Source: Halorussus halophilus
GTDB taxonomy: Archaea; Halobacteriota; Halobacteria; Halobacteriales; Haladaptataceae
DNA: 64,000 nucleotides
Reading direction: 5' to 3'
Assembly (NCBI RefSeq): GCF_008831545.1
Contig: NZ_CP044523.1
Span: 682,001 to 746,000, forward strand
Part shown: positions 1 through 64,000 of the stretch, piece by piece
Layout: every line of letters begins with the position of its first letter
Numbering within the stretch: the stretch's first letter is position 1
Notes under the pieces: model-generated
What the model saw: only the letters and a program-made list of their open reading frames with translations
Database searches by the model: none
What the model was told of the DNA's origin: nothing
Translations under genes and position numbers: made by a program

Positions 1-360
1 GACGACGGGATACCACGCGAACTCACGGACGATTCCAAACGAGGGCCGAGTCACGACCCAGTGGGCACCGACGATTCCAGCACCGAACAGCAGTCCGCCG
101 AGGGCGAACCCTGCGACGACTGCACTGACCGGCCGTTCGTCGGTGGTGGTGAGGTAGAACGCGCCGATCGCGGCCAGCAGATTCGGAGCGATTAGCGTCG
201 AGAAGATAGTCGTCCAGACGGCGAAGCTACTCCACGTCTCGAAGAGCGGAACGGTCGATGTAGAGTCGAACCGCAACGCGGAAAATCCGACGACGGCCCC
301 CAGTGTGGCAAGTGCCCCGATTACGGTACTCAGTTTCGTCGCTGACCTGTTGACGAGCAT
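1..360 (-). CDS. Membrane protein, 3' part outside window
   Basis: The reverse strand is open from an ATG at 360 to the left edge (120 codons, no stop). It starts MLVNRSATKLSTVIGALATL and holds about three hydrophobic stretches (near residues 9-27, 45-70 and 78-102), so it is an integral membrane protein. I recognise no family. It is host DNA outside the tRNA-Leu element. The start is supported by the A/T-rich sequence just upstream (361-372), where a haloarchaeal promoter would lie. The C-terminus is unseen. Confidence 0.7.
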   Translation of the reverse strand, partial: MLVNRSATKLSTVIGALATLGAVVGFSALRFDSTSTVPLFETWSSFAVWTTIFSTLIAPNLLAAIGAFYLTTTDERPVSAVVAGFALGGLLFGAGIVGAHWVVTRPSFGIVREFAWYPVV

Positions 361-480
361 ATATTTGACTGAGTTACGGCAGGCAAAAATGTTTGGGTGG
401 ACTGGGCTGTGCTGAGACGGTCTGTGGTCAACGGCTATATCCCCACAAAGAACTCGTAATACTCGACATATTTCCGAGCC

Positions 481-876
481 ATGCGACTTCGAATCGGCCT
501 CCTGTTCGTTCTGGTTCTCAGTAGTGTGGTACTCGCGGGATGCGCAGGTAGCCAGAGCGGAACGACCACGACGGCTTCTACGACTGCATCGACCACGACC
601 GAAACGACTGCGACAGCGACGACGAGCGACGAACCAGAGACGGGGGACAACTTACTCTCGGTCAGCCAGGCCGAAGACTCGACCGCGATGAAAGTCAACG
701 AGAGCAAGCGGGCGAACTTCTCGGACCTCGACGAAGACCAACGAGTCGTTTTCCGAAAGGCGCACAACTGCTCGTGTAACGTTCAACAGGACGTGTTCGT
801 GTTCAACGACAAGGACCGAATCGAATACGTGAAATACGACGGTCAGTGGTACTTCGTCCGCGTGTCTGCGGTCTAA
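481..876 (+). CDS. Predicted lipoprotein, small
   Basis: A 131-residue protein with a short basic N-terminus, a hydrophobic segment and a lipobox (VVLAGCAG, Cys at about residue 21). It should be exported, possibly by Tat, and lipid-anchored. A Thr/Ser-rich linker (about 25-50), typical of O-glycosylated haloarchaeal lipoproteins, is followed by an acidic globular part of about 80 residues with two close Cys (NCSCN). The globular part matches no family I know. Host gene, the last one before the integrated element. Confidence 0.75.
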   Translation: MRLRIGLLFVLVLSSVVLAGCAGSQSGTTTTASTTASTTTETTATATTSDEPETGDNLLSVSQAEDSTAMKVNESKRANFSDLDEDQRVVFRKAHNCSCNVQQDVFVFNDKDRIEYVKYDGQWYFVRVSAV

Positions 877-1161
877 TCGGTTATCAACTCCTCTTGACAC
901 GAACTAGTCGGTGACGTCGGAGTAGCCGGGCCTGAAAACGCTGGAACTCGGGAGAGAAGAGATTGGGAGTTCTCCATGTTCACTACGTGTCGCGCTCGAC
1001 TACACTCGTGGGGTCGAAGTTTTTCACCGCGAGCGAAGCGAGCGGGCCAAGGAACCCTCGGAGGAGGGCGCTTTGTGGCCTCCGTAGGGGGTGACGATGT
1101 GATTTTCATCGACGTTTTTATCGAGCGGCCGCACTGCGACCGCTCGCAATAAAAAGGTCGT

Positions 1162-1217
1162 ATGCGAGGGATGGGATTCGAACCCATGGACGTCTACACG
1201 AGCGGGTCTTAAGCCCG
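1162..1217 (-). repeat. attL: displaced 3' end of tRNA-Leu
   Basis: Identical over 56 bp to 21747-21802. It covers the tRNA 3' end, T arm, variable arm and the 3' half of the anticodon arm including the TAA anticodon. To the right (from 1218) the sequence no longer resembles a tRNA, so this copy cannot fold into one. It marks the host-element junction. Confidence 0.95.
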
Positions 1218-1242
1218 GCAGCCATATCCGCAGAGCTGACAT

Positions 1243-1264
1243 GACGCCCAACGTCATGGGCGTC
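1243..1264. repeat. Short inverted repeat near attL
   Basis: GACGCCCA (1243-1250) and TGGGCGTC (1257-1264) form a perfect 8-bp inverted repeat with a 6-base loop, 25 bp inside the element. It could be a recombination accessory site or a chance hairpin. The rest of 1218-1530 shows no gene. Confidence 0.4.
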
Positions 1265-1530
1265 CTAGTGCTATCACTTTCCCGGTGAGCACCCATATTC
1301 ACGGTATTTCTTGGCCTTACTTGGTCGAATGTGCCCCAACTATATCAAATCCCTTCTAACGCGGGTGTGAGCCACTAACGATTCTCTTTATGCCGAGACT
1401 CCCGATCTGGGAACTCTTTTCTTGTCAGAGAAAATGTTGACCACCGTCTAATCGACCCTTCTCATTTATCGGTTTCCGCTCATATGTAGTAGGTGAAAAA
1501 ACATTTGTCTTTTGAACCATTCTTTCCATT

Positions 1531-2034
1531 ATGGTGATTCCCAATATCACAACGGAAACTGCTACTCTTATTTCTGGATTAATCGGCGGAATTGTAGGTT
1601 CCTTAGGGAATTACCTCGTGCAGATTTTAGTGGACAACAAAAGGAGGGAAAGGAGTTCTGATGACCTTCGAGCGTCACTTATTTCTGAAATAGAAAGCAT
1701 GAGAAGTATTGACACCTTTGACCCTAGTTCTCTCGGAGTCCCATCAACAGGATTTGTTCGGAAAAACCTATATGAGAATAGTAGCGATCAAATTGGGCAG
1801 CTGTCACGCTCTGAAGCAGTAGCTGTGATAAACTTCTATGGGGGACTATCTAATCTCCAGTCTCAAGTTGAGGATTTTAAAGACATGAATACATCGGCGG
1901 GTAGATCTTCAAAAAAAGGAAAGAAGAATCAAATGGGAGACATAATTAACCAGCAAATGGCGGACTTAAAAAAAGCCCGTATAGCAGCCCTACAATTACT
2001 ACAGAAAAATATGAACAAAGATACGCATATCTAG
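1531..2034 (+). CDS. Hypothetical membrane-anchored protein
   Basis: A 167-residue protein whose N-terminus holds one hydrophobic segment (about residues 10-32, Gly-rich), followed by a basic stop-transfer patch (NKRRERSS) and a polar, Lys-rich region likely to be helical. This suggests a single N-terminal membrane anchor with a cytoplasmic helical domain. No family recognised. It is the first gene inside the left end of the element. Its A/T-rich codons (AAA, AGA, TTA, ATA) are unlike those of the host flanks and point to transfer. Confidence 0.65.
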   Translation: MVIPNITTETATLISGLIGGIVGSLGNYLVQILVDNKRRERSSDDLRASLISEIESMRSIDTFDPSSLGVPSTGFVRKNLYENSSDQIGQLSRSEAVAVINFYGGLSNLQSQVEDFKDMNTSAGRSSKKGKKNQMGDIINQQMADLKKARIAALQLLQKNMNKDTHI

Positions 2035-2651
2035 CCCCTGGGGGCATACCATTATAGGATGCTAAGTGCTATGTTTTCGGTGATTCCAATCTCGATCGAC
2101 GTCCAGTTGGGCGATGAGCAGGGCGCAAAGCAGCACCACCTACGCAGATAAAAAATATTATCAATGTAGTAGGGACTACAGATATATCTTTGAGAGATGG
2201 TTCAGTCTGGCGTTCTCAGCGAATTCTCGCTACGAGGAACTCAATCTGACACCCAAATTTCTCAGTTACTAGGGTGTAGTGTAGGTATCAGACAATACTA
2301 GGGTTGGGTCGTCTTGTGCAATTTTCCAGCTCGCCAATTTTATAAGTAATCGAATCTATTGAACTAAACCTTGGTCATAGAAGTAGTTGATAGTACGGCT
2401 TCTTTATTCAGTCTACGGCCCGTAACTGATTTGGTGATTTTGCTCAATGCGTGGTGCGAATTGATTAGGGAACTTCCTGCCAAATACAGAAGATATTATC
2501 GAGGACGTGCTGGATACAGAGGGTGTAATCAGCAATCCTCCGGTCGTTGTTTCACACTAGATGAATTGAACAGACCGATAGGGAAGCGTGTGAATTCCTC
2601 ATTATGGTCAAGAGGTTACACCGCTCTGAGTGGACAGCACGGGATTGTTCC
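2035..2651. other. No convincing gene
   Basis: This stretch has only a TTG-started 119-codon frame (2371-2730) that runs into the real minus-strand gene and does not look coding. It contains the short repeat at 2062-2094. A 26-codon frame beginning at 2071 (MFSVIPIS...) shares its first residues with one at 5803 and may be the leftover start of a lost gene. Confidence 0.5.
2062..2094 (+). repeat. 33-bp dispersed repeat, copy 1
   Basis: TAAGTG-Y-TATGTTTTCGGTGATTCCA and a following CTCG match 5794-5826 with about four differences. Weaker likeness continues for about 40 bp (GATGAGCAG in both). Both copies contain ATG TTT TCG GTG ATT CCA, so they may be two remnants of the same gene start. Confidence 0.7.
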
Positions 2652-3884
2652 TCACCCAACCCAGAACAGTTCAACCGCTGCAATCGCGACGGTGACCGCT
2701 GTCAACACTAATATTACGATGGTCAGGTAGTTGGTCGCACGCTGCTGGCGGAGCGTAGCAGTCGTAGCGCGGACATTAATCTTGTCTTGGATATAATTCG
2801 AAACTTCGTCCAACTTAGAACCGATCCGCTCAAGATCCGACGATATTTGCTCGCTCAGTGTAGCCAACTGCTGGTCGTAAATATCCAAGTGTGAGTTTAC
2901 AGGAGCTCCCTGTGTTATCTCATCAATTTTCACCGGCTCGAGTTGTTGCCTGTGTGGGCGTCGAAGAGGGGGTCTCGACTCCAAATCCGCAACTTCGTCT
3001 ACTGTCTTAGTGTATCGGTTGGTCCACGTCTCCCGAATGTCGTCTAACTCGCTCTCGATTTCCAGCATCTCTTGGAACTGACTCGACTCGCTCGAACCAT
3101 TCCGCATAAGCCCCTCAATGCCGTGCGTCTCCCGATCTAACTCAGCGAGGAGGCTTACACGGTGGTTGAACCACAAATATGTTCGAAGGTATTCGTGAAG
3201 AGGTCTGAGCCGTCGAAGCCATATCGGCTCGAGATCTGCCTCGGAATCCGGCGGAGAAGTCAAATTGAAAACGGTTAGCTTTCCCCAAGGAAATGCTGTG
3301 CCTTGTGATGTGACCAAGTCCTCTCCGTTAAGTAGTGACTGTGGGTGATCTACGCCGTAATGAATCTTATTCAGTTCTTCTCTGTTTTCCTCGAGAAATT
3401 GGGCCAACAACTCTTCTGATACCTCTCCATCATCTCCTGTTACCGGCTGTGATTCTGCCGGTTCAACGTAGAATTGGACCGTTTGACGGTTGAAATCTGT
3501 CGGTGCAACTGTGGGAATTCTTTGAGCTACTCCAGTTAGCTGTTCAGCAAGGTCGTCGATGACATAGTGAGTTCTGCTCGGCTCCTCCTCTTCAATCTCC
3601 TCGACTTGTCCTTCGCTCAATTCGGCGACTGTTACTGTATCGATAAGATGCCGAGTCTCGAAGCTGATGAACGTCTTCACTGACTCGAATGTGCTAAATC
3701 CGTTATCAGAGGTGGGTAGTTCTCCCTCGAATCGATACCGCTCCCACTGCTGCCCGCCGAGAACACTCTCACCGAATTGCGTCCCCTCATCATTATACAG
3801 TCTTTGGAGGCTGCTCATGAGCAAGTCGCTCTTTGAATCGTGGCAGAGGTCATAACGAATTAATGCAGCAGTATCAATCTCCAT
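2652..3884 (-). CDS. Hypothetical protein, C-terminal membrane anchor
   Basis: A 410-residue protein starting MEIDTAALIRYDLCHDSKSD. The N-terminal 200 residues are mixed alpha/beta in composition and match no family I recognise. Residues about 230-380 are helical and charged, with likely coiled coils around the LEIESELDDIRETW and SEQISSDLERIGSKLDE segments. The last 28 residues are a single transmembrane helix (NYLTIVILVLTAVTVAIAAV), so it is probably a tail-anchored membrane protein with a large cytoplasmic domain. It stands alone. An immunity or sensing role would be a guess. Confidence 0.75.
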   Translation of the reverse strand: MEIDTAALIRYDLCHDSKSDLLMSSLQRLYNDEGTQFGESVLGGQQWERYRFEGELPTSDNGFSTFESVKTFISFETRHLIDTVTVAELSEGQVEEIEEEEPSRTHYVIDDLAEQLTGVAQRIPTVAPTDFNRQTVQFYVEPAESQPVTGDDGEVSEELLAQFLEENREELNKIHYGVDHPQSLLNGEDLVTSQGTAFPWGKLTVFNLTSPPDSEADLEPIWLRRLRPLHEYLRTYLWFNHRVSLLAELDRETHGIEGLMRNGSSESSQFQEMLEIESELDDIRETWTNRYTKTVDEVADLESRPPLRRPHRQQLEPVKIDEITQGAPVNSHLDIYDQQLATLSEQISSDLERIGSKLDEVSNYIQDKINVRATTATLRQQRATNYLTIVILVLTAVTVAIAAVELFWVG

Positions 3885-4001
3885 TTGTCACTGGTTTGAG
3901 TATCGACCTACCTAAGTGCTGTTCATGCTGTGAGGTTCACAGAACGTGAAATAGTTCCTCTGTATCTACCGCTCCGACTCCTCACCAGACCCGAATGGCC
4001 A

Positions 4002-4140
4002 GTGACCGATTCGCGCCCTGTATTCAGCACGCTAATTCTGACAGTCCTTGGATGAGTTGTTGATGAGCGTGATCAATAGACGCTCTCCATTGTGCACCGT
4101 CGATTCAATCCTATCAGCAGGAGAGGGTTTCAACAAGGCC
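4002..4140 (+). repeat. Repeat module, copy A
   Basis: Defined by two conserved blocks: GCGCCCTGTATTCAGCACG (within 4002-4031) and GAGGGTTTCAACAAGGCC (4123-4140), with 91 variable bases between. The same pair recurs at 19083-19153, and in reverse orientation at 17169-17231 and 17937-17990. It is probably the remnant ends of an insertion sequence or a small non-autonomous transposon; inferred, not proven. Confidence 0.6.
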
Positions 4141-4405
4141 CGATTTTCCTATTTCTAACGTATGGGTGGCGACGTGGGGTGTCTGGGCACTGTGTGGGTC
4201 GGAGCCGGATCGGAGCAGCAGTTGAGTACTGTGCGTCATCGAGGACTGACCGAGCTCACAACGGATTCTGGGCGTCGCTGTGTGTCTCGCGTCGGTGGGT
4301 GGTGTGTCTACTGGGATATGGTGGTTGGGCATGGACACTGCGAAAATAGAATAAGACCGAGGCCACGATCGTCCTGGCCCTCGAGAGGTCGACGATTGAA
4401 GAGCA

Positions 4406-4428
4406 GAGAGCGGAGGACGTCCGCTCTC
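4406..4428 (-). terminator. Hairpin downstream of zinc-ribbon operon
   Basis: Perfect 9-bp stem, GAGAGCGGA / TCCGCTCTC, with a 5-base loop. It lies about 120 bp past the stop of the last minus-strand operon gene (4551). There is no clear T-run, so a terminator role is tentative. Confidence 0.35.
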
Positions 4429-4550
4429 GGCTTCTTCACGCCTAGTGATTGGTATCGGCCTCCCTACTCGTCGAGGCAGCGCTGTGTCGCTGTACGCGCT
4501 TTCTCATGGCACGCTGTATAGACGATGACCTTGACTCTCTCAGCGGTAGG

Positions 4551-4724
4551 TCAGTTACACTCTCCGTCGATACTCTTAGTGTCTATTTCCTCCGAAATCG
4601 AAGTAAAACAGTTTTCACATAGTATTGCTCCCTTCGATTCATCTTCTGTTTGCAACTTCATTATTCCATATGGTTTTCCATCGAAATAACAGACGCATCG
4701 ATCACAGGAAAATGCTTCACCCAT
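4551..4724 (-). CDS. Small zinc-finger protein (57 aa)
   Basis: ATG at 4724, stop at 4551. The 57-residue protein has two CxxC pairs (CDRC at 7-10 and CENC at 36-39) around a short beta-type segment (YGIMKLQ), the layout of a treble-clef or zinc-ribbon finger. It starts 4 nt after the stop of the DUF2085-like gene and is very probably the last gene of a four-gene operon (5768 to 4551). All four products are Cys-rich. No known family. Confidence 0.65.
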   Translation of the reverse strand: MGEAFSCDRCVCYFDGKPYGIMKLQTEDESKGAILCENCFTSISEEIDTKSIDGECN

Positions 4725-4728
4725 ATTT

Positions 4729-5103
4729 TCACCCCTTTATGTAAAATACGCTGTGTATGAGTGTAGGCACTCCGACGCCCATTAGTATTCCAGTGATTGT
4801 TCTTAGCCGATTATTGCTTTCTCGGTTGCCGAACATCTGAGTGACCCCGTCAAGAGCCCCAGGGATAATGAGAACTATACCAAATAGTATTCCTATTACT
4901 TGGTCAGGAGGCCACCAAATTCCTAATTGGAGGATGAGAAGGGCAAAAAAGCCCGACAGGTATAATGGCGTACACCTTGCACAGAGCCCGAAATATCGGC
5001 CATTATGACAGTACGAACGATCGGGACGAGAATGACAGAGTGGGTACTTTCGAAAAACCTGCGATGATCGGAATATTTTCCCTATGACCTTCTTAATTGC
5101 CAT
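4729..5103 (-). CDS. DUF2085-like membrane protein
   Basis: A 124-residue protein with the DUF2085 signature: PLCHSRPDRS, then GLCARCTPLYLSG, i.e. a conserved Cys-His motif, an Arg/Ser pair and CxRC at the membrane face, followed by about three hydrophobic helices (50-70, 74-95, 103-122). Families with this motif are small membrane proteins of unknown function, presumed to bind metal. Its start overlaps the stop of the upstream gene by 11 nt, consistent with co-transcription and translational coupling. The next gene follows after 4 nt. Confidence 0.75.
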   Translation of the reverse strand: MAIKKVIGKIFRSSQVFRKYPLCHSRPDRSYCHNGRYFGLCARCTPLYLSGFFALLILQLGIWWPPDQVIGILFGIVLIIPGALDGVTQMFGNRESNNRLRTITGILMGVGVPTLIHSVFYIKG

Positions 5104-5530
5104 CAGTTAGCTCTTCTCCACAGTCGTGGCAGTAGTTATTATCCACGGAGTTTTGCCAGCCACAGTTACCGCAAACACGTTTAGGGCCTTTTTTCGAATT
5201 CTTTCCTCCAATAGAGACTTGTTGCTGTTGCTGAGATCCAGCTCCGTCACTATCGTCACTTATTGACCTTCGAAACGCAACTCCTGTTTCTGCGACAACC
5301 ATCCAAGTGACGATGACACCCACTGCTGCGATTGTCACTCCCGATGATCCTGCTGTTTCAGGCGAAGATAATGCGCCGACAATAAATCCTAAAAATCCTA
5401 CGATAACTCCCGCTGCCAATTTTTGGTTATCATCGAGCTTATGGTGTAATGCTGGACCATTCTCGTTAGTATCTTCTCCGTTCTGTATTCTCTCAAGTTC
5501 TTTCTCGAAGCTATTTTTGTTGCCTGCCAT
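5093..5530 (-). CDS. Two-helix membrane protein with poly-Q and zinc ribbon
   Basis: I use the ATG at 5530 (MAGNKNSFEK), 1 nt after the upstream stop; a longer frame exists upstream but overlaps the previous gene out of frame. The 145-residue product has an acidic N-terminus, two hydrophobic segments (about 37-55 and 64-82), a GSQQQQQ run near residue 100 and a C-terminal zinc ribbon (CGNCGWQ...CHDCGEE). The C-terminal half repeats the plan of the upstream 78-residue protein, so the two look like relatives. Function unknown; the ribbon should be cytoplasmic. Confidence 0.75.
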   Translation of the reverse strand: MAGNKNSFEKELERIQNGEDTNENGPALHHKLDDNQKLAAGVIVGFLGFIVGALSSPETAGSSGVTIAAVGVIVTWMVVAETGVAFRRSISDDSDGAGSQQQQQVSIGGKNSKKGPKRVCGNCGWQNSVDNNYCHDCGEELTDGN

Positions 5531-5531
5531 T

Positions 5532-5768
5532 TCACTCACTCTCACTACCGAACGAGAAACCACAGTCACCACAGTATGTTGCTTCGCGTGGATTCTCCAT
5601 CCCACAGTCTGGGCAGACGCGCTTTGGCTCGTCTTCCGTGCTCCCTTCATCAACTACGATTTGTTGTTGCTGTTGTTGTTGTTGAGATCCAGAACAACAA
5701 CATCCGATTGTCCCAATTGCTAAAAGAGAAATTAGTGTCAAAGCCGGCTCGATTACGATGGAGCTCAC
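5532..5768 (-). CDS. Small poly-Q zinc-ribbon protein
   Basis: First gene of the four-gene minus-strand operon. The 78-residue product starts with a hydrophobic segment (about 8-26) ending in GCCCSGSQQQQQQQQ. The Cys cluster after a hydrophobic stretch resembles a lipobox but is not a clean one. A run of eight Gln and an acidic linker lead to a C-terminal zinc ribbon (CPDCGMENP...CGDCGFSF). It shares the GSQ-run plus ribbon plan with the next gene. The poly-Q is encoded by mostly CAA codons, making a near-repetitive tract at about 5660-5690 that could vary in length. Confidence 0.7.
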   Translation of the reverse strand: MSSIVIEPALTLISLLAIGTIGCCCSGSQQQQQQQQIVVDEGSTEDEPKRVCPDCGMENPREATYCGDCGFSFGSESE

Positions 5769-6225
5769 GTCAAAGACAGAAAATTATAAGATATTAAGTG
5801 TTATGTTTTCGGTGATTCCAGACTCGGTTCATATTAGTCAGATGATGAGCAGTCCGTGACGCAGGGGATGCGACTTTCGGCGGTCGCCAATGCGGGACGA
5901 GAGAGACGCACTGTTCTCCTCCAACGAGGGGTCAGTGGTAGAAAGGACATCGTCGAGCGCCTCTTCATCGACACTCGGCACCTGGAAGAGTGCGAGCACC
6001 ATCACCTTCTTCATCTTCACTAATCTGGGGAATGTCGCGAATGTCGAAGTCTTTGACTGAGTAGTGCTTCCCTATCTTGTCGGGGTGGTGCTTCTGGTTA
6101 CGGTCGACTGTTGGTCGTATGGCTGGATGAGTCGGCGTCGACAGGCTCTTATTGAGTGCCAGTAAAGACCGTCGTCGACTCAGTAAGCTGCGTATAATTA
6201 TGCGCATATTCAGTGAGTAGATGAT
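5769..6225. other. Intergenic with gene remnants
   Basis: Holds the second copy of the 33-bp repeat (5794-5826). A degenerate frame from 5890 begins MRDERDALFSSNEGS and resembles the small gene at 7138 (MAERDALLSSNETS) before diverging. The minus-strand frame 5965-6207 is low-complexity and not convincing. Confidence 0.45.
5794..5826 (+). repeat. 33-bp dispersed repeat, copy 2
   Basis: Partner of 2062-2094. It lies 26 bp upstream of the zinc-ribbon operon start (5768), so it may overlap that operon's promoter region. Confidence 0.65.
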
Positions 6226-6414
6226 ATGGGTCCGGCACTTGGTATAACACTCGGCGGAATGTGTTTCAAAATAACTGCCCCACCGGCGTTAGTGGGAGGA
6301 CTCTTGTTTGCCCTATTAGGTATGCCAGAAATCGCAGGAGGGATTGTTTTATTTGGAGTCGGTGGAGCGCCAGGAGTAGCTGGGGTTGGCGGTCTGTTAG
6401 CGCCGACTCCCTGA
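6226..6414 (+). CDS. Small Gly-rich hydrophobic protein
   Basis: A 62-residue frame (MGPALGITLGGMCF...) that is almost wholly hydrophobic, with Gly/Pro-rich text and probably two membrane helices (28-42 and 43-58). Small proteins of this kind are common in haloarchaeal viruses and plasmids, but I recognise no family. The opposite strand has an open frame with poor composition, which I rejected. It faces the zinc-ribbon gene at 6445-6987 tail to tail. Confidence 0.45.
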   Translation: MGPALGITLGGMCFKITAPPALVGGLLFALLGMPEIAGGIVLFGVGGAPGVAGVGGLLAPTP

Positions 6415-6444
6415 GCTCGGCGAAACACCATCAAAAGCGCGATG

Positions 6445-6987
6445 TTAGATGATCGCTGCCAGCAGAACGATGAGGACTCCCAGTACGACAATCAACCAGA
6501 GGAAGTTGCCGAACCAGCCGAAAATCAATAGCGATCCGGACACAGCAGGATTCTCTTGTGCGTCTTTTGGCAGGTATTTTTGCATCGTCGAGCCACGCAT
6601 CTTGTAGATAGACTCCGGCATTGCGACGAGGAAGAAGAAGAACGGGAAGATGAGGACACCGATGACCCCGAGGACGGCACCGAGATAGAACATGTTCTGG
6701 CGGTTAAGGTTGGTCGAGTTCGTCTGGTCAGTCGATTGGGTGCCAGCGGTTGAAGTGCTCTCTCCCACTTTTTGATACTGCATCGAACCACAGTTCTCAC
6801 AGGGTGGGTTATTTCGAGGGTGCCTCGACCCGCAGTCGACACACTCCCACTGGACGTGGGTAACCGCCTCGATTCGCTGGGGTGACTGTGACTCGTCGAG
6901 ATCCGCGAACTTGTCGTGACCACACTCTCGGCATGGGGGATGGTTCGCCTCGTGCTCGGCAGTGCAACTGGCACAAATCCAAGTCAT
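6445..6987 (-). CDS. Double zinc-ribbon membrane protein
   Basis: A 180-residue protein with two consecutive zinc ribbons: C5xxC8...C19xxC22, and a second near residues 49-71 (WECVDCGS...PCENCGSM), each with the spacer Pro-Pro-Cys. A Ser/Thr-rich linker follows, then two membrane regions (about 98-122 and 152-180). It is likely an inner-face zinc-binding membrane protein. Together with the genes at 4551-5768 it makes four to five metal-binding membrane proteins within 2.5 kb, a striking concentration. Function unknown. Confidence 0.75.
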   Translation of the reverse strand: MTWICASCTAEHEANHPPCRECGHDKFADLDESQSPQRIEAVTHVQWECVDCGSRHPRNNPPCENCGSMQYQKVGESTSTAGTQSTDQTNSTNLNRQNMFYLGAVLGVIGVLIFPFFFFLVAMPESIYKMRGSTMQKYLPKDAQENPAVSGSLLIFGWFGNFLWLIVVLGVLIVLLAAII

Positions 6988-7137
6988 AAGCTAATCTGAC
7001 CCATTGCAGTATTTGGCTTAAATGTATTGCTATAATTATATTTGATAGAGTGTACACGCTTCCCGGTACTTAGCACATTGTGCTAAAACAGTCAAGAGGA
7101 GTGTCCGTTCATGTTGTTTGCGACCACAATCGCACGC

Positions 7138-7275
7138 ATGGCCGAGAGGGACGCGCTGTTATCCTCCAATGAGACATCCGGGTTGGAGGTCGCAGTCCGT
7201 CAAATACGCAGTAGAGACCGCTCACGGCTTCGACGTGCACAAGAGGCATTCATGTTTGACCAAGACTCGGACTGA
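7138..7275 (+). CDS. Very small basic/acidic protein (45 aa)
   Basis: ATG at 7138, stop at 7273-7275; an in-frame ATG at 7111 would add nine residues. The sequence MAERDALLSSNETSGLEV runs into an Arg-rich helix (RQIRSRDRSRLRRAQ) and an acidic tail. Its first 15 residues recur in the degraded copy at 5890, which argues that this was once a real gene family. It may itself be truncated. Confidence 0.4.
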   Translation: MAERDALLSSNETSGLEVAVRQIRSRDRSRLRRAQEAFMFDQDSD

Positions 7276-7348
7276 CTAGGCTTGTATCTTTCAATAACAG
7301 TGGATTAAATACGTCGGGTCCGAATAGGTCAGTAAGTGATTAGCAATT

Positions 7349-8311
7349 ATGGTTGATTACAACGGACTACTGCTTTTTAACCAAATTCATCAGCTATCAT
7401 CTCCTATAGAACTCGACAGTTTTGGCAATAAGCTCACAATGGAGATTAAGGATGAGGTTGAGCCAACACAAAAGCAGGAGTCGATAGAGGAGATTTTTCT
7501 CCCCGCTCGGACTCTGGATGAGCCTTTACCGAAGTATTTCTTCCGTTTCCTGGATGAGGAGTGCAGATGGTTTAGATATACAGTGAGAGAGCTCAAAGCG
7601 GAAGAGGGAATTAACACTGATGGAGATTTGTCTACATTTTACAAACCGGAAGAACGCACTTGTGATATATTTCTAACATCGGGGGGATATGTGTTTTTCA
7701 GAGGGGCAAAATCAGAAATACAGGGGTTTGTCGACCGCTTTTATTCACGACTCAGGGATATAGGAATTAACCGCCACCACAAGGAAATAAGATTCGATTC
7801 AGATTACTTACTTTGGATTTTCTATCACTATCGACTCAACAAATCTCTTCCTACTGAACTAGGAGTGGACTTACTAACGGATGCCAAAGTTGTCGGCGAT
7901 CGAGACAGGGTTGGTAGTTTTAATCGTGTCTCTGGTTCAACCGATGTCGGTAAGTCGGCACCCGTTCTGACAGGAATTCTGAATGGAAAAAATATCTCAA
8001 TGTTAGGAGGAGTTTTCACTTTAGACGGGATAAAAATAACTGCAGATATCGAGGTGGACGGCCGAATCCATATAAAGACAGATAATACCATCAACCAGCT
8101 TAATCAAGAGGGCCGTATTGTCACTTCAGTAGTTTTCCTACAGGGATTATGCAAACTTCGGGAACATTGGCAAAAGTTGGAGAATTCTAAACGTTATCCA
8201 CCCATAGAATTCTTCGAAGAAATATCTGATAATTTGGAGAACGCGGGGGTAGAGGTCCAGATTGCTATAGAGCCAGTTATCGAAGAATATCGGAAAAAAC
8301 GGGAGAGATAG
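7349..8311 (+). CDS. Uncharacterised protein, paralogue of 10833-11861
   Basis: A 320-residue protein of no family I know. Its C-terminal 170 residues align clearly with the gene at 10833-11861. Shared blocks include DYLLWIF/DFLLWVF, LLTDAKV/MLTDAEI, STDVGKSAPVL/STDITKSAPVL, DGRIHIK/DGRVHIK, YPPIEFF/YPPLEFF and GVEVQ/GVEVT. The N-terminal halves are more divergent. It is followed after 4 nt by the AlbA_2 gene, so the two form an operon. Codons are strongly A/T-biased compared with the host. It looks soluble, with no signal or membrane segment. Confidence 0.75.
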   Translation: MVDYNGLLLFNQIHQLSSPIELDSFGNKLTMEIKDEVEPTQKQESIEEIFLPARTLDEPLPKYFFRFLDEECRWFRYTVRELKAEEGINTDGDLSTFYKPEERTCDIFLTSGGYVFFRGAKSEIQGFVDRFYSRLRDIGINRHHKEIRFDSDYLLWIFYHYRLNKSLPTELGVDLLTDAKVVGDRDRVGSFNRVSGSTDVGKSAPVLTGILNGKNISMLGGVFTLDGIKITADIEVDGRIHIKTDNTINQLNQEGRIVTSVVFLQGLCKLREHWQKLENSKRYPPIEFFEEISDNLENAGVEVQIAIEPVIEEYRKKRER

Positions 8312-8315
8312 AATA

Positions 8316-8783
8316 ATGGTAGAGATATACGAACAAGAGGAAGCCTCTATCGGGGTAGCCGAAATCAAATTAGCAAAAGAAGCAGGTAGAGGTGAGAAAA
8401 CAGAATTTTATGCAGCCATACCTGAAGAGGATGAAGATCTTGCAGTAACGGCATGCAGTCTAGCAAACAATGGTGGTGGTCAAATACTTATAGGGGTTGA
8501 TAAAACTGGGAAAGTAATTGGACTGGAAAGTGGGGATGTTGAGGATGACGTAAAAGATATCCTTGACCGGGATATTGAAAGGAAACTGGATCGGACGTAT
8601 GTCACATCTAGTGTGGAATTGGAAAAGGAAACAATTTTAGCAATTGTGGTCAGTGACTTCAAAAGATATCCTCTAACAGCAGATGGTAGATTTTATCTTC
8701 GTCATCAAGATGAAGACGTACTACTCTCCCCTGACGAAGTTTGCGATCTTATGAGACAGAGCCCAGTTTTGAAAGAGAAGTAA
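8316..8783 (+). CDS. AlbA_2 (Schlafen-type) domain protein
   Basis: A 155-residue protein made essentially of one AlbA_2 domain. After an N-terminal strand it shows E-F-Y-A-A-I-P, then ACSLANNGGGQILIGVDKTG (about 48-67) with KVIGLESG, the hallmark of this family, then ILAIVVSDFKRYPL and GRFYLRHQ. AlbA_2 domains bind nucleic acid and occur in transcription regulators and Schlafen-like RNases. Here the domain stands alone without helicase or HTH. Coupled to the preceding gene (4-nt gap), so it may be the nucleic-acid-binding or effector partner of that unknown protein (inference). Confidence 0.85.
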   Translation: MVEIYEQEEASIGVAEIKLAKEAGRGEKTEFYAAIPEEDEDLAVTACSLANNGGGQILIGVDKTGKVIGLESGDVEDDVKDILDRDIERKLDRTYVTSSVELEKETILAIVVSDFKRYPLTADGRFYLRHQDEDVLLSPDEVCDLMRQSPVLKEK

Positions 8784-8936
8784 TTAATAAGGTACTCTTA
8801 CTCACTGCCAGAGTATTCAGCACCTCAGGTGTTTGGACAGAAGTGCAGCGGGTCAGGCTGAATTAGGTCTTTCATTTATTGCAATATAAAGTATAACTCA
8901 AAACATCTTTACCGGTCTTGTCTGAAGGGACGAGTA

Positions 8937-9407
8937 ATGAGTGTTTGGGCTGAAATTGCAAAGCGGATTGTCCCAGATTATGAGAGTAGAATCGCATCAC
9001 GGGACGTGCTTAAGAGCCAGTATCAGGAGGCACTAAAAGACTTAGAAGCAGGGGACCCAATGGGTTTTCCAGAAAATCCTTGGAAACAGCATGAATTAGG
9101 AGACAGTGTCTTTGACCATCATCTGAAGACAAAGAAGATCATCCAAGAAAAGGGGGCAAAGAAAGGCGGTAAACACCACATACCTGAAAGTGATATGGAC
9201 GAGGTCAAAACCGCGTTAGACGATACGGTTAAACGGATTAGAAGGGTGAATTTAAAAGACAAGATTGCTAGAACGGGGTGGGCTGTTCTACTTCTGGCAG
9301 GAATAGTGATATCGCTCTATATCGCTATTGTAGGTCTGGATTCGGTAATCAAGAGCCTATTTTCGATGGGTGCGGGAAATGCTTCAGCTACCACAGTGTC
9401 TTTCTAA
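8937..9407 (+). CDS. Hypothetical single-span membrane protein
   Basis: A 156-residue protein with a charged, helical cytoplasmic part and one membrane helix (about 113-134, WAVLLLAGIVISLYIAIVGL), then a short tail. No family recognised. It begins 153 nt after the AlbA_2 gene on the same strand; the A/T-rich upstream text (TATAAAGTATAA near 8886) suggests its own promoter. Its stop faces the minus-strand gene ending at 9495. Confidence 0.65.
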   Translation: MSVWAEIAKRIVPDYESRIASRDVLKSQYQEALKDLEAGDPMGFPENPWKQHELGDSVFDHHLKTKKIIQEKGAKKGGKHHIPESDMDEVKTALDDTVKRIRRVNLKDKIARTGWAVLLLAGIVISLYIAIVGLDSVIKSLFSMGAGNASATTVSF

Positions 9408-9494
9408 ATTTGTTGGGTGTATTCTCTCCAATTAGCATTCCTACCAAACGGTTGGCGTGGTGCCCGTTGGGTAGGAGGGGAGCTTATTATTGCC

Positions 9495-10133
9495 TCAGGA
9501 ATTCACATTAATGACATCGAACTCAGAGAGTATTCGACCACTGCTTCCATCGATAAGTTTTAAACTATGATATCGCCCCCCATCAGCCACATCCCGTTCA
9601 GGAAATACCTCGATAGTGAGTGGGAATTCGTATTCAGAAACGGATTCACAACTGAGTACATTATTCACGGGATTGTACTCGTGTTCGCTTCGAGGTTTGG
9701 TTCGCAGTTCAGCACCAATCTCAGATGACGGCTGCAATTTTAGTTTGAATCTGTTAGTGAAGCGCGAAAGCCGAACACTCCCGTGGAGGACCAATTCCTC
9801 GCCCTGAATCATGGCCATATTCCGCTGCTCGGACATTACATCTGGCTGCCGTTCACCCTCAACAAGGTGGGTGGGTGTACAATTCACATCAGTCCCGAAT
9901 GGTCGCCCTGACCAGTAGTTATAGCCCAACGATAGAAGGAGACACATGAGTGCTCCCCCACCCAAGACGAACTTTTGCCATAAATTGGGAACGAAGCCAT
10001 TTATTCCAAATAGTATCGACGCAACGGTGACTGCTGTATAGCCGAGGTTAGTCTCGCGATAATGGCCTACGAACTTTTGGAGAATCCGTTTGAGCGATTG
10101 CCATCGTGAAGGATCGCTCATAGCCATACTCAA
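9495..10133 (-). CDS. Hypothetical two-span membrane protein
   Basis: A 212-residue protein. The N-terminal amphipathic part is followed by two membrane helices (about 32-49 and 54-72) and a C-terminal domain of about 130 residues, beta-rich in appearance (ELVLHGSVRLSRFTNRFKLKL). Alternative starts at Met3 and Met5 are possible. It begins 3 nt after the stop of the gene at 10137, so the two are one operon. No family recognised. The plan of a two-helix anchor with a soluble domain is common for membrane-acting effectors, but nothing proves that role here. Confidence 0.7.
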   Translation of the reverse strand: MSMAMSDPSRWQSLKRILQKFVGHYRETNLGYTAVTVASILFGINGFVPNLWQKFVLGGGALMCLLLSLGYNYWSGRPFGTDVNCTPTHLVEGERQPDVMSEQRNMAMIQGEELVLHGSVRLSRFTNRFKLKLQPSSEIGAELRTKPRSEHEYNPVNNVLSCESVSEYEFPLTIEVFPERDVADGGRYHSLKLIDGSSGRILSEFDVINVNS

Positions 10134-10136
10134 TCG

Positions 10137-10772
10137 TTAATTTCCAGTGAGGACTTCCCGTTCGAAAAGTTGGATAATATATTCTCTACCATCTGGCCAG
10201 TCGGACTCTATCTGGAGACCTCCTTGCTGATAGCGTACAACAATTTGGTGTTCGTCGACAACGAATCCCACTTCTGCATTCTCGATCGTATAGTTGCCAA
10301 TCACGGCCTCTCGAGAGACACCTTCAATTTCCCGATACGGGACTTCTTGACCCCCCTCCAGCACGTGAATTTCTATGATGCTGTCCGCCTGACCAAGAAA
10401 CGTCCAAAGTGCATCCTCAGGTGCATGGAGATTACGATAGATGGTGAATCCCTGTGGAATAGCGTCCGCAATATGCTGGGCAATTTGATCAACAGACTCA
10501 ACATCGGTTTGTAACTCTAGAATGAATAATTCTGAGCCGTCACGGTACTCAAAATTTAGTTCAATATCTCGGCCAGGAGTGTACTGAGATGGCTCGTCAT
10601 ACACAATTGTACCCTGATATGACTGTTGGGAAAACGGATAGTCGTCATGAAGAGGCTCGACAGACTGAGAGGTGATAGACTGAAGTGAGAGCCGTGCCGT
10701 CGATAACTCCGGAAGACGCTCCGCTAAGGAGGATTTAGCGGTGTCCGCACGACGGAGATTAGAGACACCCAT
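10137..10772 (-). CDS. Hypothetical soluble protein
   Basis: A 211-residue acidic protein without signal or membrane helices. It has alternating beta-type segments (GTIVYDE, IELNFEYRDGSELFILEL, IIEIHVLEGGQEV, VGFVVDEHQIVVRYQQ) suggesting a beta-rich domain. No family recognised. It is translated just before the two-span membrane protein (3-nt gap), and lies 60 nt downstream of the paralogue gene at 10833-11861 on the same strand, so all three may be co-transcribed. Confidence 0.7.
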   Translation of the reverse strand: MGVSNLRRADTAKSSLAERLPELSTARLSLQSITSQSVEPLHDDYPFSQQSYQGTIVYDEPSQYTPGRDIELNFEYRDGSELFILELQTDVESVDQIAQHIADAIPQGFTIYRNLHAPEDALWTFLGQADSIIEIHVLEGGQEVPYREIEGVSREAVIGNYTIENAEVGFVVDEHQIVVRYQQGGLQIESDWPDGREYIIQLFEREVLTGN

Positions 10773-10832
10773 CGTATCTCACACTAGTGTATTGTAGTGT
10801 ATATACCATAGCATTTTGGCTGAGCTCGTGAA

Positions 10833-11861
10833 TTACTCCTCAAACTCACTGAGCCCTGACTGGTATTCGTTGTAGTCTTTTGGGCTTCCCTTTTGTCGAT
10901 ACTCGTCAACAACATCGTCGATCGAAAATGTAACCTCTACACCTTGGCGTTCGCACTCTTTATAGATGTCTGTGAAAAATTCGAGTGGAGGGTAACGATA
11001 TTCAGAGTCCAGGTTCATCCAGTACTGATAAAGGTCAGTGAATTCTCGGAGGAAAGCTAAAGCGATAGCCATTCGCTCAATATCTGGTGAGCCCTGGATA
11101 GCGTGGTCAGCTTTGATGTGTACTCGACCATCCGTAGCGATTCGAACTCGCACGAATCTGCCAGCCAACCCAAATACGCCCTCTAGAGCTACAAGCCCTT
11201 TCTGACTTAGTACACCAATCAAGACAGGTGCCGATTTTGTAATATCTGTTGAATCATCGACCTTACTATGTTGGCCAAACAGATCAGGTTCATTACCACG
11301 GATTTCAGCGTCAGTAAGCATGTTCACCGAAAGATTCCCTGGCAGGTCTTCGTTATTTTTCTCTTTTGAGAACACCCAAAGTAAGAAGTCCGGATTAAAT
11401 TCGAAATCTCGAAGAGAAAGATAGTCTTCAAGTGTCTCTGAGAGCAGTTGGCGCGCCGTCTCGGCTTTTGATTTGTCCGACTTTATAAATAGATAGTCCG
11501 GTGATGCCCAATAACCGTCGAACGTCGAATAACCACGAAGGGTCGGATGTGTGTCCGTTACACCATCAACCTCCGTATCTCGGTATTCCCACTTTTCCTC
11601 CTTATACCGAAATGCATGAATTTCTCCTAGGAGTTCCTCTATCCGTCGGTCAATCGCAGGTTCATCAGCAATATAATCAGCAAATGGTAACGTCTGGTAG
11701 CCACGTCCGGGTTGCCCTATTGATCCATTCTTGTAGTCGACCAGTTCTTCCTCAATGACATGGTCAAAGTCAAAATTTGCATCAAGAATATCAGTCATAT
11801 GAAGACCATTGAATACAAGTTGTCCCTCATACGAGAAGGCCTCTATTTGTTCAAGACTCAT
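10833..11861 (-). CDS. Uncharacterised protein, paralogue of 7349-8311
   Basis: I use the ATG at 11861 (MSLEQIEAFSYEGQLVFNG); a longer frame upstream overlaps non-coding text. The product is 342 residues. The C-terminal half matches the 7349 protein in the same order of motifs (FLLWVF, MLTDAEI, STDITKSAPVL, DGRVHIKADHAIQ, YPPLEFF, GVEVTFSIDDVVDEYRQK). It has higher-GC, more host-like codons than its paralogue, so the two copies probably have different histories. It heads a minus-strand set with 10137-10772 and 9495-10133. Function unknown. Confidence 0.75.
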   Translation of the reverse strand: MSLEQIEAFSYEGQLVFNGLHMTDILDANFDFDHVIEEELVDYKNGSIGQPGRGYQTLPFADYIADEPAIDRRIEELLGEIHAFRYKEEKWEYRDTEVDGVTDTHPTLRGYSTFDGYWASPDYLFIKSDKSKAETARQLLSETLEDYLSLRDFEFNPDFLLWVFSKEKNNEDLPGNLSVNMLTDAEIRGNEPDLFGQHSKVDDSTDITKSAPVLIGVLSQKGLVALEGVFGLAGRFVRVRIATDGRVHIKADHAIQGSPDIERMAIALAFLREFTDLYQYWMNLDSEYRYPPLEFFTDIYKECERQGVEVTFSIDDVVDEYRQKGSPKDYNEYQSGLSEFEE

Positions 11862-11936
11862 TTTAGTATAAGATGTTATCTGTCTTCGGTAAATACCTTT
11901 TGAACTACACGTGACACGAATTCTGTTTATAATGTA

Positions 11937-12083
11937 TGCTCCGACTACTACCTCAAACACGGCTGTTTCCGGCCCGAAGACACGACCGAGGACAACCTCG
12001 TCGCTGACCGTAAGATTACGAACGCGAAAGTGACCACCAAGATCAGGCGCGAGACCGACGACCTACCCGGCTACCAGTGGTAA
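11937..12083 (+). pseudogene. C-terminal gene fragment
   Basis: An open frame ending at TAA (12081-12083) reads DYYLKHGCFRPEDTTEDNLV and closes DDLPGYQW. It uses GC-rich haloarchaeal codons (CTC, GAC, AAC, GTC) unlike the surrounding text, but has no start and no recognisable remainder. It is probably the last ~48 codons of a gene lost by recombination. Parent family not recognised. Confidence 0.4.
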
Positions 12084-12189
12084 CTGACCGTCGCACATTC
12101 TACAGGGAGTTTGCTTCGCAGTTTCAAAGGTTAGAGTACTGGCTTTTCCTAACCCACAATTTGAATATCTTCGAGAATGTGGGTTAGGT

Positions 12190-12573
12190 ATGAATCCAGC
12201 ACCGAGTGAACCACTCACGCCCGATCTCCCAAAATATCTCGTCGAGAATATCGAACGTCAAAGTCCAGATCGGCTTGAGACGATCGCGACGTGGGCGAGC
12301 GAACTCGCAGAGCACAAACGCAAGATACGCGAGCTTGAAGCCGAACACCAACGAGAAGAGCGAGGAATTGACGACGAACAGCGCGAAGAACTCGAAAAAC
12401 GGGAAATCTCAATGGAGCCAGACGACTATGAGAATGTCCCCGAGAATGGGGCGTATATCACGGTGAAGACGATTGACGAGAACGACTACTTCTATTGGCA
12501 GTGGCGTTCAGAGTCGAGCAAACGTGCTCCCGATAAGAGTAAGTATATTTCACCGGTAAAACCAAAGGATTGA
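12190..12573 (+). CDS. Small coiled-coil protein, DUF6788-like C-terminus
   Basis: A 127-residue protein. An N-terminal region (TPDLPKYLVENIERQSPDRLETI) and a charged coiled coil (about 35-78, EHKRKIRELEAEHQREE) precede a compact C-terminal motif, GAYITVKTIDENDYFYWQWR...KSKYISPV. The motif resembles the YVKTI-YYYLQWREG-KSKYIGPV pattern of DUF6788-type proteins common on archaeal mobile elements. ATG start at 12190. A GTG-started gene follows after 10 nt, so the two probably form a pair. A regulator or antitoxin role is possible but unproven. Confidence 0.7.
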   Translation: MNPAPSEPLTPDLPKYLVENIERQSPDRLETIATWASELAEHKRKIRELEAEHQREERGIDDEQREELEKREISMEPDDYENVPENGAYITVKTIDENDYFYWQWRSESSKRAPDKSKYISPVKPKD

Positions 12574-12583
12574 ACTCCCCTGA

Positions 12584-12784
12584 GTGTGCTCGACCGGAAA
12601 CTGTAAAGTCGTCATATTTCGCTCAACGCATACGCAATGGGTGGTTGGAATCATTGAGGATACCGAGATTAAAGAATTCGCTGAGCGCGCAGTCAACGTC
12701 GAGCGCCTCAACGAGTCCTTCCCAATCGAGGTAGTCGGGCTCGATGATCGCATCGATCACTGCGAGTTTCTTGGGAGTGAATAG
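12584..12784 (+). CDS. Small hypothetical protein (66 aa)
   Basis: GTG start at 12584, 10 nt after the preceding stop. The residues CKVVIFRSTHTQWVVGIIED and the following acidic helix give it a compact alpha/beta look. No family recognised. It is kept as a gene because of its coding composition and tight spacing with the upstream gene, consistent with a two-gene unit. Confidence 0.5.
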   Translation: MCSTGNCKVVIFRSTHTQWVVGIIEDTEIKEFAERAVNVERLNESFPIEVVGLDDRIDHCEFLGSE

Positions 12785-12934
12785 GCGAGCGACATCTGCG
12801 ACCTGAGCTTGTGACTCAACCCTCTTGTCTCAAGATCGTCGTCTCTTCTCTGACTTATCCCTCAAATGCGGGGCTTGTCGAATCCGACATACAAGCCCAT
12901 GGGTAGGTTACGTACACTGTGAGAGAACATCCCC

Positions 12935-13030
12935 TATATAATTGATTGAACGCATATTAAGAATATAGGAATTAAATTAATCTATATTTAGAATAGTAGT
13001 TAATAACGTCGTATCTATAATTGTTTCCAT
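12935..13030. other. Very A/T-rich tract upstream of replication block
   Basis: A tract of nearly uninterrupted A/T with ATATAATTGATTG, ATATTAAGAATATAGGAATTAAATTAATC and TATATTTAGAATAG stands out from its surroundings. It lies in the gap 12785-13072, upstream of the plus-strand genes that end in the primase-like gene. It could hold promoters or a replication origin. I see no clear iterons, so an origin is only a suggestion. Confidence 0.4.
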
Positions 13031-13072
13031 CTAGTTTAGACACATTGATGAAGGGTCCCGAATCCAATCCAA

Positions 13073-13591
13073 GTGCGAATGACGACGAAACAAACGCAAA
13101 GCAGAATAGAAAATCCCGGGTATCAATTCCCGATCCTGTACAGTCGAGTCTGCAAAAACTGTGGAAACCAGTGGGACGACCGAGCTTCGATACGAGAGAC
13201 AGCCTGTCGTGCGTGTAAAACGCACGGAGAAAACCGGGTGGAATACATCCTGATAGAGGACAATGAGGGAAGTCTGGGATTCGATCACTACTCCCTCCTC
13301 TCGCCCGCGGGAGACGGCGATGCGGAACTCATCGCGGATGTAAATCCCGAACTTTCGGAAGATCATCCGTTCTGGCCACAAACCTCGGGATGGCTGTTCG
13401 AGACCCTTTCGAAGTCAGGATGGGAACACATAACAGAAGCCACGGAAGAGGTAGTTTTCTCCGCTGAGAATCCGGAAATAAGATTGGACGAGGTTCGGGT
13501 ATGGTTCGACGCAGTATGCGATTACGTCGATAATGGCCGAACTGACATTGCGTGTGTTGCCGAGATCAACAATCAGCGAGTTGCGACTTAG
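13073..13591 (+). CDS. Zinc-finger protein, hypothetical
   Basis: GTG at 13073 or, just as likely, ATG at 13079 (MTTKQTQSR). The 170-172-residue product has an N-terminal zinc finger (CKNCGNQW...CRACKTHG, near 27-49), then an acidic alpha/beta domain with no family I recognise (FWPQTSGWLFETLSKSGWEH). It is the first of four plus-strand genes leading to the primase-like gene and may belong to the replication block. An overlapping frame at 13021 is a shadow. Confidence 0.65.
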   Translation: MRMTTKQTQSRIENPGYQFPILYSRVCKNCGNQWDDRASIRETACRACKTHGENRVEYILIEDNEGSLGFDHYSLLSPAGDGDAELIADVNPELSEDHPFWPQTSGWLFETLSKSGWEHITEATEEVVFSAENPEIRLDEVRVWFDAVCDYVDNGRTDIACVAEINNQRVAT

Positions 13592-13618
13592 AGTCGTCAA
13601 ATCGCACAAGGCGCAGGG

Positions 13619-13897
13619 ATGACCCAAGCCGTAGGTGACTACTGTGCGCTGGCTAGTGGACTCTATTGGGTGTCAGAAATTGTTGCCCTTCTAGAGGAGA
13701 TTGCAAGAGGAGGTGAAACTCCGAACATCACGGTCAGCGGAGATGCCGGAATAATCGGCCCACACTACGGAACTGTTTCCACAAACAATACTCAGCTCGC
13801 ACACCAGACATTAGTGAGTGAGCTCCTCGAAAAGTTCGACGTTTCTCTTGAGCGGGTGAAACGGACCGACAACCCCGCCAGGTCAGTTCTCGGATAA
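13619..13897 (+). CDS. Small hypothetical protein (92 aa)
   Basis: ATG at 13619, 27 nt after the preceding stop. N-terminal helices (LASGLYWVSEIVALLEEIAR) are followed by a strand/Gly region (NITVSGDAGIIGPHYGTVS) and a C-terminal helix. No family recognised. It sits between the zinc-finger gene and the replication pair and is probably co-transcribed with them. Confidence 0.55.
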   Translation: MTQAVGDYCALASGLYWVSEIVALLEEIARGGETPNITVSGDAGIIGPHYGTVSTNNTQLAHQTLVSELLEKFDVSLERVKRTDNPARSVLG

Positions 13898-13956
13898 AAG
13901 AAAACAGTAGCGATAATCAAGCCCTTAATTTCCAATAGCTAACAGCATATTCAAAA

Positions 13957-14634
13957 ATGACGATAAAAGCCCACCAATTGGCGCATTCCCCCGACGATAC
14001 AGTCTGCGAACTAGTGATTGATCCCGCAGGAGCTGGAAATCCCGAAGCAGCTGTCGACGCAGATGATGAGCACTACAGATATTCCGACATCACGCCAGAC
14101 TGGGTCGACCAGGAGCCGACGGTGACGTCCTTCCGGACCAACGAGGTTCGTGAGACCGGATATTCATATCAAAGAAAAGAGAAGTTCGAGAGATTTTGGC
14201 GACTCGATAACGGACTCGATATTGATCCGACAAACCCAAAGCTCGGCGTGGATGCTGGGTACTACAGTGACAAGTATGCGACTACGGGAGAGAGTGATGA
14301 CCCTTTAGCTCGCGAAAACCACCGCAGAGCAGATGCTATCTGCCAGTCATTAGAACTACCGAGCGAGGTGTGCAACAGAGTCTTCAATCTCGTGCAAAAC
14401 ACCGATAAGAAATGTTTCAATCGACATGGCGGTATTGATGCGGGAATCTTGGGATTCAGTGTCCTGGCTCTCTGTGAGTATTTCGGATTTTCACAGTTAG
14501 ACGAAATCCGAAATACAGAGTACTGGTCTGACGTCGAAGAGACTGCTGACGAGCTCGGAGTTCGAGGCACGAGTGGACGTCAATTCCGAAATCTGATCGA
14601 CTATATTGATGAGAGATTCTGGGAGGGGAGATAA
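13957..14634 (+). CDS. Conserved partner of the primase-like gene
   Basis: A 225-residue protein. The N-terminal half is acidic and loop-rich. The C-terminal half (about 115-222) is all-helical: ADAICQSLELPSEVCNRVFNL, then GIDAGILGFSVLALCEYFGF, then LIDYIDERFW. That layout recalls one cyclin-type repeat as in TFB-like proteins, but I see no zinc ribbon and do not assign it. Its stop overlaps the ATG of the primase-like gene by one base (TAATG), showing tight coupling. A role in replication initiation or its control is inferred from this coupling. Confidence 0.65.
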   Translation: MTIKAHQLAHSPDDTVCELVIDPAGAGNPEAAVDADDEHYRYSDITPDWVDQEPTVTSFRTNEVRETGYSYQRKEKFERFWRLDNGLDIDPTNPKLGVDAGYYSDKYATTGESDDPLARENHRRADAICQSLELPSEVCNRVFNLVQNTDKKCFNRHGGIDAGILGFSVLALCEYFGFSQLDEIRNTEYWSDVEETADELGVRGTSGRQFRNLIDYIDERFWEGR

Positions 14635-15821
14635 TGTCGGACTCGAATAATTTCCACGGTGGGGAGCTACGGCCGGATTATAAAGACGATATCCCTTCCG
14701 ACATCAGAGATAGGGAGCAGTGGCTCGTGGCCAAGATCGACAAAAACGGGAAGAAACCTCCCTTGAAACCCACGAACCCGACTTCGATTGTTGACGGGCT
14801 CACGTTCGAAGAAGCGATACAGCTCGCTAACGAACCACAAACAAACACCCAAATATCGAATCGACTACGGTCAAATGAACCGACCGTTGTCGGGTTTATG
14901 ATGTCCTCTAGGGACCCATTCGCATTCATTGACTGGGATGACGTACGCGACCCCCAGATTGGTGATATGAGTATTCCGGATCCGATTCTTACTGCGGTGT
15001 CTAGTCTCGGTTCATATACCGAGATATCACCATCCGGTACAGGGATGAAAACATTCGTTCATATGGATGACTCGCTTCGAGAACTCCTAGCCGACTACGG
15101 GAACCGGATCAATCTCGACCTGAAGACAGTCGGGGATCTTGACGCGATGCCTCACTTAGAAATCTACTCTGAGAAACACTATACGACCGTAACAGCGAAC
15201 ATTTTCACTGATCCGGACACCAATCAGCGGTTCGACCGGATTGACCACGGATGTTCGGATCTCGGCCAGTTTATCGAAACTAATTCTGCAGACTCTGGTC
15301 TCTCCAAAGGGAGTGATTACGATCACACCGAGAATTGCAGAGAGTCAGAGAGTGAAACCACCGTTGACAACCGAGAGAGTGAGAAGGCCGAAAAAGGCCT
15401 TAGTTTGACTAGCATTGGTAAGAGATCGGCCCATCGCTGTCGGTATTCCAGTGACGATAAGAACAAGGAATGGATTCCAGGCGACTGGATTGAACTAAAC
15501 GGTAAGCCCACTGTCGAACAAATACGGGCGACCGGCTATGCCCTTGAAGGGGACTTTCGCGCGCTGTGGGAGGGGAACGTTTCGGGGTATCCGACTACCA
15601 GCGAGGCCGATAACGCGTTAGTTAGCAGACTCTGGTATTATGCTGGTGACCCGAGTCTAGTTGATCGCTCGTTTCGTCAGTCTCAGTTATACGGTATTCG
15701 TGTTCGTCACGGAGAGCGTGACACCCCTAAGTGGGACCGGTCCTCGTACAGGGAAGCGACAATAAATTCTACCCAGGATAACGACAGATACGATGGCCGA
15801 TACCTGGATCCACACGCGTAG
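14634..15821 (+). CDS. Primase-polymerase-like replication protein
   Basis: A 395-residue protein with features of plasmid/virus archaeo-eukaryotic primases (NrS-1 polymerase-like). WLVAKIDKNGKKPPLKP lies near 30; the acidic pair is in FAFIDWDDV (Asp100, Asp102); SYTEISPSGTGMKTFVH lies at 127-143; HLEIYSEKHYTTVTA at 174-188 supplies the His and the family's strand motif. A charged linker (205-265) leads to a C-terminal helical domain (ADNALVSRLWYYAGDPSLVDRSF) like the helix-bundle domain of that family. No helicase motifs are present, so unwinding would need another protein. This is the likely replication gene of the element. Confidence 0.8.
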   Translation: MSDSNNFHGGELRPDYKDDIPSDIRDREQWLVAKIDKNGKKPPLKPTNPTSIVDGLTFEEAIQLANEPQTNTQISNRLRSNEPTVVGFMMSSRDPFAFIDWDDVRDPQIGDMSIPDPILTAVSSLGSYTEISPSGTGMKTFVHMDDSLRELLADYGNRINLDLKTVGDLDAMPHLEIYSEKHYTTVTANIFTDPDTNQRFDRIDHGCSDLGQFIETNSADSGLSKGSDYDHTENCRESESETTVDNRESEKAEKGLSLTSIGKRSAHRCRYSSDDKNKEWIPGDWIELNGKPTVEQIRATGYALEGDFRALWEGNVSGYPTTSEADNALVSRLWYYAGDPSLVDRSFRQSQLYGIRVRHGERDTPKWDRSSYREATINSTQDNDRYDGRYLDPHA

Positions 15822-16325
15822 TTGATATCCTCGCACCTTTCTATTCCAATAGGGTATAAATGTAATTTACATCCTCGGGGCCTGATCTCCTGGATTCCAA
15901 ATAAGGTATAGTATAGTGAGGAACGCTATTTGAACTACTGTACTGACACACCTCGGATACAGAGCTAGAATCTGAGGTAAATGACAAGAGTAGTTTCTGT
16001 TGATCGTTCGGTTCGAGTGTACCCCAATTACGGAGAATTCCCCGCACCCCCACCCGTGGGAATCATCAAAATGGGGAAACAGTGCATTGGTTGGGTAAAC
16101 ATAGAACTAAACGACCTAGCTAGAAAACTTCTTTTTTATACGAGATTTACTCTGTCTATCGAATAGCGGTAGCAGGCTTCCCAGAATTCAGGGTTTATTC
16201 TTGCCTGGATTGTCGCCTTCGACTCGTAGTCACTATGGCCTCGATTCGCCTTTATAAGGCGCGCTCCGACTACTGATTGGTTGCGGAGGAAGGTGATCCA
16301 ACTTCCACTTACCGCCAGCGTCGCC
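15822..16325. other. No convincing gene
   Basis: Short frames on both strands (15981-16166 plus; 15841-16053 and 16136-16396 minus) have no family resemblance and mixed codon use. Near 16250 there is TTTATAAGGCGC, a possible TATA box for the small DNA-binding gene at 16326. Confidence 0.4.
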
Positions 16326-16475
16326 ATGCCTTCTGATGGTCGAAAAACGATTACAGTTCCTGAACAGACATACAAACAGTTTGTCACGCTCCACAAGCGG
16401 ATTCGCCCTCACGACCGCGCTCCCCAATGGTGGACTATTATTCGACTCATCGAGAGCTACCAAGAGCACGAGTAA
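16326..16475 (+). CDS. Small ribbon-helix-helix-like protein
   Basis: I choose ATG 16326 (MPSDGRKTITVPEQTYKQF) over the longer frame from 16281. The 49-residue product starts with a short strand (KTITVPEQTY) followed by two helices, the layout of an RHH/CopG-type DNA-binding domain as seen in many small haloarchaeal regulators. It is probably a dimeric repressor, perhaps of element genes. It stands alone with its own upstream TATA-like sequence. Confidence 0.6.
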   Translation: MPSDGRKTITVPEQTYKQFVTLHKRIRPHDRAPQWWTIIRLIESYQEHE

Positions 16476-16633
16476 TCTATAACATCAATAGAACAAACAA
16501 CCCCTTGGTACTGGGTTTCGATTTGTCGAGACTGCCCACCCTCTGAGACTACTCATTACTCATCTACAGTCGTGCGTAGAAGAGTTCTTATTCCGCCATT
16601 TGGCGGTTGGTCTGGTTTCTAATTCCGTCGCAA

Positions 16634-17176
16634 ATGGAAAAAGTTGTTAAAGATTTTTCTAGTCATTCATATGCTACTGCTAATCACGCTTGGCAGATTC
16701 CAGCCGTACTACGCTCGCTCTATTGTGATCAAGAGTTGAGCCTGCGGGAGATAGGTGAGAAGTTCGACTGTCATTACAGTACTATCGGAAAATGGCTCAA
16801 CAGGTGTGGAATCGATTCCCGACCTGCTAACTATCAAAAGACACAACCGTGTTATACAGAAAATCCTGCGGGGTATGTCTACTGTAGTTCTCAAGTCGGT
16901 GACGAACGAGCGCAATTTGCTCTCCATGAGCTCGTAGCAATCGCTGGCGGTGCCAATCCTCACTATGTTTTCAGTGATGAGACGGAGTGTCACCATCGGC
17001 TCAAAATCCCATCAGGGCTTAATGCCAAAGTACATCTAGATATTCCAAAAAACATAGAAGCAATAGACGAGGCTGAGCACCGACGGATCCACGCTCAGAA
17101 CGAGTACGAGCAACCAGAAGTCGAAACAGTTCTTAATCGCTGTGATGTCCCCGAGAGAAATCGACGGTCTTGTTGA
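16634..17176 (+). CDS. HTH plus HNH-type nuclease-like protein
   Basis: ATG 16634 is preferred to the TTG of the longer frame. The 180-residue product has an N-terminal helix-turn-helix (about 30-58, LSLREIGEKFDCHYSTIGKWL), then an HNH-like region: HELVAIAGGANP, ETECHHRLKIPSGLNAKVHL and PKNIEAI, ending EHRRIHAQNE. The His pair, Asn and final His follow the HNH pattern of small haloviral and plasmid endonucleases, though the metal-binding set is not perfect. It could be a homing-type nuclease. The C-terminal stop overlaps repeat module C. Confidence 0.65.
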   Translation: MEKVVKDFSSHSYATANHAWQIPAVLRSLYCDQELSLREIGEKFDCHYSTIGKWLNRCGIDSRPANYQKTQPCYTENPAGYVYCSSQVGDERAQFALHELVAIAGGANPHYVFSDETECHHRLKIPSGLNAKVHLDIPKNIEAIDEAEHRRIHAQNEYEQPEVETVLNRCDVPERNRRSC

Positions 17177-17231
17177 AACCCTCCCCTGCAGATAAGATGG
17201 AACCGACGGTGCGCAATACAGAGCGTGTATT
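17169..17231 (-). repeat. Repeat module, copy C
   Basis: CTTGTTGAAACCCTCC (17169-17184) and, 26 bases on, a block close to the complement of GCGCCCTGTATTCAGCAC (17211-17231). Same module as copies A and B, in the opposite orientation. It forms the very end of the HNH gene, whose last codons (RRSC) lie in it, so that gene may be truncated by the repeat. Confidence 0.55.
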
Positions 17232-17277
17232 GAACACTCCAGAACGCCTATTTGTCAGTAACATGTCTTAGATAGTT

Positions 17278-17766
17278 ATGGCGACGGAGCGTTCAGAGTG
17301 GCCACTTCCGAGTCAGTCTCCCGGTGTCCGACGGCTCCTGTATCTCGCTGAAGGACTGATTCTCGGGGCTAGCCTTCCACTCTTTCTGGTCGGATTTTTC
17401 GGTGCCTTTCTTATCGACATCGAGACCGGTTTGTTTCGACTCAATCTTACAATCGTTGATGTGTTCTTCCTCCTCCTTGTCCTCTTTTTTCTCCTTCGAG
17501 CGATTGCGTTTATTGACATTGGGCGTCGCTTTTCTCGGGACGCCCCACCGGAATACCAAGATTGGAAAGAGACGCGACGGTGGCTGTGGGTTGGGGCTGT
17601 AGCACTCCCCGTTGGTGGTGTCCTTCTCGGGGTCTCGGTACTGCTGTGGGGGTGGTGGGCAGTCGTGTTCTTACAGTATGCAGACCTGCTTATTCTGGGC
17701 GCGATTATAGCCGGGTTCATCCTCCACCTCTATGTCTTCCATCGCCTCGGGGTGAAAATCATCTGA
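17278..17766 (+). CDS. Four-helix membrane protein, hypothetical
   Basis: A 162-residue protein with four hydrophobic segments (about 22-46, 57-81, 100-122 and 128-152) and a short cytoplasmic loop (GRRFSRDAPPEYQDWKETRR). No family recognised. Codon use is host-like. It sits between repeat copies C and D and is probably cargo. Confidence 0.65.
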   Translation: MATERSEWPLPSQSPGVRRLLYLAEGLILGASLPLFLVGFFGAFLIDIETGLFRLNLTIVDVFFLLLVLFFLLRAIAFIDIGRRFSRDAPPEYQDWKETRRWLWVGAVALPVGGVLLGVSVLLWGWWAVVFLQYADLLILGAIIAGFILHLYVFHRLGVKII

Positions 17767-17834
17767 ATTGGTGGTATGGCGAGTAACCAATTCGCACCAC
17801 GCATTGCTCACCTCATCTACTGTCAGGCCCGAAT

Positions 17835-17951
17835 GGTTTCAACAGAGCTAAATCGACAGCAGTGACTTCGCCGACGAACACTATATTTTCACGGCTATAT
17901 TAAGATATAAAATTCCAGCAGGGAAGTGGAAAATCCGGCTCTGTTGAAACC
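17835..17951. repeat. 14-bp inverted repeats around a short spacer
   Basis: GGTTTCAACAGAGC (17835-17848) and its exact complement GCTCTGTTGAAACC (17938-17951) enclose 89 bp. The repeat sequence is the conserved block of the repeat modules A-D. A short stretch with perfect terminal inverted repeats and no gene inside resembles a miniature inverted-repeat transposable element. No clear target duplication is visible. Confidence 0.55.
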
Positions 17952-17990
17952 CTCCACGACTGACAGAACTAGCGTGCTGAATAGAGAGGG
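17937..17990 (-). repeat. Repeat module, copy D
   Basis: GGCTCTGTTGAAACCCTCC (17937-17955) followed by GCGTGCTGAATAGAGAGGG (17972-17990), the complement of the module's second block with a few changes. It lies 84 bp upstream of the HEPN-motif gene and may overlap its promoter. Confidence 0.55.
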
Positions 17991-18073
17991 TATATTCAGC
18001 AAAGCAGTAACGATAGTCATGATACCTACTGTTTCCGAAACGTCTTTCCAAGCATACAACCGAAGCCAAATAT

Positions 18074-19069
18074 ATGCCAACCTACGTATTCGATCTCTGT
18101 AATATCTACGTTCCGGAGGGTTCGGTCTACGAGAATGACGAGTTAAATATTCAGATCGAACCGCGCGAGAACGCCGAAGAATTCGAAGAACTGCGACGTA
18201 ATAGTGAAAGCGAGTACCAGCACGGATACTGGAACACAGCCCAGTGTTACATCGAGGCGGAACAAGACCGTGCGGAACAACTCGCCGACTGGTTGACGTT
18301 CATTTATTCATTCGCCCAGAACCGTGACGTCACTTGGTTCAATTACTCTTCTCTTGAACAAGGTGAGCACTACCAATCACGCCGGTCGACATATACCTTC
18401 TCTATGGATAACACCAGCCTCCCTCTTATCAAAGGGATGTGGGGACCGCCGGGAGACCAGGGCCTTGACGGGTTCGTCGATACGGCGTTGCAGACGTTAG
18501 ACGAGGGGTCAGAAGCAGAACAATCGCGACTCCTACGAAGTCTCAGCCTCTTTCTTGAGGCGCAAGGAGACACGTTTTGGATGATCAAGTTCCTTTTGCA
18601 GTGGATCGTCCTCGAATCGAATGCGAACTACAACTATGACGACTACCTGCAAGGCCCTGGTGAATCGATCTTCACCGATGACGAGATCGAGGTACTGAGT
18701 GACTCGGTCATCAATCATCTGGAAGCGAATGGCTGGGAGCCAAATCAAGTTGCTCACATGGAGTATATCCTTGGTCAGAAACATCTCTACGGGGCAAGTT
18801 CGAAGACGAAGATCAAGATATACTTGGACTATCTCAACATCGGGTTCGATATCGAGGAGATTGAGGACATCATCCAGATGGCCCGCAGCATCCGGAACCC
18901 GATCGCACACCGGAACGACGATGCTCGACTCATGAATAACGCCCACATAGTGAACGATATCAGAAAAATCGATTTCTACGTGCTTCTCCGGTTGCTTGGC
19001 GTAGACGAAACGATGCAGAACCGATTAATCACGCCCATTATCTCCGGGCCTGATATCGATCGGGAGTAG
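18074..19069 (+). CDS. HEPN-motif protein, possible RNase effector
   Basis: A 331-residue protein. The N-terminal 120 residues are beta-rich and unrecognised. The C-terminal part is all-helical and carries RSIRNPIAHR (residues 271-280), i.e. Arg274-x4-His279, the R-x4-6-H motif of HEPN RNases; the N after R is the usual polar residue. Families with an N-terminal sensor-like domain and such a C-terminal HEPN occur in abortive-infection systems, which makes that a reasonable hypothesis; the motif alone does not prove nuclease activity. Stand-alone gene bracketed by repeat copies D and B, so it may have moved as a unit. Confidence 0.65.
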   Translation: MPTYVFDLCNIYVPEGSVYENDELNIQIEPRENAEEFEELRRNSESEYQHGYWNTAQCYIEAEQDRAEQLADWLTFIYSFAQNRDVTWFNYSSLEQGEHYQSRRSTYTFSMDNTSLPLIKGMWGPPGDQGLDGFVDTALQTLDEGSEAEQSRLLRSLSLFLEAQGDTFWMIKFLLQWIVLESNANYNYDDYLQGPGESIFTDDEIEVLSDSVINHLEANGWEPNQVAHMEYILGQKHLYGASSKTKIKIYLDYLNIGFDIEEIEDIIQMARSIRNPIAHRNDDARLMNNAHIVNDIRKIDFYVLLRLLGVDETMQNRLITPIISGPDIDRE

Positions 19070-19082
19070 CTGGCCTTTCTTC

Positions 19083-19153
19083 GTGACCGATACGCGCCCT
19101 GTATTCAGCACGGCTACTAACACCTATCGTCGCTTGAGTGCTTCAACAAGGCC
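19083..19153 (+). repeat. Repeat module, copy B
   Basis: GCGCCCTGTATTCAGCACG within 19083-19112, then TTCAACAAGGCC to 19153, with a shorter spacer than copy A. It lies just after the HEPN gene stop and exactly where a broken gene (19179-19298) begins, marking a recombination joint. Confidence 0.6.
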
Positions 19154-19178
19154 GAAAATCCCTAACTGACAGTCAATT

Positions 19179-19298
19179 CTTGATCGAGAGCCACTTCGTG
19201 AAATCGATGACCTACCGCTCGCTGGTCCGACCGATATCATCGCCGACTTCGTAAAAACCGCTGAGGGGGAACCCTCACTTGGGGAGAAACCACAGTAA
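19179..19298 (+). pseudogene. C-terminal gene fragment
   Basis: A 39-codon frame ending at TAA 19296-19298 reads LDREPLREIDDLPLAGPTDI and ends EPSLGEKPQ. It has host-like codons but no start; the frame begins just after repeat copy B. Probably the tail of a gene removed when the repeat or the HEPN gene arrived. Parent not recognised. Confidence 0.4.
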
Positions 19299-19323
19299 AG
19301 TTTCGTGCTCGTCTATCTGTTGA

Positions 19324-19830
19324 GTGCCCACATACCCCTCGGTTTTCGGCGGAGTGGGCACGAGGTACCTAGGGCAGACTACTCACGGAGTCTACGAACG
19401 CATCTTCACCGACGAAGAGCTATTCGTCACGGTCGGTCTCCTCAATAGTATCCCCTTCGACTACCTCATGCGAACTAAAATTGACTCAACAGTAGTCTTC
19501 TACAAGCTAACTGAGTCGCAAGCACCTCGTCTCGTTAAGGATGACGACTGGTTCGACCACATCTGGACGCGAGCTGCCAAGCTCAATTGCTACGGTGACG
19601 AATTTGTCGAGATGCGTGAGCGTCTTGGTGGCATTGAGCCAGCGACCGATCCAGACGAACATGAAGAGCTCCGGGCCGAGCCGGACGCTGCCTCTTTCCA
19701 CGCATACGGACTGGATCGAGAACAGACCGAGTTCATTCTTGGCGACTTCCACCGTGTTCGTAGTCCTCGAAGGATGACCGAGGACTATTTCGACATGGTA
19801 CTAGAGAAATACATGAATCTGACAGAATGA
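19324..19830 (+). pseudogene. C-terminal remnant of a restriction-modification enzyme
   Basis: The 168-codon frame (GTG start at 19324) matches the end of large haloarchaeal Eco57I/TaqI-like restriction-methyltransferase proteins. Telling segments: LLNSIPFDYLMRTKIDS, FYKLTESQAPRL, AAKLNCYGDEF, FHAYGLDREQTEFIL, and RRMTEDYFDMVLEKY at the C-terminus. Such enzymes run to about 1,000 residues or more; the methylase motifs and nuclease domain are absent from the window upstream, so this is a non-functional tail. It indicates that a defence locus once stood here. Confidence 0.65.
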
Positions 19831-19871
19831 ACCGATTGGTGGATATAGAGAGTAGTTTACGGACTTTTTCT

Positions 19872-20459
19872 CTACCAGACAGCCTCAAATGTGATGGCTA
19901 AATGGCCTCCGCCAACAGGGTGGACAACGAACATAACGAGCACAAGCCGTGTATTGTCTAATTGTTGAGTGAGTTTGATTCCGGTCCGGATATGATCCTT
20001 CTTGAATGATTCTGCTACCCAGACGAGATTTTCTGCCTCGAAAAATGAGCCGTAGGTCAGAAGTTTGCCAAGGTGTGCATGATCGCTGGTTCCTAGCTGG
20101 TTCTCGATGACCACACGTTCCCCGTCAGAATTCTCTGCAACGATGTCCGCCCTAAATTGGCCAGTGGAAACCTCCGTTTCAATCTCGTGAAGATTTGTAT
20201 CGAGGGCTATTTCAAGCGGTTCCGGGTTTTCGGCAAGCCAAGGAGTGAAGCCTTGTTCTTCACAAGACCAACAGAATCTGACCTTACTCTTTGAGTAACC
20301 ACCGAAGACCTCAAGATAACCATCACCATTGTCACAGGGCACGATCCACATTGGTCGCTGTGTCTCGTCTTCATCACCGTCGAACTCATCACAAGAGTGA
20401 TCGTAACTATCACTCCTCTTGCCGAACTTTTGCTCACAATGGCTGCATACTAATTCCAT
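19872..20459 (-). CDS. Zinc-finger protein with PD-(D/E)xK-like nuclease domain
   Basis: I use ATG 20459 (MELVCSHCEQKFG); the longer frame runs through the integrase gene. The 195-residue product begins with a C-x2-C...H-x3-C finger (residues 5-23) and has a second Cys pair (CWSC) near 80. The C-terminal half reads GQFRADIVAENSDG, then RVVIENQLGTSDHAHLGKLL and FFEAENLVWVAE, matching nuclease-like domains of the RADI..-VIENQL-TDH-HLGQLLTY type, where the acidic residues and ENQ replace the usual E-x-K. It ends 40 residues later without the typical tail. It lies 24 nt downstream of the integrase and may be co-transcribed. Confidence 0.6.
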   Translation of the reverse strand: MELVCSHCEQKFGKRSDSYDHSCDEFDGDEDETQRPMWIVPCDNGDGYLEVFGGYSKSKVRFCWSCEEQGFTPWLAENPEPLEIALDTNLHEIETEVSTGQFRADIVAENSDGERVVIENQLGTSDHAHLGKLLTYGSFFEAENLVWVAESFKKDHIRTGIKLTQQLDNTRLVLVMFVVHPVGGGHLAITFEAVW

Positions 20460-20482
20460 ATATGGAAAATATTGAATGCGAT

Positions 20483-21583
20483 TTATCCCATACGATCGAG
20501 AGCTGAACGTCGATCTTCGACGGGTACCTGATCGTACTTTATCGTGGTTTGAACACTCTTGTGACGGAGCTGTGTTTTCGCTGCTGCCAGGTCTTCTTCT
20601 CGCGTCATGTACGTCCCGACCGAGTGACGGATCGCATACCAGCTCATTCGGCGATTCTCGGTGTCTATTCCGGCCTGATCGCACAACCGCAGTAACAAAC
20701 GCTGGAGTGACTGCGACCCGTACGGATTTCCTTCCCGAGTGAGCCACAGCTTGTCCGTGTCATCGTATCTATCGTAATTGTCTCTCTCCTGGAGCCAGCG
20801 CTCGAGAGCGTCGGCCGTACGCTCTGAGATGCTCACGAGCCAGTTGTCGTAGCTCTTTACTGAATCCGATGCGGGGATTCGAAGCACTCGGTTGGAGATA
20901 TCGACCCACGAGACGGACGCCTCACCGACTTCGGCGGGACGTAGACCGGCATCGAGCGACACCCAGACCATCGAAGTGTACTTCCATCCGTTCACCTGCT
21001 TCCAATCGTCGATCGAAACTTCCTCCAACGGTTTTCTCAGTCGCTGTGAGACGTACTTCTTCCAGTGTTCTCGCTCGTCGGGGGTGAGGCTGTAGTAGTC
21101 CGGAATCGATCCATATTCGAGTGCAGCCTGTCGAATCTGTTTTCGCTCATCGAGACTAAGGAAGTCCGGTGGCTGTTCGCGCGCGTTGGATGAGAACACT
21201 AGTTCTGGTTCCCAGGGCTCCTCGTTGAGCTCGTGGTGACGCCACTTGAAGTACCGATTCAGCGAGTCCTGTGTATTGGCTTTGTGTGACCCGCTATATT
21301 CACCACGCGCGAGGTACTTCATATACTCGTCCGCATGGTCGTGGGTCAGGTGGATGGTATAACCATCCTCAAGTTCCCAGACAAACCGGTCGAACTTCCC
21401 GCACCGGTACGCGGTCCGGTACACTGTGTCTTCGGTGTAACCCTCAGCTGCCCCTGGGTCTTTGCCGAATGTCGACAACCATTCGATGAACTTCCGGCGT
21501 TGGTTCGCATAGTCGACGCGCTGTTTTTCGTTTAGGTACTGCTCGGATTCTTCCGCGATAAGCGGAGCGTCGATATCTACCAT
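20483..21583 (-). CDS. Tyrosine recombinase / integrase
   Basis: ATG at 21583 (MVDIDAPLIAEESEQYL) gives 366 residues; the longer frame starts inside the tRNA and is rejected. N-terminal SAM-like DNA-binding helices (about 10-130) precede the catalytic domain with Arg215 (GLRPAEVGE), Arg319 in WYAIRHSVGTYM, His341 in LRHKSVQTT and the nucleophile Tyr350 (IKYDQVP). The first position of the usual HxxR box is Tyr316 instead of His. It lies 164 bp from the attR core and reads away from the tRNA. It must be the enzyme that inserted the element. It resembles the integrases of haloarchaeal plasmids and pleolipoviruses (SNJ2 type); that subgroup is inferred. Confidence 0.9.
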   Translation of the reverse strand: MVDIDAPLIAEESEQYLNEKQRVDYANQRRKFIEWLSTFGKDPGAAEGYTEDTVYRTAYRCGKFDRFVWELEDGYTIHLTHDHADEYMKYLARGEYSGSHKANTQDSLNRYFKWRHHELNEEPWEPELVFSSNAREQPPDFLSLDERKQIRQAALEYGSIPDYYSLTPDEREHWKKYVSQRLRKPLEEVSIDDWKQVNGWKYTSMVWVSLDAGLRPAEVGEASVSWVDISNRVLRIPASDSVKSYDNWLVSISERTADALERWLQERDNYDRYDDTDKLWLTREGNPYGSQSLQRLLLRLCDQAGIDTENRRMSWYAIRHSVGTYMTREEDLAAAKTQLRHKSVQTTIKYDQVPVEDRRSALDRMG

Positions 21584-21746
21584 GTGCGTACCCCCTGAGT
21601 ACACTGAATGGTATCGGGGGTGTTTCGCGCTGTACCCCGCTTCCGTCCTGCACTTACACCGTTTCGTCGAATGTGCACGGGCACTAGTTGGTCCGATTTC
21701 ATGATTGGTTCGGCCAAGAAAACCGCAAGAGTGCGCCGTGATTTGG

Positions 21747-21802
21747 ATGCGAGGGATGGGATTCGAACCCATGGACGTCTACACGAGCGGGTCTTAAGCC
21801 CG
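21747..21802 (-). repeat. attR: repeat copy within intact tRNA-Leu
   Basis: Identical over 56 bp to 1162-1217. Here the tRNA 5' half continues to 21832, so the gene stays functional after insertion. The core therefore starts at the anticodon arm and ends one base past the tRNA 3' end. Confidence 0.95.
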
Positions 21803-21832
21803 CCGCCGTTGGCCAGGCTGGGCAACCCTCGC
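21748..21832 (-). tRNA. tRNA-Leu (anticodon UAA)
   Basis: 85 nt. Acceptor GCGAGGG (5') pairs with CCCTCGC (3') and the discriminator base is A. Anticodon stem GCGGG/CCCGC closes the loop CTTAAGA, anticodon TAA. A long variable arm (class II) and T arm GGG-TTCGAAT-CCC are present. No CCA is encoded and I see no intron. Confidence 0.95.
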
Positions 21833-22521
21833 GCAACTGAGGGTTGTCCGTTCTACTGGAAGTGGGTTTCGGTATGCGGGGCGGGGAGCGGGTTCGACTC
21901 GATAGCTGTAACGACAACCTGTGTGCCCGGTGAACCAGCCGCCAGAGTCGACTGCCCGACCAACTGACGGGGAGGACTGAAAGGGGCCGCCCGTTCGCGC
22001 AACGCTTGGTCGTCTGCGTGACCCGTATCCGAGACGGGCAGTGCTGAGAGCCTCGGATATGTCACGCCAGCGATCGGGAGCACTGGGAGAGCGAAGCTCT
22101 CCCGAGCTAACGGCACGAAGTGCCGTGAACGGGCGGGGGCTTTCGAGGAGGAAGCATCGGCTGTTTAAGTTGCAATAGAGGGGTCGTCGGAGCAGAGAGG
22201 CTAGCTACTCCCGTCACGACGGAAAAAGAAGCCCTCCTCGGCCTTCATCCACCGAGGTCATCAGACCCCACTTCTCCCCGCTCAGGGCTTCGCCGTTCGC
22301 CATCGAGGTCTTCACTCACTACGTTCGTTCGAACCTCGCTACGCTCGCTATCGCTCGCGTTTCCTCTGGTCGAAGACGAAATTCAGTGATCAATTCCCAA
22401 ACCCACTCCTAACGACACGAATATTCAAATACGAAGTCGGAGCCAATTCGGCCCGACGTTTCGTGCGGTCGAAGACCGCCAGTCAGCGTAGTCTGAAACG
22501 ACCGAATCAAAAACCGCCTAT
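21833..22521. other. No gene seen; GC-rich with small hairpins
   Basis: No frame looks coding. It contains the tRNA-Leu promoter side (21833 on) and several short hairpins such as GGGAGAG-CGAAG-CTCTCCC near 22085 and GGCAC-GAA-GTGCC near 22112, plus the CGAACCTCGCTACGCTCGCTATCGCTCGC style repeats seen between many haloarchaeal genes. A small RNA cannot be excluded. Confidence 0.4.
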
Positions 22522-23067
22522 CTACTGGTGAACGTCCACGGATTCGAGAATCACGTCGTCTTTCGGTTCGTCGTTCCGGCCGGTCGGGACGTTGCCGATT
22601 TCGCGGACGACGTCCATGCCATCGATGACTTTGCCGAAGACAGCGTGGCGGTCGTCGAGGTGCGGTTGTGGGCCGAGGGTGATGAAGAACTGCGAGCCGT
22701 TAGTGTTCGGGCCGGAGTTCGCCATCGAGAGGATGCCTTCGTCGTCGTGGCGCAGTTCCTCGTGGAACTCGTCGTCGAACTGGTAGCCGGGGCCGCCGCG
22801 GCCGGTGCCGGTCGGGTCGCCGCCCTGAATCATGAAGTCGTCGATGATGCGGTGGAACAGGACGTCGTTGTAGAGGGCGTCACCCCGTACTTCGTCGGTT
22901 TCGGGGTCGTTCCACGTCACGGTGTCCGGTGCCGGTTCGTCGTTCGCTGCGGGGTCGTGTTCCGCGAGGTTGACGAAGTTCTCGACCGTCTTCGGCGCGC
23001 GCTCGTCGTACAGTTCGACTTCGATGTCGCCGTGGTTCGTCTGCAGTGTCGCAGTCAGGTCACTCAT
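22522..23067 (-). CDS. Peptidyl-prolyl cis-trans isomerase, cyclophilin type
   Basis: ATG 23067 (MSDLTATLQTNHGDIEVELY), 181 residues; the longer frame is rejected since it runs back over a divergent gene. It shows the cyclophilin core: APKTVENFVNL, FHRIIDDFMIQGGDPTGTGRGG, then MANSGPNTNGSQFFIT and HAVFGKVIDGMDVV. The catalytic Arg (FHRII), Gln (MIQGG), Phe (QFFIT) and His (DRHAVFG) are present. It catalyses proline isomerisation to aid folding, presumably in the cytoplasm as there is no signal peptide. Confidence 0.95.
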   Translation of the reverse strand: MSDLTATLQTNHGDIEVELYDERAPKTVENFVNLAEHDPAANDEPAPDTVTWNDPETDEVRGDALYNDVLFHRIIDDFMIQGGDPTGTGRGGPGYQFDDEFHEELRHDDEGILSMANSGPNTNGSQFFITLGPQPHLDDRHAVFGKVIDGMDVVREIGNVPTGRNDEPKDDVILESVDVHQ

Positions 23068-23187
23068 GGTTGCGAGAAGGGACGCTGGGTAGAAAACCCT
23101 GCCGGACGCGACTGACGAAGTCAACGGAGGACGGACACAGCGCCACCGCGGCGGTAGCTTGAACTTACGAGCGCGACACCACCCGGT

Positions 23188-24189
23188 ATGGAACACACCG
23201 CAGAGCGAGTCACGCTCGCGCGACTCTCCTCGGGTGTCGAACTCGAAACCACGATTCACACCTACGAGGGCGAGGCAGACGGGCCGACACTGTACGTCCA
23301 AGCCGCCCAGCACGGTCGCGAGGTCAACGGAACCGAGGTACTGCGGCGCGTCCACGAGCGACTGCTCGGTAGTGACGTAAACACGGACACGACCAACTTC
23401 GCTGGCAAAATCGTCGCGGTGCCTGTCGCCGACCCGCTCACCTTCGACCGTGTGTCCTACACCACGCCGGAGCAACTCGACAGCGTCAACCCGAACATGA
23501 ACCGGGTCTGGCCCGGCAATTCGTCCGGCACACTGCACGAGCGCATGGCCGCCACGCTGTGGGAGTACGCCAGCGACGCCGACGCGATTCTGGACCTACA
23601 CACCGGTAGCCCGGACATGCTCACGCACGTCGTGTTCATGGAAGGCCACCGAGAGTCACGCGCACTCGCGGAAGCTTTCGGCACCGACCTCCTGTTGGGC
23701 GAGCAAGCAGGCGAAGACGCCGACGCCGAGTGGCAAGACCGCGATTTCGGCGGGAAGTTCCGCGTCGCGGCCACCCGCGAAGGCATCCCGACCGTCACGC
23801 CAGAGTTGGCCCACAACAAGCAACTAGTCGAGGACGCAATCGCAACCGGCGTCGCGGGCGTTCTCGACGCGTGTGGGCACCTTGGGATACTGAGTGACGT
23901 TCCCGACCGAGCGCGAGAAGACAAAGCGAACGACCCCACGCTCGCCCGGAACCACCTCGGGCGCGTGACCGCCGACGAGTCCGGACTCTTTCGACCCGAC
24001 CCCGACTACGCAGTCGGTGACGAAGTCGAAGCGGGCGAGCGAATCGGCACGCTCTACAACCCAACCACGTACGAAGTTCTACAGGAAGTCGAAGCCGACA
24101 GAGACGGTATCCTCTACGCGCTGACCAGAGAAGCGACCGTGACTGGCGGCGAGAAATTGTTGAACGTCGCGTTGCGCAGGGAGGAGTAG
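23188..24189 (+). CDS. Succinylglutamate desuccinylase/aspartoacylase-family protein
   Basis: A 333-residue zinc hydrolase of the AstE/AspA family. Metal ligands are visible in AAQHGREVNGTE (HxxE, about 39-43) and in ILDLHTGSPD (His about 137); NMNRVWPG provides the substrate-binding Asn/Arg. The C-terminal beta domain (GLFRPDPDYAVGDEVEAGERIG) is the extension found in the haloarchaeal M14-like deacylases. The exact substrate is not shown by sequence. Stand-alone, divergent from the cyclophilin gene. Confidence 0.85.
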   Translation: MEHTAERVTLARLSSGVELETTIHTYEGEADGPTLYVQAAQHGREVNGTEVLRRVHERLLGSDVNTDTTNFAGKIVAVPVADPLTFDRVSYTTPEQLDSVNPNMNRVWPGNSSGTLHERMAATLWEYASDADAILDLHTGSPDMLTHVVFMEGHRESRALAEAFGTDLLLGEQAGEDADAEWQDRDFGGKFRVAATREGIPTVTPELAHNKQLVEDAIATGVAGVLDACGHLGILSDVPDRAREDKANDPTLARNHLGRVTADESGLFRPDPDYAVGDEVEAGERIGTLYNPTTYEVLQEVEADRDGILYALTREATVTGGEKLLNVALRREE

Positions 24190-24193
24190 CATC

Positions 24194-24454
24194 TTATCGT
24201 CTCGCAGTCGTGTAGACGAGTGGTGCGGCGACCAGCAGCGCGATACCGAGGTACTTGTAGTGCGGTGGCGCGAGACTCGACGGAATCAGCACGAAGAGGA
24301 GGCCGAACGTGATTGCGTTCAGCGACAGCACCTTCTGCGACCCGAGCGGAATCGCCGCCAGTATCGACAGGACGAACAGGAGGAGTATCGCCTGCCCGAC
24401 GTTGTATTTGATGACGAAATCGTCGATGAGGGGCAGTGGAACGAACTCTATCAT
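24194..24454 (-). CDS. Small membrane protein, 3 helices
   Basis: An 86-residue protein of three hydrophobic segments (about 17-36, 43-60 and 67-83) with little between. No known function. It begins 67 nt after the stop of the next small membrane gene upstream and is probably co-transcribed with it. Confidence 0.65.
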   Translation of the reverse strand: MIEFVPLPLIDDFVIKYNVGQAILLLFVLSILAAIPLGSQKVLSLNAITFGLLFVLIPSSLAPPHYKYLGIALLVAAPLVYTTARR

Positions 24455-24520
24455 CTTACTCGAAACTCGCCTCGAAATACCCTTTAAAGTTCCGCAATCC
24501 GGCGGTCGGCAGTTGGGTTT

Positions 24521-24721
24521 CTACTCGCTCGCGCCGTGCAGGTCGAGCGGTCGTATCCAGATGTGCCAGATGAGGACCATGGCGGTCAGATAGCCGCCCG
24601 CCCAGACGGCGCGCCCGAGCGCGACGTACCCCGCGGTACTCAGCAGGTAGTCGAGCAGACCCGGTACGAAGACACCGATGGCGAGTGCGAGTCCGAAGCG
24701 CACTTTGTCGATGGATCCCAT
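24521..24721 (-). CDS. Small membrane protein, 2 helices
   Basis: A 66-residue protein, MGSIDKVRFGLALAIGVFVP, with two membrane segments (8-29 and 35-56). The overlapping 91-codon frame on the same strand is Arg-rich and is a shadow. Function unknown; paired with 24194-24454. Confidence 0.65.
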   Translation of the reverse strand: MGSIDKVRFGLALAIGVFVPGLLDYLLSTAGYVALGRAVWAGGYLTAMVLIWHIWIRPLDLHGASE

Positions 24722-24910
24722 CAGTGACCACCTCGGCGATTTTCGGTCATGGGCGGCCGTTAGAACTCGACGTTAGTGAACCGCTCGGTTCGCCGAGCAA
24801 CCATTCGGTAATCTTCATACGTTCTTTTATATTTGTTTGATAACTTTGCACATATATTAACAATACACGTAATAGAATCTTTCATGTGGCGCGGATTCTG
24901 GTATTCCCCC

Positions 24911-27295
24911 ATGCGGAGACGTACCTTCCTGTCAGCACTGGCGGCCACGGCGGGCGGTTCGGCCGCAGGTATCGAACTCACCGGACGGACATTTGCTGCG
25001 ACCGGACAGATTTCCGAAGTCGAGTTCTACTCCACTTCGAGCATGCTGAACGCCAACAGCGCGCCGCTTACCGACGACTCCTACGTCGCCGCGTGGGCGG
25101 AAGACACCGCGACGAACGGCGACGGTGACGGAACCGGCGATGCGGTCCTCTACGGCGAAGACACGCCGATTCCGCTCGTCGCGTCAGACTGGAACGTCGT
25201 TGGGTTCGGGTCGATGCTCGTTACCAACTCCGACACGAACTGGCAGAAGGGCAACGAAGAGTTCGTCCTGAACGTGTGGGACGACGCGCTCGGCGGTTCC
25301 GGTACGGTTCTATGGGACGAAGGGCACGGACAGTACTACACGCGTGCGAAGTCCTCGGAGTTCGCCACCTACGCCGAGAACAACGGCTACACCGTCACCG
25401 CCACGAGTTCGCTCAGTTCGGATCTCTCGTCGGCGGACGCGGCAGTTATCACCTCGCCGGGGAACAGTTTCACCACCTCGGAACTCAGCGCACTCGGTGA
25501 CTTCGTCGCCAACGGAGGTTGGCTCTTCCTGCACGACCAGTCGGACTACGGCAACTACGACTCGACGGCGAATCTGAACGACATCGCGGGCTATCTCGAC
25601 CTCGCGTTCCGGTTCAACGACGACGAAGTTCTCGACACGATTCAGAACGCGGGCAACGATTACGAACCGGTGACGACGCAGTTCAACACCTCGTTCGACT
25701 ACTTCTCGGACCGCGACGGACTGGGTCTCGACCCGAACAAGACCTACACGGTCCCCGTCGAGGAAGTGCTGGACGGCGACACGGTCAAAGTCACTGTCGA
25801 GGGTACCGTCGAGAGCATCCGAATCTTGGGTCTCGACACGCCCGAGAAGTCTGCGAACAGCCAGTACGAGCGCGTCCAAGAGTGGGAAGGCATCGAGAGC
25901 AACACCTACCTCGAAGCCGAGGCCGACAAGGCGACGACGTTCGGCAAGGACGAACTCAGCGGCAAGACCGTAGATCTAGTCTTCGACTCGAACGAACCGG
26001 TTCGAGACGCCTTCGGTCGCGTACTCGGCTACCTCTACTACGACGCCGGTAGCGGAAGCCGCGATACGCTGTACAACCACGAACTCGTGAAGGAAGGCCA
26101 CGCCCGCGTCTACGACTCTGGCTTCTCGAAACACGACCAGTTCCTCGCGTCCGAGGCGAGTGCTCGTTCGAACGGGACGAACGTCTGGTCGGAGAGCGAC
26201 CCCTCGAAGTCTTCGGAAATCCGGGACAACCCCGTGGACGACCTGTTCTTCCCGCAGACCGCGAGCGTTCGGACGACTGCGGGCGCAGTTTCGGACTCTC
26301 GCGTACCAGTGTACGCCGCTTCCTCGGCCTCTCAGAGTCTCGACGGCGGCTACAGCTACGGCGGCGACATCCCGCTCGTCGGCGTGGACGAAGGTTCGAG
26401 CGTCGCCGTCGTCGGTGGCCCGTTCATCGACGAGGGCTACGAGTCCGCGGAAGGCTACAGCACCGACACCTCGTCCTACGAGAACTACGTCTTCCTGACG
26501 AACCTCGTGGACTACCTCTCGGACAACTCCGGCGACGTACTCATCGACGGCGGTCACGGCCAGTTCAACGCGGGCTACGGCCTCTCTGCGGAGGACGCGG
26601 CCTACTACATGCGGTACCTCGAAGGTCAAGACACCGGTTTCGAGGGCGTCAACGAGTTCACCTCGACCAACCTCTCGGGTGCCCGCGCAGTCGTCGTCAC
26701 GACGCCGCCCCAGTCGTTCAGCCAGTCCGAAATCGACGCGCTGAACTCCTACGTCGCGGACGGCGGCGCAGTCGTGCTGATGGGCAGTGGGAAGACGACC
26801 AGCGAGGCACGGAGCAACATCAACTCGCTCGCCAGCGGACTCGGCACGGACCTGCGAGTCAACGCCGATACCGTGACCGACTCTTCGAGCAACGTCGGGT
26901 CCAGTAGCGACGTGCCCGCCACGTCGAACTTCGACACCTCCTTCCCGCTGTTCGACGCCTACACGCCCGGCACGTCCTCGGACTACTCCGTCTCGATTCC
27001 GACGATTAGCGAGGATGGGGCGACGCTCAACGACGAGTACGTGGACATCGCAAACGACGGGTCGAGCGCGCTCGACATGACCGGGTGGTCCGTCGAAGAC
27101 GAAGCGGGCAACAGCTACCAATTCCCCGGCGGCTTCACGCTCGGTGCGGGCAACACGGTTCGCCTGCACTCGGGCGACGGCACCGACTCTAGCACGGACC
27201 TCTACTGGGGCGGGTCGTACATCTGGAACAACGGCGGCGACACGGTGTACCTCTTCGACAGTAGCGGCACGCAACACACGACGTACAGTTACTGA
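24911..27295 (+). CDS. Secreted multi-domain protein with SNase and lamin-tail domains
   Basis: I use ATG 24911 (MRRRTFLSALAATAGG), a Tat signal, not the upstream ATG 24833. The 794-residue product has two related domains, about 130-275 and 540-685 (GTVLWDEGHGQYYT and GDVLIDGGHGQFNAGY), like the DUF4350/GATase-type domains. Between them is a staphylococcal-nuclease domain (about 278-427) with catalytic Arg304 (SIRILGLDTPE), Glu312 and Arg370 (FGRVLGYLYY). A C-terminal lamin-tail domain (about 693-794, LDMTGWSVEDEAGN) ends it. It should be exported folded and act outside the cell as a nuclease, perhaps for DNA scavenging. Intact catalytic residues support activity. Confidence 0.85.
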   Translation: MRRRTFLSALAATAGGSAAGIELTGRTFAATGQISEVEFYSTSSMLNANSAPLTDDSYVAAWAEDTATNGDGDGTGDAVLYGEDTPIPLVASDWNVVGFGSMLVTNSDTNWQKGNEEFVLNVWDDALGGSGTVLWDEGHGQYYTRAKSSEFATYAENNGYTVTATSSLSSDLSSADAAVITSPGNSFTTSELSALGDFVANGGWLFLHDQSDYGNYDSTANLNDIAGYLDLAFRFNDDEVLDTIQNAGNDYEPVTTQFNTSFDYFSDRDGLGLDPNKTYTVPVEEVLDGDTVKVTVEGTVESIRILGLDTPEKSANSQYERVQEWEGIESNTYLEAEADKATTFGKDELSGKTVDLVFDSNEPVRDAFGRVLGYLYYDAGSGSRDTLYNHELVKEGHARVYDSGFSKHDQFLASEASARSNGTNVWSESDPSKSSEIRDNPVDDLFFPQTASVRTTAGAVSDSRVPVYAASSASQSLDGGYSYGGDIPLVGVDEGSSVAVVGGPFIDEGYESAEGYSTDTSSYENYVFLTNLVDYLSDNSGDVLIDGGHGQFNAGYGLSAEDAAYYMRYLEGQDTGFEGVNEFTSTNLSGARAVVVTTPPQSFSQSEIDALNSYVADGGAVVLMGSGKTTSEARSNINSLASGLGTDLRVNADTVTDSSSNVGSSSDVPATSNFDTSFPLFDAYTPGTSSDYSVSIPTISEDGATLNDEYVDIANDGSSALDMTGWSVEDEAGNSYQFPGGFTLGAGNTVRLHSGDGTDSSTDLYWGGSYIWNNGGDTVYLFDSSGTQHTTYSY

Positions 27296-27639
27296 GAAAC
27301 CGCTGGTTCGGCGTTCCATTTTTGGGTCGAGGTGGAAAACCGGAGACAGGTGGAGTGTCCGGTTGTCAAGTGATGTCAGTGGCTGGCTTCTGTCGATAGT
27401 GGCTAGCTTCCAACGCAACTCGCACGTGGCGTGTGTCGGCGGATGACAGGTTCCGAACGACGTGGTGATTCGAGGGCTTCGTGACCGAATCGGTCTCGGC
27501 ACGCCACGTTTCGTGTGTTCGTCGGGAGGATAAAAAACGGTGCTAATTGTGCAATATATCTATCTATACCGCTCCGTTGTGGGGCGTTTTCGCCCGGTCG
27601 CAGGGAACTGTTTTCACGGTGGCACGAGACGACGATTCC
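27296..27639. other. No gene seen
   Basis: This 344-bp gap has no coding frame of its own. An A/T-rich tract (AAAAAACGGTGCTAATTG, then ATATATCTATCTATACC near 27555) probably holds the promoter of the VOC gene. Confidence 0.5.
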
Positions 27640-27987
27640 ATGAGTGCGATTACCTTCTTCGGCACCACGAATCTCGACCGCATCGAGGAGTTCTACCAGC
27701 GTGTCGGCGCAACTATCTGGCTCGAACAGCCAGACTGCACGATTCTGAAGTACGACAACCAGTTGTTGGGCTTCTGCGAGCGCGACGAAGCGGACACCGA
27801 AGGCATCGTCACCTTCGTCCACCCAGACGAGTCGGGCGTCGATTCGATGTACGAACGACTCCGAGAACGCGCCCACGAGGAACCGCACGAGAACGAGCGC
27901 TACGAAATCTACCAGTTCTTCGCCGAGGACCCCGACGGCAGGACCATCGAGTTCCAGACGTTCCAGCATCCGACCGAGGAAATTTAG
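27640..27987 (+). CDS. VOC (glyoxalase-fold) family protein
   Basis: ATG 27640 (MSAITFFGTTNLDRIEEFYQ), 115 residues. The segments FFGTTNLDRIEEFYQRVGAT, CTILKYDNQLLGFC and EIYQFFAEDPDGRTIEFQTF match the two beta-alpha-beta-beta-beta repeats of the vicinal-oxygen-chelate fold. Members are metal-dependent lyases, dioxygenases or resistance proteins; which applies here cannot be told. It precedes a ferredoxin-like gene by 38 nt. Confidence 0.75.
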   Translation: MSAITFFGTTNLDRIEEFYQRVGATIWLEQPDCTILKYDNQLLGFCERDEADTEGIVTFVHPDESGVDSMYERLRERAHEEPHENERYEIYQFFAEDPDGRTIEFQTFQHPTEEI

Positions 27988-28025
27988 TGTGAAAGATTAA
28001 CATGCTCCGGCCCCTACCCAGAGCT

Positions 28026-28406
28026 ATGCCGACCGTTCGTTTTCGCGGCACGGAAATCGAGTGCGAAGAGGGCGACGTGCTTCGGGACGTATTGCTCGAC
28101 GCCGACCTGTCGCCGCACAACGGGAGTGCGAAGTACCTCAACTGCAAAGGTCACGCGACCTGTGGCACCTGTGCTGTCGAAGTCCACGGCGACGTGAGCG
28201 CGATGAACGACGCCGAGCGACGGCGACTCTCGTTCCCACCACACGACGTAGATTCGGGACTTCGACTCTCCTGCCAGACGGAGGTGCTGGGCGACGTAGC
28301 GGTAGTAAAACATCCGGGGTTCTGGGGACAGCACGTCGAGCGGGGCGAGAGTCTGGCGGGCCGTGACGACACCTCCGAGCGAGTCGAGTCTGGTCCGAAC
28401 AAGTAA
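28026..28406 (+). CDS. 2Fe-2S ferredoxin-type protein
   Basis: ATG 28026 (MPTVRFRGTEIECEEGDVLR), 126 residues. The four cluster cysteines are NCKGHATCGTC (C-x5-C-x2-C, about 39-48) and LSCQTEV near 84, in the beta-grasp fold of plant-type ferredoxins; the first spacer is five residues rather than four, as in several haloarchaeal relatives. A 40-residue polar tail follows. It is an electron carrier in the cytoplasm, partner unknown. Confidence 0.85.
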   Translation: MPTVRFRGTEIECEEGDVLRDVLLDADLSPHNGSAKYLNCKGHATCGTCAVEVHGDVSAMNDAERRRLSFPPHDVDSGLRLSCQTEVLGDVAVVKHPGFWGQHVERGESLAGRDDTSERVESGPNK

Positions 28407-28491
28407 CAACCCTCTACGTCGCCACTGACGGTACTTCTGTCCGAGCGGACGGACCACAAAGCATTTGCCGAATTCCCGTATCGGGAGTGAC

Positions 28492-29505
28492 ATGAACCGC
28501 GAGACGTTGCTGGCAGGTGCTATCGTGCTCGTCGTCGCGGTCTCGTCGCTCGCCGCCGCGGTGGTCCCCGGCGCGATTGCCTCCCCGGACGACGACGTCC
28601 GGGAGGGGTCGCTCGACATCCAAGAGATGACCATCGCACCCGGCACAGTCTCCGGTGGCACGGCGACGTTGACCGTCGATACCCGACTCAGACACTGGGG
28701 CGGCCAGACAGAGAATGTCACGGTCTTCGTCCGGGCCGTCCACCTCGACTCCGGACTGGTCGAAACGACGACCGAGCAGTCGGTCGCTTCGATTTCGGAC
28801 AATCGTGAGGTCTCCGTCGTGCAGAACCTCTCGGTCGAGCGCGCCGGTGGTTACCGCATCGAGACAGTCGTGTTCAGAGACGGCGAACGAATAGCCGAAG
28901 GGAGCAAGGAGGTGCGAGGCGTCGGCAGTCTCCAGCCCGCCTACGCTCGCACGAGCGTTCGCTTCCACTGGCAGAACGGCGGCGGTCTCCCGCCGGTCGA
29001 GTATACTGTCTCGGACGCCGAGGCCAACCGCACGACGCTGAACGTCTCGACGTACCTCACGAACGAGGGCGACGACGCGTCCGGCGACCTGCGAGTCGTG
29101 TTCACCGCTCGGCAGGCCGACTCGAACATCGTCGCCGATAGAGCGGCCGTCTCGGTCGCGACGCTCGAACCGGGGCGAACTGGAACGCCCAGCGTCGAAC
29201 TGGCGGTGCCGAGCGAGTACAACTACTACCTCGACGCGGTGCTTTGGAAAGACGGCGTCGTCGTCGGCACCGTTCGAAGCGTCGCCAACCTCGACCCGAC
29301 CGAAACACTGCAAGCCAACGAGTCGGTTCGCGAGGTCGGCATCGAGGTGAGCGACTTCGAGACGGATTCGGGCAAATCGAACAGTGGCGGTGAAGCCACG
29401 ACGCTGGCAGGCGATGGTGGGTCTGGAAGCACGCCCGGTTTCGGCGTGGTCGTGACCGCGCTCGCACTACTCGGCGCGCTGTTGTTAGCACGGAGGAATC
29501 CATGA
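28492..29505 (+). CDS. PGF-CTERM surface protein
   Basis: ATG 28492 (MNRETLLAGAIVLVV), 337 residues: N-terminal signal/anchor (5-28), two beta-rich extracellular domains of about 130 residues with Asn-x-Ser/Thr sequons, a Gly/Ser-rich linker and a C-terminal STPGFGVVVTALALLGALLLARR. The last is a PGF-CTERM signal, which archaeosortase recognises for cleavage and lipid attachment in haloarchaea. It is therefore exported and anchored to the cell surface. Its last 4 nt overlap the start of the next gene (ATGA). Confidence 0.85.
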   Translation: MNRETLLAGAIVLVVAVSSLAAAVVPGAIASPDDDVREGSLDIQEMTIAPGTVSGGTATLTVDTRLRHWGGQTENVTVFVRAVHLDSGLVETTTEQSVASISDNREVSVVQNLSVERAGGYRIETVVFRDGERIAEGSKEVRGVGSLQPAYARTSVRFHWQNGGGLPPVEYTVSDAEANRTTLNVSTYLTNEGDDASGDLRVVFTARQADSNIVADRAAVSVATLEPGRTGTPSVELAVPSEYNYYLDAVLWKDGVVVGTVRSVANLDPTETLQANESVREVGIEVSDFETDSGKSNSGGEATTLAGDGGSGSTPGFGVVVTALALLGALLLARRNP

Positions 29506-29816
29506 CAGAAGCAAACGCAGACGACGCGGCGAACAGTACCGACAGACAAGACCGAACTCGCAGGCGCAGACGTCCGTCTGAACCACCACAGAATAGCGAC
29601 TCTGACGCCCGAACCTACTTATTCCGGGGCGCGCTCGTGGTGTTAGGCCTCGTCGCCGTCGTCGCGCTGTTCGGCTTCTATCAGAGCGTCAACGCGGTCA
29701 TCGACCAGTTCATCGACGGCAGGTATCGGCCGGTGTTCCGGGCGGCGTTCAACCTCGTCGTCTTACTGGCGGCCGGAATCGGCATCTCGTGGACGGTGCG
29801 AGAACTGAGCGAGTGA
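29502..29816 (+). CDS. Small membrane protein coupled to surface protein gene
   Basis: A 104-residue protein. A polar, Arg-rich N-terminus (1-38) is followed by two membrane helices (about 42-62 and 81-98). The start overlaps the stop of the PGF-CTERM gene by 4 nt, so the two are translationally coupled and probably act together at the membrane. Family function unknown. Confidence 0.75.
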   Translation: MTEANADDAANSTDRQDRTRRRRRPSEPPQNSDSDARTYLFRGALVVLGLVAVVALFGFYQSVNAVIDQFIDGRYRPVFRAAFNLVVLLAAGIGISWTVRELSE

Positions 29817-30161
29817 CAGCACGAATTTTCGTCGCTCAGCCGAAAATTACCGGAGTTCTCCAGATTCATTATATGTGTGGTTTCGTAGAAAGTACGAGAA
29901 GAAAGACCGAAGCGACGCGTTCGTGCCCCGGATTGCAGAATCTAACGGGTGCATAATCACCGTCTGACGTCCGTCATTCGCTCGCACGTCACCCCGTCGC
30001 AGTCCGTCGATTGGGCGAACACTTATAACTTATAGGGCATCTGTAATTCAACTCCGTTTAAACCGTTTAATCGCAAGACGTGAACGGAATGAAACTCAGT
30101 AGAAATGAACAGTATTGCCTTCTTGTTTTATATGCTCCCAGTGTCAGTCTCCAGTTGACCA
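29817..30161. other. Intergenic, promoter region
   Basis: No coding frame. Holds the TATA box for the next gene (30127-30134), A/T-rich ACTTATAACTTATAGGGC near 30021, and a perfect GTTTAAAC palindrome (30056-30063) that could be an operator. Confidence 0.45.
30127..30134 (+). promoter_or_regulatory. TATA box for DUF7344 gene
   Basis: TTTATATG centred about 31 bp before ATG 30162. An archaeal start about 25 bp downstream of the box gives a leader of only a few bases, as is common in haloarchaea. Confidence 0.5.
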
Positions 30162-30755
30162 ATGAGCGCCGAAGCGACCCCCTCCCCGAGCGAACGACGC
30201 ACGAACGGTGAGAGCGATACTCCTGCTGACCTCTCGACAGACCAAACGTTTCACCTCCTCCAAACGCAGCGCCGCCGCGACGCGCTATGGTACCTGAAAC
30301 AACACGACGGTCCAGTCGAGATGAGCGACATGGCCGAACAAGTCGCCGCCTGGGAGTACGACACGACGGTCCCCGAACTGCACTCGAACCAGCGCCAGCG
30401 CGTATACATCGGGTTGTATCAAACGCATCTCCCGAAACTCGACCAAGCGGGCGTCATCGACTACAATCAGAGCCGTGGCATCGTCGAGCGGACGCCACTG
30501 GCCGAAGAGTTCGACGCCTACTTAGAAGAGATATACGCCGACTCCGACCAGCGGAACGACGACGACGCCGACGCGTCCGACGGTCGTTGGTTCAACTGGC
30601 GACAAGGCACGACGCTGTTCGGTGCGGGCGCGTTCACGACGTTCTGGCTGAACCTCTTCCAGTTCGGCTCCGTTTACAGCCGCGCACTCGGCGTCGTCCT
30701 GAGTCTCGCTCTCGTCGTCCTCACAGTGTTCCAGTACGCTCCGAAAGGGGGGTGA
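30162..30755 (+). CDS. DUF7344 winged-helix protein with membrane tail
   Basis: A 197-residue protein. The DUF7344 wHTH (about 25-125) reads FHLLQTQRRRDALWYLKQ, WEYDTTVPELHSNQRQRVYI and HLPKLDQAGVIDYNQSRG. An acidic linker leads to two membrane segments (about 145-165 and 170-190). It is likely a membrane-bound DNA-binding regulator. The domain recurs in the host protein at 45919-46272, which lacks the membrane part. Confidence 0.8.
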   Translation: MSAEATPSPSERRTNGESDTPADLSTDQTFHLLQTQRRRDALWYLKQHDGPVEMSDMAEQVAAWEYDTTVPELHSNQRQRVYIGLYQTHLPKLDQAGVIDYNQSRGIVERTPLAEEFDAYLEEIYADSDQRNDDDADASDGRWFNWRQGTTLFGAGAFTTFWLNLFQFGSVYSRALGVVLSLALVVLTVFQYAPKGG

Positions 30756-30891
30756 ACAGACAAGTTCCACAATCGCGTGGACTGGTGGTCGTCGAGTCCG
30801 TTGCTTGCCGAACCTCCACTGACCCGCCCTCTTCGCAACGAACTCGACGGAACACGCACTCATCAACTCCACGCGGACATAGAAGAAGAAA

Positions 30892-32283
30892 ATGAAGAAA
30901 CGGAGTACGAAACTGGCCCGACAGCATTTCGCAGAGTTACTACTAGCAGCGTGTCTCGTCTTGTCCGTCTGCTGGCTCCCGATAGTCGGTGCGACGGCAA
31001 GCGGAACCGCTACCGAGGAACGTTGGATTACGGAGACGAATCGAACCGGCGACTCGATAATCAAGACTGTCAACGGAACCGCCTACGTCTGGCAGTCCGA
31101 AACGCACTCGATCACGGTCAACTTCACCGCGAAGCAGTCAGACGCCCACTACTCAGTCTGTCTCTACACGGCTTCGAGTGACGAGCAAGCGTCCGACGAA
31201 AATCGACGCGAAATCGACTGCCAAACCGTATCGAGGGCCGAAAACGGGTCCGTCGAGAGCGTCACGATAGATGCAAAGAACCGGAAACTCAACAACCGGA
31301 CCGTGACCGTCGAACTCTCGAAGTCGTTCTCGGACCAGGACGAACCGCTCGACACGCGCACCCTCGATTACGAGGTCGTCCGAAAAGACGGTGACGAGGA
31401 CCGCGACGGTCTGACGAACGCCTACGAGGTCGAACACGACCTGAACATCACGAACCCCGACATCGACAAGGACGGCTACTCCGACGGTCGCGAAGTCAAA
31501 GTCTACGGGACGGACCCGAAAGACCGAGACACCGACGGAGACGGCATCCCCGACGGGGCCGAAATCAAGAACGGGACGAACGCGAACGGAACGGCGACGG
31601 CGACCGAGACCACCCTCGGAGAGCGAACGAGCAACCGGACGCAACCGAGAAATCAGACCGAACCACCGGCGTTGTCCGTCCCGATTCGAAGCGAGTTCAT
31701 CATCGCTGGCTTCATCGTCCTCGGCGGTGTCAGCGTCGTCCTGCTGTGGCGATACGACGAACGAGACGGCCAAGGTGACCACGGTGGCCGTGGAAGCGAC
31801 CACGGCGGCAGTGGAAGCGAAGGTGGGGTCTCGATGCCGACCAGTAGCCGAGCCGACGTACCGACGAGCAGCACACAGACGCCGGGAGACGCCGCAAGCA
31901 CGCAGTCACGCTCGCCACCCTCCATCCCGGACGACGAAGTGCTGCTCACCGACGAAGACAGACTGTACGAACTCATCTACGAGAACAACGGCCGGATGAA
32001 GCAGGCCGACATCGTCGAAGAGATGGACTGGTCGAAGTCCAAGGTGAGCCGACTCCTCTCAGAGATGGAGGAGAACGGCGTCGTCAACAAGGTCCGCCTC
32101 GGTCGCGGCAACGTCATCTATCTGGAGGAAGCGACGCCAGACGCGGCACTGAATCCACAGTGGGCGCGTGACGAGGCAGACGAGAGTGAGACAGACGAGG
32201 CGAATGGTAGCGACGACGAAGCGAGAAATAGCGACGACGAGGCGAGTGGTCGCAGCGAATCGAACGACGGCGACGAAGAGTAA
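30892..32283 (+). CDS. Membrane-tethered transcription factor with Ca-type repeats
   Basis: A 463-residue protein. A signal peptide (about 14-37) leads to a Asn-glycosylation-rich outer domain, then two to three Asp-rich repeats at 168-225 (DEDRDGLTNAYEV, DKDGYSDGREV, DTDGDGIPDGAEI) of the thrombospondin type-3/calcium-binding kind. One membrane helix (268-287) follows, then a Gly/Ser linker and a cytoplasmic winged-helix (352-413, GRMKQADIVEEMDWSKSKVSR) like haloarchaeal MarR-type HTH. The acidic tail is low complexity. It could sense outside conditions and act on DNA directly, but no ligand is proven. Confidence 0.85.
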   Translation: MKKRSTKLARQHFAELLLAACLVLSVCWLPIVGATASGTATEERWITETNRTGDSIIKTVNGTAYVWQSETHSITVNFTAKQSDAHYSVCLYTASSDEQASDENRREIDCQTVSRAENGSVESVTIDAKNRKLNNRTVTVELSKSFSDQDEPLDTRTLDYEVVRKDGDEDRDGLTNAYEVEHDLNITNPDIDKDGYSDGREVKVYGTDPKDRDTDGDGIPDGAEIKNGTNANGTATATETTLGERTSNRTQPRNQTEPPALSVPIRSEFIIAGFIVLGGVSVVLLWRYDERDGQGDHGGRGSDHGGSGSEGGVSMPTSSRADVPTSSTQTPGDAASTQSRSPPSIPDDEVLLTDEDRLYELIYENNGRMKQADIVEEMDWSKSKVSRLLSEMEENGVVNKVRLGRGNVIYLEEATPDAALNPQWARDEADESETDEANGSDDEARNSDDEASGRSESNDGDEE

Positions 32284-32290
32284 GGCTCGC

Positions 32291-34735
32291 TTATCGACGA
32301 CTCGGGTCGGTCTCTCGTTGCTGGTTTACCTTCTCGGCGGCTTCGTGCATGAACTGCTCTTGGGCACTGAGACGCGGTCTGCCCTCGGGACGACACTGCT
32401 CGTAGCTACCGTCGGCGTTCATCCGCCAGCGCTTCGTGTTGTCGGAGAACAGTGTATCGAGGACGTGGTCGAGTCGGTCCTGCAGCCCCGAGTCCTCGAT
32501 AGGCGTGACCGCTTCCACGCGGTTGTCGAGGTTTCTGGTCATCATGTCTGCCGACCCGATGTAGTAGCCCGGGTCGTCGTTCTCGAAGTGCCAGATGCGG
32601 GAGTGTTCGAGGAACCGACCGACGATGCTGTAGACCGAGACGTTCTCGCTCACCGTCTCTAAGTCGGGGCGAAGCCGGCAGATGTCTCGAACGAGAAGGT
32701 CAACGTCTACGCCTGCCATCGACGCTTCGTACAGTTCCGCGACGATTTCGGGGTCTTCGAGGCGGTTCGCCTTGGCGACTATCTTCGCCGAGTCGCCGTT
32801 ACGGGCATTCTCTGCTTCGTTCCGGATGAGTTCCACGAACCGCTCGCGCATGTTGCCCGGTGCGACCAGTAGCTTGCGATACTCCTTGTGCAGCGAGTGG
32901 CCCGTGAAGTAGTTGAACAACTTCACGAGGTCTTGGCCCACGTCCCGGTCTGCAGTGAGCAGTCCGAGGTCTTCGTACTGCTTGGCGGTCTCGGAGTGGT
33001 AGTTGCCGGTGCCGACGTGCGAGTAGATTCGCACGCCGTCGTGGTGGCCGACTTGTGCGACTCCGCCGTTCGGGTCGTTATCGGCCACGTCGGACTCGTC
33101 GCGCACGACCAGCGACGTCTTGGTGTGGGTCTTGTAGCCAATCGTCCCGTAAGCGACGTGGATGCCCTCCGCTTCGAGCTTCTTGGCCCACTCCAAGTTG
33201 TTCTGCTCGTCGAATCGGGCTTTCAGTTCGACCATCACCGCGACCTGCTTGCCGTTCCGGGCCGCGTCGATGAGCGTCTGAATGACCTGTGAGTCACTCG
33301 CAGTACGGTAGATTGCCGCCTTGATGGCGAGGACATTTGGGTCGTTGGCGGCTTCTTCGAGGAACTGCTGGACCGTGCCGGTGAAGGAGTGGTACGGGTG
33401 GTGGACGAGGATGTCGCCAGACCGAATCTCGTCGAAGATGTTCACCTCGTCCGGCCTATCGCTCGTCAGTCGCGGGTGGGGCTTGGGCGTCCAGTCGTCC
33501 AACTTCAGGTCCGGTCGGTCGAGGTCGAGAAGGGTCATGAACTCGCGGAAGTCGAGGGGTCCTCGGCGTTCGAAAACCTCACGCTCGTCCAGGTCGAGTT
33601 TGTCCGTCAGCAGGTCGCGCATCTCCGACCGCGCATCGTCTTCGATTTCGAGTCGGACGACGGTGGCGAACCGCCGCTCTTCGATGACCTCCTCTATCAT
33701 CTCGATGAGGTCCTCTGCGACCTCCTCGTTCCGACCGACTTCGGCGTTCCGGGTGACGCGGAACGTCGAATAATCCACGATTTCGACGTTCGGGAACAGC
33801 AGGTCGAGGTTGTCTGCGATGACGTCTTCGAGGACGACGAACCGGTCGGAAGCGGTTTCGAGTGGATTACTCTCGCCACTCCGGTCGTTCTCCTCGCCTT
33901 CGTGGGCGTCACCGACCGGAACTAGTCGCGGTTGGTTCTGTGGCACCTTGACTCGCGAGAACTTCGGCGCTGCGCCTTCCTCTTCGCGGGTCAGCACCGC
34001 GAGCGAGAGGCTCAGGTTCGAGATGTGCGGAAACGGATGCGCGGGGTCGAACGTCAGCGGCGTCAGCGTCGGCAGGATAGAACTCTCGAAAAACGCTCGA
34101 AGCTCCTCGCGTTCGCCGTCAGTGAGGTCGTCGTAGTCCAGTATCTCGACGCCGTGTTCGGCCAGCGCCGGGCGAATCTCCTCGTGGTAGCACTCCGTCT
34201 GGCGCTCGAACATCGGTCGCGCCATCGCCAGCACTTCGTCCCACTGTTCGCGAGGTGTCCGGCCGTCCGGCGTCTGTTCGGTCACGCCTGCGGCCATCTG
34301 CTGTTTCAGCCCACCGACGCGCTTGCGGAAGAACTCGTCTAAGTTCTTCGTGAAGATGGCGAGGAACTTCACCCGCTCAAGTAAGGGGTTGCGCTCGTCC
34401 AGTGCTTCGTTCAGGACTCGCTTCTGGAACTCTAGTTCGCTGAGTTCCCGGTTGAGGTAGTACTCCGGGTCCAAGAGGTCGATTTCGTCGTGAGAGTCGG
34501 ACGGCTCTTTCGGAAGTTCAGGCGACGGTTCAGGAGTCTCGGCGTCCGATGTGGCGTCCGAAAGAACCGAACTAGACTCGTCGGCCGGGTCGGCGACCGA
34601 GTCGTCGGTCGAGTCGGCGACCGAGTCGTCGGGGTCGAGTCGGTCCTCTGGAGTGGTTGGCTCGTCGCTCGAAGCTTCAGTCGAAGCGTGGTCGTCGATC
34701 TGTGCGTCGTCAGAAATTGGTTGCTCGCCGTCCAT
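32291..34735 (-). CDS. ppk1: Polyphosphate kinase
   Basis: An 814-residue Ppk1. The usual core is about 700; the extra ~90 N-terminal residues are an acidic, low-complexity region (repeated DDSVAD). The core starts EYYLNRELSELEFQKRVLNE, continues with IFTKNLDEFFRKRVGGLKQQ, the HVGTGNYHSETAKQYEDL active-site segment with the phospho-His, and the catalytic-domain text SDSQVIQTLIDAARNGKQVA. It makes long-chain polyphosphate from ATP. A phosphatase gene starts upstream and ends 2 nt before its start, so they form an operon. Confidence 0.93.
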   Translation of the reverse strand: MDGEQPISDDAQIDDHASTEASSDEPTTPEDRLDPDDSVADSTDDSVADPADESSSVLSDATSDAETPEPSPELPKEPSDSHDEIDLLDPEYYLNRELSELEFQKRVLNEALDERNPLLERVKFLAIFTKNLDEFFRKRVGGLKQQMAAGVTEQTPDGRTPREQWDEVLAMARPMFERQTECYHEEIRPALAEHGVEILDYDDLTDGEREELRAFFESSILPTLTPLTFDPAHPFPHISNLSLSLAVLTREEEGAAPKFSRVKVPQNQPRLVPVGDAHEGEENDRSGESNPLETASDRFVVLEDVIADNLDLLFPNVEIVDYSTFRVTRNAEVGRNEEVAEDLIEMIEEVIEERRFATVVRLEIEDDARSEMRDLLTDKLDLDEREVFERRGPLDFREFMTLLDLDRPDLKLDDWTPKPHPRLTSDRPDEVNIFDEIRSGDILVHHPYHSFTGTVQQFLEEAANDPNVLAIKAAIYRTASDSQVIQTLIDAARNGKQVAVMVELKARFDEQNNLEWAKKLEAEGIHVAYGTIGYKTHTKTSLVVRDESDVADNDPNGGVAQVGHHDGVRIYSHVGTGNYHSETAKQYEDLGLLTADRDVGQDLVKLFNYFTGHSLHKEYRKLLVAPGNMRERFVELIRNEAENARNGDSAKIVAKANRLEDPEIVAELYEASMAGVDVDLLVRDICRLRPDLETVSENVSVYSIVGRFLEHSRIWHFENDDPGYYIGSADMMTRNLDNRVEAVTPIEDSGLQDRLDHVLDTLFSDNTKRWRMNADGSYEQCRPEGRPRLSAQEQFMHEAAEKVNQQRETDPSRR

Positions 34736-34737
34736 GC

Positions 34738-35478
34738 CTAAAACGCGGGCGAGTGGTCGCTCTCGGTATCGACGATCTTGTCGTCACTCCGCCCTTGGTA
34801 CGTTTCGAAGGCAGGAACGGTAATAACGTCGTCGCCGAAGTAGTCGTAGGCGGTCAACTGGCCGCCGTAGACGCATCCGGTGTCGAGCGCGACTGCGTGG
34901 TCGCGCTCCATCGGTGCTTCGTGGACCGTGTGACCGAAGAAGACGCGTTGTGGTCCCTGGAAGTCGTCGTACCAGAACGGGCCGTCGTACGAACTTCCCT
35001 CGGCGTACGGCGCGCGCATGTTCAGCAACTCCTGCGGGTCGTGGTCGGCGTACTCCTGCTTCGGGTCGATGCCACCGTGGACGACCATCGCACCCTCCCA
35101 CGAGATGACGAGCGGGAGCGAGTGGACGAACTCTGATAGCTTCTCGGAGAGACCGATGTCCTTGTCGCCGCGAACGAGTTTGTCTTCGTTGTTTCCCAGC
35201 ACGCTCTTGACGTTCTCGCGCTCTTTCACGAGTTCGAGGACACCCGCGCTGTCTGGACCTTTTCGGACGAGGTCGCCGACGAGGACGACCAGTTCGTCGT
35301 CGCGCAAGTCGAGTCTGTCGAGCAACTGCTCGAACTCCGCTCGACAGCCGTGTACGTCCCCGACGACGTAGATTTCTTCCCACTCTTCGACGTCGATGCG
35401 CTCGTGTCGAGGCTCGACGCCTTCCCCGAAGGTCGGTCGTGCGTCGCTCTCGCGTCGCTTTAGCTGTGGGGCGCTCAT
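34738..35478 (-). CDS. PPP-family metallophosphatase
   Basis: A 246-residue serine/threonine-phosphatase-type enzyme. Metal-binding motifs are in order: GDVHGC (near 41), GDLVRKGP (near 68), GNNE (near 95, replacing the common GNHE), MVVHGGID (near 130) and FFGHTVH (near 180). The His-to-Asn change in GNNE is notable since that His normally acts as acid, but ApaH-like and other members vary there. It is the first gene of the ppk operon; an action on phosphoproteins, polyP or diadenosine nucleotides is equally possible. Confidence 0.85.
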   Translation of the reverse strand: MSAPQLKRRESDARPTFGEGVEPRHERIDVEEWEEIYVVGDVHGCRAEFEQLLDRLDLRDDELVVLVGDLVRKGPDSAGVLELVKERENVKSVLGNNEDKLVRGDKDIGLSEKLSEFVHSLPLVISWEGAMVVHGGIDPKQEYADHDPQELLNMRAPYAEGSSYDGPFWYDDFQGPQRVFFGHTVHEAPMERDHAVALDTGCVYGGQLTAYDYFGDDVITVPAFETYQGRSDDKIVDTESDHSPAF

Positions 35479-35770
35479 GACAATGTAGTTTCCTCTAGGT
35501 TGAGCGGGCCGCTATTAACTCATTGCTAATAGACATATATAGGGCTTCAGGGCGGGGTTGTGAGTGGGGTTGGCATAGTCCGGTAGCTCGAACGACTCCG
35601 CCTCCGCTCCGAATGCTCGCAGTTCCGATACTACAACCCGTGGCTGAAAGATGCGAATCAGGGACAACGAGGACAGTAGTCACTCTGCAAGAAGTTGAGT
35701 CCGAAAGTTAAGGGGCTGGGGAGGAATTTTTGCCCCGTTTCCCTCCGACAAGCGCCGTCGGGAATTGGGA

Positions 35771-35844
35771 TGGGCCAACGCGGATTTGAACCGCGAACCT
35801 CCCGGTTATCAGCCGAGCGCTCAACCTGATTGAGCTATTGGCCC
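35771..35844 (-). tRNA. tRNA-Ile (anticodon GAU)
   Basis: 74 nt. Acceptor GGGCCAA pairs with TTGGCCC and the discriminator base is A. Anticodon loop CTGATAA gives GAU. T arm GCGG-TTCAAAT-CCGC. No integration scar is seen at its 3' end. The flanking 35479-35770 has no gene. Confidence 0.95.
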
Positions 35845-35981
35845 AGGTGAGCGCATCTAATCGTTGCGCCGTCGAAGGTTTAAGGGTTTCTTTTCGGGGC
35901 GACTTCGAGAGAGTTTCACGTTGCGAAAGAAGGTGACAGACCGGCGTTCCTGCGCGCGATTTCGTACCTCGTCGAGACTCA

Positions 35982-36539
35982 CTACGCCTGCTCGTCGTCG
36001 TCTTCGAACTCGATGTCGTACGAGTCGTCGTCCATCCGGTAGGTGTCGCCAGAACTACCACCGGACGACCCGCTACTGCCTGTCGAACCAGCGCCCGCGC
36101 CGGACGCCGCGTCCTCGGGGTTCGGGAAGCCGAAGGTGTAGACGTTCCCCGTCGCGAAGCCGCCGGTCTTCTTCTCGACGTAGGGTTTGACGACCCACTT
36201 CTGGACGGCTTTGCGGACGACGATGCGCGACGGCGGGAACGCGAGCAGGAACCCGACCGTGTCGGTGACGAGACCCGGTGTCAGCAGGAACGCACCCGCG
36301 GCGATGAGGAGCGCGCCGTCGGTCAACTCGTCGGTCGGGACCTCTCCTTTCCCGAGGTTCTTCTGGAGTTTTCGAATCGTGTGTCGGCCCTCTGCTCGGA
36401 CGAACACCATCCCGACGAGCGCAGTCAGCACGACCAGGGCGACGGTCAGCACTGGCCCCAGTTCCGTCGCCACGTAGACGAGGAACAGGGCGTCGAGGAA
36501 GGGGATGAGCAGTAGTCCGGCCAGTATCCGCTTCACCAT
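35982..36539 (-). CDS. FxsA family membrane protein
   Basis: A 185-residue protein of the FxsA family. It shows the family's start MVKRILAGLLLIPFLDALFL, the cytoplasmic loop with GRHTIRKLQKNL, and DGALLIAAGAFLLTPGLVTD, the most conserved part, then a basic region. Four membrane helices. The Gly/Ser tail (about 145-170) and acidic end are haloarchaeal additions. FxsA in bacteria relieves phage exclusion when overproduced; here its role is unknown. Confidence 0.85.
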   Translation of the reverse strand: MVKRILAGLLLIPFLDALFLVYVATELGPVLTVALVVLTALVGMVFVRAEGRHTIRKLQKNLGKGEVPTDELTDGALLIAAGAFLLTPGLVTDTVGFLLAFPPSRIVVRKAVQKWVVKPYVEKKTGGFATGNVYTFGFPNPEDAASGAGAGSTGSSGSSGGSSGDTYRMDDDSYDIEFEDDDEQA

Positions 36540-36639
36540 TTTCGTGTCTGGTTAGCGGTTCCGGGGCTAAAACCCTTTAGGTGCGAAGGGGTTCGGCGGA
36601 GGAGAACTGCGACTCGTCTCGTTCAAAATCCACCCTTGC

Positions 36640-38091
36640 TCACTGCGTTCGCTTCGGGCGGATTTTGAACCCGTACCGCGTCACGCCCTCCTGCGTGTAG
36701 ATTCGTCGAATCGTCGTCTCGATAGCATCACCGATTTCCACCGACTCTGCGCTCGGCCCGACGACCTGTGCGGGGATGCTCACGCTTCTACCGTCGGGGC
36801 CGTCCAGTGCGACCACGGCCACGCCAAAGTCACCCGACTGCGCCTGTTGCTCGGCGAACTCCGGCGGTGCGCCACCCTGCGAGATTGTCGTCGCGGCTTC
36901 GACAGTTCCGGTGCCAGTCAGTGGCACGTCGTCGTACGACTCGACCAGCGTCTTGCAGGCGTTGCACGCTCCCTCCGGCGGGAAGTTCAGCGCGCCACAG
37001 TCAGGACATTTACCAGCAATCAAGCGATGGCGTTGGTCCAACGTTCGCCGCCACGAGGGGACGCTGACGTAGGCGCCGCCACCCGAAGGCGGGCCTGAAG
37101 TCACCTCGCCGCGCTTGCGGAGGTACTCGGGGTAGTTTATCCGGTCGTCGCCTTCGAGTGAGAGCGAAGCGGGAATCTCCACGCTGGCGCTCTCCACGAC
37201 CAGCGCGTCCGCGCCCGCACCGCTCCCGTAGGCGACCGCGAGGACGCGCTCGTCGCCTCTCGCGAGGGCTTTTGCGAGTCCGAGCGGAACGCTGGCGGCA
37301 CCGGTATCGCCGAGTTCGTGAACTGTCACGCCGCGCTGAATTCCGTCTGTGCTTACGCCGAGCGCACCTGCCGCGCGGTAGGGCAGTTTGCCGTTCGGTG
37401 CTTGCACGACTGCGGCGTCGAGTTCGTCGTCTCCAATCTCGATTCGTTCGGCTGCGTTCCCGAGCGTCTCGGTGAACGCTTGCCGGTCGTAGCTCGTGAC
37501 GCCAAGTCCTTCGACGGCCTCACTGCCGGACTGCCGGAAGCGCGTGCCGGGGTACTCGTTGGCGTACTCTGCTCGCTGGGTGATTTCGGCCCCATCGTTC
37601 TCTCCGAGGACGAACGCGGCCGCACCTGCACCTGCGGCGTGGTCCTCCGCGCTGTCCGGTTCGCCGCGCGGGCAGTCGCTGGCAACGACGAGGCCGACCC
37701 CCGAACTTTCGTCTTCCCACGGTCCGGCCGAAAGTGCGGCGTCCAATGCCCTCGTCCCGGCGCGCGTGCTACCGGTGAAGACGTGGCGCGTCGCGTCGTC
37801 GCGCACGTCTAACATGCCACCGAGTCGCGCTGTCAGGTCTTCTTCGGCGAATGGCGGCGTCGTGGACGCGAACGCGAAGAACGCCACGTCGTCGCCGTCG
37901 CGACCTGCCGCGTCGAGCGCTCGACTCGCGGCCTCGTAGGCCATCGTCACGGCGTCTTCGTCGGCGTCGGCGACGGCCTTCTCTTCGACTCCGGGGGCGT
38001 GGAACTGCCCCCACGCAGACTCGAACTCCTCGGCGGTGATGCGGAACTGGGGAGCGTACGCGCTGACGGCTTCGATTTTCGGGAGAGTCAT
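36640..38091 (-). CDS. HMG-CoA-synthase-like / DUF35 zinc-ribbon fusion
   Basis: A 483-residue two-part protein. Residues 1-330 are thiolase-fold, HMG-CoA synthase/3-ketoacyl-synthase III-like (TGSTRAGTRALDAAL, VASDCPRGEP, GAAAFVLG); residues 335-480 are a DUF35 OB-fold with a rubredoxin-like zinc ribbon (CPDCGALNFPPEGACNAC). DUF35 proteins channel acyl-CoA between a thiolase and HMG-CoA synthase. The usual catalytic Cys in the first domain is not evident: SDCPRGEP is the only nearby Cys, so it may be a non-condensing partner. Overlaps the thiolase gene stop by 4 nt. Confidence 0.8.
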   Translation of the reverse strand: MTLPKIEAVSAYAPQFRITAEEFESAWGQFHAPGVEEKAVADADEDAVTMAYEAASRALDAAGRDGDDVAFFAFASTTPPFAEEDLTARLGGMLDVRDDATRHVFTGSTRAGTRALDAALSAGPWEDESSGVGLVVASDCPRGEPDSAEDHAAGAGAAAFVLGENDGAEITQRAEYANEYPGTRFRQSGSEAVEGLGVTSYDRQAFTETLGNAAERIEIGDDELDAAVVQAPNGKLPYRAAGALGVSTDGIQRGVTVHELGDTGAASVPLGLAKALARGDERVLAVAYGSGAGADALVVESASVEIPASLSLEGDDRINYPEYLRKRGEVTSGPPSGGGAYVSVPSWRRTLDQRHRLIAGKCPDCGALNFPPEGACNACKTLVESYDDVPLTGTGTVEAATTISQGGAPPEFAEQQAQSGDFGVAVVALDGPDGRSVSIPAQVVGPSAESVEIGDAIETTIRRIYTQEGVTRYGFKIRPKRTQ

Positions 38092-39272
38092 TCTGCCACC
38101 TCCTGTTCCCGCTCTTTTTCGAATACGTGAACGACGGCCGCACCACCGCTCCCGCCGACGTTGTGAGTCAGGCCGCGAGTCGCGCCCTCGACCTGTCTGT
38201 CGCCTGCCTCACCTGAGAGCTGTTTGAACGCCTCTGCGACCTGTCCCGCGCCGGTCGCACCGATTGGATGTCCCTTCGATTTCAGCCCACCGGAGGTGTT
38301 GACCGGTATCACGCCGTCGAGGGCGGTCGCGCCCGATTCGGCGAGTTCGCCTGCTTGCCCCGGTTCGCAGAAGCCCAAGTCTTCGTAGGCCAGCAACTCC
38401 GCGATGGAGAAACAGTCGTGGACTTCCGCGAAGTCGAGGTCCCCCGGTTCGATTCCGGCCCGGTCGTAGGCGGTCTCGGCGGCGCGCTGGGAGGACTCGA
38501 TGCCGGTGTAGCTGTCGCGCTGGAAGAGTCCCACGGCGTCGCTCGCGGCACCGACGCCCGCGATTCGAATCGGGTCGTCGGTGTACTCTGTGACGACGTC
38601 TTCGCTAACGACGAGAGCGGCGGCCGCCCCGTCCGTAGTCGGACAGCAGTGATACAGCGTGAGCGGGTCTGCGACCGTCTGGGCTGATTCGGCGTCCTCT
38701 AAGGAGCATTCGAAGCCCAACTGAGCGTGGGGGTTCTTCGCGCCGTTGCGGTGGTTCTTCACCGCGACGTGGGAGAGTTGCTCGCTGGTCGTACCGTACT
38801 CGGCCATGTGTGCGTCGGCCATCTGGGCGTAGACGCCAGCGAATGTGGTTCCCGAGAGTCGCTCCCACTCGGTCTCGCCCGAAACGCCGAGCCAGTACTT
38901 CGTGGCGTCGCTCGACGTGTCGGTCATGATTTCGACGCCACCCGCTAACACCACGTCGGCCATGCCGGAGCGAACGGCTTGAACGGCCTGTCTGACCGCG
39001 TATCCAGAGGCCGCACAGGCGTTCTCGACCCGAGTCGTAGGAATGCCGTGCAGGCCGACGTGTTCGGTCGCGGCAGGTCCCGAAAGTCCGAGTTGTCGGC
39101 CGCCGACTCCGAGCGTGCCGACGACGGCCTCGTCCACGTCGTCGGCGTCGATGCCATTCGGCACCGACTCCGTCGCCCGCTCGAAGGCGGTGCGAAACAG
39201 CGACCGGTAGCTTTCGTCGGGGAACGACCCGAAGTCAGTCTGGGCCGCACCGACGAGGTAGGCGTCGCGCAT
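38088..39272 (-). CDS. Thiolase family protein (acetyl-CoA acetyltransferase-like)
   Basis: I use ATG 39272 (MRDAYLVGAAQTDFGSFPDE), 394 residues; the longer frame runs over a histidine-kinase relic. Active-site Cys in VENACAASGYAV, His in AEVHDCFSIAEL, and the GGLKSKGHPIGATGAGQ glycine-rich motif with its His are all present. It is of the SCP2/archaeal type that partners with HMG-CoA synthase and DUF35 proteins. Its stop overlaps the ATG of the fusion gene (ATGA). The pair could form an acyl-CoA condensing complex; substrate unknown. Confidence 0.9.
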   Translation of the reverse strand: MRDAYLVGAAQTDFGSFPDESYRSLFRTAFERATESVPNGIDADDVDEAVVGTLGVGGRQLGLSGPAATEHVGLHGIPTTRVENACAASGYAVRQAVQAVRSGMADVVLAGGVEIMTDTSSDATKYWLGVSGETEWERLSGTTFAGVYAQMADAHMAEYGTTSEQLSHVAVKNHRNGAKNPHAQLGFECSLEDAESAQTVADPLTLYHCCPTTDGAAAALVVSEDVVTEYTDDPIRIAGVGAASDAVGLFQRDSYTGIESSQRAAETAYDRAGIEPGDLDFAEVHDCFSIAELLAYEDLGFCEPGQAGELAESGATALDGVIPVNTSGGLKSKGHPIGATGAGQVAEAFKQLSGEAGDRQVEGATRGLTHNVGGSGGAAVVHVFEKEREQEVAE

Positions 39273-39386
39273 GCCTCGACTGTGGGGGCCGCTCTGGAAA
39301 TAATTGCCGTTGTCAACTGGTTTGGTTCCGGTAGTTATGCCTCGTGTCCCTTCGTCTGTACAGCCCACCTGGTCGTCTCGACGTAC

Positions 39387-39560
39387 GACGACAACAAAGC
39401 GAGTGTCTTCGAATCGGGCTACTCCACGAGCGACGGCGGTGCCGGACTCGGCCTCTCTATCGTCCGGCAACTCTCGGAGGCCAACGGCTGGGACACGTCG
39501 GTCGCCGACGCAGATAACGGTGGTGCCCGCTTCGAGTTCACTCGCGTTCGGACCGAGTAG
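39387..39560 (+). pseudogene. Relic of a sensor histidine kinase C-terminus
   Basis: A plus-strand frame reads ASVFESGYSTSDGGAGLGLS, then IVRQLSEANGWDTSVADA and ends FEFTRVRTE at a stop. This is the F and G2 boxes and last helix of a HATPase_c domain. The N-box, dimerisation and sensor parts are missing, and the sequence just upstream is not kinase-like. It is the only trace of the gene, in the space between the thiolase and the PaaK-like gene. Confidence 0.7.
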
Positions 39561-39611
39561 CCGGACAGTAGCCAAACAGTTTTGCTACTCTCTCACAAAC
39601 CACCAGACGAC

Positions 39612-40898
39612 ATGCCTTACAACGAGGTAGAAACTGCCTCCCGCGACGACCTCCGAGCGCTTCAGGACGAACGACTCGCGGACGTCGTCGAGTACGCCTA
39701 CGAGAACGTCGAGTTCTACCGCGACGCGTTGGACGAGGCTGGCGTCTCGCCCGCCGACGTCGAGAGCGTCGAGGACATCTCGAAACTCCCGTTCACGACG
39801 AAGGAGGACTTTCGTGCTGAGTACCCCGACGGCCTGTTCGCGGTCGACCACGCGGACGTCAAGCGGATTCACGCCTCCTCGGGAACCACCGGGAAGCCGA
39901 AGATCGTCGCCTACTCCGAGGACGACCTCGGCGTCTGGCGCGAGGTGATGGCGCGCTCGCTGTACGCCGCCGGAATCCGAGCGGACGACGTGGTGCAGAA
40001 CGCCTACGGTTACGGCCTGTTCACCGGCGGTCTGGGGTTCCACGATGGCGCCGAAGAACTCGGTGCTTGCGTCATCCCGACCGGCGGAGGCAACACCAGC
40101 AGGCAACTCGACATGCTCCAAGACTTAGAGAGCGACGTGCTGTCCTGCACGCCGTCGTACTGCCTCTATCTCGCGGAAGTCGCCGAAGAACGCGGTATCG
40201 ACCCGACCGACCTCCCGCTCTCGACGGTCGTCATCGGTGCCGAACCGTTCACCGACCCGATGCGCAAGGAGATAGAGGAAGCCCTCGACGTGACTGCGGT
40301 GGACGTGTACGGCCTCTCGGAAATCATCGGCCCGGGCGTCTCTATCGAGTGTGAGCACGCACAGGAGGGTCTTCACGTCTGGGAGGACCACTTCTACCCC
40401 GAAGTGGTGGACCCCGAGACTGGCGAACCTGTCGAGGAAGGCGAGCGCGGCGAACTCGTCCTCACGACGCTGACGAAGCAGGCTCTCCCCGTCCTGCGAT
40501 ACCGTACCGGCGACATGACCCGCCTCGACTACGAGAAGTGCGAGTGCGGCAGAACTGCGGTTCGGATGGACAACGTGACCGGGCGCGCCGACGACCTACT
40601 CATCGTCCGCGGGGTCAACGTGTATCCGAGCCAAATCGAAGAGGTCATGCTGGACTTGGACGCCGTCGCGCCCCACTATCGCATCGACCTGCGGCGTGAA
40701 GGCAATCTGGACCAGATGGAGATAACGGTCGAGTACCACGAAGACTTCGAGGACAGTCCCGCGGAGCTACGCGACCGCATCGAGGCGCGACTCGACGAGA
40801 TTCTCGACGTGTCCCCAGACGACCTCTCCGTGGTCGAACCCGGCGACTTAGAGCGGACAGAAGTCGGGAAGGTAAAGCGCGTGTTCGACCACCGCTGA
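39612..40898 (+). CDS. paaK: Phenylacetate-CoA ligase family protein
   Basis: ATG 39612 (MPYNEVETASRDDLRALQDE), 428 residues. AMP-binding P-loop SSGTTGKPKIVAY (about 88-100), adenylate motif VDVYGLSEIIGPG, YRTGDMTRL and TGRADDLLIVRGVNVYPSQIEE are all there, with the four Cys/Glu-type residues near KCECG that are common in this family. It activates an aromatic or aryl acid with ATP and CoA. No other phenylacetate-degradation genes are near, so the real substrate may differ. The symbol reflects family only. Confidence 0.85.
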   Translation: MPYNEVETASRDDLRALQDERLADVVEYAYENVEFYRDALDEAGVSPADVESVEDISKLPFTTKEDFRAEYPDGLFAVDHADVKRIHASSGTTGKPKIVAYSEDDLGVWREVMARSLYAAGIRADDVVQNAYGYGLFTGGLGFHDGAEELGACVIPTGGGNTSRQLDMLQDLESDVLSCTPSYCLYLAEVAEERGIDPTDLPLSTVVIGAEPFTDPMRKEIEEALDVTAVDVYGLSEIIGPGVSIECEHAQEGLHVWEDHFYPEVVDPETGEPVEEGERGELVLTTLTKQALPVLRYRTGDMTRLDYEKCECGRTAVRMDNVTGRADDLLIVRGVNVYPSQIEEVMLDLDAVAPHYRIDLRREGNLDQMEITVEYHEDFEDSPAELRDRIEARLDEILDVSPDDLSVVEPGDLERTEVGKVKRVFDHR

Positions 40899-40909
40899 AA
40901 GCGAGCAAC

Positions 40910-41611
40910 TCAGTCGTTCACGCTCACGGCACCGAAGGCGGCGAACCCGGTGACGACGAGGTCAACGTCCTCGTGCTCTTCTTCGCGGCGAGGGCGCTCG
41001 TCCTCGGCCGCGCCGAACAGCGGCAGCACGTCCATCTGGACGTTCCAGTCTTTGGGGACGACGATTTCGACGCCGCCGAAGGCCGCGGTCGCGCTGATTC
41101 GTGCGGGGCCACTGCCGCCCTCGATAGCCGCGTCGCGGAGGTCGAGTTCGACGCCGCCGAACAGGGCGGTGAGGTCCGCACCAGCGAACGACTTCGACGT
41201 CGCGCGCTTCTCGCTCCCGCCGAACAGCGCGACTGCCGAGACGAACTCGTCACCGACTGCCTTGGTCTTCGCGCGGACTCTGCCGAGTAGGATAGAGACG
41301 CCGAAGACGACGACTAACAGTGGCCAGAGTTGTGCGAGGTCGCCCGCGGCGACGACGTCCAGCGCGACGAGTTGCCACGCACCCGCGACCAGTACTATCA
41401 CTAGCGGTCCCGCGACGTTCCGGAAGTCGCTGGCGAGGAGCGCGTAGACGCCCACGAGGACGAACAGCGACGGGACATAATCGAGCAGGAAGCCGGTGTC
41501 GTACAGGTCGGTCGTGTTCAACAGGAGTAGCACTCCAAGTAGAACGACGAGCGCACCGAGGATGGTCTGGCTAGCTGGCCTGCGTCCAGAGTATCGTGAA
41601 GTAGTTGCCAT
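40910..41611 (-). CDS. LiaF-like membrane protein
   Basis: A 233-residue protein: four membrane helices in the first 110 residues (LGALVVLLGVLLLLNTTDL, VPSLFVLVGVYALLAS, PLVIVLVAGAWQLVAL, LWPLLVVVFGVSILLG), then a cytoplasmic beta-rich domain with three repeats of A-x-FGGxE (VALFGGSEK, LTALFGGVELDLRD, TAAFGGVEIVVPKDW). This is the LiaI/LiaF-TM plus LiaF domain; bacterial members modulate envelope-stress kinases. No kinase is next to it. Confidence 0.8.
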   Translation of the reverse strand: MATTSRYSGRRPASQTILGALVVLLGVLLLLNTTDLYDTGFLLDYVPSLFVLVGVYALLASDFRNVAGPLVIVLVAGAWQLVALDVVAAGDLAQLWPLLVVVFGVSILLGRVRAKTKAVGDEFVSAVALFGGSEKRATSKSFAGADLTALFGGVELDLRDAAIEGGSGPARISATAAFGGVEIVVPKDWNVQMDVLPLFGAAEDERPRREEEHEDVDLVVTGFAAFGAVSVND

Positions 41612-41683
41612 GTAACTAGTACGTCGGATTCAGAGATAAGATTATACTGGGATTCTCGGCACCTGAGAATCTCTACACCCAAA

Positions 41684-42079
41684 TTACGGCATATACACCC
41701 GGCCGCGGAAGATGGCGATTCGCTCGTAGGCTTCGTCGGTGATAGTCACGTCGTAGCTTGCAGTGGCTCTGCTCTCGTGCAGTCGCTCGGCGTCCGCAGT
41801 CAGCGTCTCGCCGACTTCCACGGCGTCGAGGTACGACATGTTCGTCTCCAGAGCGAGCGCGGTGTCGCCCTCTGCGTTGGAAGCCGCCGCAAAAGCGGCA
41901 TCCGCCAGCGAGTAGACCGCGCCGCCGTGGGGCGTCCCGTGGAAGTTCAACAGGTCGTCAGTGATGGTGAGTTCCGTCGTCGCCACACCAGGGCCGAGGG
42001 CTACCAACTCGACGCCGAGCGTCTCGCAGAACGGGTCCGACTCGATTCGCTCGCGCTGTTCGTCGGAGATTTCGGGCAT
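41684..42079 (-). CDS. paaI: PaaI-family hotdog thioesterase
   Basis: A 131-residue hotdog-fold protein. LLNFHGTPHGGAVYSLADAA is the family's active-site segment with the catalytic Asp and Gly-rich turn, and NMSYLDAVEVGETLTADA follows. It hydrolyses an aryl- or acyl-CoA to free acid and CoA. It is divergent from the hydroxyacyl-CoA dehydrogenase gene. Its TATA box (TTTATAAA, 42103-42110) lies about 28 bp before the ATG, predicting a leaderless mRNA. Confidence 0.88.
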   Translation of the reverse strand: MPEISDEQRERIESDPFCETLGVELVALGPGVATTELTITDDLLNFHGTPHGGAVYSLADAAFAAASNAEGDTALALETNMSYLDAVEVGETLTADAERLHESRATASYDVTITDEAYERIAIFRGRVYMP

Positions 42080-42241
42080 AGGCGTGGTTGGTGGTGTGTT
42101 CGTTTATAAATGTGCGTTCCACCCGGAGGGTTCTGATTTGAGTTGTATCGCCAAACGAGTGAGCGTCAGCGAACGAGTCGGTTGGGAGGGAGTGGCTTTC
42201 GCAGTGGCGGTGCGGAGGTCGTACTAGCACACAGCAGACGC

Positions 42242-42288
42242 GAGAAATCTGGCCGCTGGGCGGCCAGATTTCTCTGCGTCCCTTTTTT
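42242..42288 (+). terminator. Perfect 13-bp hairpin plus T-run
   Basis: GAGAAATCTGGCC (42242-42254) pairs exactly with GGCCAGATTTCTC (42262-42274), loop 7; 8 bases on is a run of six T. It looks like a terminator, yet it lies between divergent gene starts, so it may end a small plus-strand RNA from about 42120. Confidence 0.55.
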
Positions 42289-42310
42289 GATCCACATTTT
42301 TTGCGCGAGT

Positions 42311-42342
42311 GGTGGTCAGCGCGCTCTGCGCGCTGAGCCACC
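42311..42342 (+). repeat. Hairpin between divergent genes
   Basis: GGTGG-TCAGCGCG and CGCGCTGA-G-CCACC pair around a 5-base loop, with one bulge. Directly upstream of the dehydrogenase TATA box. Confidence 0.5.
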
Positions 42343-42399
42343 CGAGCGGAAAAAGGTGGTGTATAAACGTTTAACCTTCCTCCGGACGCGAATTTTGCC

Positions 42400-43287
42400 A
42401 TGAACGTCGGCGTACTCGGAGCCGGAACGATGGGGCACGGTATCGCACAGGTCACCGCGATGGCGGGCCACGACGTAACGATTCGAGACATCGAGACGGA
42501 GTTCGTGGAGAACGGTATCGACGCAATCGAGGAGAACTTGCAGGGTGGCGTCGAGCGCGACAAGGTGACGCCAGCGGAGAAAGCGGCCACGCTCGAACAC
42601 ATCTCGGGAACGACAGACCTCCAAGAAGCCGTCGAAGACGCAGACCTCGTGGTCGAGGCTGTCCCCGAAGAGATGGACCTCAAAAAGCAGACCTTCGAAG
42701 ACGTGGCCGAACACGCCCCCGAGGACGCGGTTATCGCGTCGAACACCTCCTCGATGTCGGTGACGGAAATCGTGAGCACGCTCGACAATCCCGAACGCGG
42801 CATCGGTCTCCACTTCTTCAACCCGGTCCACATCATGGCGCTCGTGGAAGTCGTCGTGGGCGAACAGACCAGCGACGAGACTGTCGAGTTCGCCACTAAC
42901 TTCGTGGAGGACATCGGCAAGACTGCCGTCGAGGTACAGGACGCGCCGGGGTTCGCGTCCTCCCGACTCGGCGTCTCACTGGGCGTCGAAGCCGTCCGGA
43001 TGGTCCAAGAGGGCGTCGCCAGTCCGAGCGACATCGACGACGCGATGGAACTGGGTTACAACCACCCGATGGGTCCCATCGAACTCGGCGACGTGGTCGG
43101 ACTCGACGTGCGACTCGACATTCTCGAACATCTCCGCGAGGAGTTGGGCGAGCGGTTCCGCCCGCCACAGATTCTCCGCCGCAAGGTCCGCGCTGGCAAA
43201 CTCGGCAAGAAGACCGGTGAAGGCTTCTACGTCTGGGAAGACGGCGAAATCGTGGGGACGAGCGGCGACTGGGGTGACGAGCAATGA
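42400..43287 (+). CDS. 3-hydroxyacyl-CoA dehydrogenase
   Basis: A 295-residue NAD-dependent enzyme. Rossmann start MNVGVLGAGTMGHGIAQVTA, VVEAVPEEMDLKKQ, SNTSSMSVTEIV, then the catalytic His-Glu pair in GLHFFNPVHIMALVEVV and the C-terminal helical domain (GYNHPMGPIELGDVVGLDV). It oxidises 3-hydroxyacyl-CoA to 3-ketoacyl-CoA in beta-oxidation. The stop overlaps the start of the enoyl-CoA hydratase gene (ATGA), so the two consecutive steps are co-translated. Confidence 0.93.
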   Translation: MNVGVLGAGTMGHGIAQVTAMAGHDVTIRDIETEFVENGIDAIEENLQGGVERDKVTPAEKAATLEHISGTTDLQEAVEDADLVVEAVPEEMDLKKQTFEDVAEHAPEDAVIASNTSSMSVTEIVSTLDNPERGIGLHFFNPVHIMALVEVVVGEQTSDETVEFATNFVEDIGKTAVEVQDAPGFASSRLGVSLGVEAVRMVQEGVASPSDIDDAMELGYNHPMGPIELGDVVGLDVRLDILEHLREELGERFRPPQILRRKVRAGKLGKKTGEGFYVWEDGEIVGTSGDWGDEQ

Positions 43288-44126
43288 GCGATTCTGACGA
43301 AGCATCCGATTCCATCGGAAGCCCCGAAGCAGTCGGCGCAGAGTGCGAGACGGTGAACGTCGCAGTCGGCGACCAAGTCGAAGGCGTCGCCACCGTCACG
43401 CTCTCTCGACCAGATGCACGAAACGCGCTGAACGCACAGGTTCGCGCCGAGTTGAAGGATGTACTCGATGCAATCGAAGCCAGCGACGTGCGGGTCGTCG
43501 TCCTCACTGGCTCTGAGGAGTCCGGCGCGTTCGTCGCCGGAGCAGACGTGAACGAACTGCGCGAGCGCGGGCCATTCGAACAGCGCGAGGCCAGCAAGCG
43601 CCCCCGCGTCTACGAGTACGTGGACGACCTGAAACAGCCCGTGATTGGGGCAATCAACGGCCACGCCTTGGGTGGCGGTTGTGAACTCGCACAGGCCTGT
43701 GACACCCGTATCGCCCGTGAGGGTGCCAAGCTTGGCCAGCCAGAAATCAACCTGGGCATCATGCCCGGCGGCGGCGGCACCCAGCGACTCCCGCGACTGG
43801 TCGGCGAGGGCCAAGCGATGCGGTTGATTCTCTCGGGCGAAATCATCGACGCCGATGAAGCCCACGAAATCGGCCTCGTGGACGAGGTACTCGGCGAGGA
43901 CGACTTCGAAGAGCGGGTCTACGAACTCGCGGGTCGAATGGCAGAGAAGAGTCCGCTGGCGCTCGAATTTGCGAAGAAAGCCGTCAAGGCGTCCAGTCGG
44001 ATGGACTTAGAACAGGGCATCGAACACGAGGCCGAACTGTTCGCCCAACTGTTCGCCTCCGAAGACAAGAACGAAGGCATCGACGCCTTCTTCGAGGACC
44101 GCGAACCGGAGTGGCAGGGGCAGTAG
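43284..44126 (+). CDS. Enoyl-CoA hydratase/isomerase
   Basis: A 280-residue crotonase-fold protein: GVATVTLSRPDARNALN, FVAGADVNELRERG, the oxyanion-hole Gly in NGHALGGGCELAQACD, then GQPEINLGIMPGGGGTQRL with the catalytic-type Glu, and SPLALEFAKKAVK. An N-terminal acidic extension (about 20 residues) is unusual but typical of haloarchaea. It hydrates trans-2-enoyl-CoA, the step before the dehydrogenase encoded just upstream. Confidence 0.92.
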   Translation: MSDSDEASDSIGSPEAVGAECETVNVAVGDQVEGVATVTLSRPDARNALNAQVRAELKDVLDAIEASDVRVVVLTGSEESGAFVAGADVNELRERGPFEQREASKRPRVYEYVDDLKQPVIGAINGHALGGGCELAQACDTRIAREGAKLGQPEINLGIMPGGGGTQRLPRLVGEGQAMRLILSGEIIDADEAHEIGLVDEVLGEDDFEERVYELAGRMAEKSPLALEFAKKAVKASSRMDLEQGIEHEAELFAQLFASEDKNEGIDAFFEDREPEWQGQ

Positions 44127-44864
44127 TCAGCGCATCAACTCGCCGCCGTTGACGTTCAGCGTCTCGCCCGTGACGAAGCCAGCGTCTCGGAGGTAGGCAG
44201 CGGCGTTCGCGATGTCCGCCGGTTGGCCGAACGCTTCGAGCGGAATGGCTTCCATCTCTTCTTCCTTTTCCTCCGCAGAACGGTCGGCGGTCATATCGGT
44301 CTCGACGTGACCCGGTGCGATGGCGTTCACTCGTATCTTCGGGGCGAAGTCCTTCGCGTGGCTCTTCGTGAGTCCTAACAGTCCGGCTTTCGAGGCGGCG
44401 TAGTGACACTCGATGGGAGCGCCGGTGTAGGCCAGAATCGAGGAGACGTTCGTCACCGAGGGCGTCGGCGAAATCTCTGACTCGCGGAGTTCCCCTAGCG
44501 CGGCCTTCGTGACGTTGAATGCGCCGTTGACGTTCGTGTCCATCACCCGGTCGAAGTCCGCCGGTGAGAGGTCCTCAGTGAAGACGTGCTGGTCGATGCC
44601 CGCATTGTTGACGACGTGGTCGAGACACCCGAACGCCTCCACAGTCGCATCCACGAGTTCTTCTGCCTCTTCGGCGTCGCTCACGTCTGCCCGAACTGCG
44701 ACCGCCTCGCTGTCGGTTCGGGTGCCGATGTCGTCGGCGACGGTGCGCGCCTGTTGAGCGCTCTGGACGTAGTTGACCGCGACGTCGAACCCGTCGTGTG
44801 CGAATCGCTCGGCGATTGCGCGACCGATACCTCTCGAGGCCCCGGTGACGAGTGCCGCTGGCAT
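44127..44864 (-). CDS. SDR-family oxidoreductase (3-ketoacyl reductase-like)
   Basis: ATG 44864 (MPAALVTGASRGIGRAIAER), 245 residues. TGASRGIG cofactor motif, VNNAGID (NNAG), Ser in SVTNVSSILAY, and YxxxK as YAASKAG with Tyr/Lys, ending FVTGETLNVNGGELMR. It fits FabG/PhaB-type 3-ketoacyl reductases using NAD(P)H. The gene ends immediately after the enoyl-CoA hydratase (convergent). Function in fatty-acid or PHA metabolism is suggested by context only. Confidence 0.9.
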   Translation of the reverse strand: MPAALVTGASRGIGRAIAERFAHDGFDVAVNYVQSAQQARTVADDIGTRTDSEAVAVRADVSDAEEAEELVDATVEAFGCLDHVVNNAGIDQHVFTEDLSPADFDRVMDTNVNGAFNVTKAALGELRESEISPTPSVTNVSSILAYTGAPIECHYAASKAGLLGLTKSHAKDFAPKIRVNAIAPGHVETDMTADRSAEEKEEEMEAIPLEAFGQPADIANAAAYLRDAGFVTGETLNVNGGELMR

Positions 44865-44904
44865 GCTCCCGATTCGGTCTGGAGTCGCTTGGTAGTTGTC
44901 CCGG

Positions 44905-45696
44905 TCAGTTCGACTCGTCCGGTCGCGTCGCGTCCGACCGGTAGTACCCGTACACTTCGCGTCCCCAGTCGAGTGCCTCCGGCGTCTCGTTGCTGATGAT
45001 GCCCCGAAGTTCGCCGCCTTCAGCGTAGACGATGACCGCGACGCCGGTTCGTTCTCCTTCGGAGACGACCAGTCCAAATGGCAACTCCGCGTCCGTTATC
45101 GTGGCCGTGAATCTCCCAGTCGCGGCCGCCTCTTCGAGCATCTCACCGTAGTCGGTACCGAGGTATTCGATAACTGGCGGTTCGAAGACGAACTCGGCAG
45201 TCAGGTTCTCATCGACGATTTGTTCGTAAAAGAGTTCGACGTACGCCGGGAGCGCGACCGGAGCGAGTGCGACTACCTGTTCGGCCCCCTCGACGAGTTC
45301 CGTCACGCGCTGGACTGGGCGGTTCGGCGCGTGACGCTCGGGAAGCACGATATCGCTCTTGTTGAGTAAATCTGGCGTTATCGGCGCGTCGGCGGGGAGT
45401 TCCGAGAGGAGATGAGCGTGCCGGCGAACTTCGTCTGCGACAGATGCGAACGACTGATACCGTTCGTATAGTAGTCGGCCAAGTAGCGTGAGTTGAACGC
45501 CGTCTTCGATTTCTTCCGCCAGATGGTGAGCCTCCAGTTCACGCACCGCTTTGTACACCGTCGAGCGCGAGAATCCGAGTTAGTCTCGGAGGTCACGCTT
45601 GCTCGTCGGTCCCGCAGAAAGCCGGTCGAGAAATGGCGCGCGCTTTACGACGGTCTTAATGAGTTCCCGACTCTCTCGCTCGGACTCGTCGCTCAT
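44905..45696 (-). pseudogene. FilR1-type regulator with in-frame stop
   Basis: The reading frame from ATG 45696 gives MSDESERESRELIKTVVKRA and then TSKRDLRD, a stop (TAA at 45582-45580), and continues LGFSRSTVYKAVRELEAHHL and 200 more residues to 44905. In this family the text normally reads TSKRDLRDELGFSRSTVYKA, so a Glu codon has become TAA inside the recognition part of the winged helix. The rest (LFYEQIVDENLTAEFVFEPP...DYGEMLEEAAATGRF) is a FilR1/DUF1724 ligand domain, intact. A GTG at 45558 could start a shortened protein missing the first HTH helices. Probably inactive; a sequencing error is the alternative. Confidence 0.75.
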
Positions 45697-45918
45697 ACTA
45701 CGCCCCCTTCTAGATGTCCCACGTTCTGTGGCAACATTCGACACACAACACCGTATTCGTTTCGGCCTGACTTGTTCACCTCGTGATGTTTCGACTGTCG
45801 AAACGAGTTGGATTCACTCGAACGGTCGCCACGAACCGAAACACGTCCGGGAGGATACAATAAGGTGCCACCAGTTCTAGGCCGAACGTGAAGCGTTCCA
45901 CTGGGACGTGAGGCAACT

Positions 45919-46272
45919 ATGTTAGGAAATCGAGACGGGGGAGAACTGTCGGGTTCGTCCGTGCCGAGAGCGGCCAAGCGAGACGCCATCCGGAGTTCGT
46001 TGTCGTCCGCGATGGAGAACTCGATTCGGCGACACGTACTGCAGTATCTAGACGAGACGGACGGGAGCGTCGAACTTGCAACACTCGCGGCCGCCGTTGC
46101 GGAGTCGGCAGACGGACGAAACCGTGACCGCATTGCCCTCGAACTGCATCACAACCATCTCCCGAAACTCGCAGACACTGGATTCGTCGAGTACGACCAC
46201 CGAGCGAACGTCGTCGTCGGGACGCTCCCCGCGTGGACAGAGTCGTACCTCAACTCCCCCACGGACTGCTGA
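45919..46272 (+). CDS. DUF7344 winged-helix protein
   Basis: A 117-residue protein: an N-terminal polar part, then a DUF7344 domain (about 32-112; SIRRHVLQYLDETDG, DRIALELHHNHLPKLADTGF, VEYDHRANVVVGTLP). It is a stand-alone version of the domain seen at 30162-30755. It probably binds DNA. Transcribed toward the DUF2391 gene. Confidence 0.8.
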   Translation: MLGNRDGGELSGSSVPRAAKRDAIRSSLSSAMENSIRRHVLQYLDETDGSVELATLAAAVAESADGRNRDRIALELHHNHLPKLADTGFVEYDHRANVVVGTLPAWTESYLNSPTDC

Positions 46273-46325
46273 GCGCGTTCGTACTGTCACGACCCTTTAT
46301 CCTCGGTGCGCGGTATCTCGTGGAC

Positions 46326-46931
46326 ATGAACCACCGCGAGGAGTCGGAGGCACACGAGAGCGAGTCTGACTCCGACATGGCCCGACCACCGGAGAACCCG
46401 GACATGACCGATCTGTTGGGGGAACTCGAAACGCTCGAAGAGACGGTAGACGACCCCGATGAACGCCAACAAGTTCGGGAGACGATGCGCGTCGCGCGTC
46501 GGGTTCGCCCCGGCGCGTTCGGCCGGGTCATCCGCGGATTCGACCGTCACGACGCCGCCGAAGCATTCGTCGGGAGCGTCCTCGTCGGCGTCCCGATGGC
46601 CGTCGAGGAAGGGACGCTCGAATCCGGTGCGTTCGTCGCCGCACACCCCTTCGCACTCGTCGGTACACTCCTTGCGACCCTCGGACTCGTCGTCGGTGTG
46701 CTGTACGTCGCAGAGATTCAACAGGTCGAAATCTACAAGCCACTGTTCGGCGTCGTCCCGCGCCGCCTTCTCGGAGTGCTCACCATCTCCTACGTCGCCG
46801 CCGTCGTGATGCTAACCACGTGGGGGCGCGTCGATTGGACCGACCCGTGGCTCGCGATTTGTCAGACGACGGTCGCGTTCGCGCCGATGGCGCTCGGTGC
46901 GGCACTGGGCGATATTTTGCCTGGCTCGTGA
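46326..46931 (+). CDS. DUF2391 family membrane protein
   Basis: ATG 46326 (MNHREESEAHESESDSDM), 201 residues; the longer frame overlaps the previous gene. An acidic N-terminus and a helical region (LLGELETLEETVDDPDERQQ) precede four to five membrane helices: EAFVGSVLVGVPMAVEEG, FALVGTLLATLGLVVGVLYV, VLTISYVAAVVMLTTWG, AICQTTVAFAPMALGAAL. The family has no known function. Confidence 0.8.
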   Translation: MNHREESEAHESESDSDMARPPENPDMTDLLGELETLEETVDDPDERQQVRETMRVARRVRPGAFGRVIRGFDRHDAAEAFVGSVLVGVPMAVEEGTLESGAFVAAHPFALVGTLLATLGLVVGVLYVAEIQQVEIYKPLFGVVPRRLLGVLTISYVAAVVMLTTWGRVDWTDPWLAICQTTVAFAPMALGAALGDILPGS

Positions 46932-47015
46932 CAATAATGTGATTGGAACTGGCACAAAGTATATCAATGCACTTCGTGTACTGTTAGCTGTTCACACGGT
47001 ATTCCGGTGAGACGT

Positions 47016-47171
47016 ATGCAAGAATGTCCACACTGCGGCTCGGAACTGAGTCGGCGGACCAGCTCTCAAACGCTTCGAAACGGCGACCCTCTCGGCGGGA
47101 AATCTCCCGGTTCGGAACTCGTGTCTTGCCCGGACTGCGACGGCGTAATCGACGGGTTCTCCGCACACTAA
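47016..47171 (+). CDS. Small zinc-ribbon protein (51 aa)
   Basis: ATG 47016, TAA 47169-47171. MQECPHCGSELSRR, a Ser/Gly loop and LVSCPDCDGVIDGFSAH give two CPxC pairs about 34 residues apart, the layout of small haloarchaeal HVO_2753-type zinc-finger proteins. Such proteins are conserved and can affect motility or biofilm in Haloferax, but the assignment here rests only on Cys spacing. Confidence 0.65.
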   Translation: MQECPHCGSELSRRTSSQTLRNGDPLGGKSPGSELVSCPDCDGVIDGFSAH

Positions 47172-47219
47172 TCGCCGACTCTACGGTCCCCGTTTTTTGC
47201 AGCAGAAACCAGTAGTCGC

Positions 47220-47648
47220 TCAGCGTAGGCGTTCCAGCGTCTCGCGAGCGTTCTCCACCGCGGCTTCCTTCTTCGCGGGGTAGGCCTCGACTTTCGCCCG
47301 GAAGGTGATACCGTCGCCCAACGCGACGTCGCCACGGTACGCCGCCTGTTTGTCGAGTCGCAGGAAAAAGGAGCAGTTGTCGTCTACGCGGTTGCCGAGT
47401 TCGTCGAGGACGCTCTCGATGTTCGGCAGGTCGGCGAGTTTCGAGAGGACGTGGCGCATCTCGTCGGCGCGCTCTAAGCGCGCGGAGAAGACGACGATTC
47501 GGTCGCCGTGGTGTCCTTTGCTCTCGGCGCGCTCGACCTCGAACTCCTCGGGCAGGAACGTCCGAATCGCCTGCTCGACGCGCTTGTCGTCTTCCGTCGC
47601 GTAGCAGAACGTCCGCAGATCGACGTAGTGAAACGGAACTTCGGCCAT
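47220..47648 (-). CDS. RNA-binding protein, exosome-associated type (COG1325)
   Basis: A 142-residue protein: MAEVPFHYVDLRTFCYATED, VEQAIRTFLPEEFEVERAES, KGHHGDRIVVFSARLERAD and FFLRLDKQAAYRGDVAL. This is the archaeal family of two-layer alpha/beta RNA-binding proteins (PF01877/COG1325) often encoded near exosome or RNase P genes. A role in RNA processing is inferred. Confidence 0.8.
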   Translation of the reverse strand: MAEVPFHYVDLRTFCYATEDDKRVEQAIRTFLPEEFEVERAESKGHHGDRIVVFSARLERADEMRHVLSKLADLPNIESVLDELGNRVDDNCSFFLRLDKQAAYRGDVALGDGITFRAKVEAYPAKKEAAVENARETLERLR

Positions 47649-47730
47649 TACGCGAGCGTAGGACGCCCACCCTGAAAAAGTCGTTCTGTTCTCCGCTGTC
47701 GGGTCAGACTGCGACGACGGTTCGTCTTCC

Positions 47731-48351
47731 TCAAACGGAGACGGCCTTCTTCTGCGAGAGCGACGGCGGCACCGTCACTTGGTAGACCGTCACTGCGCCG
47801 TACTGCGTCGTTATCTTCACCGAAGCTGTCTCGCCCTCTTGGAGTCCTTTCCCGTCGTCGTCGTAGTGAGCCGTGTTGATGGAGAGACGGAATCGGTCGT
47901 CTTGACTGGCCAGCACGGGCACGCTGTTTCCGGGGTCGCGAATCGGGCTGATTTCGAACTGGTCTGCGTTCGGGTCGATGAGGTACTTCTCGTCCACGAT
48001 GGTCGCGTTGCTCCCGACGAGCGTCGTCGCCGTATCCGGTCCAATCCACTCGACCGTGGCCGTCGAGAGGTTGATGTCGTCGGCCCCGGCACCGCGCATG
48101 ACGGTGAGGTTCACGAACTCGACGCGCTCGTTTGCGACGTTACCGTACGCGCTCGTGACGACGACGCGGTTGCTCACCTGCGCGCTGGCTTCTTGGCCGG
48201 TCTGTTCGGACTTCGTTTGGAGGAATCCCGCCGTATTGATGAGGACGCCTGCGGCGATTGCGGCGACCAGCACCATCGCGATGAACACGATGAGCGTGCC
48301 GATACCCACCTGACCACGGTCGGTCAGTCGGGAACGAATCGTCTCCCTCAT
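47731..48351 (-). CDS. Archaellin (flagellin) family protein
   Basis: A 206-residue archaellin-like protein. The class III signal is [20 protein letters not shown], with processing expected after the Gly of RGQ|VGIGTL-type sites by PibD. The hydrophobic N-terminal helix continues to about 60, then a beta-rich outer domain with several sequons (NLT, NAT). The C-terminus ([16 protein letters not shown]) is typical. No other archaellum genes are near, so it is either a satellite archaellin or an archaellin-like pilin. The normal archaellin partner cluster lies elsewhere. Confidence 0.9.
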
Positions 48352-48435
48352 TATTTCTGTTCGACGTATCGAAGTTCAGATACAAATAACTACGCATCGA
48401 CGGGTGGCCGACGACGATAAATCGCAGAAGGGACG

Positions 48436-48624
48436 TTACTCTTCGTCTTCGACGGCTTCCAGCGAGTCCTCGGGGACGCCGGTCTGCTGGCCGTCCTCGA
48501 AGCTGATGGTGTACGTGCTGTCGCCGAACATCGTGTCCATGACCTGCGTAATCGTCCCCTCTTGGCCGTCGTAGTCGCTGTGCTCGTCGTGCAGAATGAC
48601 GGTGTCGTCTTCCTCGAAACTCAT
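48436..48624 (-). CDS. Small KOW-like protein (62 aa)
   Basis: A 62-residue acidic protein: MSFEEDDTVILHDEHSDYDG, QEGTITQVMDT and TYTISFEDGQQTGVPEDSLE. The strand pattern with D(Y)DGQEGTI resembles KOW/DUF1918-like small beta-barrels. Start is at 48624. Possibly RNA- or ribosome-associated; not shown. Confidence 0.65.
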   Translation of the reverse strand: MSFEEDDTVILHDEHSDYDGQEGTITQVMDTMFGDSTYTISFEDGQQTGVPEDSLEAVEDEE

Positions 48625-48903
48625 ACGACGACCTACCCCCGCGCGCGGTAAAAACCACCCGGTTCGTCACTCGCGAATAGACTCGTCGCTGGCGAATCGC
48701 AGGACACGTCGCGGTTATCTTGCCACCAGTTGGAATTATGCTATGTTAAATTATGTCAAAAATTAGCACTCCTTCGACCCCCTGTTTTTATTTACGTGGC
48801 CCAATTGGTAACAGTCAGTAGAAACTCGACCGTCTCAGTCACCGTTTGGACACTTCGACCCACCACCGTCGAGTGACCGGCCGTCGAGTACAATTCGCCC
48901 GAA

Positions 48904-49230
48904 ATGATGGAAGATACAATCGCACTCTCCGATCTCGACATCGAGCTCGAACAGGACGCGTCGGCAGGCGTCTACCACGCACAGTACGACTGGACGAGTC
49001 CAGAGCCGCTCAGCACCGTCGTGGTCCGACTCGTCGCCGCGATCACCGACACGGACCCGCTGGAACTGGAACCGCTCCGCGACCGCGTGGACCCCGACGC
49101 GCTGGACGAACTGTTCGCACCGACAGTTGACGGTCGGCCTCGCGCTGTCGGACAGGTTACGTTCCCCCTCGCAGGCCACCAGGTCGTCGTCTCCGGCGAG
49201 GGCGAGATCGAAATTCGTCGGAAAGAGTAG
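48904..49230 (+). CDS. HalOD1 output-domain protein
   Basis: A 108-residue protein (start at Met1 or Met2). HalOD1 signature: PLSTVVVRLVAAITDTDPLE, the helix LEPLRDRVDPDALDELF, and VTFPLAGHQVVVSGEGEIEI. This domain is a haloarchaeal output module, probably protein-binding, in signal transduction. Stand-alone here; partner unknown. The gap 48625-48903 holds A/T-rich TTTTTATTTACGTGG, a likely promoter. Confidence 0.85.
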   Translation: MMEDTIALSDLDIELEQDASAGVYHAQYDWTSPEPLSTVVVRLVAAITDTDPLELEPLRDRVDPDALDELFAPTVDGRPRAVGQVTFPLAGHQVVVSGEGEIEIRRKE

Positions 49231-49235
49231 TTCCT

Positions 49236-50066
49236 TCACTCCGGGCCGCCGTGCGAAACGCCGTCACGAGCGTCTGCTTCCTTCCGTCGGAGTGCGGCCC
49301 GCGCGTTGCTCGCGTCGTAGCCGAAGTACACGTCTTCTGCGTACGCGTCGGCGACCTCGGCGGCGTGGACGAGGTCGTCGAGGTCGATATCGACCGCGTA
49401 CAACTCGATGCTGAACGGCGTGTCCAGCACGTCTTCGAAGCCGCTGGCGATGACTTCGAGCCAGTAGGTCGTGGCGTAGGCCATGTCGTACAACGGGACG
49501 ACGAACTCGTCTACGTACTCCTCTAGGGCCTCTAAGTCGAGTCCGGCGCGCTCGTAGAGGTGCCCGGGATACGGGTCGGGATACAGCGTGAAGTAGGTCT
49601 TGCCGGGAATTCGGTCGGTCGCTTCTGCGACGAACTCCGTGATGACGTTCGCGCGCCACTCCTCACGGTCCTCGAAGTCGCTCTCTTCGAATAATCGGTT
49701 ACACCGCTCGCAGTAGCAGTACTCGGCGCGCGGGAAACCGACGTCGTCCAGTCGCACGTCGGGCGTGACTTCGGCGCAATCTTCGACGATTTCGAGCAGT
49801 CCTGCCCGATAGTCGTCGTGAGTCGGGCAGACGTACGCCCAGTCGAAGTACGGTCGCTCGCGGGTCGCTCGCTCGCCGGACTCGCTGACGGGGACGAGAC
49901 CCGGGGTGTTCTCCGCGGCGGCGTTGTCGCCGAAACAGGAGACCATGCTGACCGCGCCTTCGACCGGCTCTGCGGCGCGGCCGGTTACGTCCTTGACCTC
50001 GTAGAAGCCTACGTCGAACTCCGACCACTCTAACTCGTCGGGGTTGCGCGTGACGACGCCGAACAT
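49236..50066 (-). CDS. Conserved haloarchaeal protein, hydrolase-like appearance
   Basis: I use ATG 50066 (MFGVVTRNPDELEWSEFDVG), 276 residues; an upstream GTG start is possible. No confident family. Visible features: ERPYFDWAYVCPTHDDYRAG, DDVGFPRAEYCYCERCNRLF with a CYCxxC metal-binding-type cluster (near 125), TYFTLYPDPYPGHLYERAGL and FIELYAVDIDLDD-like beta strands. The ordered beta-alpha text and Trp/Tyr-rich loops would suit a TIM-barrel hydrolase, but I do not assign a reaction. Confidence 0.7.
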   Translation of the reverse strand: MFGVVTRNPDELEWSEFDVGFYEVKDVTGRAAEPVEGAVSMVSCFGDNAAAENTPGLVPVSESGERATRERPYFDWAYVCPTHDDYRAGLLEIVEDCAEVTPDVRLDDVGFPRAEYCYCERCNRLFEESDFEDREEWRANVITEFVAEATDRIPGKTYFTLYPDPYPGHLYERAGLDLEALEEYVDEFVVPLYDMAYATTYWLEVIASGFEDVLDTPFSIELYAVDIDLDDLVHAAEVADAYAEDVYFGYDASNARAALRRKEADARDGVSHGGPE

Positions 50067-50112
50067 ATGCGGCCGTTCGGTCGGCACCGGGGTAAGTCGT
50101 TCGTTCGCCTCG

Positions 50113-51015
50113 TCAGTTTCCGCCGGTCGTCGGGTTCGTTGCCGCGGCGTTCGCGGTGGCAGCGGTCGTGGCGTTCGCTCCAGTGGCCGTCGCGTTCACT
50201 CCTTCGGTCGATTCGACCGTCCACTCCGACGCGACACCGGTCTTGACGACTGCGAGACCGACGGTGCCGTTTTGGACCGTGATGTCTGGCTGGGCACCGT
50301 TAGCCGCGGTCGAATTTGCTGAGTTGGTCGAGTTGGTCGAGTTGGTCGAATTTGCTGAGTTGGTCGAGTTGGTCGAGTTGGTCGAATTTGCTGAGTTGGT
50401 CGAGTTGGTCGAGTTGGTCGAGTTCGCCGCCGCAGTCGCGCGCTCACCAATCGTCGCGTTCTCTCGGAGGTCTGCCGCTTCGACGACGACCGTGTCGATG
50501 TCGATGCCCACGACGGTGTTGTTTCTCGTCGTGTGGCTCTCGATGACCCTGTCTTTGACCGTCGGGTTGATGAGGTCCGCGCCGGGGACGTTCAGCACGG
50601 ACTTGTTCCGGACGACGATACTCTCGGCGGTCACGTTCATCAGCCGCCCTTTCTCCACGAAGAAACGCCCGACTGAGACGTTCTGGAGGGTGACGTTCGT
50701 TTCCGTGGCGTTCGGCGTCGTCACGTTCTGAACGACCAACGTCTCGACGGTCGCGTTCTGAACCGTCGCGTTTCGGAGGAGCCACCGCTTGATGGTGGCG
50801 TTGTCCAGCGTGACCTTGTACTGCTGGGCGGTAGACGAGTGCGCAGTCGCCTCGGGGAGTGCGTCGGCAGAAGCGCCACCAGTGGCCGGTGCAGGACGGT
50901 GAACGGGGGAGTCCGAGCGTTGCTTCGGAGTTTCGGAGACTCCGACGACGGGAGCGACTCCGGCGAGCAGAAGTAGTGTCGAGAGGATGACCGTAGCGAG
51001 TACTCGTACCTTCAT
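50113..51015 (-). CDS. Secreted protein with sequon-rich repeat
   Basis: A 300-residue protein with an N-terminal signal (MKVRVLATVILSTLLLLAGV). The middle part has many Asn-x-Ser/Thr sequons in beta-type segments (NATIKRWLLRNATVQNATVE), like parallel beta-helix rungs. Residues about 197-232 are three copies of a 12-residue N-S-T-N-S-T-N-S-T-N-S-A unit, encoded by a 36-bp tandem repeat. A second low-complexity Thr/Asn/Ala tract ends it. It should be exported and heavily N-glycosylated. Function unknown. Confidence 0.8.
   Translation of the reverse strand: MKVRVLATVILSTLLLLAGVAPVVGVSETPKQRSDSPVHRPAPATGGASADALPEATAHSSTAQQYKVTLDNATIKRWLLRNATVQNATVETLVVQNVTTPNATETNVTLQNVSVGRFFVEKGRLMNVTAESIVVRNKSVLNVPGADLINPTVKDRVIESHTTRNNTVVGIDIDTVVVEAADLRENATIGERATAAANSTNSTNSTNSANSTNSTNSTNSANSTNSTNSTNSANSTAANGAQPDITVQNGTVGLAVVKTGVASEWTVESTEGVNATATGANATTAATANAAATNPTTGGN
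50318..50425 (-). repeat. 36-bp tandem repeat, three units
   Basis: Units 50318-50353, 50354-50389 and 50390-50425, the first two identical and the third differing at its last codons (GAGTTC for GAATTT). Each codes for NSTNSTNSTNSA. Within a unit a 9-bp step (GTCGAGTTG) also repeats. Such tracts can gain or lose units by slippage. Confidence 0.9.
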
Positions 51016-51145
51016 CTCTCTATCGGCTACTCCGACACCGAAAATAAACGAAAACGACCGTTCGGGCCGTTTTAGCGGAGTAATTCGACGTTTCGATGAC
51101 GGTATCCTGCGCTTATCTCGCGGCGGTGCCGAAGTTCGACTCCCG

Positions 51146-51607
51146 CTACTTCACGCTGATGTGGGCCGCGAGGTCGTCCCGGACGATGGTCTCGCAGTAC
51201 TCACAGCGCACGCCGTCGTCGAGTACGTCGAACTTCGTCTCGACAGGTTCGCCAGCGTTCGTGATGCAGTTGTGGTTCGGACACGAGAGGACGCCGACGA
51301 CGCGCTCGGGTCGTTCGAGATGCTGTTTCTCCGCGACTTCGTACTCCCGGATGATGTTGATGGTCGCCTCGGGCGCGATGAGCGACAACACGTCCACCTC
51401 GTCTTGACTCAGCTCTCTCCCCTCTACCTTCACGATGTCCTTGTGGCTCATCCGGTCGCTTGGGACGTTCATGCCGACGCTGACCGCCTCGCCTTCGGAA
51501 CCGTCGATGCCGAGGATAGCGAGGACGTTCAAGGCCTGGCCGCCGCGAATGTGGTCGATGACGGTGCCGTTGCGAATCTTGCTGACGCGCAGTTCGTGGT
51601 CGCTCAT
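51146..51607 (-). CDS. pyrI: Aspartate carbamoyltransferase regulatory subunit
   Basis: A 153-residue PyrI. N-terminal allosteric domain ([38 protein letters not shown]) and C-terminal zinc domain with four Cys (CPNHNCITN and CEYCETIV). It binds nucleotides and modulates PyrB in pyrimidine synthesis. Start overlaps the pyrB stop by 4 nt (ATGA). Confidence 0.95.
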
Positions 51608-52518
51608 TGGTCTTCCTCCAACATCTGGTCGAGCAGTGCCATCCGCACTGGGACGCCGTTGTGCGCCTGCTCGAAGTAGTTCGCGTACTCGGTGCCATCG
51701 ACTTCGGGCGCGATTTCGTCTACTCTGGGCAGCGGGTGCATCACCGTCAGGTCGTCTTTCGCGGCGTCGAGCGTTTCGAGGTCGATGCCGTACTCGCCCG
51801 CTATCTCCTGATACTCGTTCTCGTCGGGGAACCGCTCGCGCTGGATGCGCGTGACGTATAGCACGTCGAGCGACGGCAGGATTTCGTCTAGTTCCGTGTG
51901 CTCCCGAACCATCGCACCGGACTCGTGGAGGTCGTAGCGAACGCTCCGTGGCAGTTGCAGGCTCTCGGGGCTGATGAAGTGCTGCTGGGCGTCGAAGTTC
52001 GTCAGCGCGTGGGCCAGCGAATGGACGGTGCGACCGTATTTCAGGTCGCCCATGATGCCGACGTTCAGGTCGTCCAGTCCGGCGTTCTCCCGAATCGTGT
52101 AGAGGTCGAGCAAGGTCTGTGTCGGGTGATGGCCCGCGCCGTCGCCCGCGTTCAGCAGTGGCACGTCCACGAACTCGCTGACCATCTTCGCCGCGCCCTG
52201 ACTCGGGTGGCGAAGCACGAGCGCGTCGGCGTAGCCCTCCACGACGCGCATCGTGTCGGCCAGACTCTCGCCTTTCTTCACAGAGGAGGAATCGACCGGT
52301 CCCATGTCCACGGTCTCGCCGCCGAGTCGCTTGATGGCCGTCTCGAAACTCATCTTCGTGCGCGTGCTCGGCTCGAAGAACATGAGTCCGAGGACGGCGT
52401 CCTCGTGTCGGTCCCCGAACGCGCTCACGTCGGCGTCTATCTCGGCCGCGCGGTCCAGTACGGCCTCGATGTCCGCCCGTGAGAGCTGTTTCGCGGTGAT
52501 GAGGTGGTCCTCGCGCAT
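51604..52518 (-). CDS. pyrB: Aspartate carbamoyltransferase catalytic subunit
   Basis: A 304-residue PyrB. Carbamoyl-phosphate motif [52 protein letters not shown]. It makes N-carbamoyl-aspartate from carbamoyl phosphate and aspartate, the first committed step of pyrimidine synthesis. First gene of the pyrBI operon. Confidence 0.97.
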
Positions 52519-52909
52519 TGGTTGGTATGGGTATCGGAGCGGCCTTGAATCTCTCGGAGTGTGTTTCAGGGTGGTATTCTTGGTTATTTTTTGCTGTCGT
52601 TACATCCGCGAGCGGGGTCCCTAGAAGTTGGTCCTGTGATAGCTACGAATACGACGACGGGAATACCGTCGAGAATCCGACGAATCATCGAAAACGAAGT
52701 GAAGCTAGCTACTCCCGAAGCCGATGAGAAACCGCAACCGCACAGCACCGCGACAGCCACACACCTCCCCAGCCGATTCCTTCGTTCGTGCCCTTTGGGC
52801 ACTTCACTCCGTCATCCCTCTCGCGACTCGTCGGACCACAGGGGTCCGACGGCGCGCGCCGCAACTCAAAATTCGTGTCATGTATTCCTATAACTTAAGT
52901 GGCGCGTGG

Positions 52910-52932
52910 GGTCGCGGCCTCGTGCCGCGACC
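52910..52932. repeat. Perfect 8-bp hairpin
   Basis: GGTCGCGG / CCGCGACC with loop CCTCGTG, just after the A/T-rich TATA-like tract. Confidence 0.6.
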
Positions 52933-52963
52933 TGTGCGCGCGAGGGACGAGGATTGCAGGCCC

Positions 52964-52989
52964 GAAAGACGCGCCGTAGCGCGTCTTTC
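52964..52989. repeat. Perfect 11-bp hairpin, 4-base loop
   Basis: GAAAGACGCGC / GCGCGTCTTTC with loop CGTA. The same AAGACGCGC word recurs at 53156. Confidence 0.65.
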
Positions 52990-53152
52990 GTACTGAAACC
53001 CACAGTCGGTTGGGGAGGAACGCGAGGCGCGCGGGCGGTTACGCGAGCGAATGTGAGGGTGGCCTCGGCGGACGCGGTTTGTCCTCCGGTGGTGCGGAGA
53101 GTGGGCCTCGGATTGCGAGGGGCGTCTTGACGAACGGACGTGAGCCAAGGCT

Positions 53153-53175
53153 CGGAAGACGCGCTTTGTCTTCCG
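53153..53175. repeat. Perfect 8-bp hairpin
   Basis: CGGAAGAC / GTCTTCCG with a 7-base loop GCGCTTT. Confidence 0.55.
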
Positions 53176-53232
53176 GCGAAGCCGCGAGCGTGTGGCTGTC
53201 GCGGTGCTGTGCGGTCTCATAGGTTTCGTGTG

Positions 53233-53323
53233 AGCAGGAAGCCTCGTTCGACAGAATCTCTACTGCTGTGTGGCTTGCGTAGAACGCTCCACTCGACAGA
53301 ATTCTCGAACTCGGTTTCCTGCT
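53233..53323. repeat. Imperfect inverted repeat with internal direct repeat
   Basis: AGCAGGAA (53233-53240) and TTCCTGCT (53316-53323) are complementary, and pairing continues with interruptions into the flanks (CTCGTTCGA/TCGAACTCGG). TCGACAGAAT occurs twice (53248-53257, 53293-53302). About 34 bp before the glpC end. Confidence 0.45.
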
Positions 53324-53356
53324 GACGCCGCAGAAATCATCAAATTCGACGATACC

Positions 53357-54679
53357 CTACTCGACCAAAGCCGCTTCAAGCACCTCTAGGGGATGCCGGA
53401 TTTCGTAGCCGGTGCCGTGTTCCATCTGCATGGCGCAGGTCGGACACTCCGTCATCCCGACCTCTCCCTCAGCTTCTTCCATGTGGTCGAACATCTCCGC
53501 GCCGATTTGCATGGAGGCGTCGTACTTCTCCTCTTTCCAGCCGTAGGTGCCGGAAATCCCCGAACACGAGGGGCCGACGTCCTCCGCAGTTGCCCCGTCA
53601 AGCGACTCGAACAACTCTACAGGCTGACCCGCCAGCCCTTGATTCCGAGCGTGGCAGGGCGCGTGGTACGCGAAGTTCCCTGCCTCAACCTCGCCCGCTT
53701 CCAGCGCGGCCTCCAAGTCTTCGTGCAGTCGCAGATACTCCAGTGCCTCGTAGGTGTGGGCCGCCACGCTGGCAGTCCCGTCGAAACTGAACAGTTCGGG
53801 GTACTCCTGCCGGAGACTCATCGAGCAGGAGGTACAGGAAGCAATCACGTCGTAGCCCTCTTCGATGAGTCCCGAGAAGTTCTCGACGTTGATGCCCGCC
53901 GCGCGCTTGGCGTCCTCCAACATTCCGTTGGCGAACATCGGCGTACCCGAACACCGCTGTTTCGGCACCACGACTTCGTAGCCGAACGACTCGAAGACCC
54001 GGACCATCGCCTTGCCGACCTTGGGAGTGTTGTAATTCGAGTAGCACCCGTGGAAGTAGGCGACGCGCTTGTCTTCTGACCGCACTTTTGGCCCTCCACG
54101 ATCCGACCACCATTCCCGAAACGTCTCCTCCGCGAAGTCGGGGAACTCCCGCTCGGAGGTGATTCCCAAGACTTTCTCGTTGAACAGTTTCGTGACTCCC
54201 AACCCCATCACGAAGTTCGTCAGTCGCGGGACTTTGCTCCCCAGTTCGGCCATCGTGCGGTAGTTCGCCAAAATCCGGTTGCGAATGTACTCTTGAGACA
54301 GTTTCTCCATCTGTGACTCGACGTACTCCCCGCGGGCGGTGTTGTGCATCTGCGAGAGCGGCACGTCCGAGGGGCAAGCGTCGTCACAGCGCATGCAGTT
54401 CGAACAGGACATGACCGAGTCGTCGATGTCGTGGTCCTCTTTTCGCTTGAGTCGCCACTGTTCCGGCCCCTGAAATTTCGGTCCGGGGAACTCGTCGTCT
54501 ACCTGCGCGACCGGGCAGTTCGTGTCGCAGGTAGAACACTTGTAGCAGTCGTCTGACCCCGGTCGGAGGTCCATCTCCTCGCTCTCGGGGAACACCTGTA
54601 CCGGTTCGAACTCGTCGTTCTCGACGGCTTCTTCCTCTCGAACAGTATTCTCGTCGTTCGAATCCTCTATTTCACTCAT
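53357..54679 (-). CDS. glpC: Anaerobic-type glycerol-3-phosphate dehydrogenase subunit C
   Basis: A 440-residue protein. Acidic N-terminus, then two 4Fe-4S motifs (CYKCSTCDTNCP and CSNCMRCDDACP), then two Cys-rich CCG-like domains with AYFHGCYSNYNTP...RCSGTPMF and SCTSCSMSL, AYHAPCHARNQG, CPTCAMQM. This is the membrane-associated electron-transfer subunit that links GlpA/B to quinone. Third gene of the glpABC operon. Confidence 0.93.
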   Translation of the reverse strand: MSEIEDSNDENTVREEEAVENDEFEPVQVFPESEEMDLRPGSDDCYKCSTCDTNCPVAQVDDEFPGPKFQGPEQWRLKRKEDHDIDDSVMSCSNCMRCDDACPSDVPLSQMHNTARGEYVESQMEKLSQEYIRNRILANYRTMAELGSKVPRLTNFVMGLGVTKLFNEKVLGITSEREFPDFAEETFREWWSDRGGPKVRSEDKRVAYFHGCYSNYNTPKVGKAMVRVFESFGYEVVVPKQRCSGTPMFANGMLEDAKRAAGINVENFSGLIEEGYDVIASCTSCSMSLRQEYPELFSFDGTASVAAHTYEALEYLRLHEDLEAALEAGEVEAGNFAYHAPCHARNQGLAGQPVELFESLDGATAEDVGPSCSGISGTYGWKEEKYDASMQIGAEMFDHMEEAEGEVGMTECPTCAMQMEHGTGYEIRHPLEVLEAALVE

Positions 54680-56013
54680 TCGGATACCTCCCGTGCCGCG
54701 GCCAGTCCGGCGGCGCGTCCCGTCGCCAGCGAGACGCCAGCCCCGGATTTCGTCGCGGCGAAGTCGAAGCCCCCGAGGACCGCCCCGGCGGCGCGTAGGT
54801 TCGAAAAGTCGCTCTCTCCACCAGCGTCCAGCACTCGCATGTCGTCGTCGGTCTCCACCCCGAAACGGGCGAATGGATGTTCTCCGAAAGCCTCGGCGGC
54901 GAACCAGTCGTAGCGGTCGTCTGGATGAGGGACGTAGCAGTCGAAAATCGGCTCCCGAACTCCCGAACGATTCGAGTCGATGCCCTTCCCGACGAGACCA
55001 CCCGTCGCCAACACGAACTGCTCGGCGTGGAACGGAATCGCCGCGCCGTTTCGCTCGACTCGTACGGCCGCGATTCGGTCACCGTCGTCGTCCGTGCCAC
55101 CTGCAGTCTCGTAGCCGACGACCGGATTGCCAGTGGTCATCCGAACGCCAGCCTCCCGACAGGCCCCCAGTAGCTTGCCCTCCAAGCGCATCCCCGGCAG
55201 ACTCGGCGGTCCCATCGGCACCTCGAAGACGGCCGCGCCGAGTTCCGATTCGAGCGACGCTCGGACTTCCGCCGGGTCGTGTTGGCCCAGAAGGGCGGGG
55301 AAGCCGACGCGCTCGGCACCGTCGAGGTGGGGCTTTACGACCTCCGCAAGTGCTTGGCGTGCGGGAAGCGACTCGGCGTATCCCGCGCTCCCGGTCTCTT
55401 CGCGCACCTCGACGCGCTCGTCCGAATCGAGCGCGTCCGCGAGTCTGGTCAGCTTCGCGTCTGCTCGGAAGTCGCCGGGGAACCGAACAGTCGCTCCGCG
55501 CACGTCGAACGGGACTCCGGACGATTCGAGATGCGAAGCCACCAGCGGCGCGTCGAAGTCTACGACCGTCTCGAAACCGACTAGTAGGGCTTCGCGGGTA
55601 TCGCTCGTCAGTCCGGCCGCCGCGCTGGCGGGGTAGCGCGCGGTTGGCTTCACCTCCCCGCCGTGGGTCGCCAGCAAGGCGTTTCGGTCGGTGTGACTTC
55701 CCTGATAGGCGTCGCCGACTACCTCGTCGAACAACGCGAGTGCGTCTCGGACGCCCGATTCGCCGACCTTGCTGTAGGGATGTGACTCCGGAAGGTCCGA
55801 AATCGCCTCGAAGGGGTCCACTATCGGGGCAGTCGCTTCTGCGGCCGATTCGGGGCGATACCCCAGCACGTCCACCAGTCCGCTCGCGCTTCGGAGCGTC
55901 GAGTCCTTGTGCGAGAGCAGGCGGACCTGCGCGCCAGCACGGGCCGCCGAAAGTGCCGTGGTCAATCCCGCGAGGCCACCGCCGACGACCGTCACGTCGT
56001 CTTCAATCGCCAC
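54676..56013 (-). CDS. glpB: Anaerobic-type glycerol-3-phosphate dehydrogenase subunit B
   Basis: A 445-residue flavoprotein. FAD-binding start [21 protein letters not shown], then SGLVDVLGY and [15 protein letters not shown], and a C-terminal [20 protein letters not shown] motif, all typical of GlpB. It acts with GlpA and GlpC. It overlaps glpA by 11 nt and glpC by 4 nt, so the operon is tightly coupled. Confidence 0.92.
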
Positions 56014-57721
56014 GCTCGCCCCTCTCGTCGGCTACGGGTTCCGGAATCTCTGTCTCGACACCGGAGTCGAACGCCGCGAAGTCAGTGTCCTCCCCCTTCA
56101 GAGGGCGGTCGCGGTTCATCGTCGTCGCGTGGAGCGCGTAGTTCAGCGCGGCCTGCGAGAGCTGTTCGCCCCAAAGGGCGTGACGCTCGCCCTTCCAGCG
56201 TTCTTCGAACAGTTCGTCCAGCGCGTCGTACGCTTGGGACTCGTCGTACTCGGGAAAGAGTTCGTTCGCCATCCGGTGACAGCAGAAGCCGCCCTGACAG
56301 TTGCCCATGGAGGCGCGCGTTCGAATGCGGACGGCGTTCAGGTCCGTCCCAGACTGGTCGATGGCGTCCCGAACTTCGGCGCGGGTCACGGCTTCGCAGT
56401 CACAGAGGACGGGATTCGGTTCGCCCGTCTTCAGCACGTCGTCGGCGCGACTGCCGAGTCGCTGGACGCTTCGGCGGCCGACTGGCGAGCGCAGACCGAA
56501 TTCGTCCATGTAGTCCCGGAGGACGGAGAAGTCCTCGCTCCCCGGCAGTGGTTCGTCGGCAGTTTGGCACTCCGCTGATACGCCCAACTGCTCGCAGACG
56601 TGGTCGGAAATCTCCTCTGCCATCATTCGGTAGGTGGTGAACTTCCCCCCGACGATGCTGGTGAAGCTACTGAGGCCGTCGCGCTCCTCGTGGTCCAACA
56701 GGAAGTAGTCCCGCGTGATGTCCGTCGGGTCCGTCGTGCCGGTGCCCGGTGGTTCGTACAGCGGTCGCACGCCCCAGAAGGAGCGAACTGTCCGAGCCTC
56801 TTGCAGAATCGGGACCAACTTCGACAGTTGGTCTATCATCATATCCACTTCCCACTGTTCCTCAGGGTAGTCCTCAGGGTCCGAGACTTCCTCGTCAGTC
56901 GTGCCCAGAATCGCGGTCGTCTCGTGGGGCACCACGATGTCGGCGTCGCCTTTCGGCCGACAGTGGTTGATGACCGTATCGACCTGCCGACAGTTCATCA
57001 CGACCATCACGCCCTTCGAGGGGCGAACTTCCACGTCAACGCCCGCCATCTCGCCGATTTGTCCGGCCCACGCGCCCGTCGCGTTGACGACGTACTCCGC
57101 AGTTATCTTCTCCGTCTCACCTGCACGTCCGTGTTCGTGCTTGCCCGGCCCGGAGTCGTGGCGGACTTCGAGACCACGGACTTCGTCGTCCGACTCGTCC
57201 AGAAGCACGTCAGTCACCTCGGTGTGCGTCTCGATGCGCGCGCCGTGTTCCTGCGCGCTGGCGGCGTTCGCCACGCACAGTCGGAACGGGTCGATAGCCC
57301 CGTCCGGCACCCGAATCGAGCGTTTCACGTCCTTGCTGAGATACGGTTCCTCCTCGCGGGCCTCTTCGGCAGTGAGTACGTCCGCGGGGATGCCACACTC
57401 TCGACAGCCCTTCAACTTCTCCTCGAAGTACTCGTCGTCGTCGCCCTCCAACTGGACGAACTGACCACCGGTCATCTCGACGCAGTGGCTGGCGATGTCC
57501 CGGAGGACCCGGTTCTCTTCGATGCACTCGCTCGCACTCGGTTGGTCGGAGACGGCGTATCGAGCGCCGCTGTGGAGCAAGCCGTGCATTCGGCCGGTCG
57601 TCCCGTTCGTCAGGTTTCCCTTCTCGACGAGGGTCACGTCCACCCCTCGCATGGCGAGGTCGCGGGCGATGCCACACCCTGTCGAACCACCCCCGACGAC
57701 GAGGACTTCCGCGTCGGTCAT
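56003..57721 (-). CDS. glpA: Glycerol-3-phosphate dehydrogenase subunit A
   Basis: ATG 57721 ([20 protein letters not shown]), 572 residues. FAD motif [34 protein letters not shown] (active-site region); [14 protein letters not shown]; a C-terminal BFD-like 2Fe-2S domain ([27 protein letters not shown]). It oxidises glycerol-3-phosphate to dihydroxyacetone phosphate. First gene of the operon, divergent from glpK. Confidence 0.95.
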
Positions 57722-57824
57722 TCGGTCGAGTATTGGACGGTGCAGACTTGAGTGTACCGCTGGCGTCAACAAATCGAGCGAAAACCGACAGAAACACTTC
57801 TCTTTCACTAATTATTTGTCATCA

Positions 57825-57836
57825 ATTGTTTACAAT
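57825..57836. promoter_or_regulatory. 12-bp palindrome between glpA and glpK
   Basis: ATTGT-TT-ACAAT, a perfect inverted repeat in the middle of the divergent glpA-glpK space, with A/T-rich flanks and TTTTATG (57846-57852) as a possible TATA box for glpK. A regulator controlling both operons could bind here; this is inferred from position. Confidence 0.45.
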
Positions 57837-57937
57837 GGCGAGAAGTTTTATGCTCGGTCACTCTATGTTTATTGGTAACATGATTGTCCGAGCGACGCGC
57901 TCGTCGGTGGCAATCGACCCTCAAAGAGGTAGACAAG

Positions 57938-59485
57938 ATGTCAACAGGAACGCAGTACGTCGGTGCTATCGACCAAGGAACCACAGGGACCCGATTCATG
58001 GTCTTCGACCACGATGGCAGCGTCGTCGCCAATGCGTACGAAACCCACGAACAGATGTACCCCGAACCTGGCTGGGTCGAACACGACCCACTCGAAATTT
58101 GGGAGAACACCAAATCTGTCATCCAATCGTCACTCGCGGAAGCGGGCATCGGTGCGGACCAACTGGCCGCAATCGGCGTCACGAACCAGCGCGAGACGAC
58201 TCTGTTCTGGGACGCCGAGACCGGGAAGCCGATTCACAATGCAATCGTCTGGCAGGACCGCCGGACGACCGACCGCGTCGAGCAACTCGAAGCAGACGGG
58301 AAGGTAGCCGATATCCGGAAGAAGACGGGTCTCGAAGCGGACGCCTACTTCTCGGCGACGAAAGCCGAATGGTTGCTGGAGAACGCAGAACCCATCAAGA
58401 CTCAGCGCGCGCGTCCCGCAGACCTCAAAGAGCGCGCCGCAGACGGTGAAATCTTGTTCGGGACCATCGACTCGTGGGTCGTATTCAACCTGACGGGCAA
58501 CCACGTAACCGACGTTACCAACGCTTCTCGGACGATGCTGTTCGACATCCACGAGATGGACTGGGACGACGAACTCCTCGCAGAGTTCAACGTGCCAGAA
58601 GGGTGTTTGCCGGAAGTTCGACCGTCGAGCGACGAGAACTACTACGGCACCACGGACGACGAAGGGTTCCTCGGCGCAGAGATACCAGTCGCTGGCGCGC
58701 TCGGCGACCAGCAGGCCGCGCTGTTCGGCCAAACTTGTTTCGACGCCGGAGACGCCAAGAACACCTACGGGACGGGGAGCTTCTTCTTGATGAACACCGG
58801 CAACGAGGCGGTCGATAGCGAGCACGGCCTGCTCACGACCGTTGGCTTCCAACGGTCCGGGGAATCGGTGCAGTACGCACTGGAAGGATCCATCTTCGTC
58901 ACCGGCGCGGCAATCGAGTGGCTCGAAGACATGACGCTCATCGAGGACGCCTCCGAGACGGAGCAACTCGCCCGGAGCGTCGATTCGACGGATGGCGTCT
59001 ACGTCGTCCCCGCGTTCACCGGTCTCGGGGCACCCCACTGGGACCAGCGCGCTCGCGGCACAATAGTCGGCATGACCAGAGGAACCCGGCGCGAACACGT
59101 CGTGCGTGCGACGCTCGAATCCATCGCCTACCAGACTCGCGACGTGGCCGAAGCGATGATTGCCGACAGTGGCATCGAAATCGAGAGCCTGAAAGTAGAC
59201 GGCGGCGCGGTCAAGAACAACTTCCTCTGTCAACTGCAATCGGACATCATCGGTACGGAAATCGCCCGACCCGAGGTTGACGAGACGACTGCACTCGGCT
59301 CTGCCTACGCCGCTGGCCTCGCAGTCGGCTACTGGGACGACCCCGAAGAACTCCGAGAGAACTGGCGAGTCGATAGGGAGTTCGAACCGGAGATGGACGC
59401 TAGTGACGCCAACGCGATGTACAACCGCTGGGACGACGCAGTTGAACGGTCGCGTGACTGGGCAAGCGACGAGGACGACAGCTAA
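57938..59485 (+). CDS. glpK: Glycerol kinase
   Basis: ATG 57938 (MSTGTQYVGAIDQGTTGTRF), 515 residues, standard for GlpK. Motifs: DQGTTGTRF (phosphate binding), ITNQRETTLFWD-like VTNQRETTLFWDAETGKPI, WQDRRT, GTIDSWVVFNLTG, ALGDQQAALFGQ, GTGSFFLMNTG, VVPAFTGLGAPHWDQRARGT, and GGAVKNNFLCQLQSDI. It makes glycerol-3-phosphate for GlpABC. Halophilic archaea feed on glycerol from Dunaliella. Its stop shares one base with the next start. Confidence 0.97.
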   Translation: MSTGTQYVGAIDQGTTGTRFMVFDHDGSVVANAYETHEQMYPEPGWVEHDPLEIWENTKSVIQSSLAEAGIGADQLAAIGVTNQRETTLFWDAETGKPIHNAIVWQDRRTTDRVEQLEADGKVADIRKKTGLEADAYFSATKAEWLLENAEPIKTQRARPADLKERAADGEILFGTIDSWVVFNLTGNHVTDVTNASRTMLFDIHEMDWDDELLAEFNVPEGCLPEVRPSSDENYYGTTDDEGFLGAEIPVAGALGDQQAALFGQTCFDAGDAKNTYGTGSFFLMNTGNEAVDSEHGLLTTVGFQRSGESVQYALEGSIFVTGAAIEWLEDMTLIEDASETEQLARSVDSTDGVYVVPAFTGLGAPHWDQRARGTIVGMTRGTRREHVVRATLESIAYQTRDVAEAMIADSGIEIESLKVDGGAVKNNFLCQLQSDIIGTEIARPEVDETTALGSAYAAGLAVGYWDDPEELRENWRVDREFEPEMDASDANAMYNRWDDAVERSRDWASDEDDS

Positions 59486-60588
59486 TGGCGGTGGCAGACC
59501 TGTGGTCTGTCGAGATGCTCATCGCGGCGTTCGCGGGCGGCGCGTTCGGCGCGGCGCTCGGTGCGCTCCCAGCGTTCATCTTCACGGGATTCATGGTCAT
59601 CGCCGGGGAGGCCGCCAACATCGTCGGCAAGACCATCGCCGGGACGACCAACGTCGGGTCGTCGAGCGAACTCGCCGCAGTCGGCATCACTGGCTCGATA
59701 GCGTTCGGCGCGCCATTCTCGCCCGCTATCAGCTTCGCCGGTGGAGCGGCCGCTGCCGCCTACGCTGGCAAGCGAGGCTACATGGAGTCAGGCTTCGACT
59801 ACCACAACGCGAAAGATATCGGGTTCGCGCTCGGAACGAAGCCAGACGTACTCGCTGTCGGTGGCGCGTTCGGCATCCTCGGTTACTGGTTGACTGTCCT
59901 CTCCTCAACCTTCTCGATGCCGTACGACCCCATCGCCATGGCCGTCGTCCTTTCGGCGGTCGCCCATCGAGTCGTCTTCGGCTACTCCATTGTAGGTGAC
60001 ACCAGCACTGGCCTGTTGAACATGAAACCGTTCGAGAACGGCGAGCGCCGCATCATCAGTGAAGGGGCGACCACTAGCGGCGACCCAAGCAGTGAACCTG
60101 CGCCCGACGGTGGAACCGGCGAAGCACGGTTCGTGGTGGAACCGTGGCTTCCTCACCAGTACAAGTGGGCGAACGTAACGACGATTGGGCTCGTGGTCGG
60201 TATCCTCGCGGCGTACATCGCGCTCGTGACCGAGAGTGCGTTCCTCGCGTTCGGTATCAGCGCGGCGACACTTGTGTTCCTGAACTGTGGCGTCGAACAG
60301 ATTCCGGTCACGCACCACATCTCGTTAGTCGGAAGCACGGCCGCTCTCGCGGTCACCTCCGGAGACCCGGCGACGGCGAGTATGACGGTGCCGCTACTCG
60401 TGGGGGGTGTCTTTGGCATCATCGCGGCACTCGCTGGCGAGGTCGTCCAGCGCGTCTTCTACTCGCACGCAGACACGCATCTCGACCCGCCTGCAGCAGC
60501 CATCGTAGTCGGGACGGCCCTCATCGCAGTGCTGGCTATCCTCGGCGTGTTCCCCGGTAGTTCGTGGGTCGCCACGTTCGGCATCTAA
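59485..60588 (+). CDS. Multi-span membrane protein coupled to glpK
   Basis: A 367-residue protein with about nine to ten hydrophobic segments, rich in Gly/Ala (LIAAFAGGAFGAALGALPAF, TFSMPYDPIAMAVVLSAVAH, NVTTIGLVVGILAAYIALVT) and a polar loop at about 200-225. The start overlaps the glpK stop by one base (TAATG), so the two are translationally linked. Haloferax also carries a membrane protein beside glpK that is thought to take part in glycerol uptake; a transport role here is by context. It is not a classic aquaporin (no NPA motifs). Confidence 0.75.
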   Translation: MAVADLWSVEMLIAAFAGGAFGAALGALPAFIFTGFMVIAGEAANIVGKTIAGTTNVGSSSELAAVGITGSIAFGAPFSPAISFAGGAAAAAYAGKRGYMESGFDYHNAKDIGFALGTKPDVLAVGGAFGILGYWLTVLSSTFSMPYDPIAMAVVLSAVAHRVVFGYSIVGDTSTGLLNMKPFENGERRIISEGATTSGDPSSEPAPDGGTGEARFVVEPWLPHQYKWANVTTIGLVVGILAAYIALVTESAFLAFGISAATLVFLNCGVEQIPVTHHISLVGSTAALAVTSGDPATASMTVPLLVGGVFGIIAALAGEVVQRVFYSHADTHLDPPAAAIVVGTALIAVLAILGVFPGSSWVATFGI

Positions 60589-60639
60589 ACCGGGGAATCG
60601 AACGACCGCTTTTTGTATCTTATCTCCCAAGCCAGTAGC

Positions 60640-61308
60640 ATGGCTCCCCCACTCGTCCTCGACATCGATGGGACGTTGACGCGCCCAGACGACTCTATCG
60701 ACCCCGTGTTCTTCGAGCTACTCCCCCAGTGGGAGGCACCAATCGTCGTCGCCACTGGCAAATCCTTCCCGTACCCGGTCGCGCTCTGCCACTTCATGAC
60801 CATCGAGCAGAACGTCATCGCCGAGAACGGTGGTGTCGTCCTCGCACGAGACGAGATTGCGACGAACGGCGACGGCGATGCCGCTCGGCAGGTCGCCGAG
60901 GAGTACGTCGAAGCGGGCTACGACCTCGGGTGGGGCAAGTCGAACCTGACCAACCGCTGGCGCGAGACCGAAATCGCCATCGCGCGCGACCAACCACGCG
61001 AACCGCTCGAAGAAATCGCCGCCAAGTACGACCAAGAGGTCATCGACACGGGCTACGCCTACCACGTCAAATCCCCCGGCATGGAGAAAGGTGCGGGCCT
61101 CAAATCGGTCGCAAAGCTACTGGACCGCGACCCCTCGGAGTTCGTCGCCATCGGCGATTCGGTGAACGACGTTTCGACGTTCGAGGTCGCTGGCGAGTCC
61201 TACGCCGTGGCGAACGCCGACGAGAAGGCCAGAGCGGCGGCTGACGTGGTGCTAGACGAGTCGTACTCGGACGGCACGTTGTCGGTGTTGGCGGAACTGC
61301 GAGAGTAA
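60640..61308 (+). CDS. HAD-family phosphatase (phosphoglycolate phosphatase type)
   Basis: ATG 60640 (MAPPLVLDIDGTLTRPDD), 222 residues. HAD motif I DIDGTLT, motif II-type VVATGKS, and motif IV GDSVNDVSTF with the Asp pair, plus the archaeal PGP/SPP-type cap. It removes phosphate from 2-phosphoglycolate or a similar small substrate. Stand-alone after the glp genes. Confidence 0.85.
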   Translation: MAPPLVLDIDGTLTRPDDSIDPVFFELLPQWEAPIVVATGKSFPYPVALCHFMTIEQNVIAENGGVVLARDEIATNGDGDAARQVAEEYVEAGYDLGWGKSNLTNRWRETEIAIARDQPREPLEEIAAKYDQEVIDTGYAYHVKSPGMEKGAGLKSVAKLLDRDPSEFVAIGDSVNDVSTFEVAGESYAVANADEKARAAADVVLDESYSDGTLSVLAELRE

Positions 61309-61479
61309 CTACTCGCGCTGATTCGAATTCTGGAGTCGCTTTTTCGCGCCGTGGACGATGGCTGCCGCGGCCACGAGTCCGACGCCTCCAACGAGTGCCC
61401 ACGGTCCCCAGTCGGGGTTCTCCGTCTTGTTGTCCGCCGTCTCGCTATCGGGAGCAGTCGAATCGTCGGTGCGACTCAT
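61309..61479 (-). CDS. Small single-span protein (56 aa)
   Basis: ATG 61479 (MSRTDDSTAPDSETADNKTE), 56 residues: polar N-terminus, one membrane helix (about 30-45, WALVGGVGLVAAAAIVHGA) and a basic end. Its start overlaps the stop of cutA by 4 nt, so it is co-translated with cutA. Function unknown. Confidence 0.65.
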   Translation of the reverse strand: MSRTDDSTAPDSETADNKTENPDWGPWALVGGVGLVAAAAIVHGAKKRLQNSNQRE

Positions 61480-61778
61480 CGCACTTCTCCGTCGCGCCAC
61501 TCGGCGAACGAGTCGAGCACGTCGGTCTCCTCGAATCGCTCTATGCAGGGCACGTCGTAAGGATGACTCTCCTCGACTCGGGTGACGAGGTCGTCGTAAG
61601 CTTCGTCGGTCGTCTTCGCCAGCAAGACGACCTCCTCGTCGTGGTGGACTTCACCGTCCCAGCGATAGACCGAAGTACAGGGGAATCGGTTGACGCAGGC
61701 TGCAAGTTGCTCTTCGACCAGCAGTTCTGCGAGGTCAGCCCCAGCGTCGGGTGGCGCGGTAATGTAGGCAGTCGGCAT
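61476..61778 (-). CDS. cutA: Divalent-ion tolerance protein CutA
   Basis: A 100-residue CutA1: AYITAPPDAGADLAELLVEE, LAACVNRFPCTSVYRWDGEV, and KTTDEAYDDLVTRVEESHPYDVPCI. The trimeric ferredoxin-like fold has His/Cys-type metal sites. Role in metal tolerance is only partly understood. Upstream of the small membrane gene; the gap 61779-62015 has no convincing gene. Confidence 0.92.
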   Translation of the reverse strand: MPTAYITAPPDAGADLAELLVEEQLAACVNRFPCTSVYRWDGEVHHDEEVVLLAKTTDEAYDDLVTRVEESHPYDVPCIERFEETDVLDSFAEWRDGEVR

Positions 61779-62015
61779 AGTCGAAGAAGTGGCCTCCAGA
61801 GAGATAAAGACGCACCGCTCCGTGGTCCGGTTCGGTGATACGTAGCTCGACGCGCTTTAGTTGGCACAACCCTCTCAGGGTAGTCGGACTGGCGGTTACG
61901 AGGTCATCGACACTACTGACTGACTCGCCAGCTATCTGTTCGCAACCGCGCGAAACGTCCAGGACGAGTTGGTCTCGGGTTGCTATTTGAAGGTTCGCCC
62001 ATTTTCGGCTACGTA

Positions 62016-62444
62016 TCACACTTCCGCCGCGTCCCGAACCACCCCGACTTCGTCTAACTTGCGATGCAACCAGACCCCGGTAACGACGCCGAGTGCGTCG
62101 GTCAGCGCAACCAGCACCGCGGTCGCTCGAAACGGCCACTGCCACGGTCCCGCTGGAATCGAGTGAACGTGGTCTGGGTTCGCCACGAGGAAGTGGAAGT
62201 AGAGACCGAAGAGGAAAGAGGCCGCCATTGACCCAGTGAGTAGCAGGATGCCCCACGAATCTCTGCCTAGTCCGAGCAGACCGAGCGCGAACAGTGGTAA
62301 ACCGAGCGCCACCGCGTAGACGAACGCGGTCTGCCAAGTTGCCAGCCTCACCGGAATCTCGGCGTGCGGGACACCGTGGGAAACGTTTGCGACGGTGTGA
62401 AGTGCGACGGCCGCAGTTGCGAGTTTCAGGCCGCGGCTTTCCAT
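62016..62444 (-). CDS. Four-helix membrane protein
   Basis: ATG 62444 (MESRGLKLATAAVALHTVAN), 142 residues with about four membrane helices (6-22, 37-55, 63-85, 100-122) and a His-rich first half. No function recognised. Its start overlaps the epimerase-gene stop by 19 nt, so the two are likely co-transcribed. Confidence 0.7.
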   Translation of the reverse strand: MESRGLKLATAAVALHTVANVSHGVPHAEIPVRLATWQTAFVYAVALGLPLFALGLLGLGRDSWGILLLTGSMAASFLFGLYFHFLVANPDHVHSIPAGPWQWPFRATAVLVALTDALGVVTGVWLHRKLDEVGVVRDAAEV

Positions 62445-63415
62445 TCGTTGCTCTCCGCCGGTTCGGTGAGTGTTCCCTCGGCGTTCCACTGTTCGACCAC
62501 TGCCTCTACCCCCTCTCGATAGGTCGGATACTTCGGCTGCCAGTCGAAGTCACGTTTGAATTTCTCCGCGCTTGTCGGCGCGGGACTCGTGAGTAGTCGT
62601 ACCGTGTGCTCGCCAGTGAGATACTTCGCCAGCCATCCCGGAACCCGGCGCGGTTCGGGCGCGCCCAATTTGTCGGCGAACTCGGAAAAGAGGTTGGCGA
62701 CCGTGACTGGTTCGTCGTCCACGACGTGGTAGAGGCCGGTCGCATCACCCTCGGCGGCCGCGACGAACGCCCGTGCCGCGTCTTCGACGTGGAGGATGGA
62801 GAGTTCGGCGTCATTGCGTCCCAGCAATCCGGTTCCGACTATCGGCAGTTCTTTGGCGAGCAGTCCTTCACCGATGGTTTTCGTGTGGGCGGCGTCGGGA
62901 GCGTAGAACCAACCACAGCGCAGAACGACCGTCTCGAAGCCGTGTTCGTTGCCTGCTTCTTTTGCAATCTGCTCTGCGTCGAGTGCCGATTCGGTCGTTC
63001 GGTCGGGATGCGGCGTTGCGCTCTCGTCGAAAGTTTCACCGTCGGGTTGTCGCGCGACCCACGAGATGCTCTGCTGTAGGTATCGCTGTGCGCCGACTTC
63101 TGCAGCGGCGGCGGACAAGTTCTCGGCCCCCTCGCGACGCACTCGGTCGTTCAGCTTCCAGTCTTCGGCGGTCGGTTTTTCCTTGGTCGGGATAGCCGTC
63201 GCGGCGTGGACGACGACGTCTGCACCTTCGGCGGCCGAAACGAGCGATTCGCGGTCGAAGATATCTCCGCGGACTGGGTCACCGCCGCGTGCCTCGACTA
63301 GTTGGTCGCCCGATTCGTCTCGGGTCAGTCCGACCACGTCGTGGCCGCTGTCGGTGAACTTGGCCACGAGTCGGTGTCCTAAGACGCCCGTCGATCCGGC
63401 GATGAAGACGTTCAT
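62426..63415 (-). CDS. NAD-dependent epimerase/dehydratase family protein
   Basis: A 329-residue extended SDR. NVFIAGSTGVLGHRLVAKF (GxxGxxG), DIFDRESLVSAAEGADVVVH, ISWVARQ, and the C-terminal YHVVDDEPVTVANLFSEF region are family features. The catalytic YxxxK is not obvious, which puts it among the atypical SDRs that bind NAD(P) and may act as oxidoreductases or isomerases. Substrate unknown. Confidence 0.85.
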   Translation of the reverse strand: MNVFIAGSTGVLGHRLVAKFTDSGHDVVGLTRDESGDQLVEARGGDPVRGDIFDRESLVSAAEGADVVVHAATAIPTKEKPTAEDWKLNDRVRREGAENLSAAAAEVGAQRYLQQSISWVARQPDGETFDESATPHPDRTTESALDAEQIAKEAGNEHGFETVVLRCGWFYAPDAAHTKTIGEGLLAKELPIVGTGLLGRNDAELSILHVEDAARAFVAAAEGDATGLYHVVDDEPVTVANLFSEFADKLGAPEPRRVPGWLAKYLTGEHTVRLLTSPAPTSAEKFKRDFDWQPKYPTYREGVEAVVEQWNAEGTLTEPAESNEWKAAA

Positions 63416-63501
63416 AGCTATGCTTTCGGCTGGCTAGTCGATAGCGATTCTGCCGGACTGACGCGGCGAATTTATAAGTAATCGCACTCGTATCGTCGGC
63501 C

Positions 63502-64000
63502 ATGCAACACCTCCGGTTGACCTTCTACGCTGACGAGGTCGAACTCCACCCGGTTCACACGCTGTTCGTGGAACAGCCCTACGTCGAGTCGGCACGGATG
63601 GTCCACTGGAACGACGCCAACGAGACGGTCACCCACTCTTTCGAAGTCGTGGGCGACCGCGAGCAGTTCGAGTCGGACTTGGCCGACACGCCGGAAGTGT
63701 TGGAGTACGACCTCGCGACGATTGATGACGGTCGATTCTACACGTACATCCGTACCGAGACGACGGCAGTCCAACGGGCACTCTTCGACGCGTACGACCG
63801 CAACAGCATCGTCGTCACGTCCGACCTCGACCACACCGACGACGGCGGCGTTTCGTTCGGCGTCGCTGGACGCTCTGAGGAGTTACAGCGAGCTATCGAC
63901 GCCGCCCCGGAAGGAATTCGCGTCGAAGTCGAGCGCGTCGGCGGCCGAGGCGTGAAGACGATGCCCGAGCAGGGGCTCTCGAAACGCCAGCGTGAGGCAG
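63502..64000 (+). CDS. Bat-like HTH_10 regulator, partial
   Basis: ATG 63502 (MQHLRLTFYADEVELHPVHT); the frame is open to the right edge (166 codons). The start and the segment DAAPEGIRVEVERVGGRGVK...EQGLSKRQREA match the N-terminal domain of haloarchaeal bacterioopsin-activator-type proteins; LSKRQREA is the start of HTH_10. The DNA-binding helices are beyond the window. Probably a transcription activator. Confidence 0.85.
   Translation, partial: MQHLRLTFYADEVELHPVHTLFVEQPYVESARMVHWNDANETVTHSFEVVGDREQFESDLADTPEVLEYDLATIDDGRFYTYIRTETTAVQRALFDAYDRNSIVVTSDLDHTDDGGVSFGVAGRSEELQRAIDAAPEGIRVEVERVGGRGVKTMPEQGLSKRQREA

Follow-up and report, generated by a model that had tools for sequence, protein, structure and literature searches.

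A conserved gene set encoding a DUF2085 protein and two predicted zinc-ribbon membrane proteins in haloarchaeal tRNA-targeting elements

Three small adjoining genes of Halorussus halophilus, here called A, B and C, would form a co-transcribed mobile module whose products work in one membrane complex. We infer both the common transcript and the complex, and give this reading a probability of roughly 0.6. The genes lie in a 64,000-nt stretch of DNA, referred to below as the window, and a fourth small gene, D, follows them.

All four genes are on the minus strand. A (5532-5768) starts with GTG and encodes 78 aa with one hydrophobic stretch, a CCC motif, a poly-Q run and a putative C-terminal zinc ribbon. 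B (5093-5530) starts with ATG and encodes 145 aa with two hydrophobic stretches, poly-Q and a putative C-terminal zinc ribbon; an alternative B ORF with a TTG start extends to 5653 and would overlap A. C (4729-5103) encodes a DUF2085 (PF09858) membrane protein of 124 aa, and D (4551-4724) a protein of 57 aa with two CxxC pairs that is present only in this genome. An earlier note, made from the sequence alone, had proposed a four-gene operon with gaps of 1, -11 and 4 nt, Cys pairs in all four products and a DUF2085-like protein among them. The gaps have the same values in our analysis. Two CxxC pairs are present in each of A, B and D, and CH...CxxC in C, which matches the DUF2085 profile with 81.8 bits (cut-off 25) and an E-value of 5e-23 over profile positions 1-87 of 90. 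The common plan of poly-Q and zinc ribbon claimed for two of the products also holds, with tblastn placing A onto B at 46% over 39 aa (E 8e-11). The operon reading holds up for A, B and C, which are kept together, but D is not conserved, being present in a single one of 391 genomes. The window also encodes, about 0.7 kb upstream of A, a further membrane protein (6445-6987, minus strand) that has hydrophobic helices and, N-terminally, two Cys-pair ribbons; this gene is not kept in the other A-B-C loci.

The three genes A, B and C co-occur in 10 of 10 haloarchaeal loci, D not being among them, which is the outcome of a conserved-neighbourhood check that the earlier note had asked for. The C query matched 43 of the 391 genomes of the class. 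Seven of these matches are close (the source genome and six others at 51-56% identity), one is intermediate (G180, 39%) and 35 are distant (29-41%). The A profile gave E-values below 1e-35 in exactly the seven close-C genomes, the next genome among the 391 being at 4e-6. Close A and close C thus fall in the same 7 of 391 genomes, with a chance of about 4e-15 if the two were independent. The ten loci are those of the window and of the six other close genomes, joined by three that a separate collection added; this collection gave six in all, the other three being at the places of G018, G048 and G218. The order A, one or two B, C was observed in 10/10 loci, with a double-length B in Halobellus salinus. 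The distance from A to B is -11 to about +3 nt in nine of the ten and 45 nt in Halobellus, and that from B to C is -14 to about +10 nt, where the Halorutilus values are approximate and the C start in G280 is uncertain. The GC content of the module is 42-51%, lower than that of the surrounding locus in all ten cases.

A, B and C are under purifying selection, with dN/dS values of 0.15, 0.23 and 0.11, respectively, for the closest pair (G202 and QS4). We compared the distance matrices of the three proteins over nine loci, leaving out Halorutilus and taking the last B where there are two. The Mantel correlations are 0.78 for A/C, 0.80 for A/B and 0.61 for B/C, values reached in 0, 2 and 6 of 5000 permutations, respectively. 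This agreement may come partly from a shared history of the hosts or of the elements. The set in Halorutilus salinus seems, from its sequence, to be decaying: B (L043, 9545-9970) has an in-frame TGA stop and the start of A is disturbed.

D had no match outside the source genome in the 391 genomes of the class, no match to profile families and no relative in viral contigs. As a gene of this genome only, it falls outside the conserved set, and we rejected it as a module member. D is in the same size class as the one-domain zinc finger micro-proteins known from Haloferax volcanii (PMC6562870 and PMC11241148), which are small and have two C(P)xCG motifs. A and B differ from these micro-proteins in their predicted membrane segments and poly-Q.

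On sequence grounds, A-B-C is accessory cargo of haloarchaeal tRNA-targeting integrative elements. The element in the window (1162-21802) is 20.6 kb long and has a GC content of 48.4%, against 61.9% to its right. It is bounded by a 56-bp direct repeat, with the distal copy (the attachment site) at 1162-1217 being 100% identical to the proximal copy at 21747-21802, which lies within a tRNA-Leu (TAA) gene. Beside the tRNA gene is a tyrosine recombinase gene on the minus strand (20483-21583, start approximate; PF00589, E 3e-17). The exact tRNA-part repeat at either end, together with the site-specific recombinase, places it among tRNA-integrated elements. It has the tRNA-part direct repeats, the integrase by the tRNA gene and the low GC in common with archaeal tRNA-targeting tyrosine-recombinase elements, and is set apart from them by its A-B-C cargo.

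Repeats of tRNA parts also enclose the module at five other loci, namely in G079 (54 bp, 7.2 kb apart), Halobacterium salinarum DSM 3754 (62 bp at 95%, 7.6 kb), Halobellus salinus (39 bp, 11.2 kb), G202 (55 bp, 17.4 kb) and G280 (43 bp, 19.3 kb). Hence the ends are defined for six of the ten loci, and A-B-C lies between them every time. A tyrosine recombinase gene is near the module in eight of the ten loci; the distance is under 5 kb in seven, and 14.7 kb for the window. The gene in QS4 is split. No recombinase was seen within 20 kb at the remaining two loci, Halorutilus and Atlit-26R.

C is a DUF2085 protein by its CH...CxxC motif and its profile membership, and the motif is invariant among the relatives of C that we aligned. 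The predicted structure has three long helices following a CH...CxxC hairpin (mean pLDDT 77.8, low in the first half of the hairpin). Foldseek returned nothing for this model at E 0.001 or better, and among solved structures related to C by sequence there was nothing beyond chance-level rows. A likeness to transporters was rejected, as the best VIA-align Z of 8.6 is, by the tool's own account, a level often reached by helical bundles. The CH...CxxC motif and the R-x-S-N-N-x-x-R loop of C, as well as the ribbons of A and B, probably face the cytoplasm according to the positive-inside rule. The branch of C differs from other DUF2085 proteins in being short, mobile and tied to two poly-Q zinc-ribbon proteins rather than to one TM2/ribbon protein.

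The plan of A is invariant in a ten-row alignment: one hydrophobic stretch, CC, at least six Q and then the ribbon. All four ribbon cysteines of A and B are conserved. Profile scores lie just below the cut-offs for A (DUF7577, 27.9 bits against 28; Zn_Ribbon_1, 24 against 25), and B scored 21.3 bits against a zinc-ribbon cut-off of 25. These ribbons look like ordinary structural zinc ribbons and would hold zinc. Neither A nor B matched the TM2 domain (PF05154) in a profile search up to E 1. The poly-Q of A is encoded by a mixture of CAA and CAG in all nine loci examined. In our judgement the N-terminus of A is not that of a lipoprotein, the basic n-region being absent. The predicted model of B was too poor for use.

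Other DUF2085 genes of haloarchaea have a membrane-protein partner of their own. Among 36 haloarchaeal genomes that have a DUF2085 hit outside A-B-C, a profile search located TM2 no more than 1.2 kb from this hit in 35, and each of the 36 genomes has exactly one strong TM2 gene. The exception by this count is G180, where another DUF2085 is near the TM2 gene. G180 has an extra DUF2085 in a run of three genes (L037, 8234-9086), the other two of which encode small proteins, the first being PH-domain-like by eye. For the 72 strong TM2 genes, DUF2085 was in the fetched stretch for 35 and for 16 of the 37 others, leaving 21 without it. Zinc-ribbon-like Cys pairs are present in the 31 TM2-side neighbours read, with Pfam confirming TM2 and ribbons for two examples. 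As in A-B-C, the chromosomal pair sets DUF2085 beside a gene for a ribbon-bearing membrane protein, but its partner has N-terminal ribbons and TM2, whereas the ribbons of A and B are C-terminal and neither protein matches TM2. The profile search found no TM2 gene in the genome of the window.

Comparable pairs were also observed outside the haloarchaea. In a sample of the phylum, DUF2085 reached E 1e-12 or better in 11 genomes that are not haloarchaeal. In two of them, G528 and G509 of one genus, a 115-aa protein is encoded directly upstream of DUF2085; it has QQQQQQ as well as two hydrophobic stretches, and its C-terminal ribbon can be aligned with those of A and B. No ribbon partner was seen in the other nine within 1.5-kb flanks under a rough filter. 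On three distinct Bacillota plasmids (four records matched), the gene just upstream of DUF2085 (L086, 3676-3966; L087, 3747-4034; L088, 3714-3977) encodes a small protein that has two hydrophobic stretches and, as its tail, a Cys-rich series of repeated Asp-Cys. The TM2/ribbon neighbours, together with these pairs in a few other archaea and on Bacillota plasmids, suggest that DUF2085 works with membrane-anchored Cys-rich partners. A-B-C thus seems, from the sequences compared, to be a mobile version of this partnership. The earlier note recognised neither this general pairing of DUF2085 nor the integrative element around A-B-C.

In the proposed module, C would be the DUF2085 core, a three-helix membrane protein with its conserved hairpin and an Arg/Ser/Asn-rich loop on the cytoplasmic side. 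A and B, as membrane-anchored zinc-ribbon proteins, would bind C to give one complex, which may be the mobile counterpart of the chromosomal pair of DUF2085 and TM2/zinc-ribbon protein. The Cys and zinc domains of the complex would then lie on the cytoplasmic side of the core.

Could the run be a chance series of unrelated small ORFs? Islands are rich in such ORFs and D is unique to one genome, but the order kept in 10/10 loci, the purifying selection and the identical genome distribution of A and C refute this for A-B-C, so that it stands for D only and is highly improbable as an account of the set. It is rather doubtful that A-B-C serves the element itself, through maintenance, transfer or integrase control, and not the host. 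The integrase gene directly adjoins A-B-C in G079, G202, G280, Halobellus and QS4, as such a role would have it; yet the genes next to A-B-C vary between elements, the set is at the opposite end from the integrase in Halobacterium and 14.7 kb from it in the window, and it is intact in Atlit-26R, where the 20 kb searched showed no recombinase. Most DUF2085 pairs are, moreover, ordinary chromosomal genes. The Cys pairs of A, B and C, the invariant CH...CxxC of C and the Cys-rich tails of the Bacillota partners are what a metal- or redox-handling membrane complex, the hypothesis of the earlier note, would display, its Cys sites binding metal for sensing or transfer and not for structure alone. 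We consider this unlikely, as the ribbons of A and B appear ordinary and structural, and the loci share no neighbouring gene for a transporter, redox enzyme or metal regulator.

For the co-transcribed module with its membrane complex, a protective function for the element or the host is a possible though speculative role, either by excluding competing elements or viruses or in a response to membrane damage. We favour such a cargo role because the set is scattered sporadically among elements, some of which also bear restriction systems. A search of selected proteins, made in module-carrying elements only, showed defence genes in three of the six with defined ends: G202 has type I HsdM, HsdS and HsdR, G280 has HmaB/HmaC-like genes, and Halobellus has a restriction enzyme of the AspBHI/Mrr type. 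It is more doubtful that A-B-C represents an undescribed mobile system of membrane immunity or superinfection exclusion, with a DUF2085 core and zinc-ribbon sensors, as the element-borne branch of a wider unnamed DUF2085/membrane-ribbon machinery that reaches beyond haloarchaea into other archaea and onto Bacillota plasmids.

We also looked for A-D among known defence and viral families. The PADLOC-DB profiles contain no family for B, C or D and gave a ribbon-level match only for A (E 0.03), so that no known defence family was found for the four. PHROGs likewise gave no family for B, C or D and weak ribbon-region matches only for A, and C had no match in phages. A viral origin was set aside, as neither C nor a B gene has a relative in the viral contigs and the three viral-contig hits with the A profile cover its ribbon part only. 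The G202 element carries a bacterial PH-domain gene near A-B-C (L084, 3354-3863).

No function is known for the widespread membrane families DUF2085 and TM2, as passages of PMC3861447 and PMC3581485 also state for TM2. A table of PMC6997564 lists a DUF2085 gene among those induced in a myxobacterium, and the archaeal dark-matter survey PMC4158269, in the passages available, treats membrane modules in islands in general terms only. No title or abstract opening in the papers searched concerns the A-B-C module, which is hence undescribed there though not necessarily in all print. This agrees with the earlier note, which had found no known role for the set, and a description of the chromosomal pair did not appear in these papers either. 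The near-obligate genetic partnership (35/36 genomes) provides a first handle on the partners of DUF2085, and the compact mobile version carried by Halobacterium salinarum DSM 3754 makes it open to experiment.

Several other genes of the elements were observed. A primase-like gene in the window (14634-15821, plus strand; NrS-1 polymerase HBD; PHROGs DNA primase, E 2e-23) is probably, by these matches, the replication gene of the element. The element proteins encoded at 7349-8311 (plus strand) and 10833-11834 (minus strand) are alike by eye and matched no Pfam family, and a Schlafen AlbA_2 gene (8316-8783) follows the former. Two small genes lie ahead of A in the Halobacterium and Halobellus elements (L041, 8124-8737; L042, 8114-8820), encoding a Cys-rich protein that has no Pfam match and is SWIM-like by eye, and an acidic ORF of 38-42 aa.
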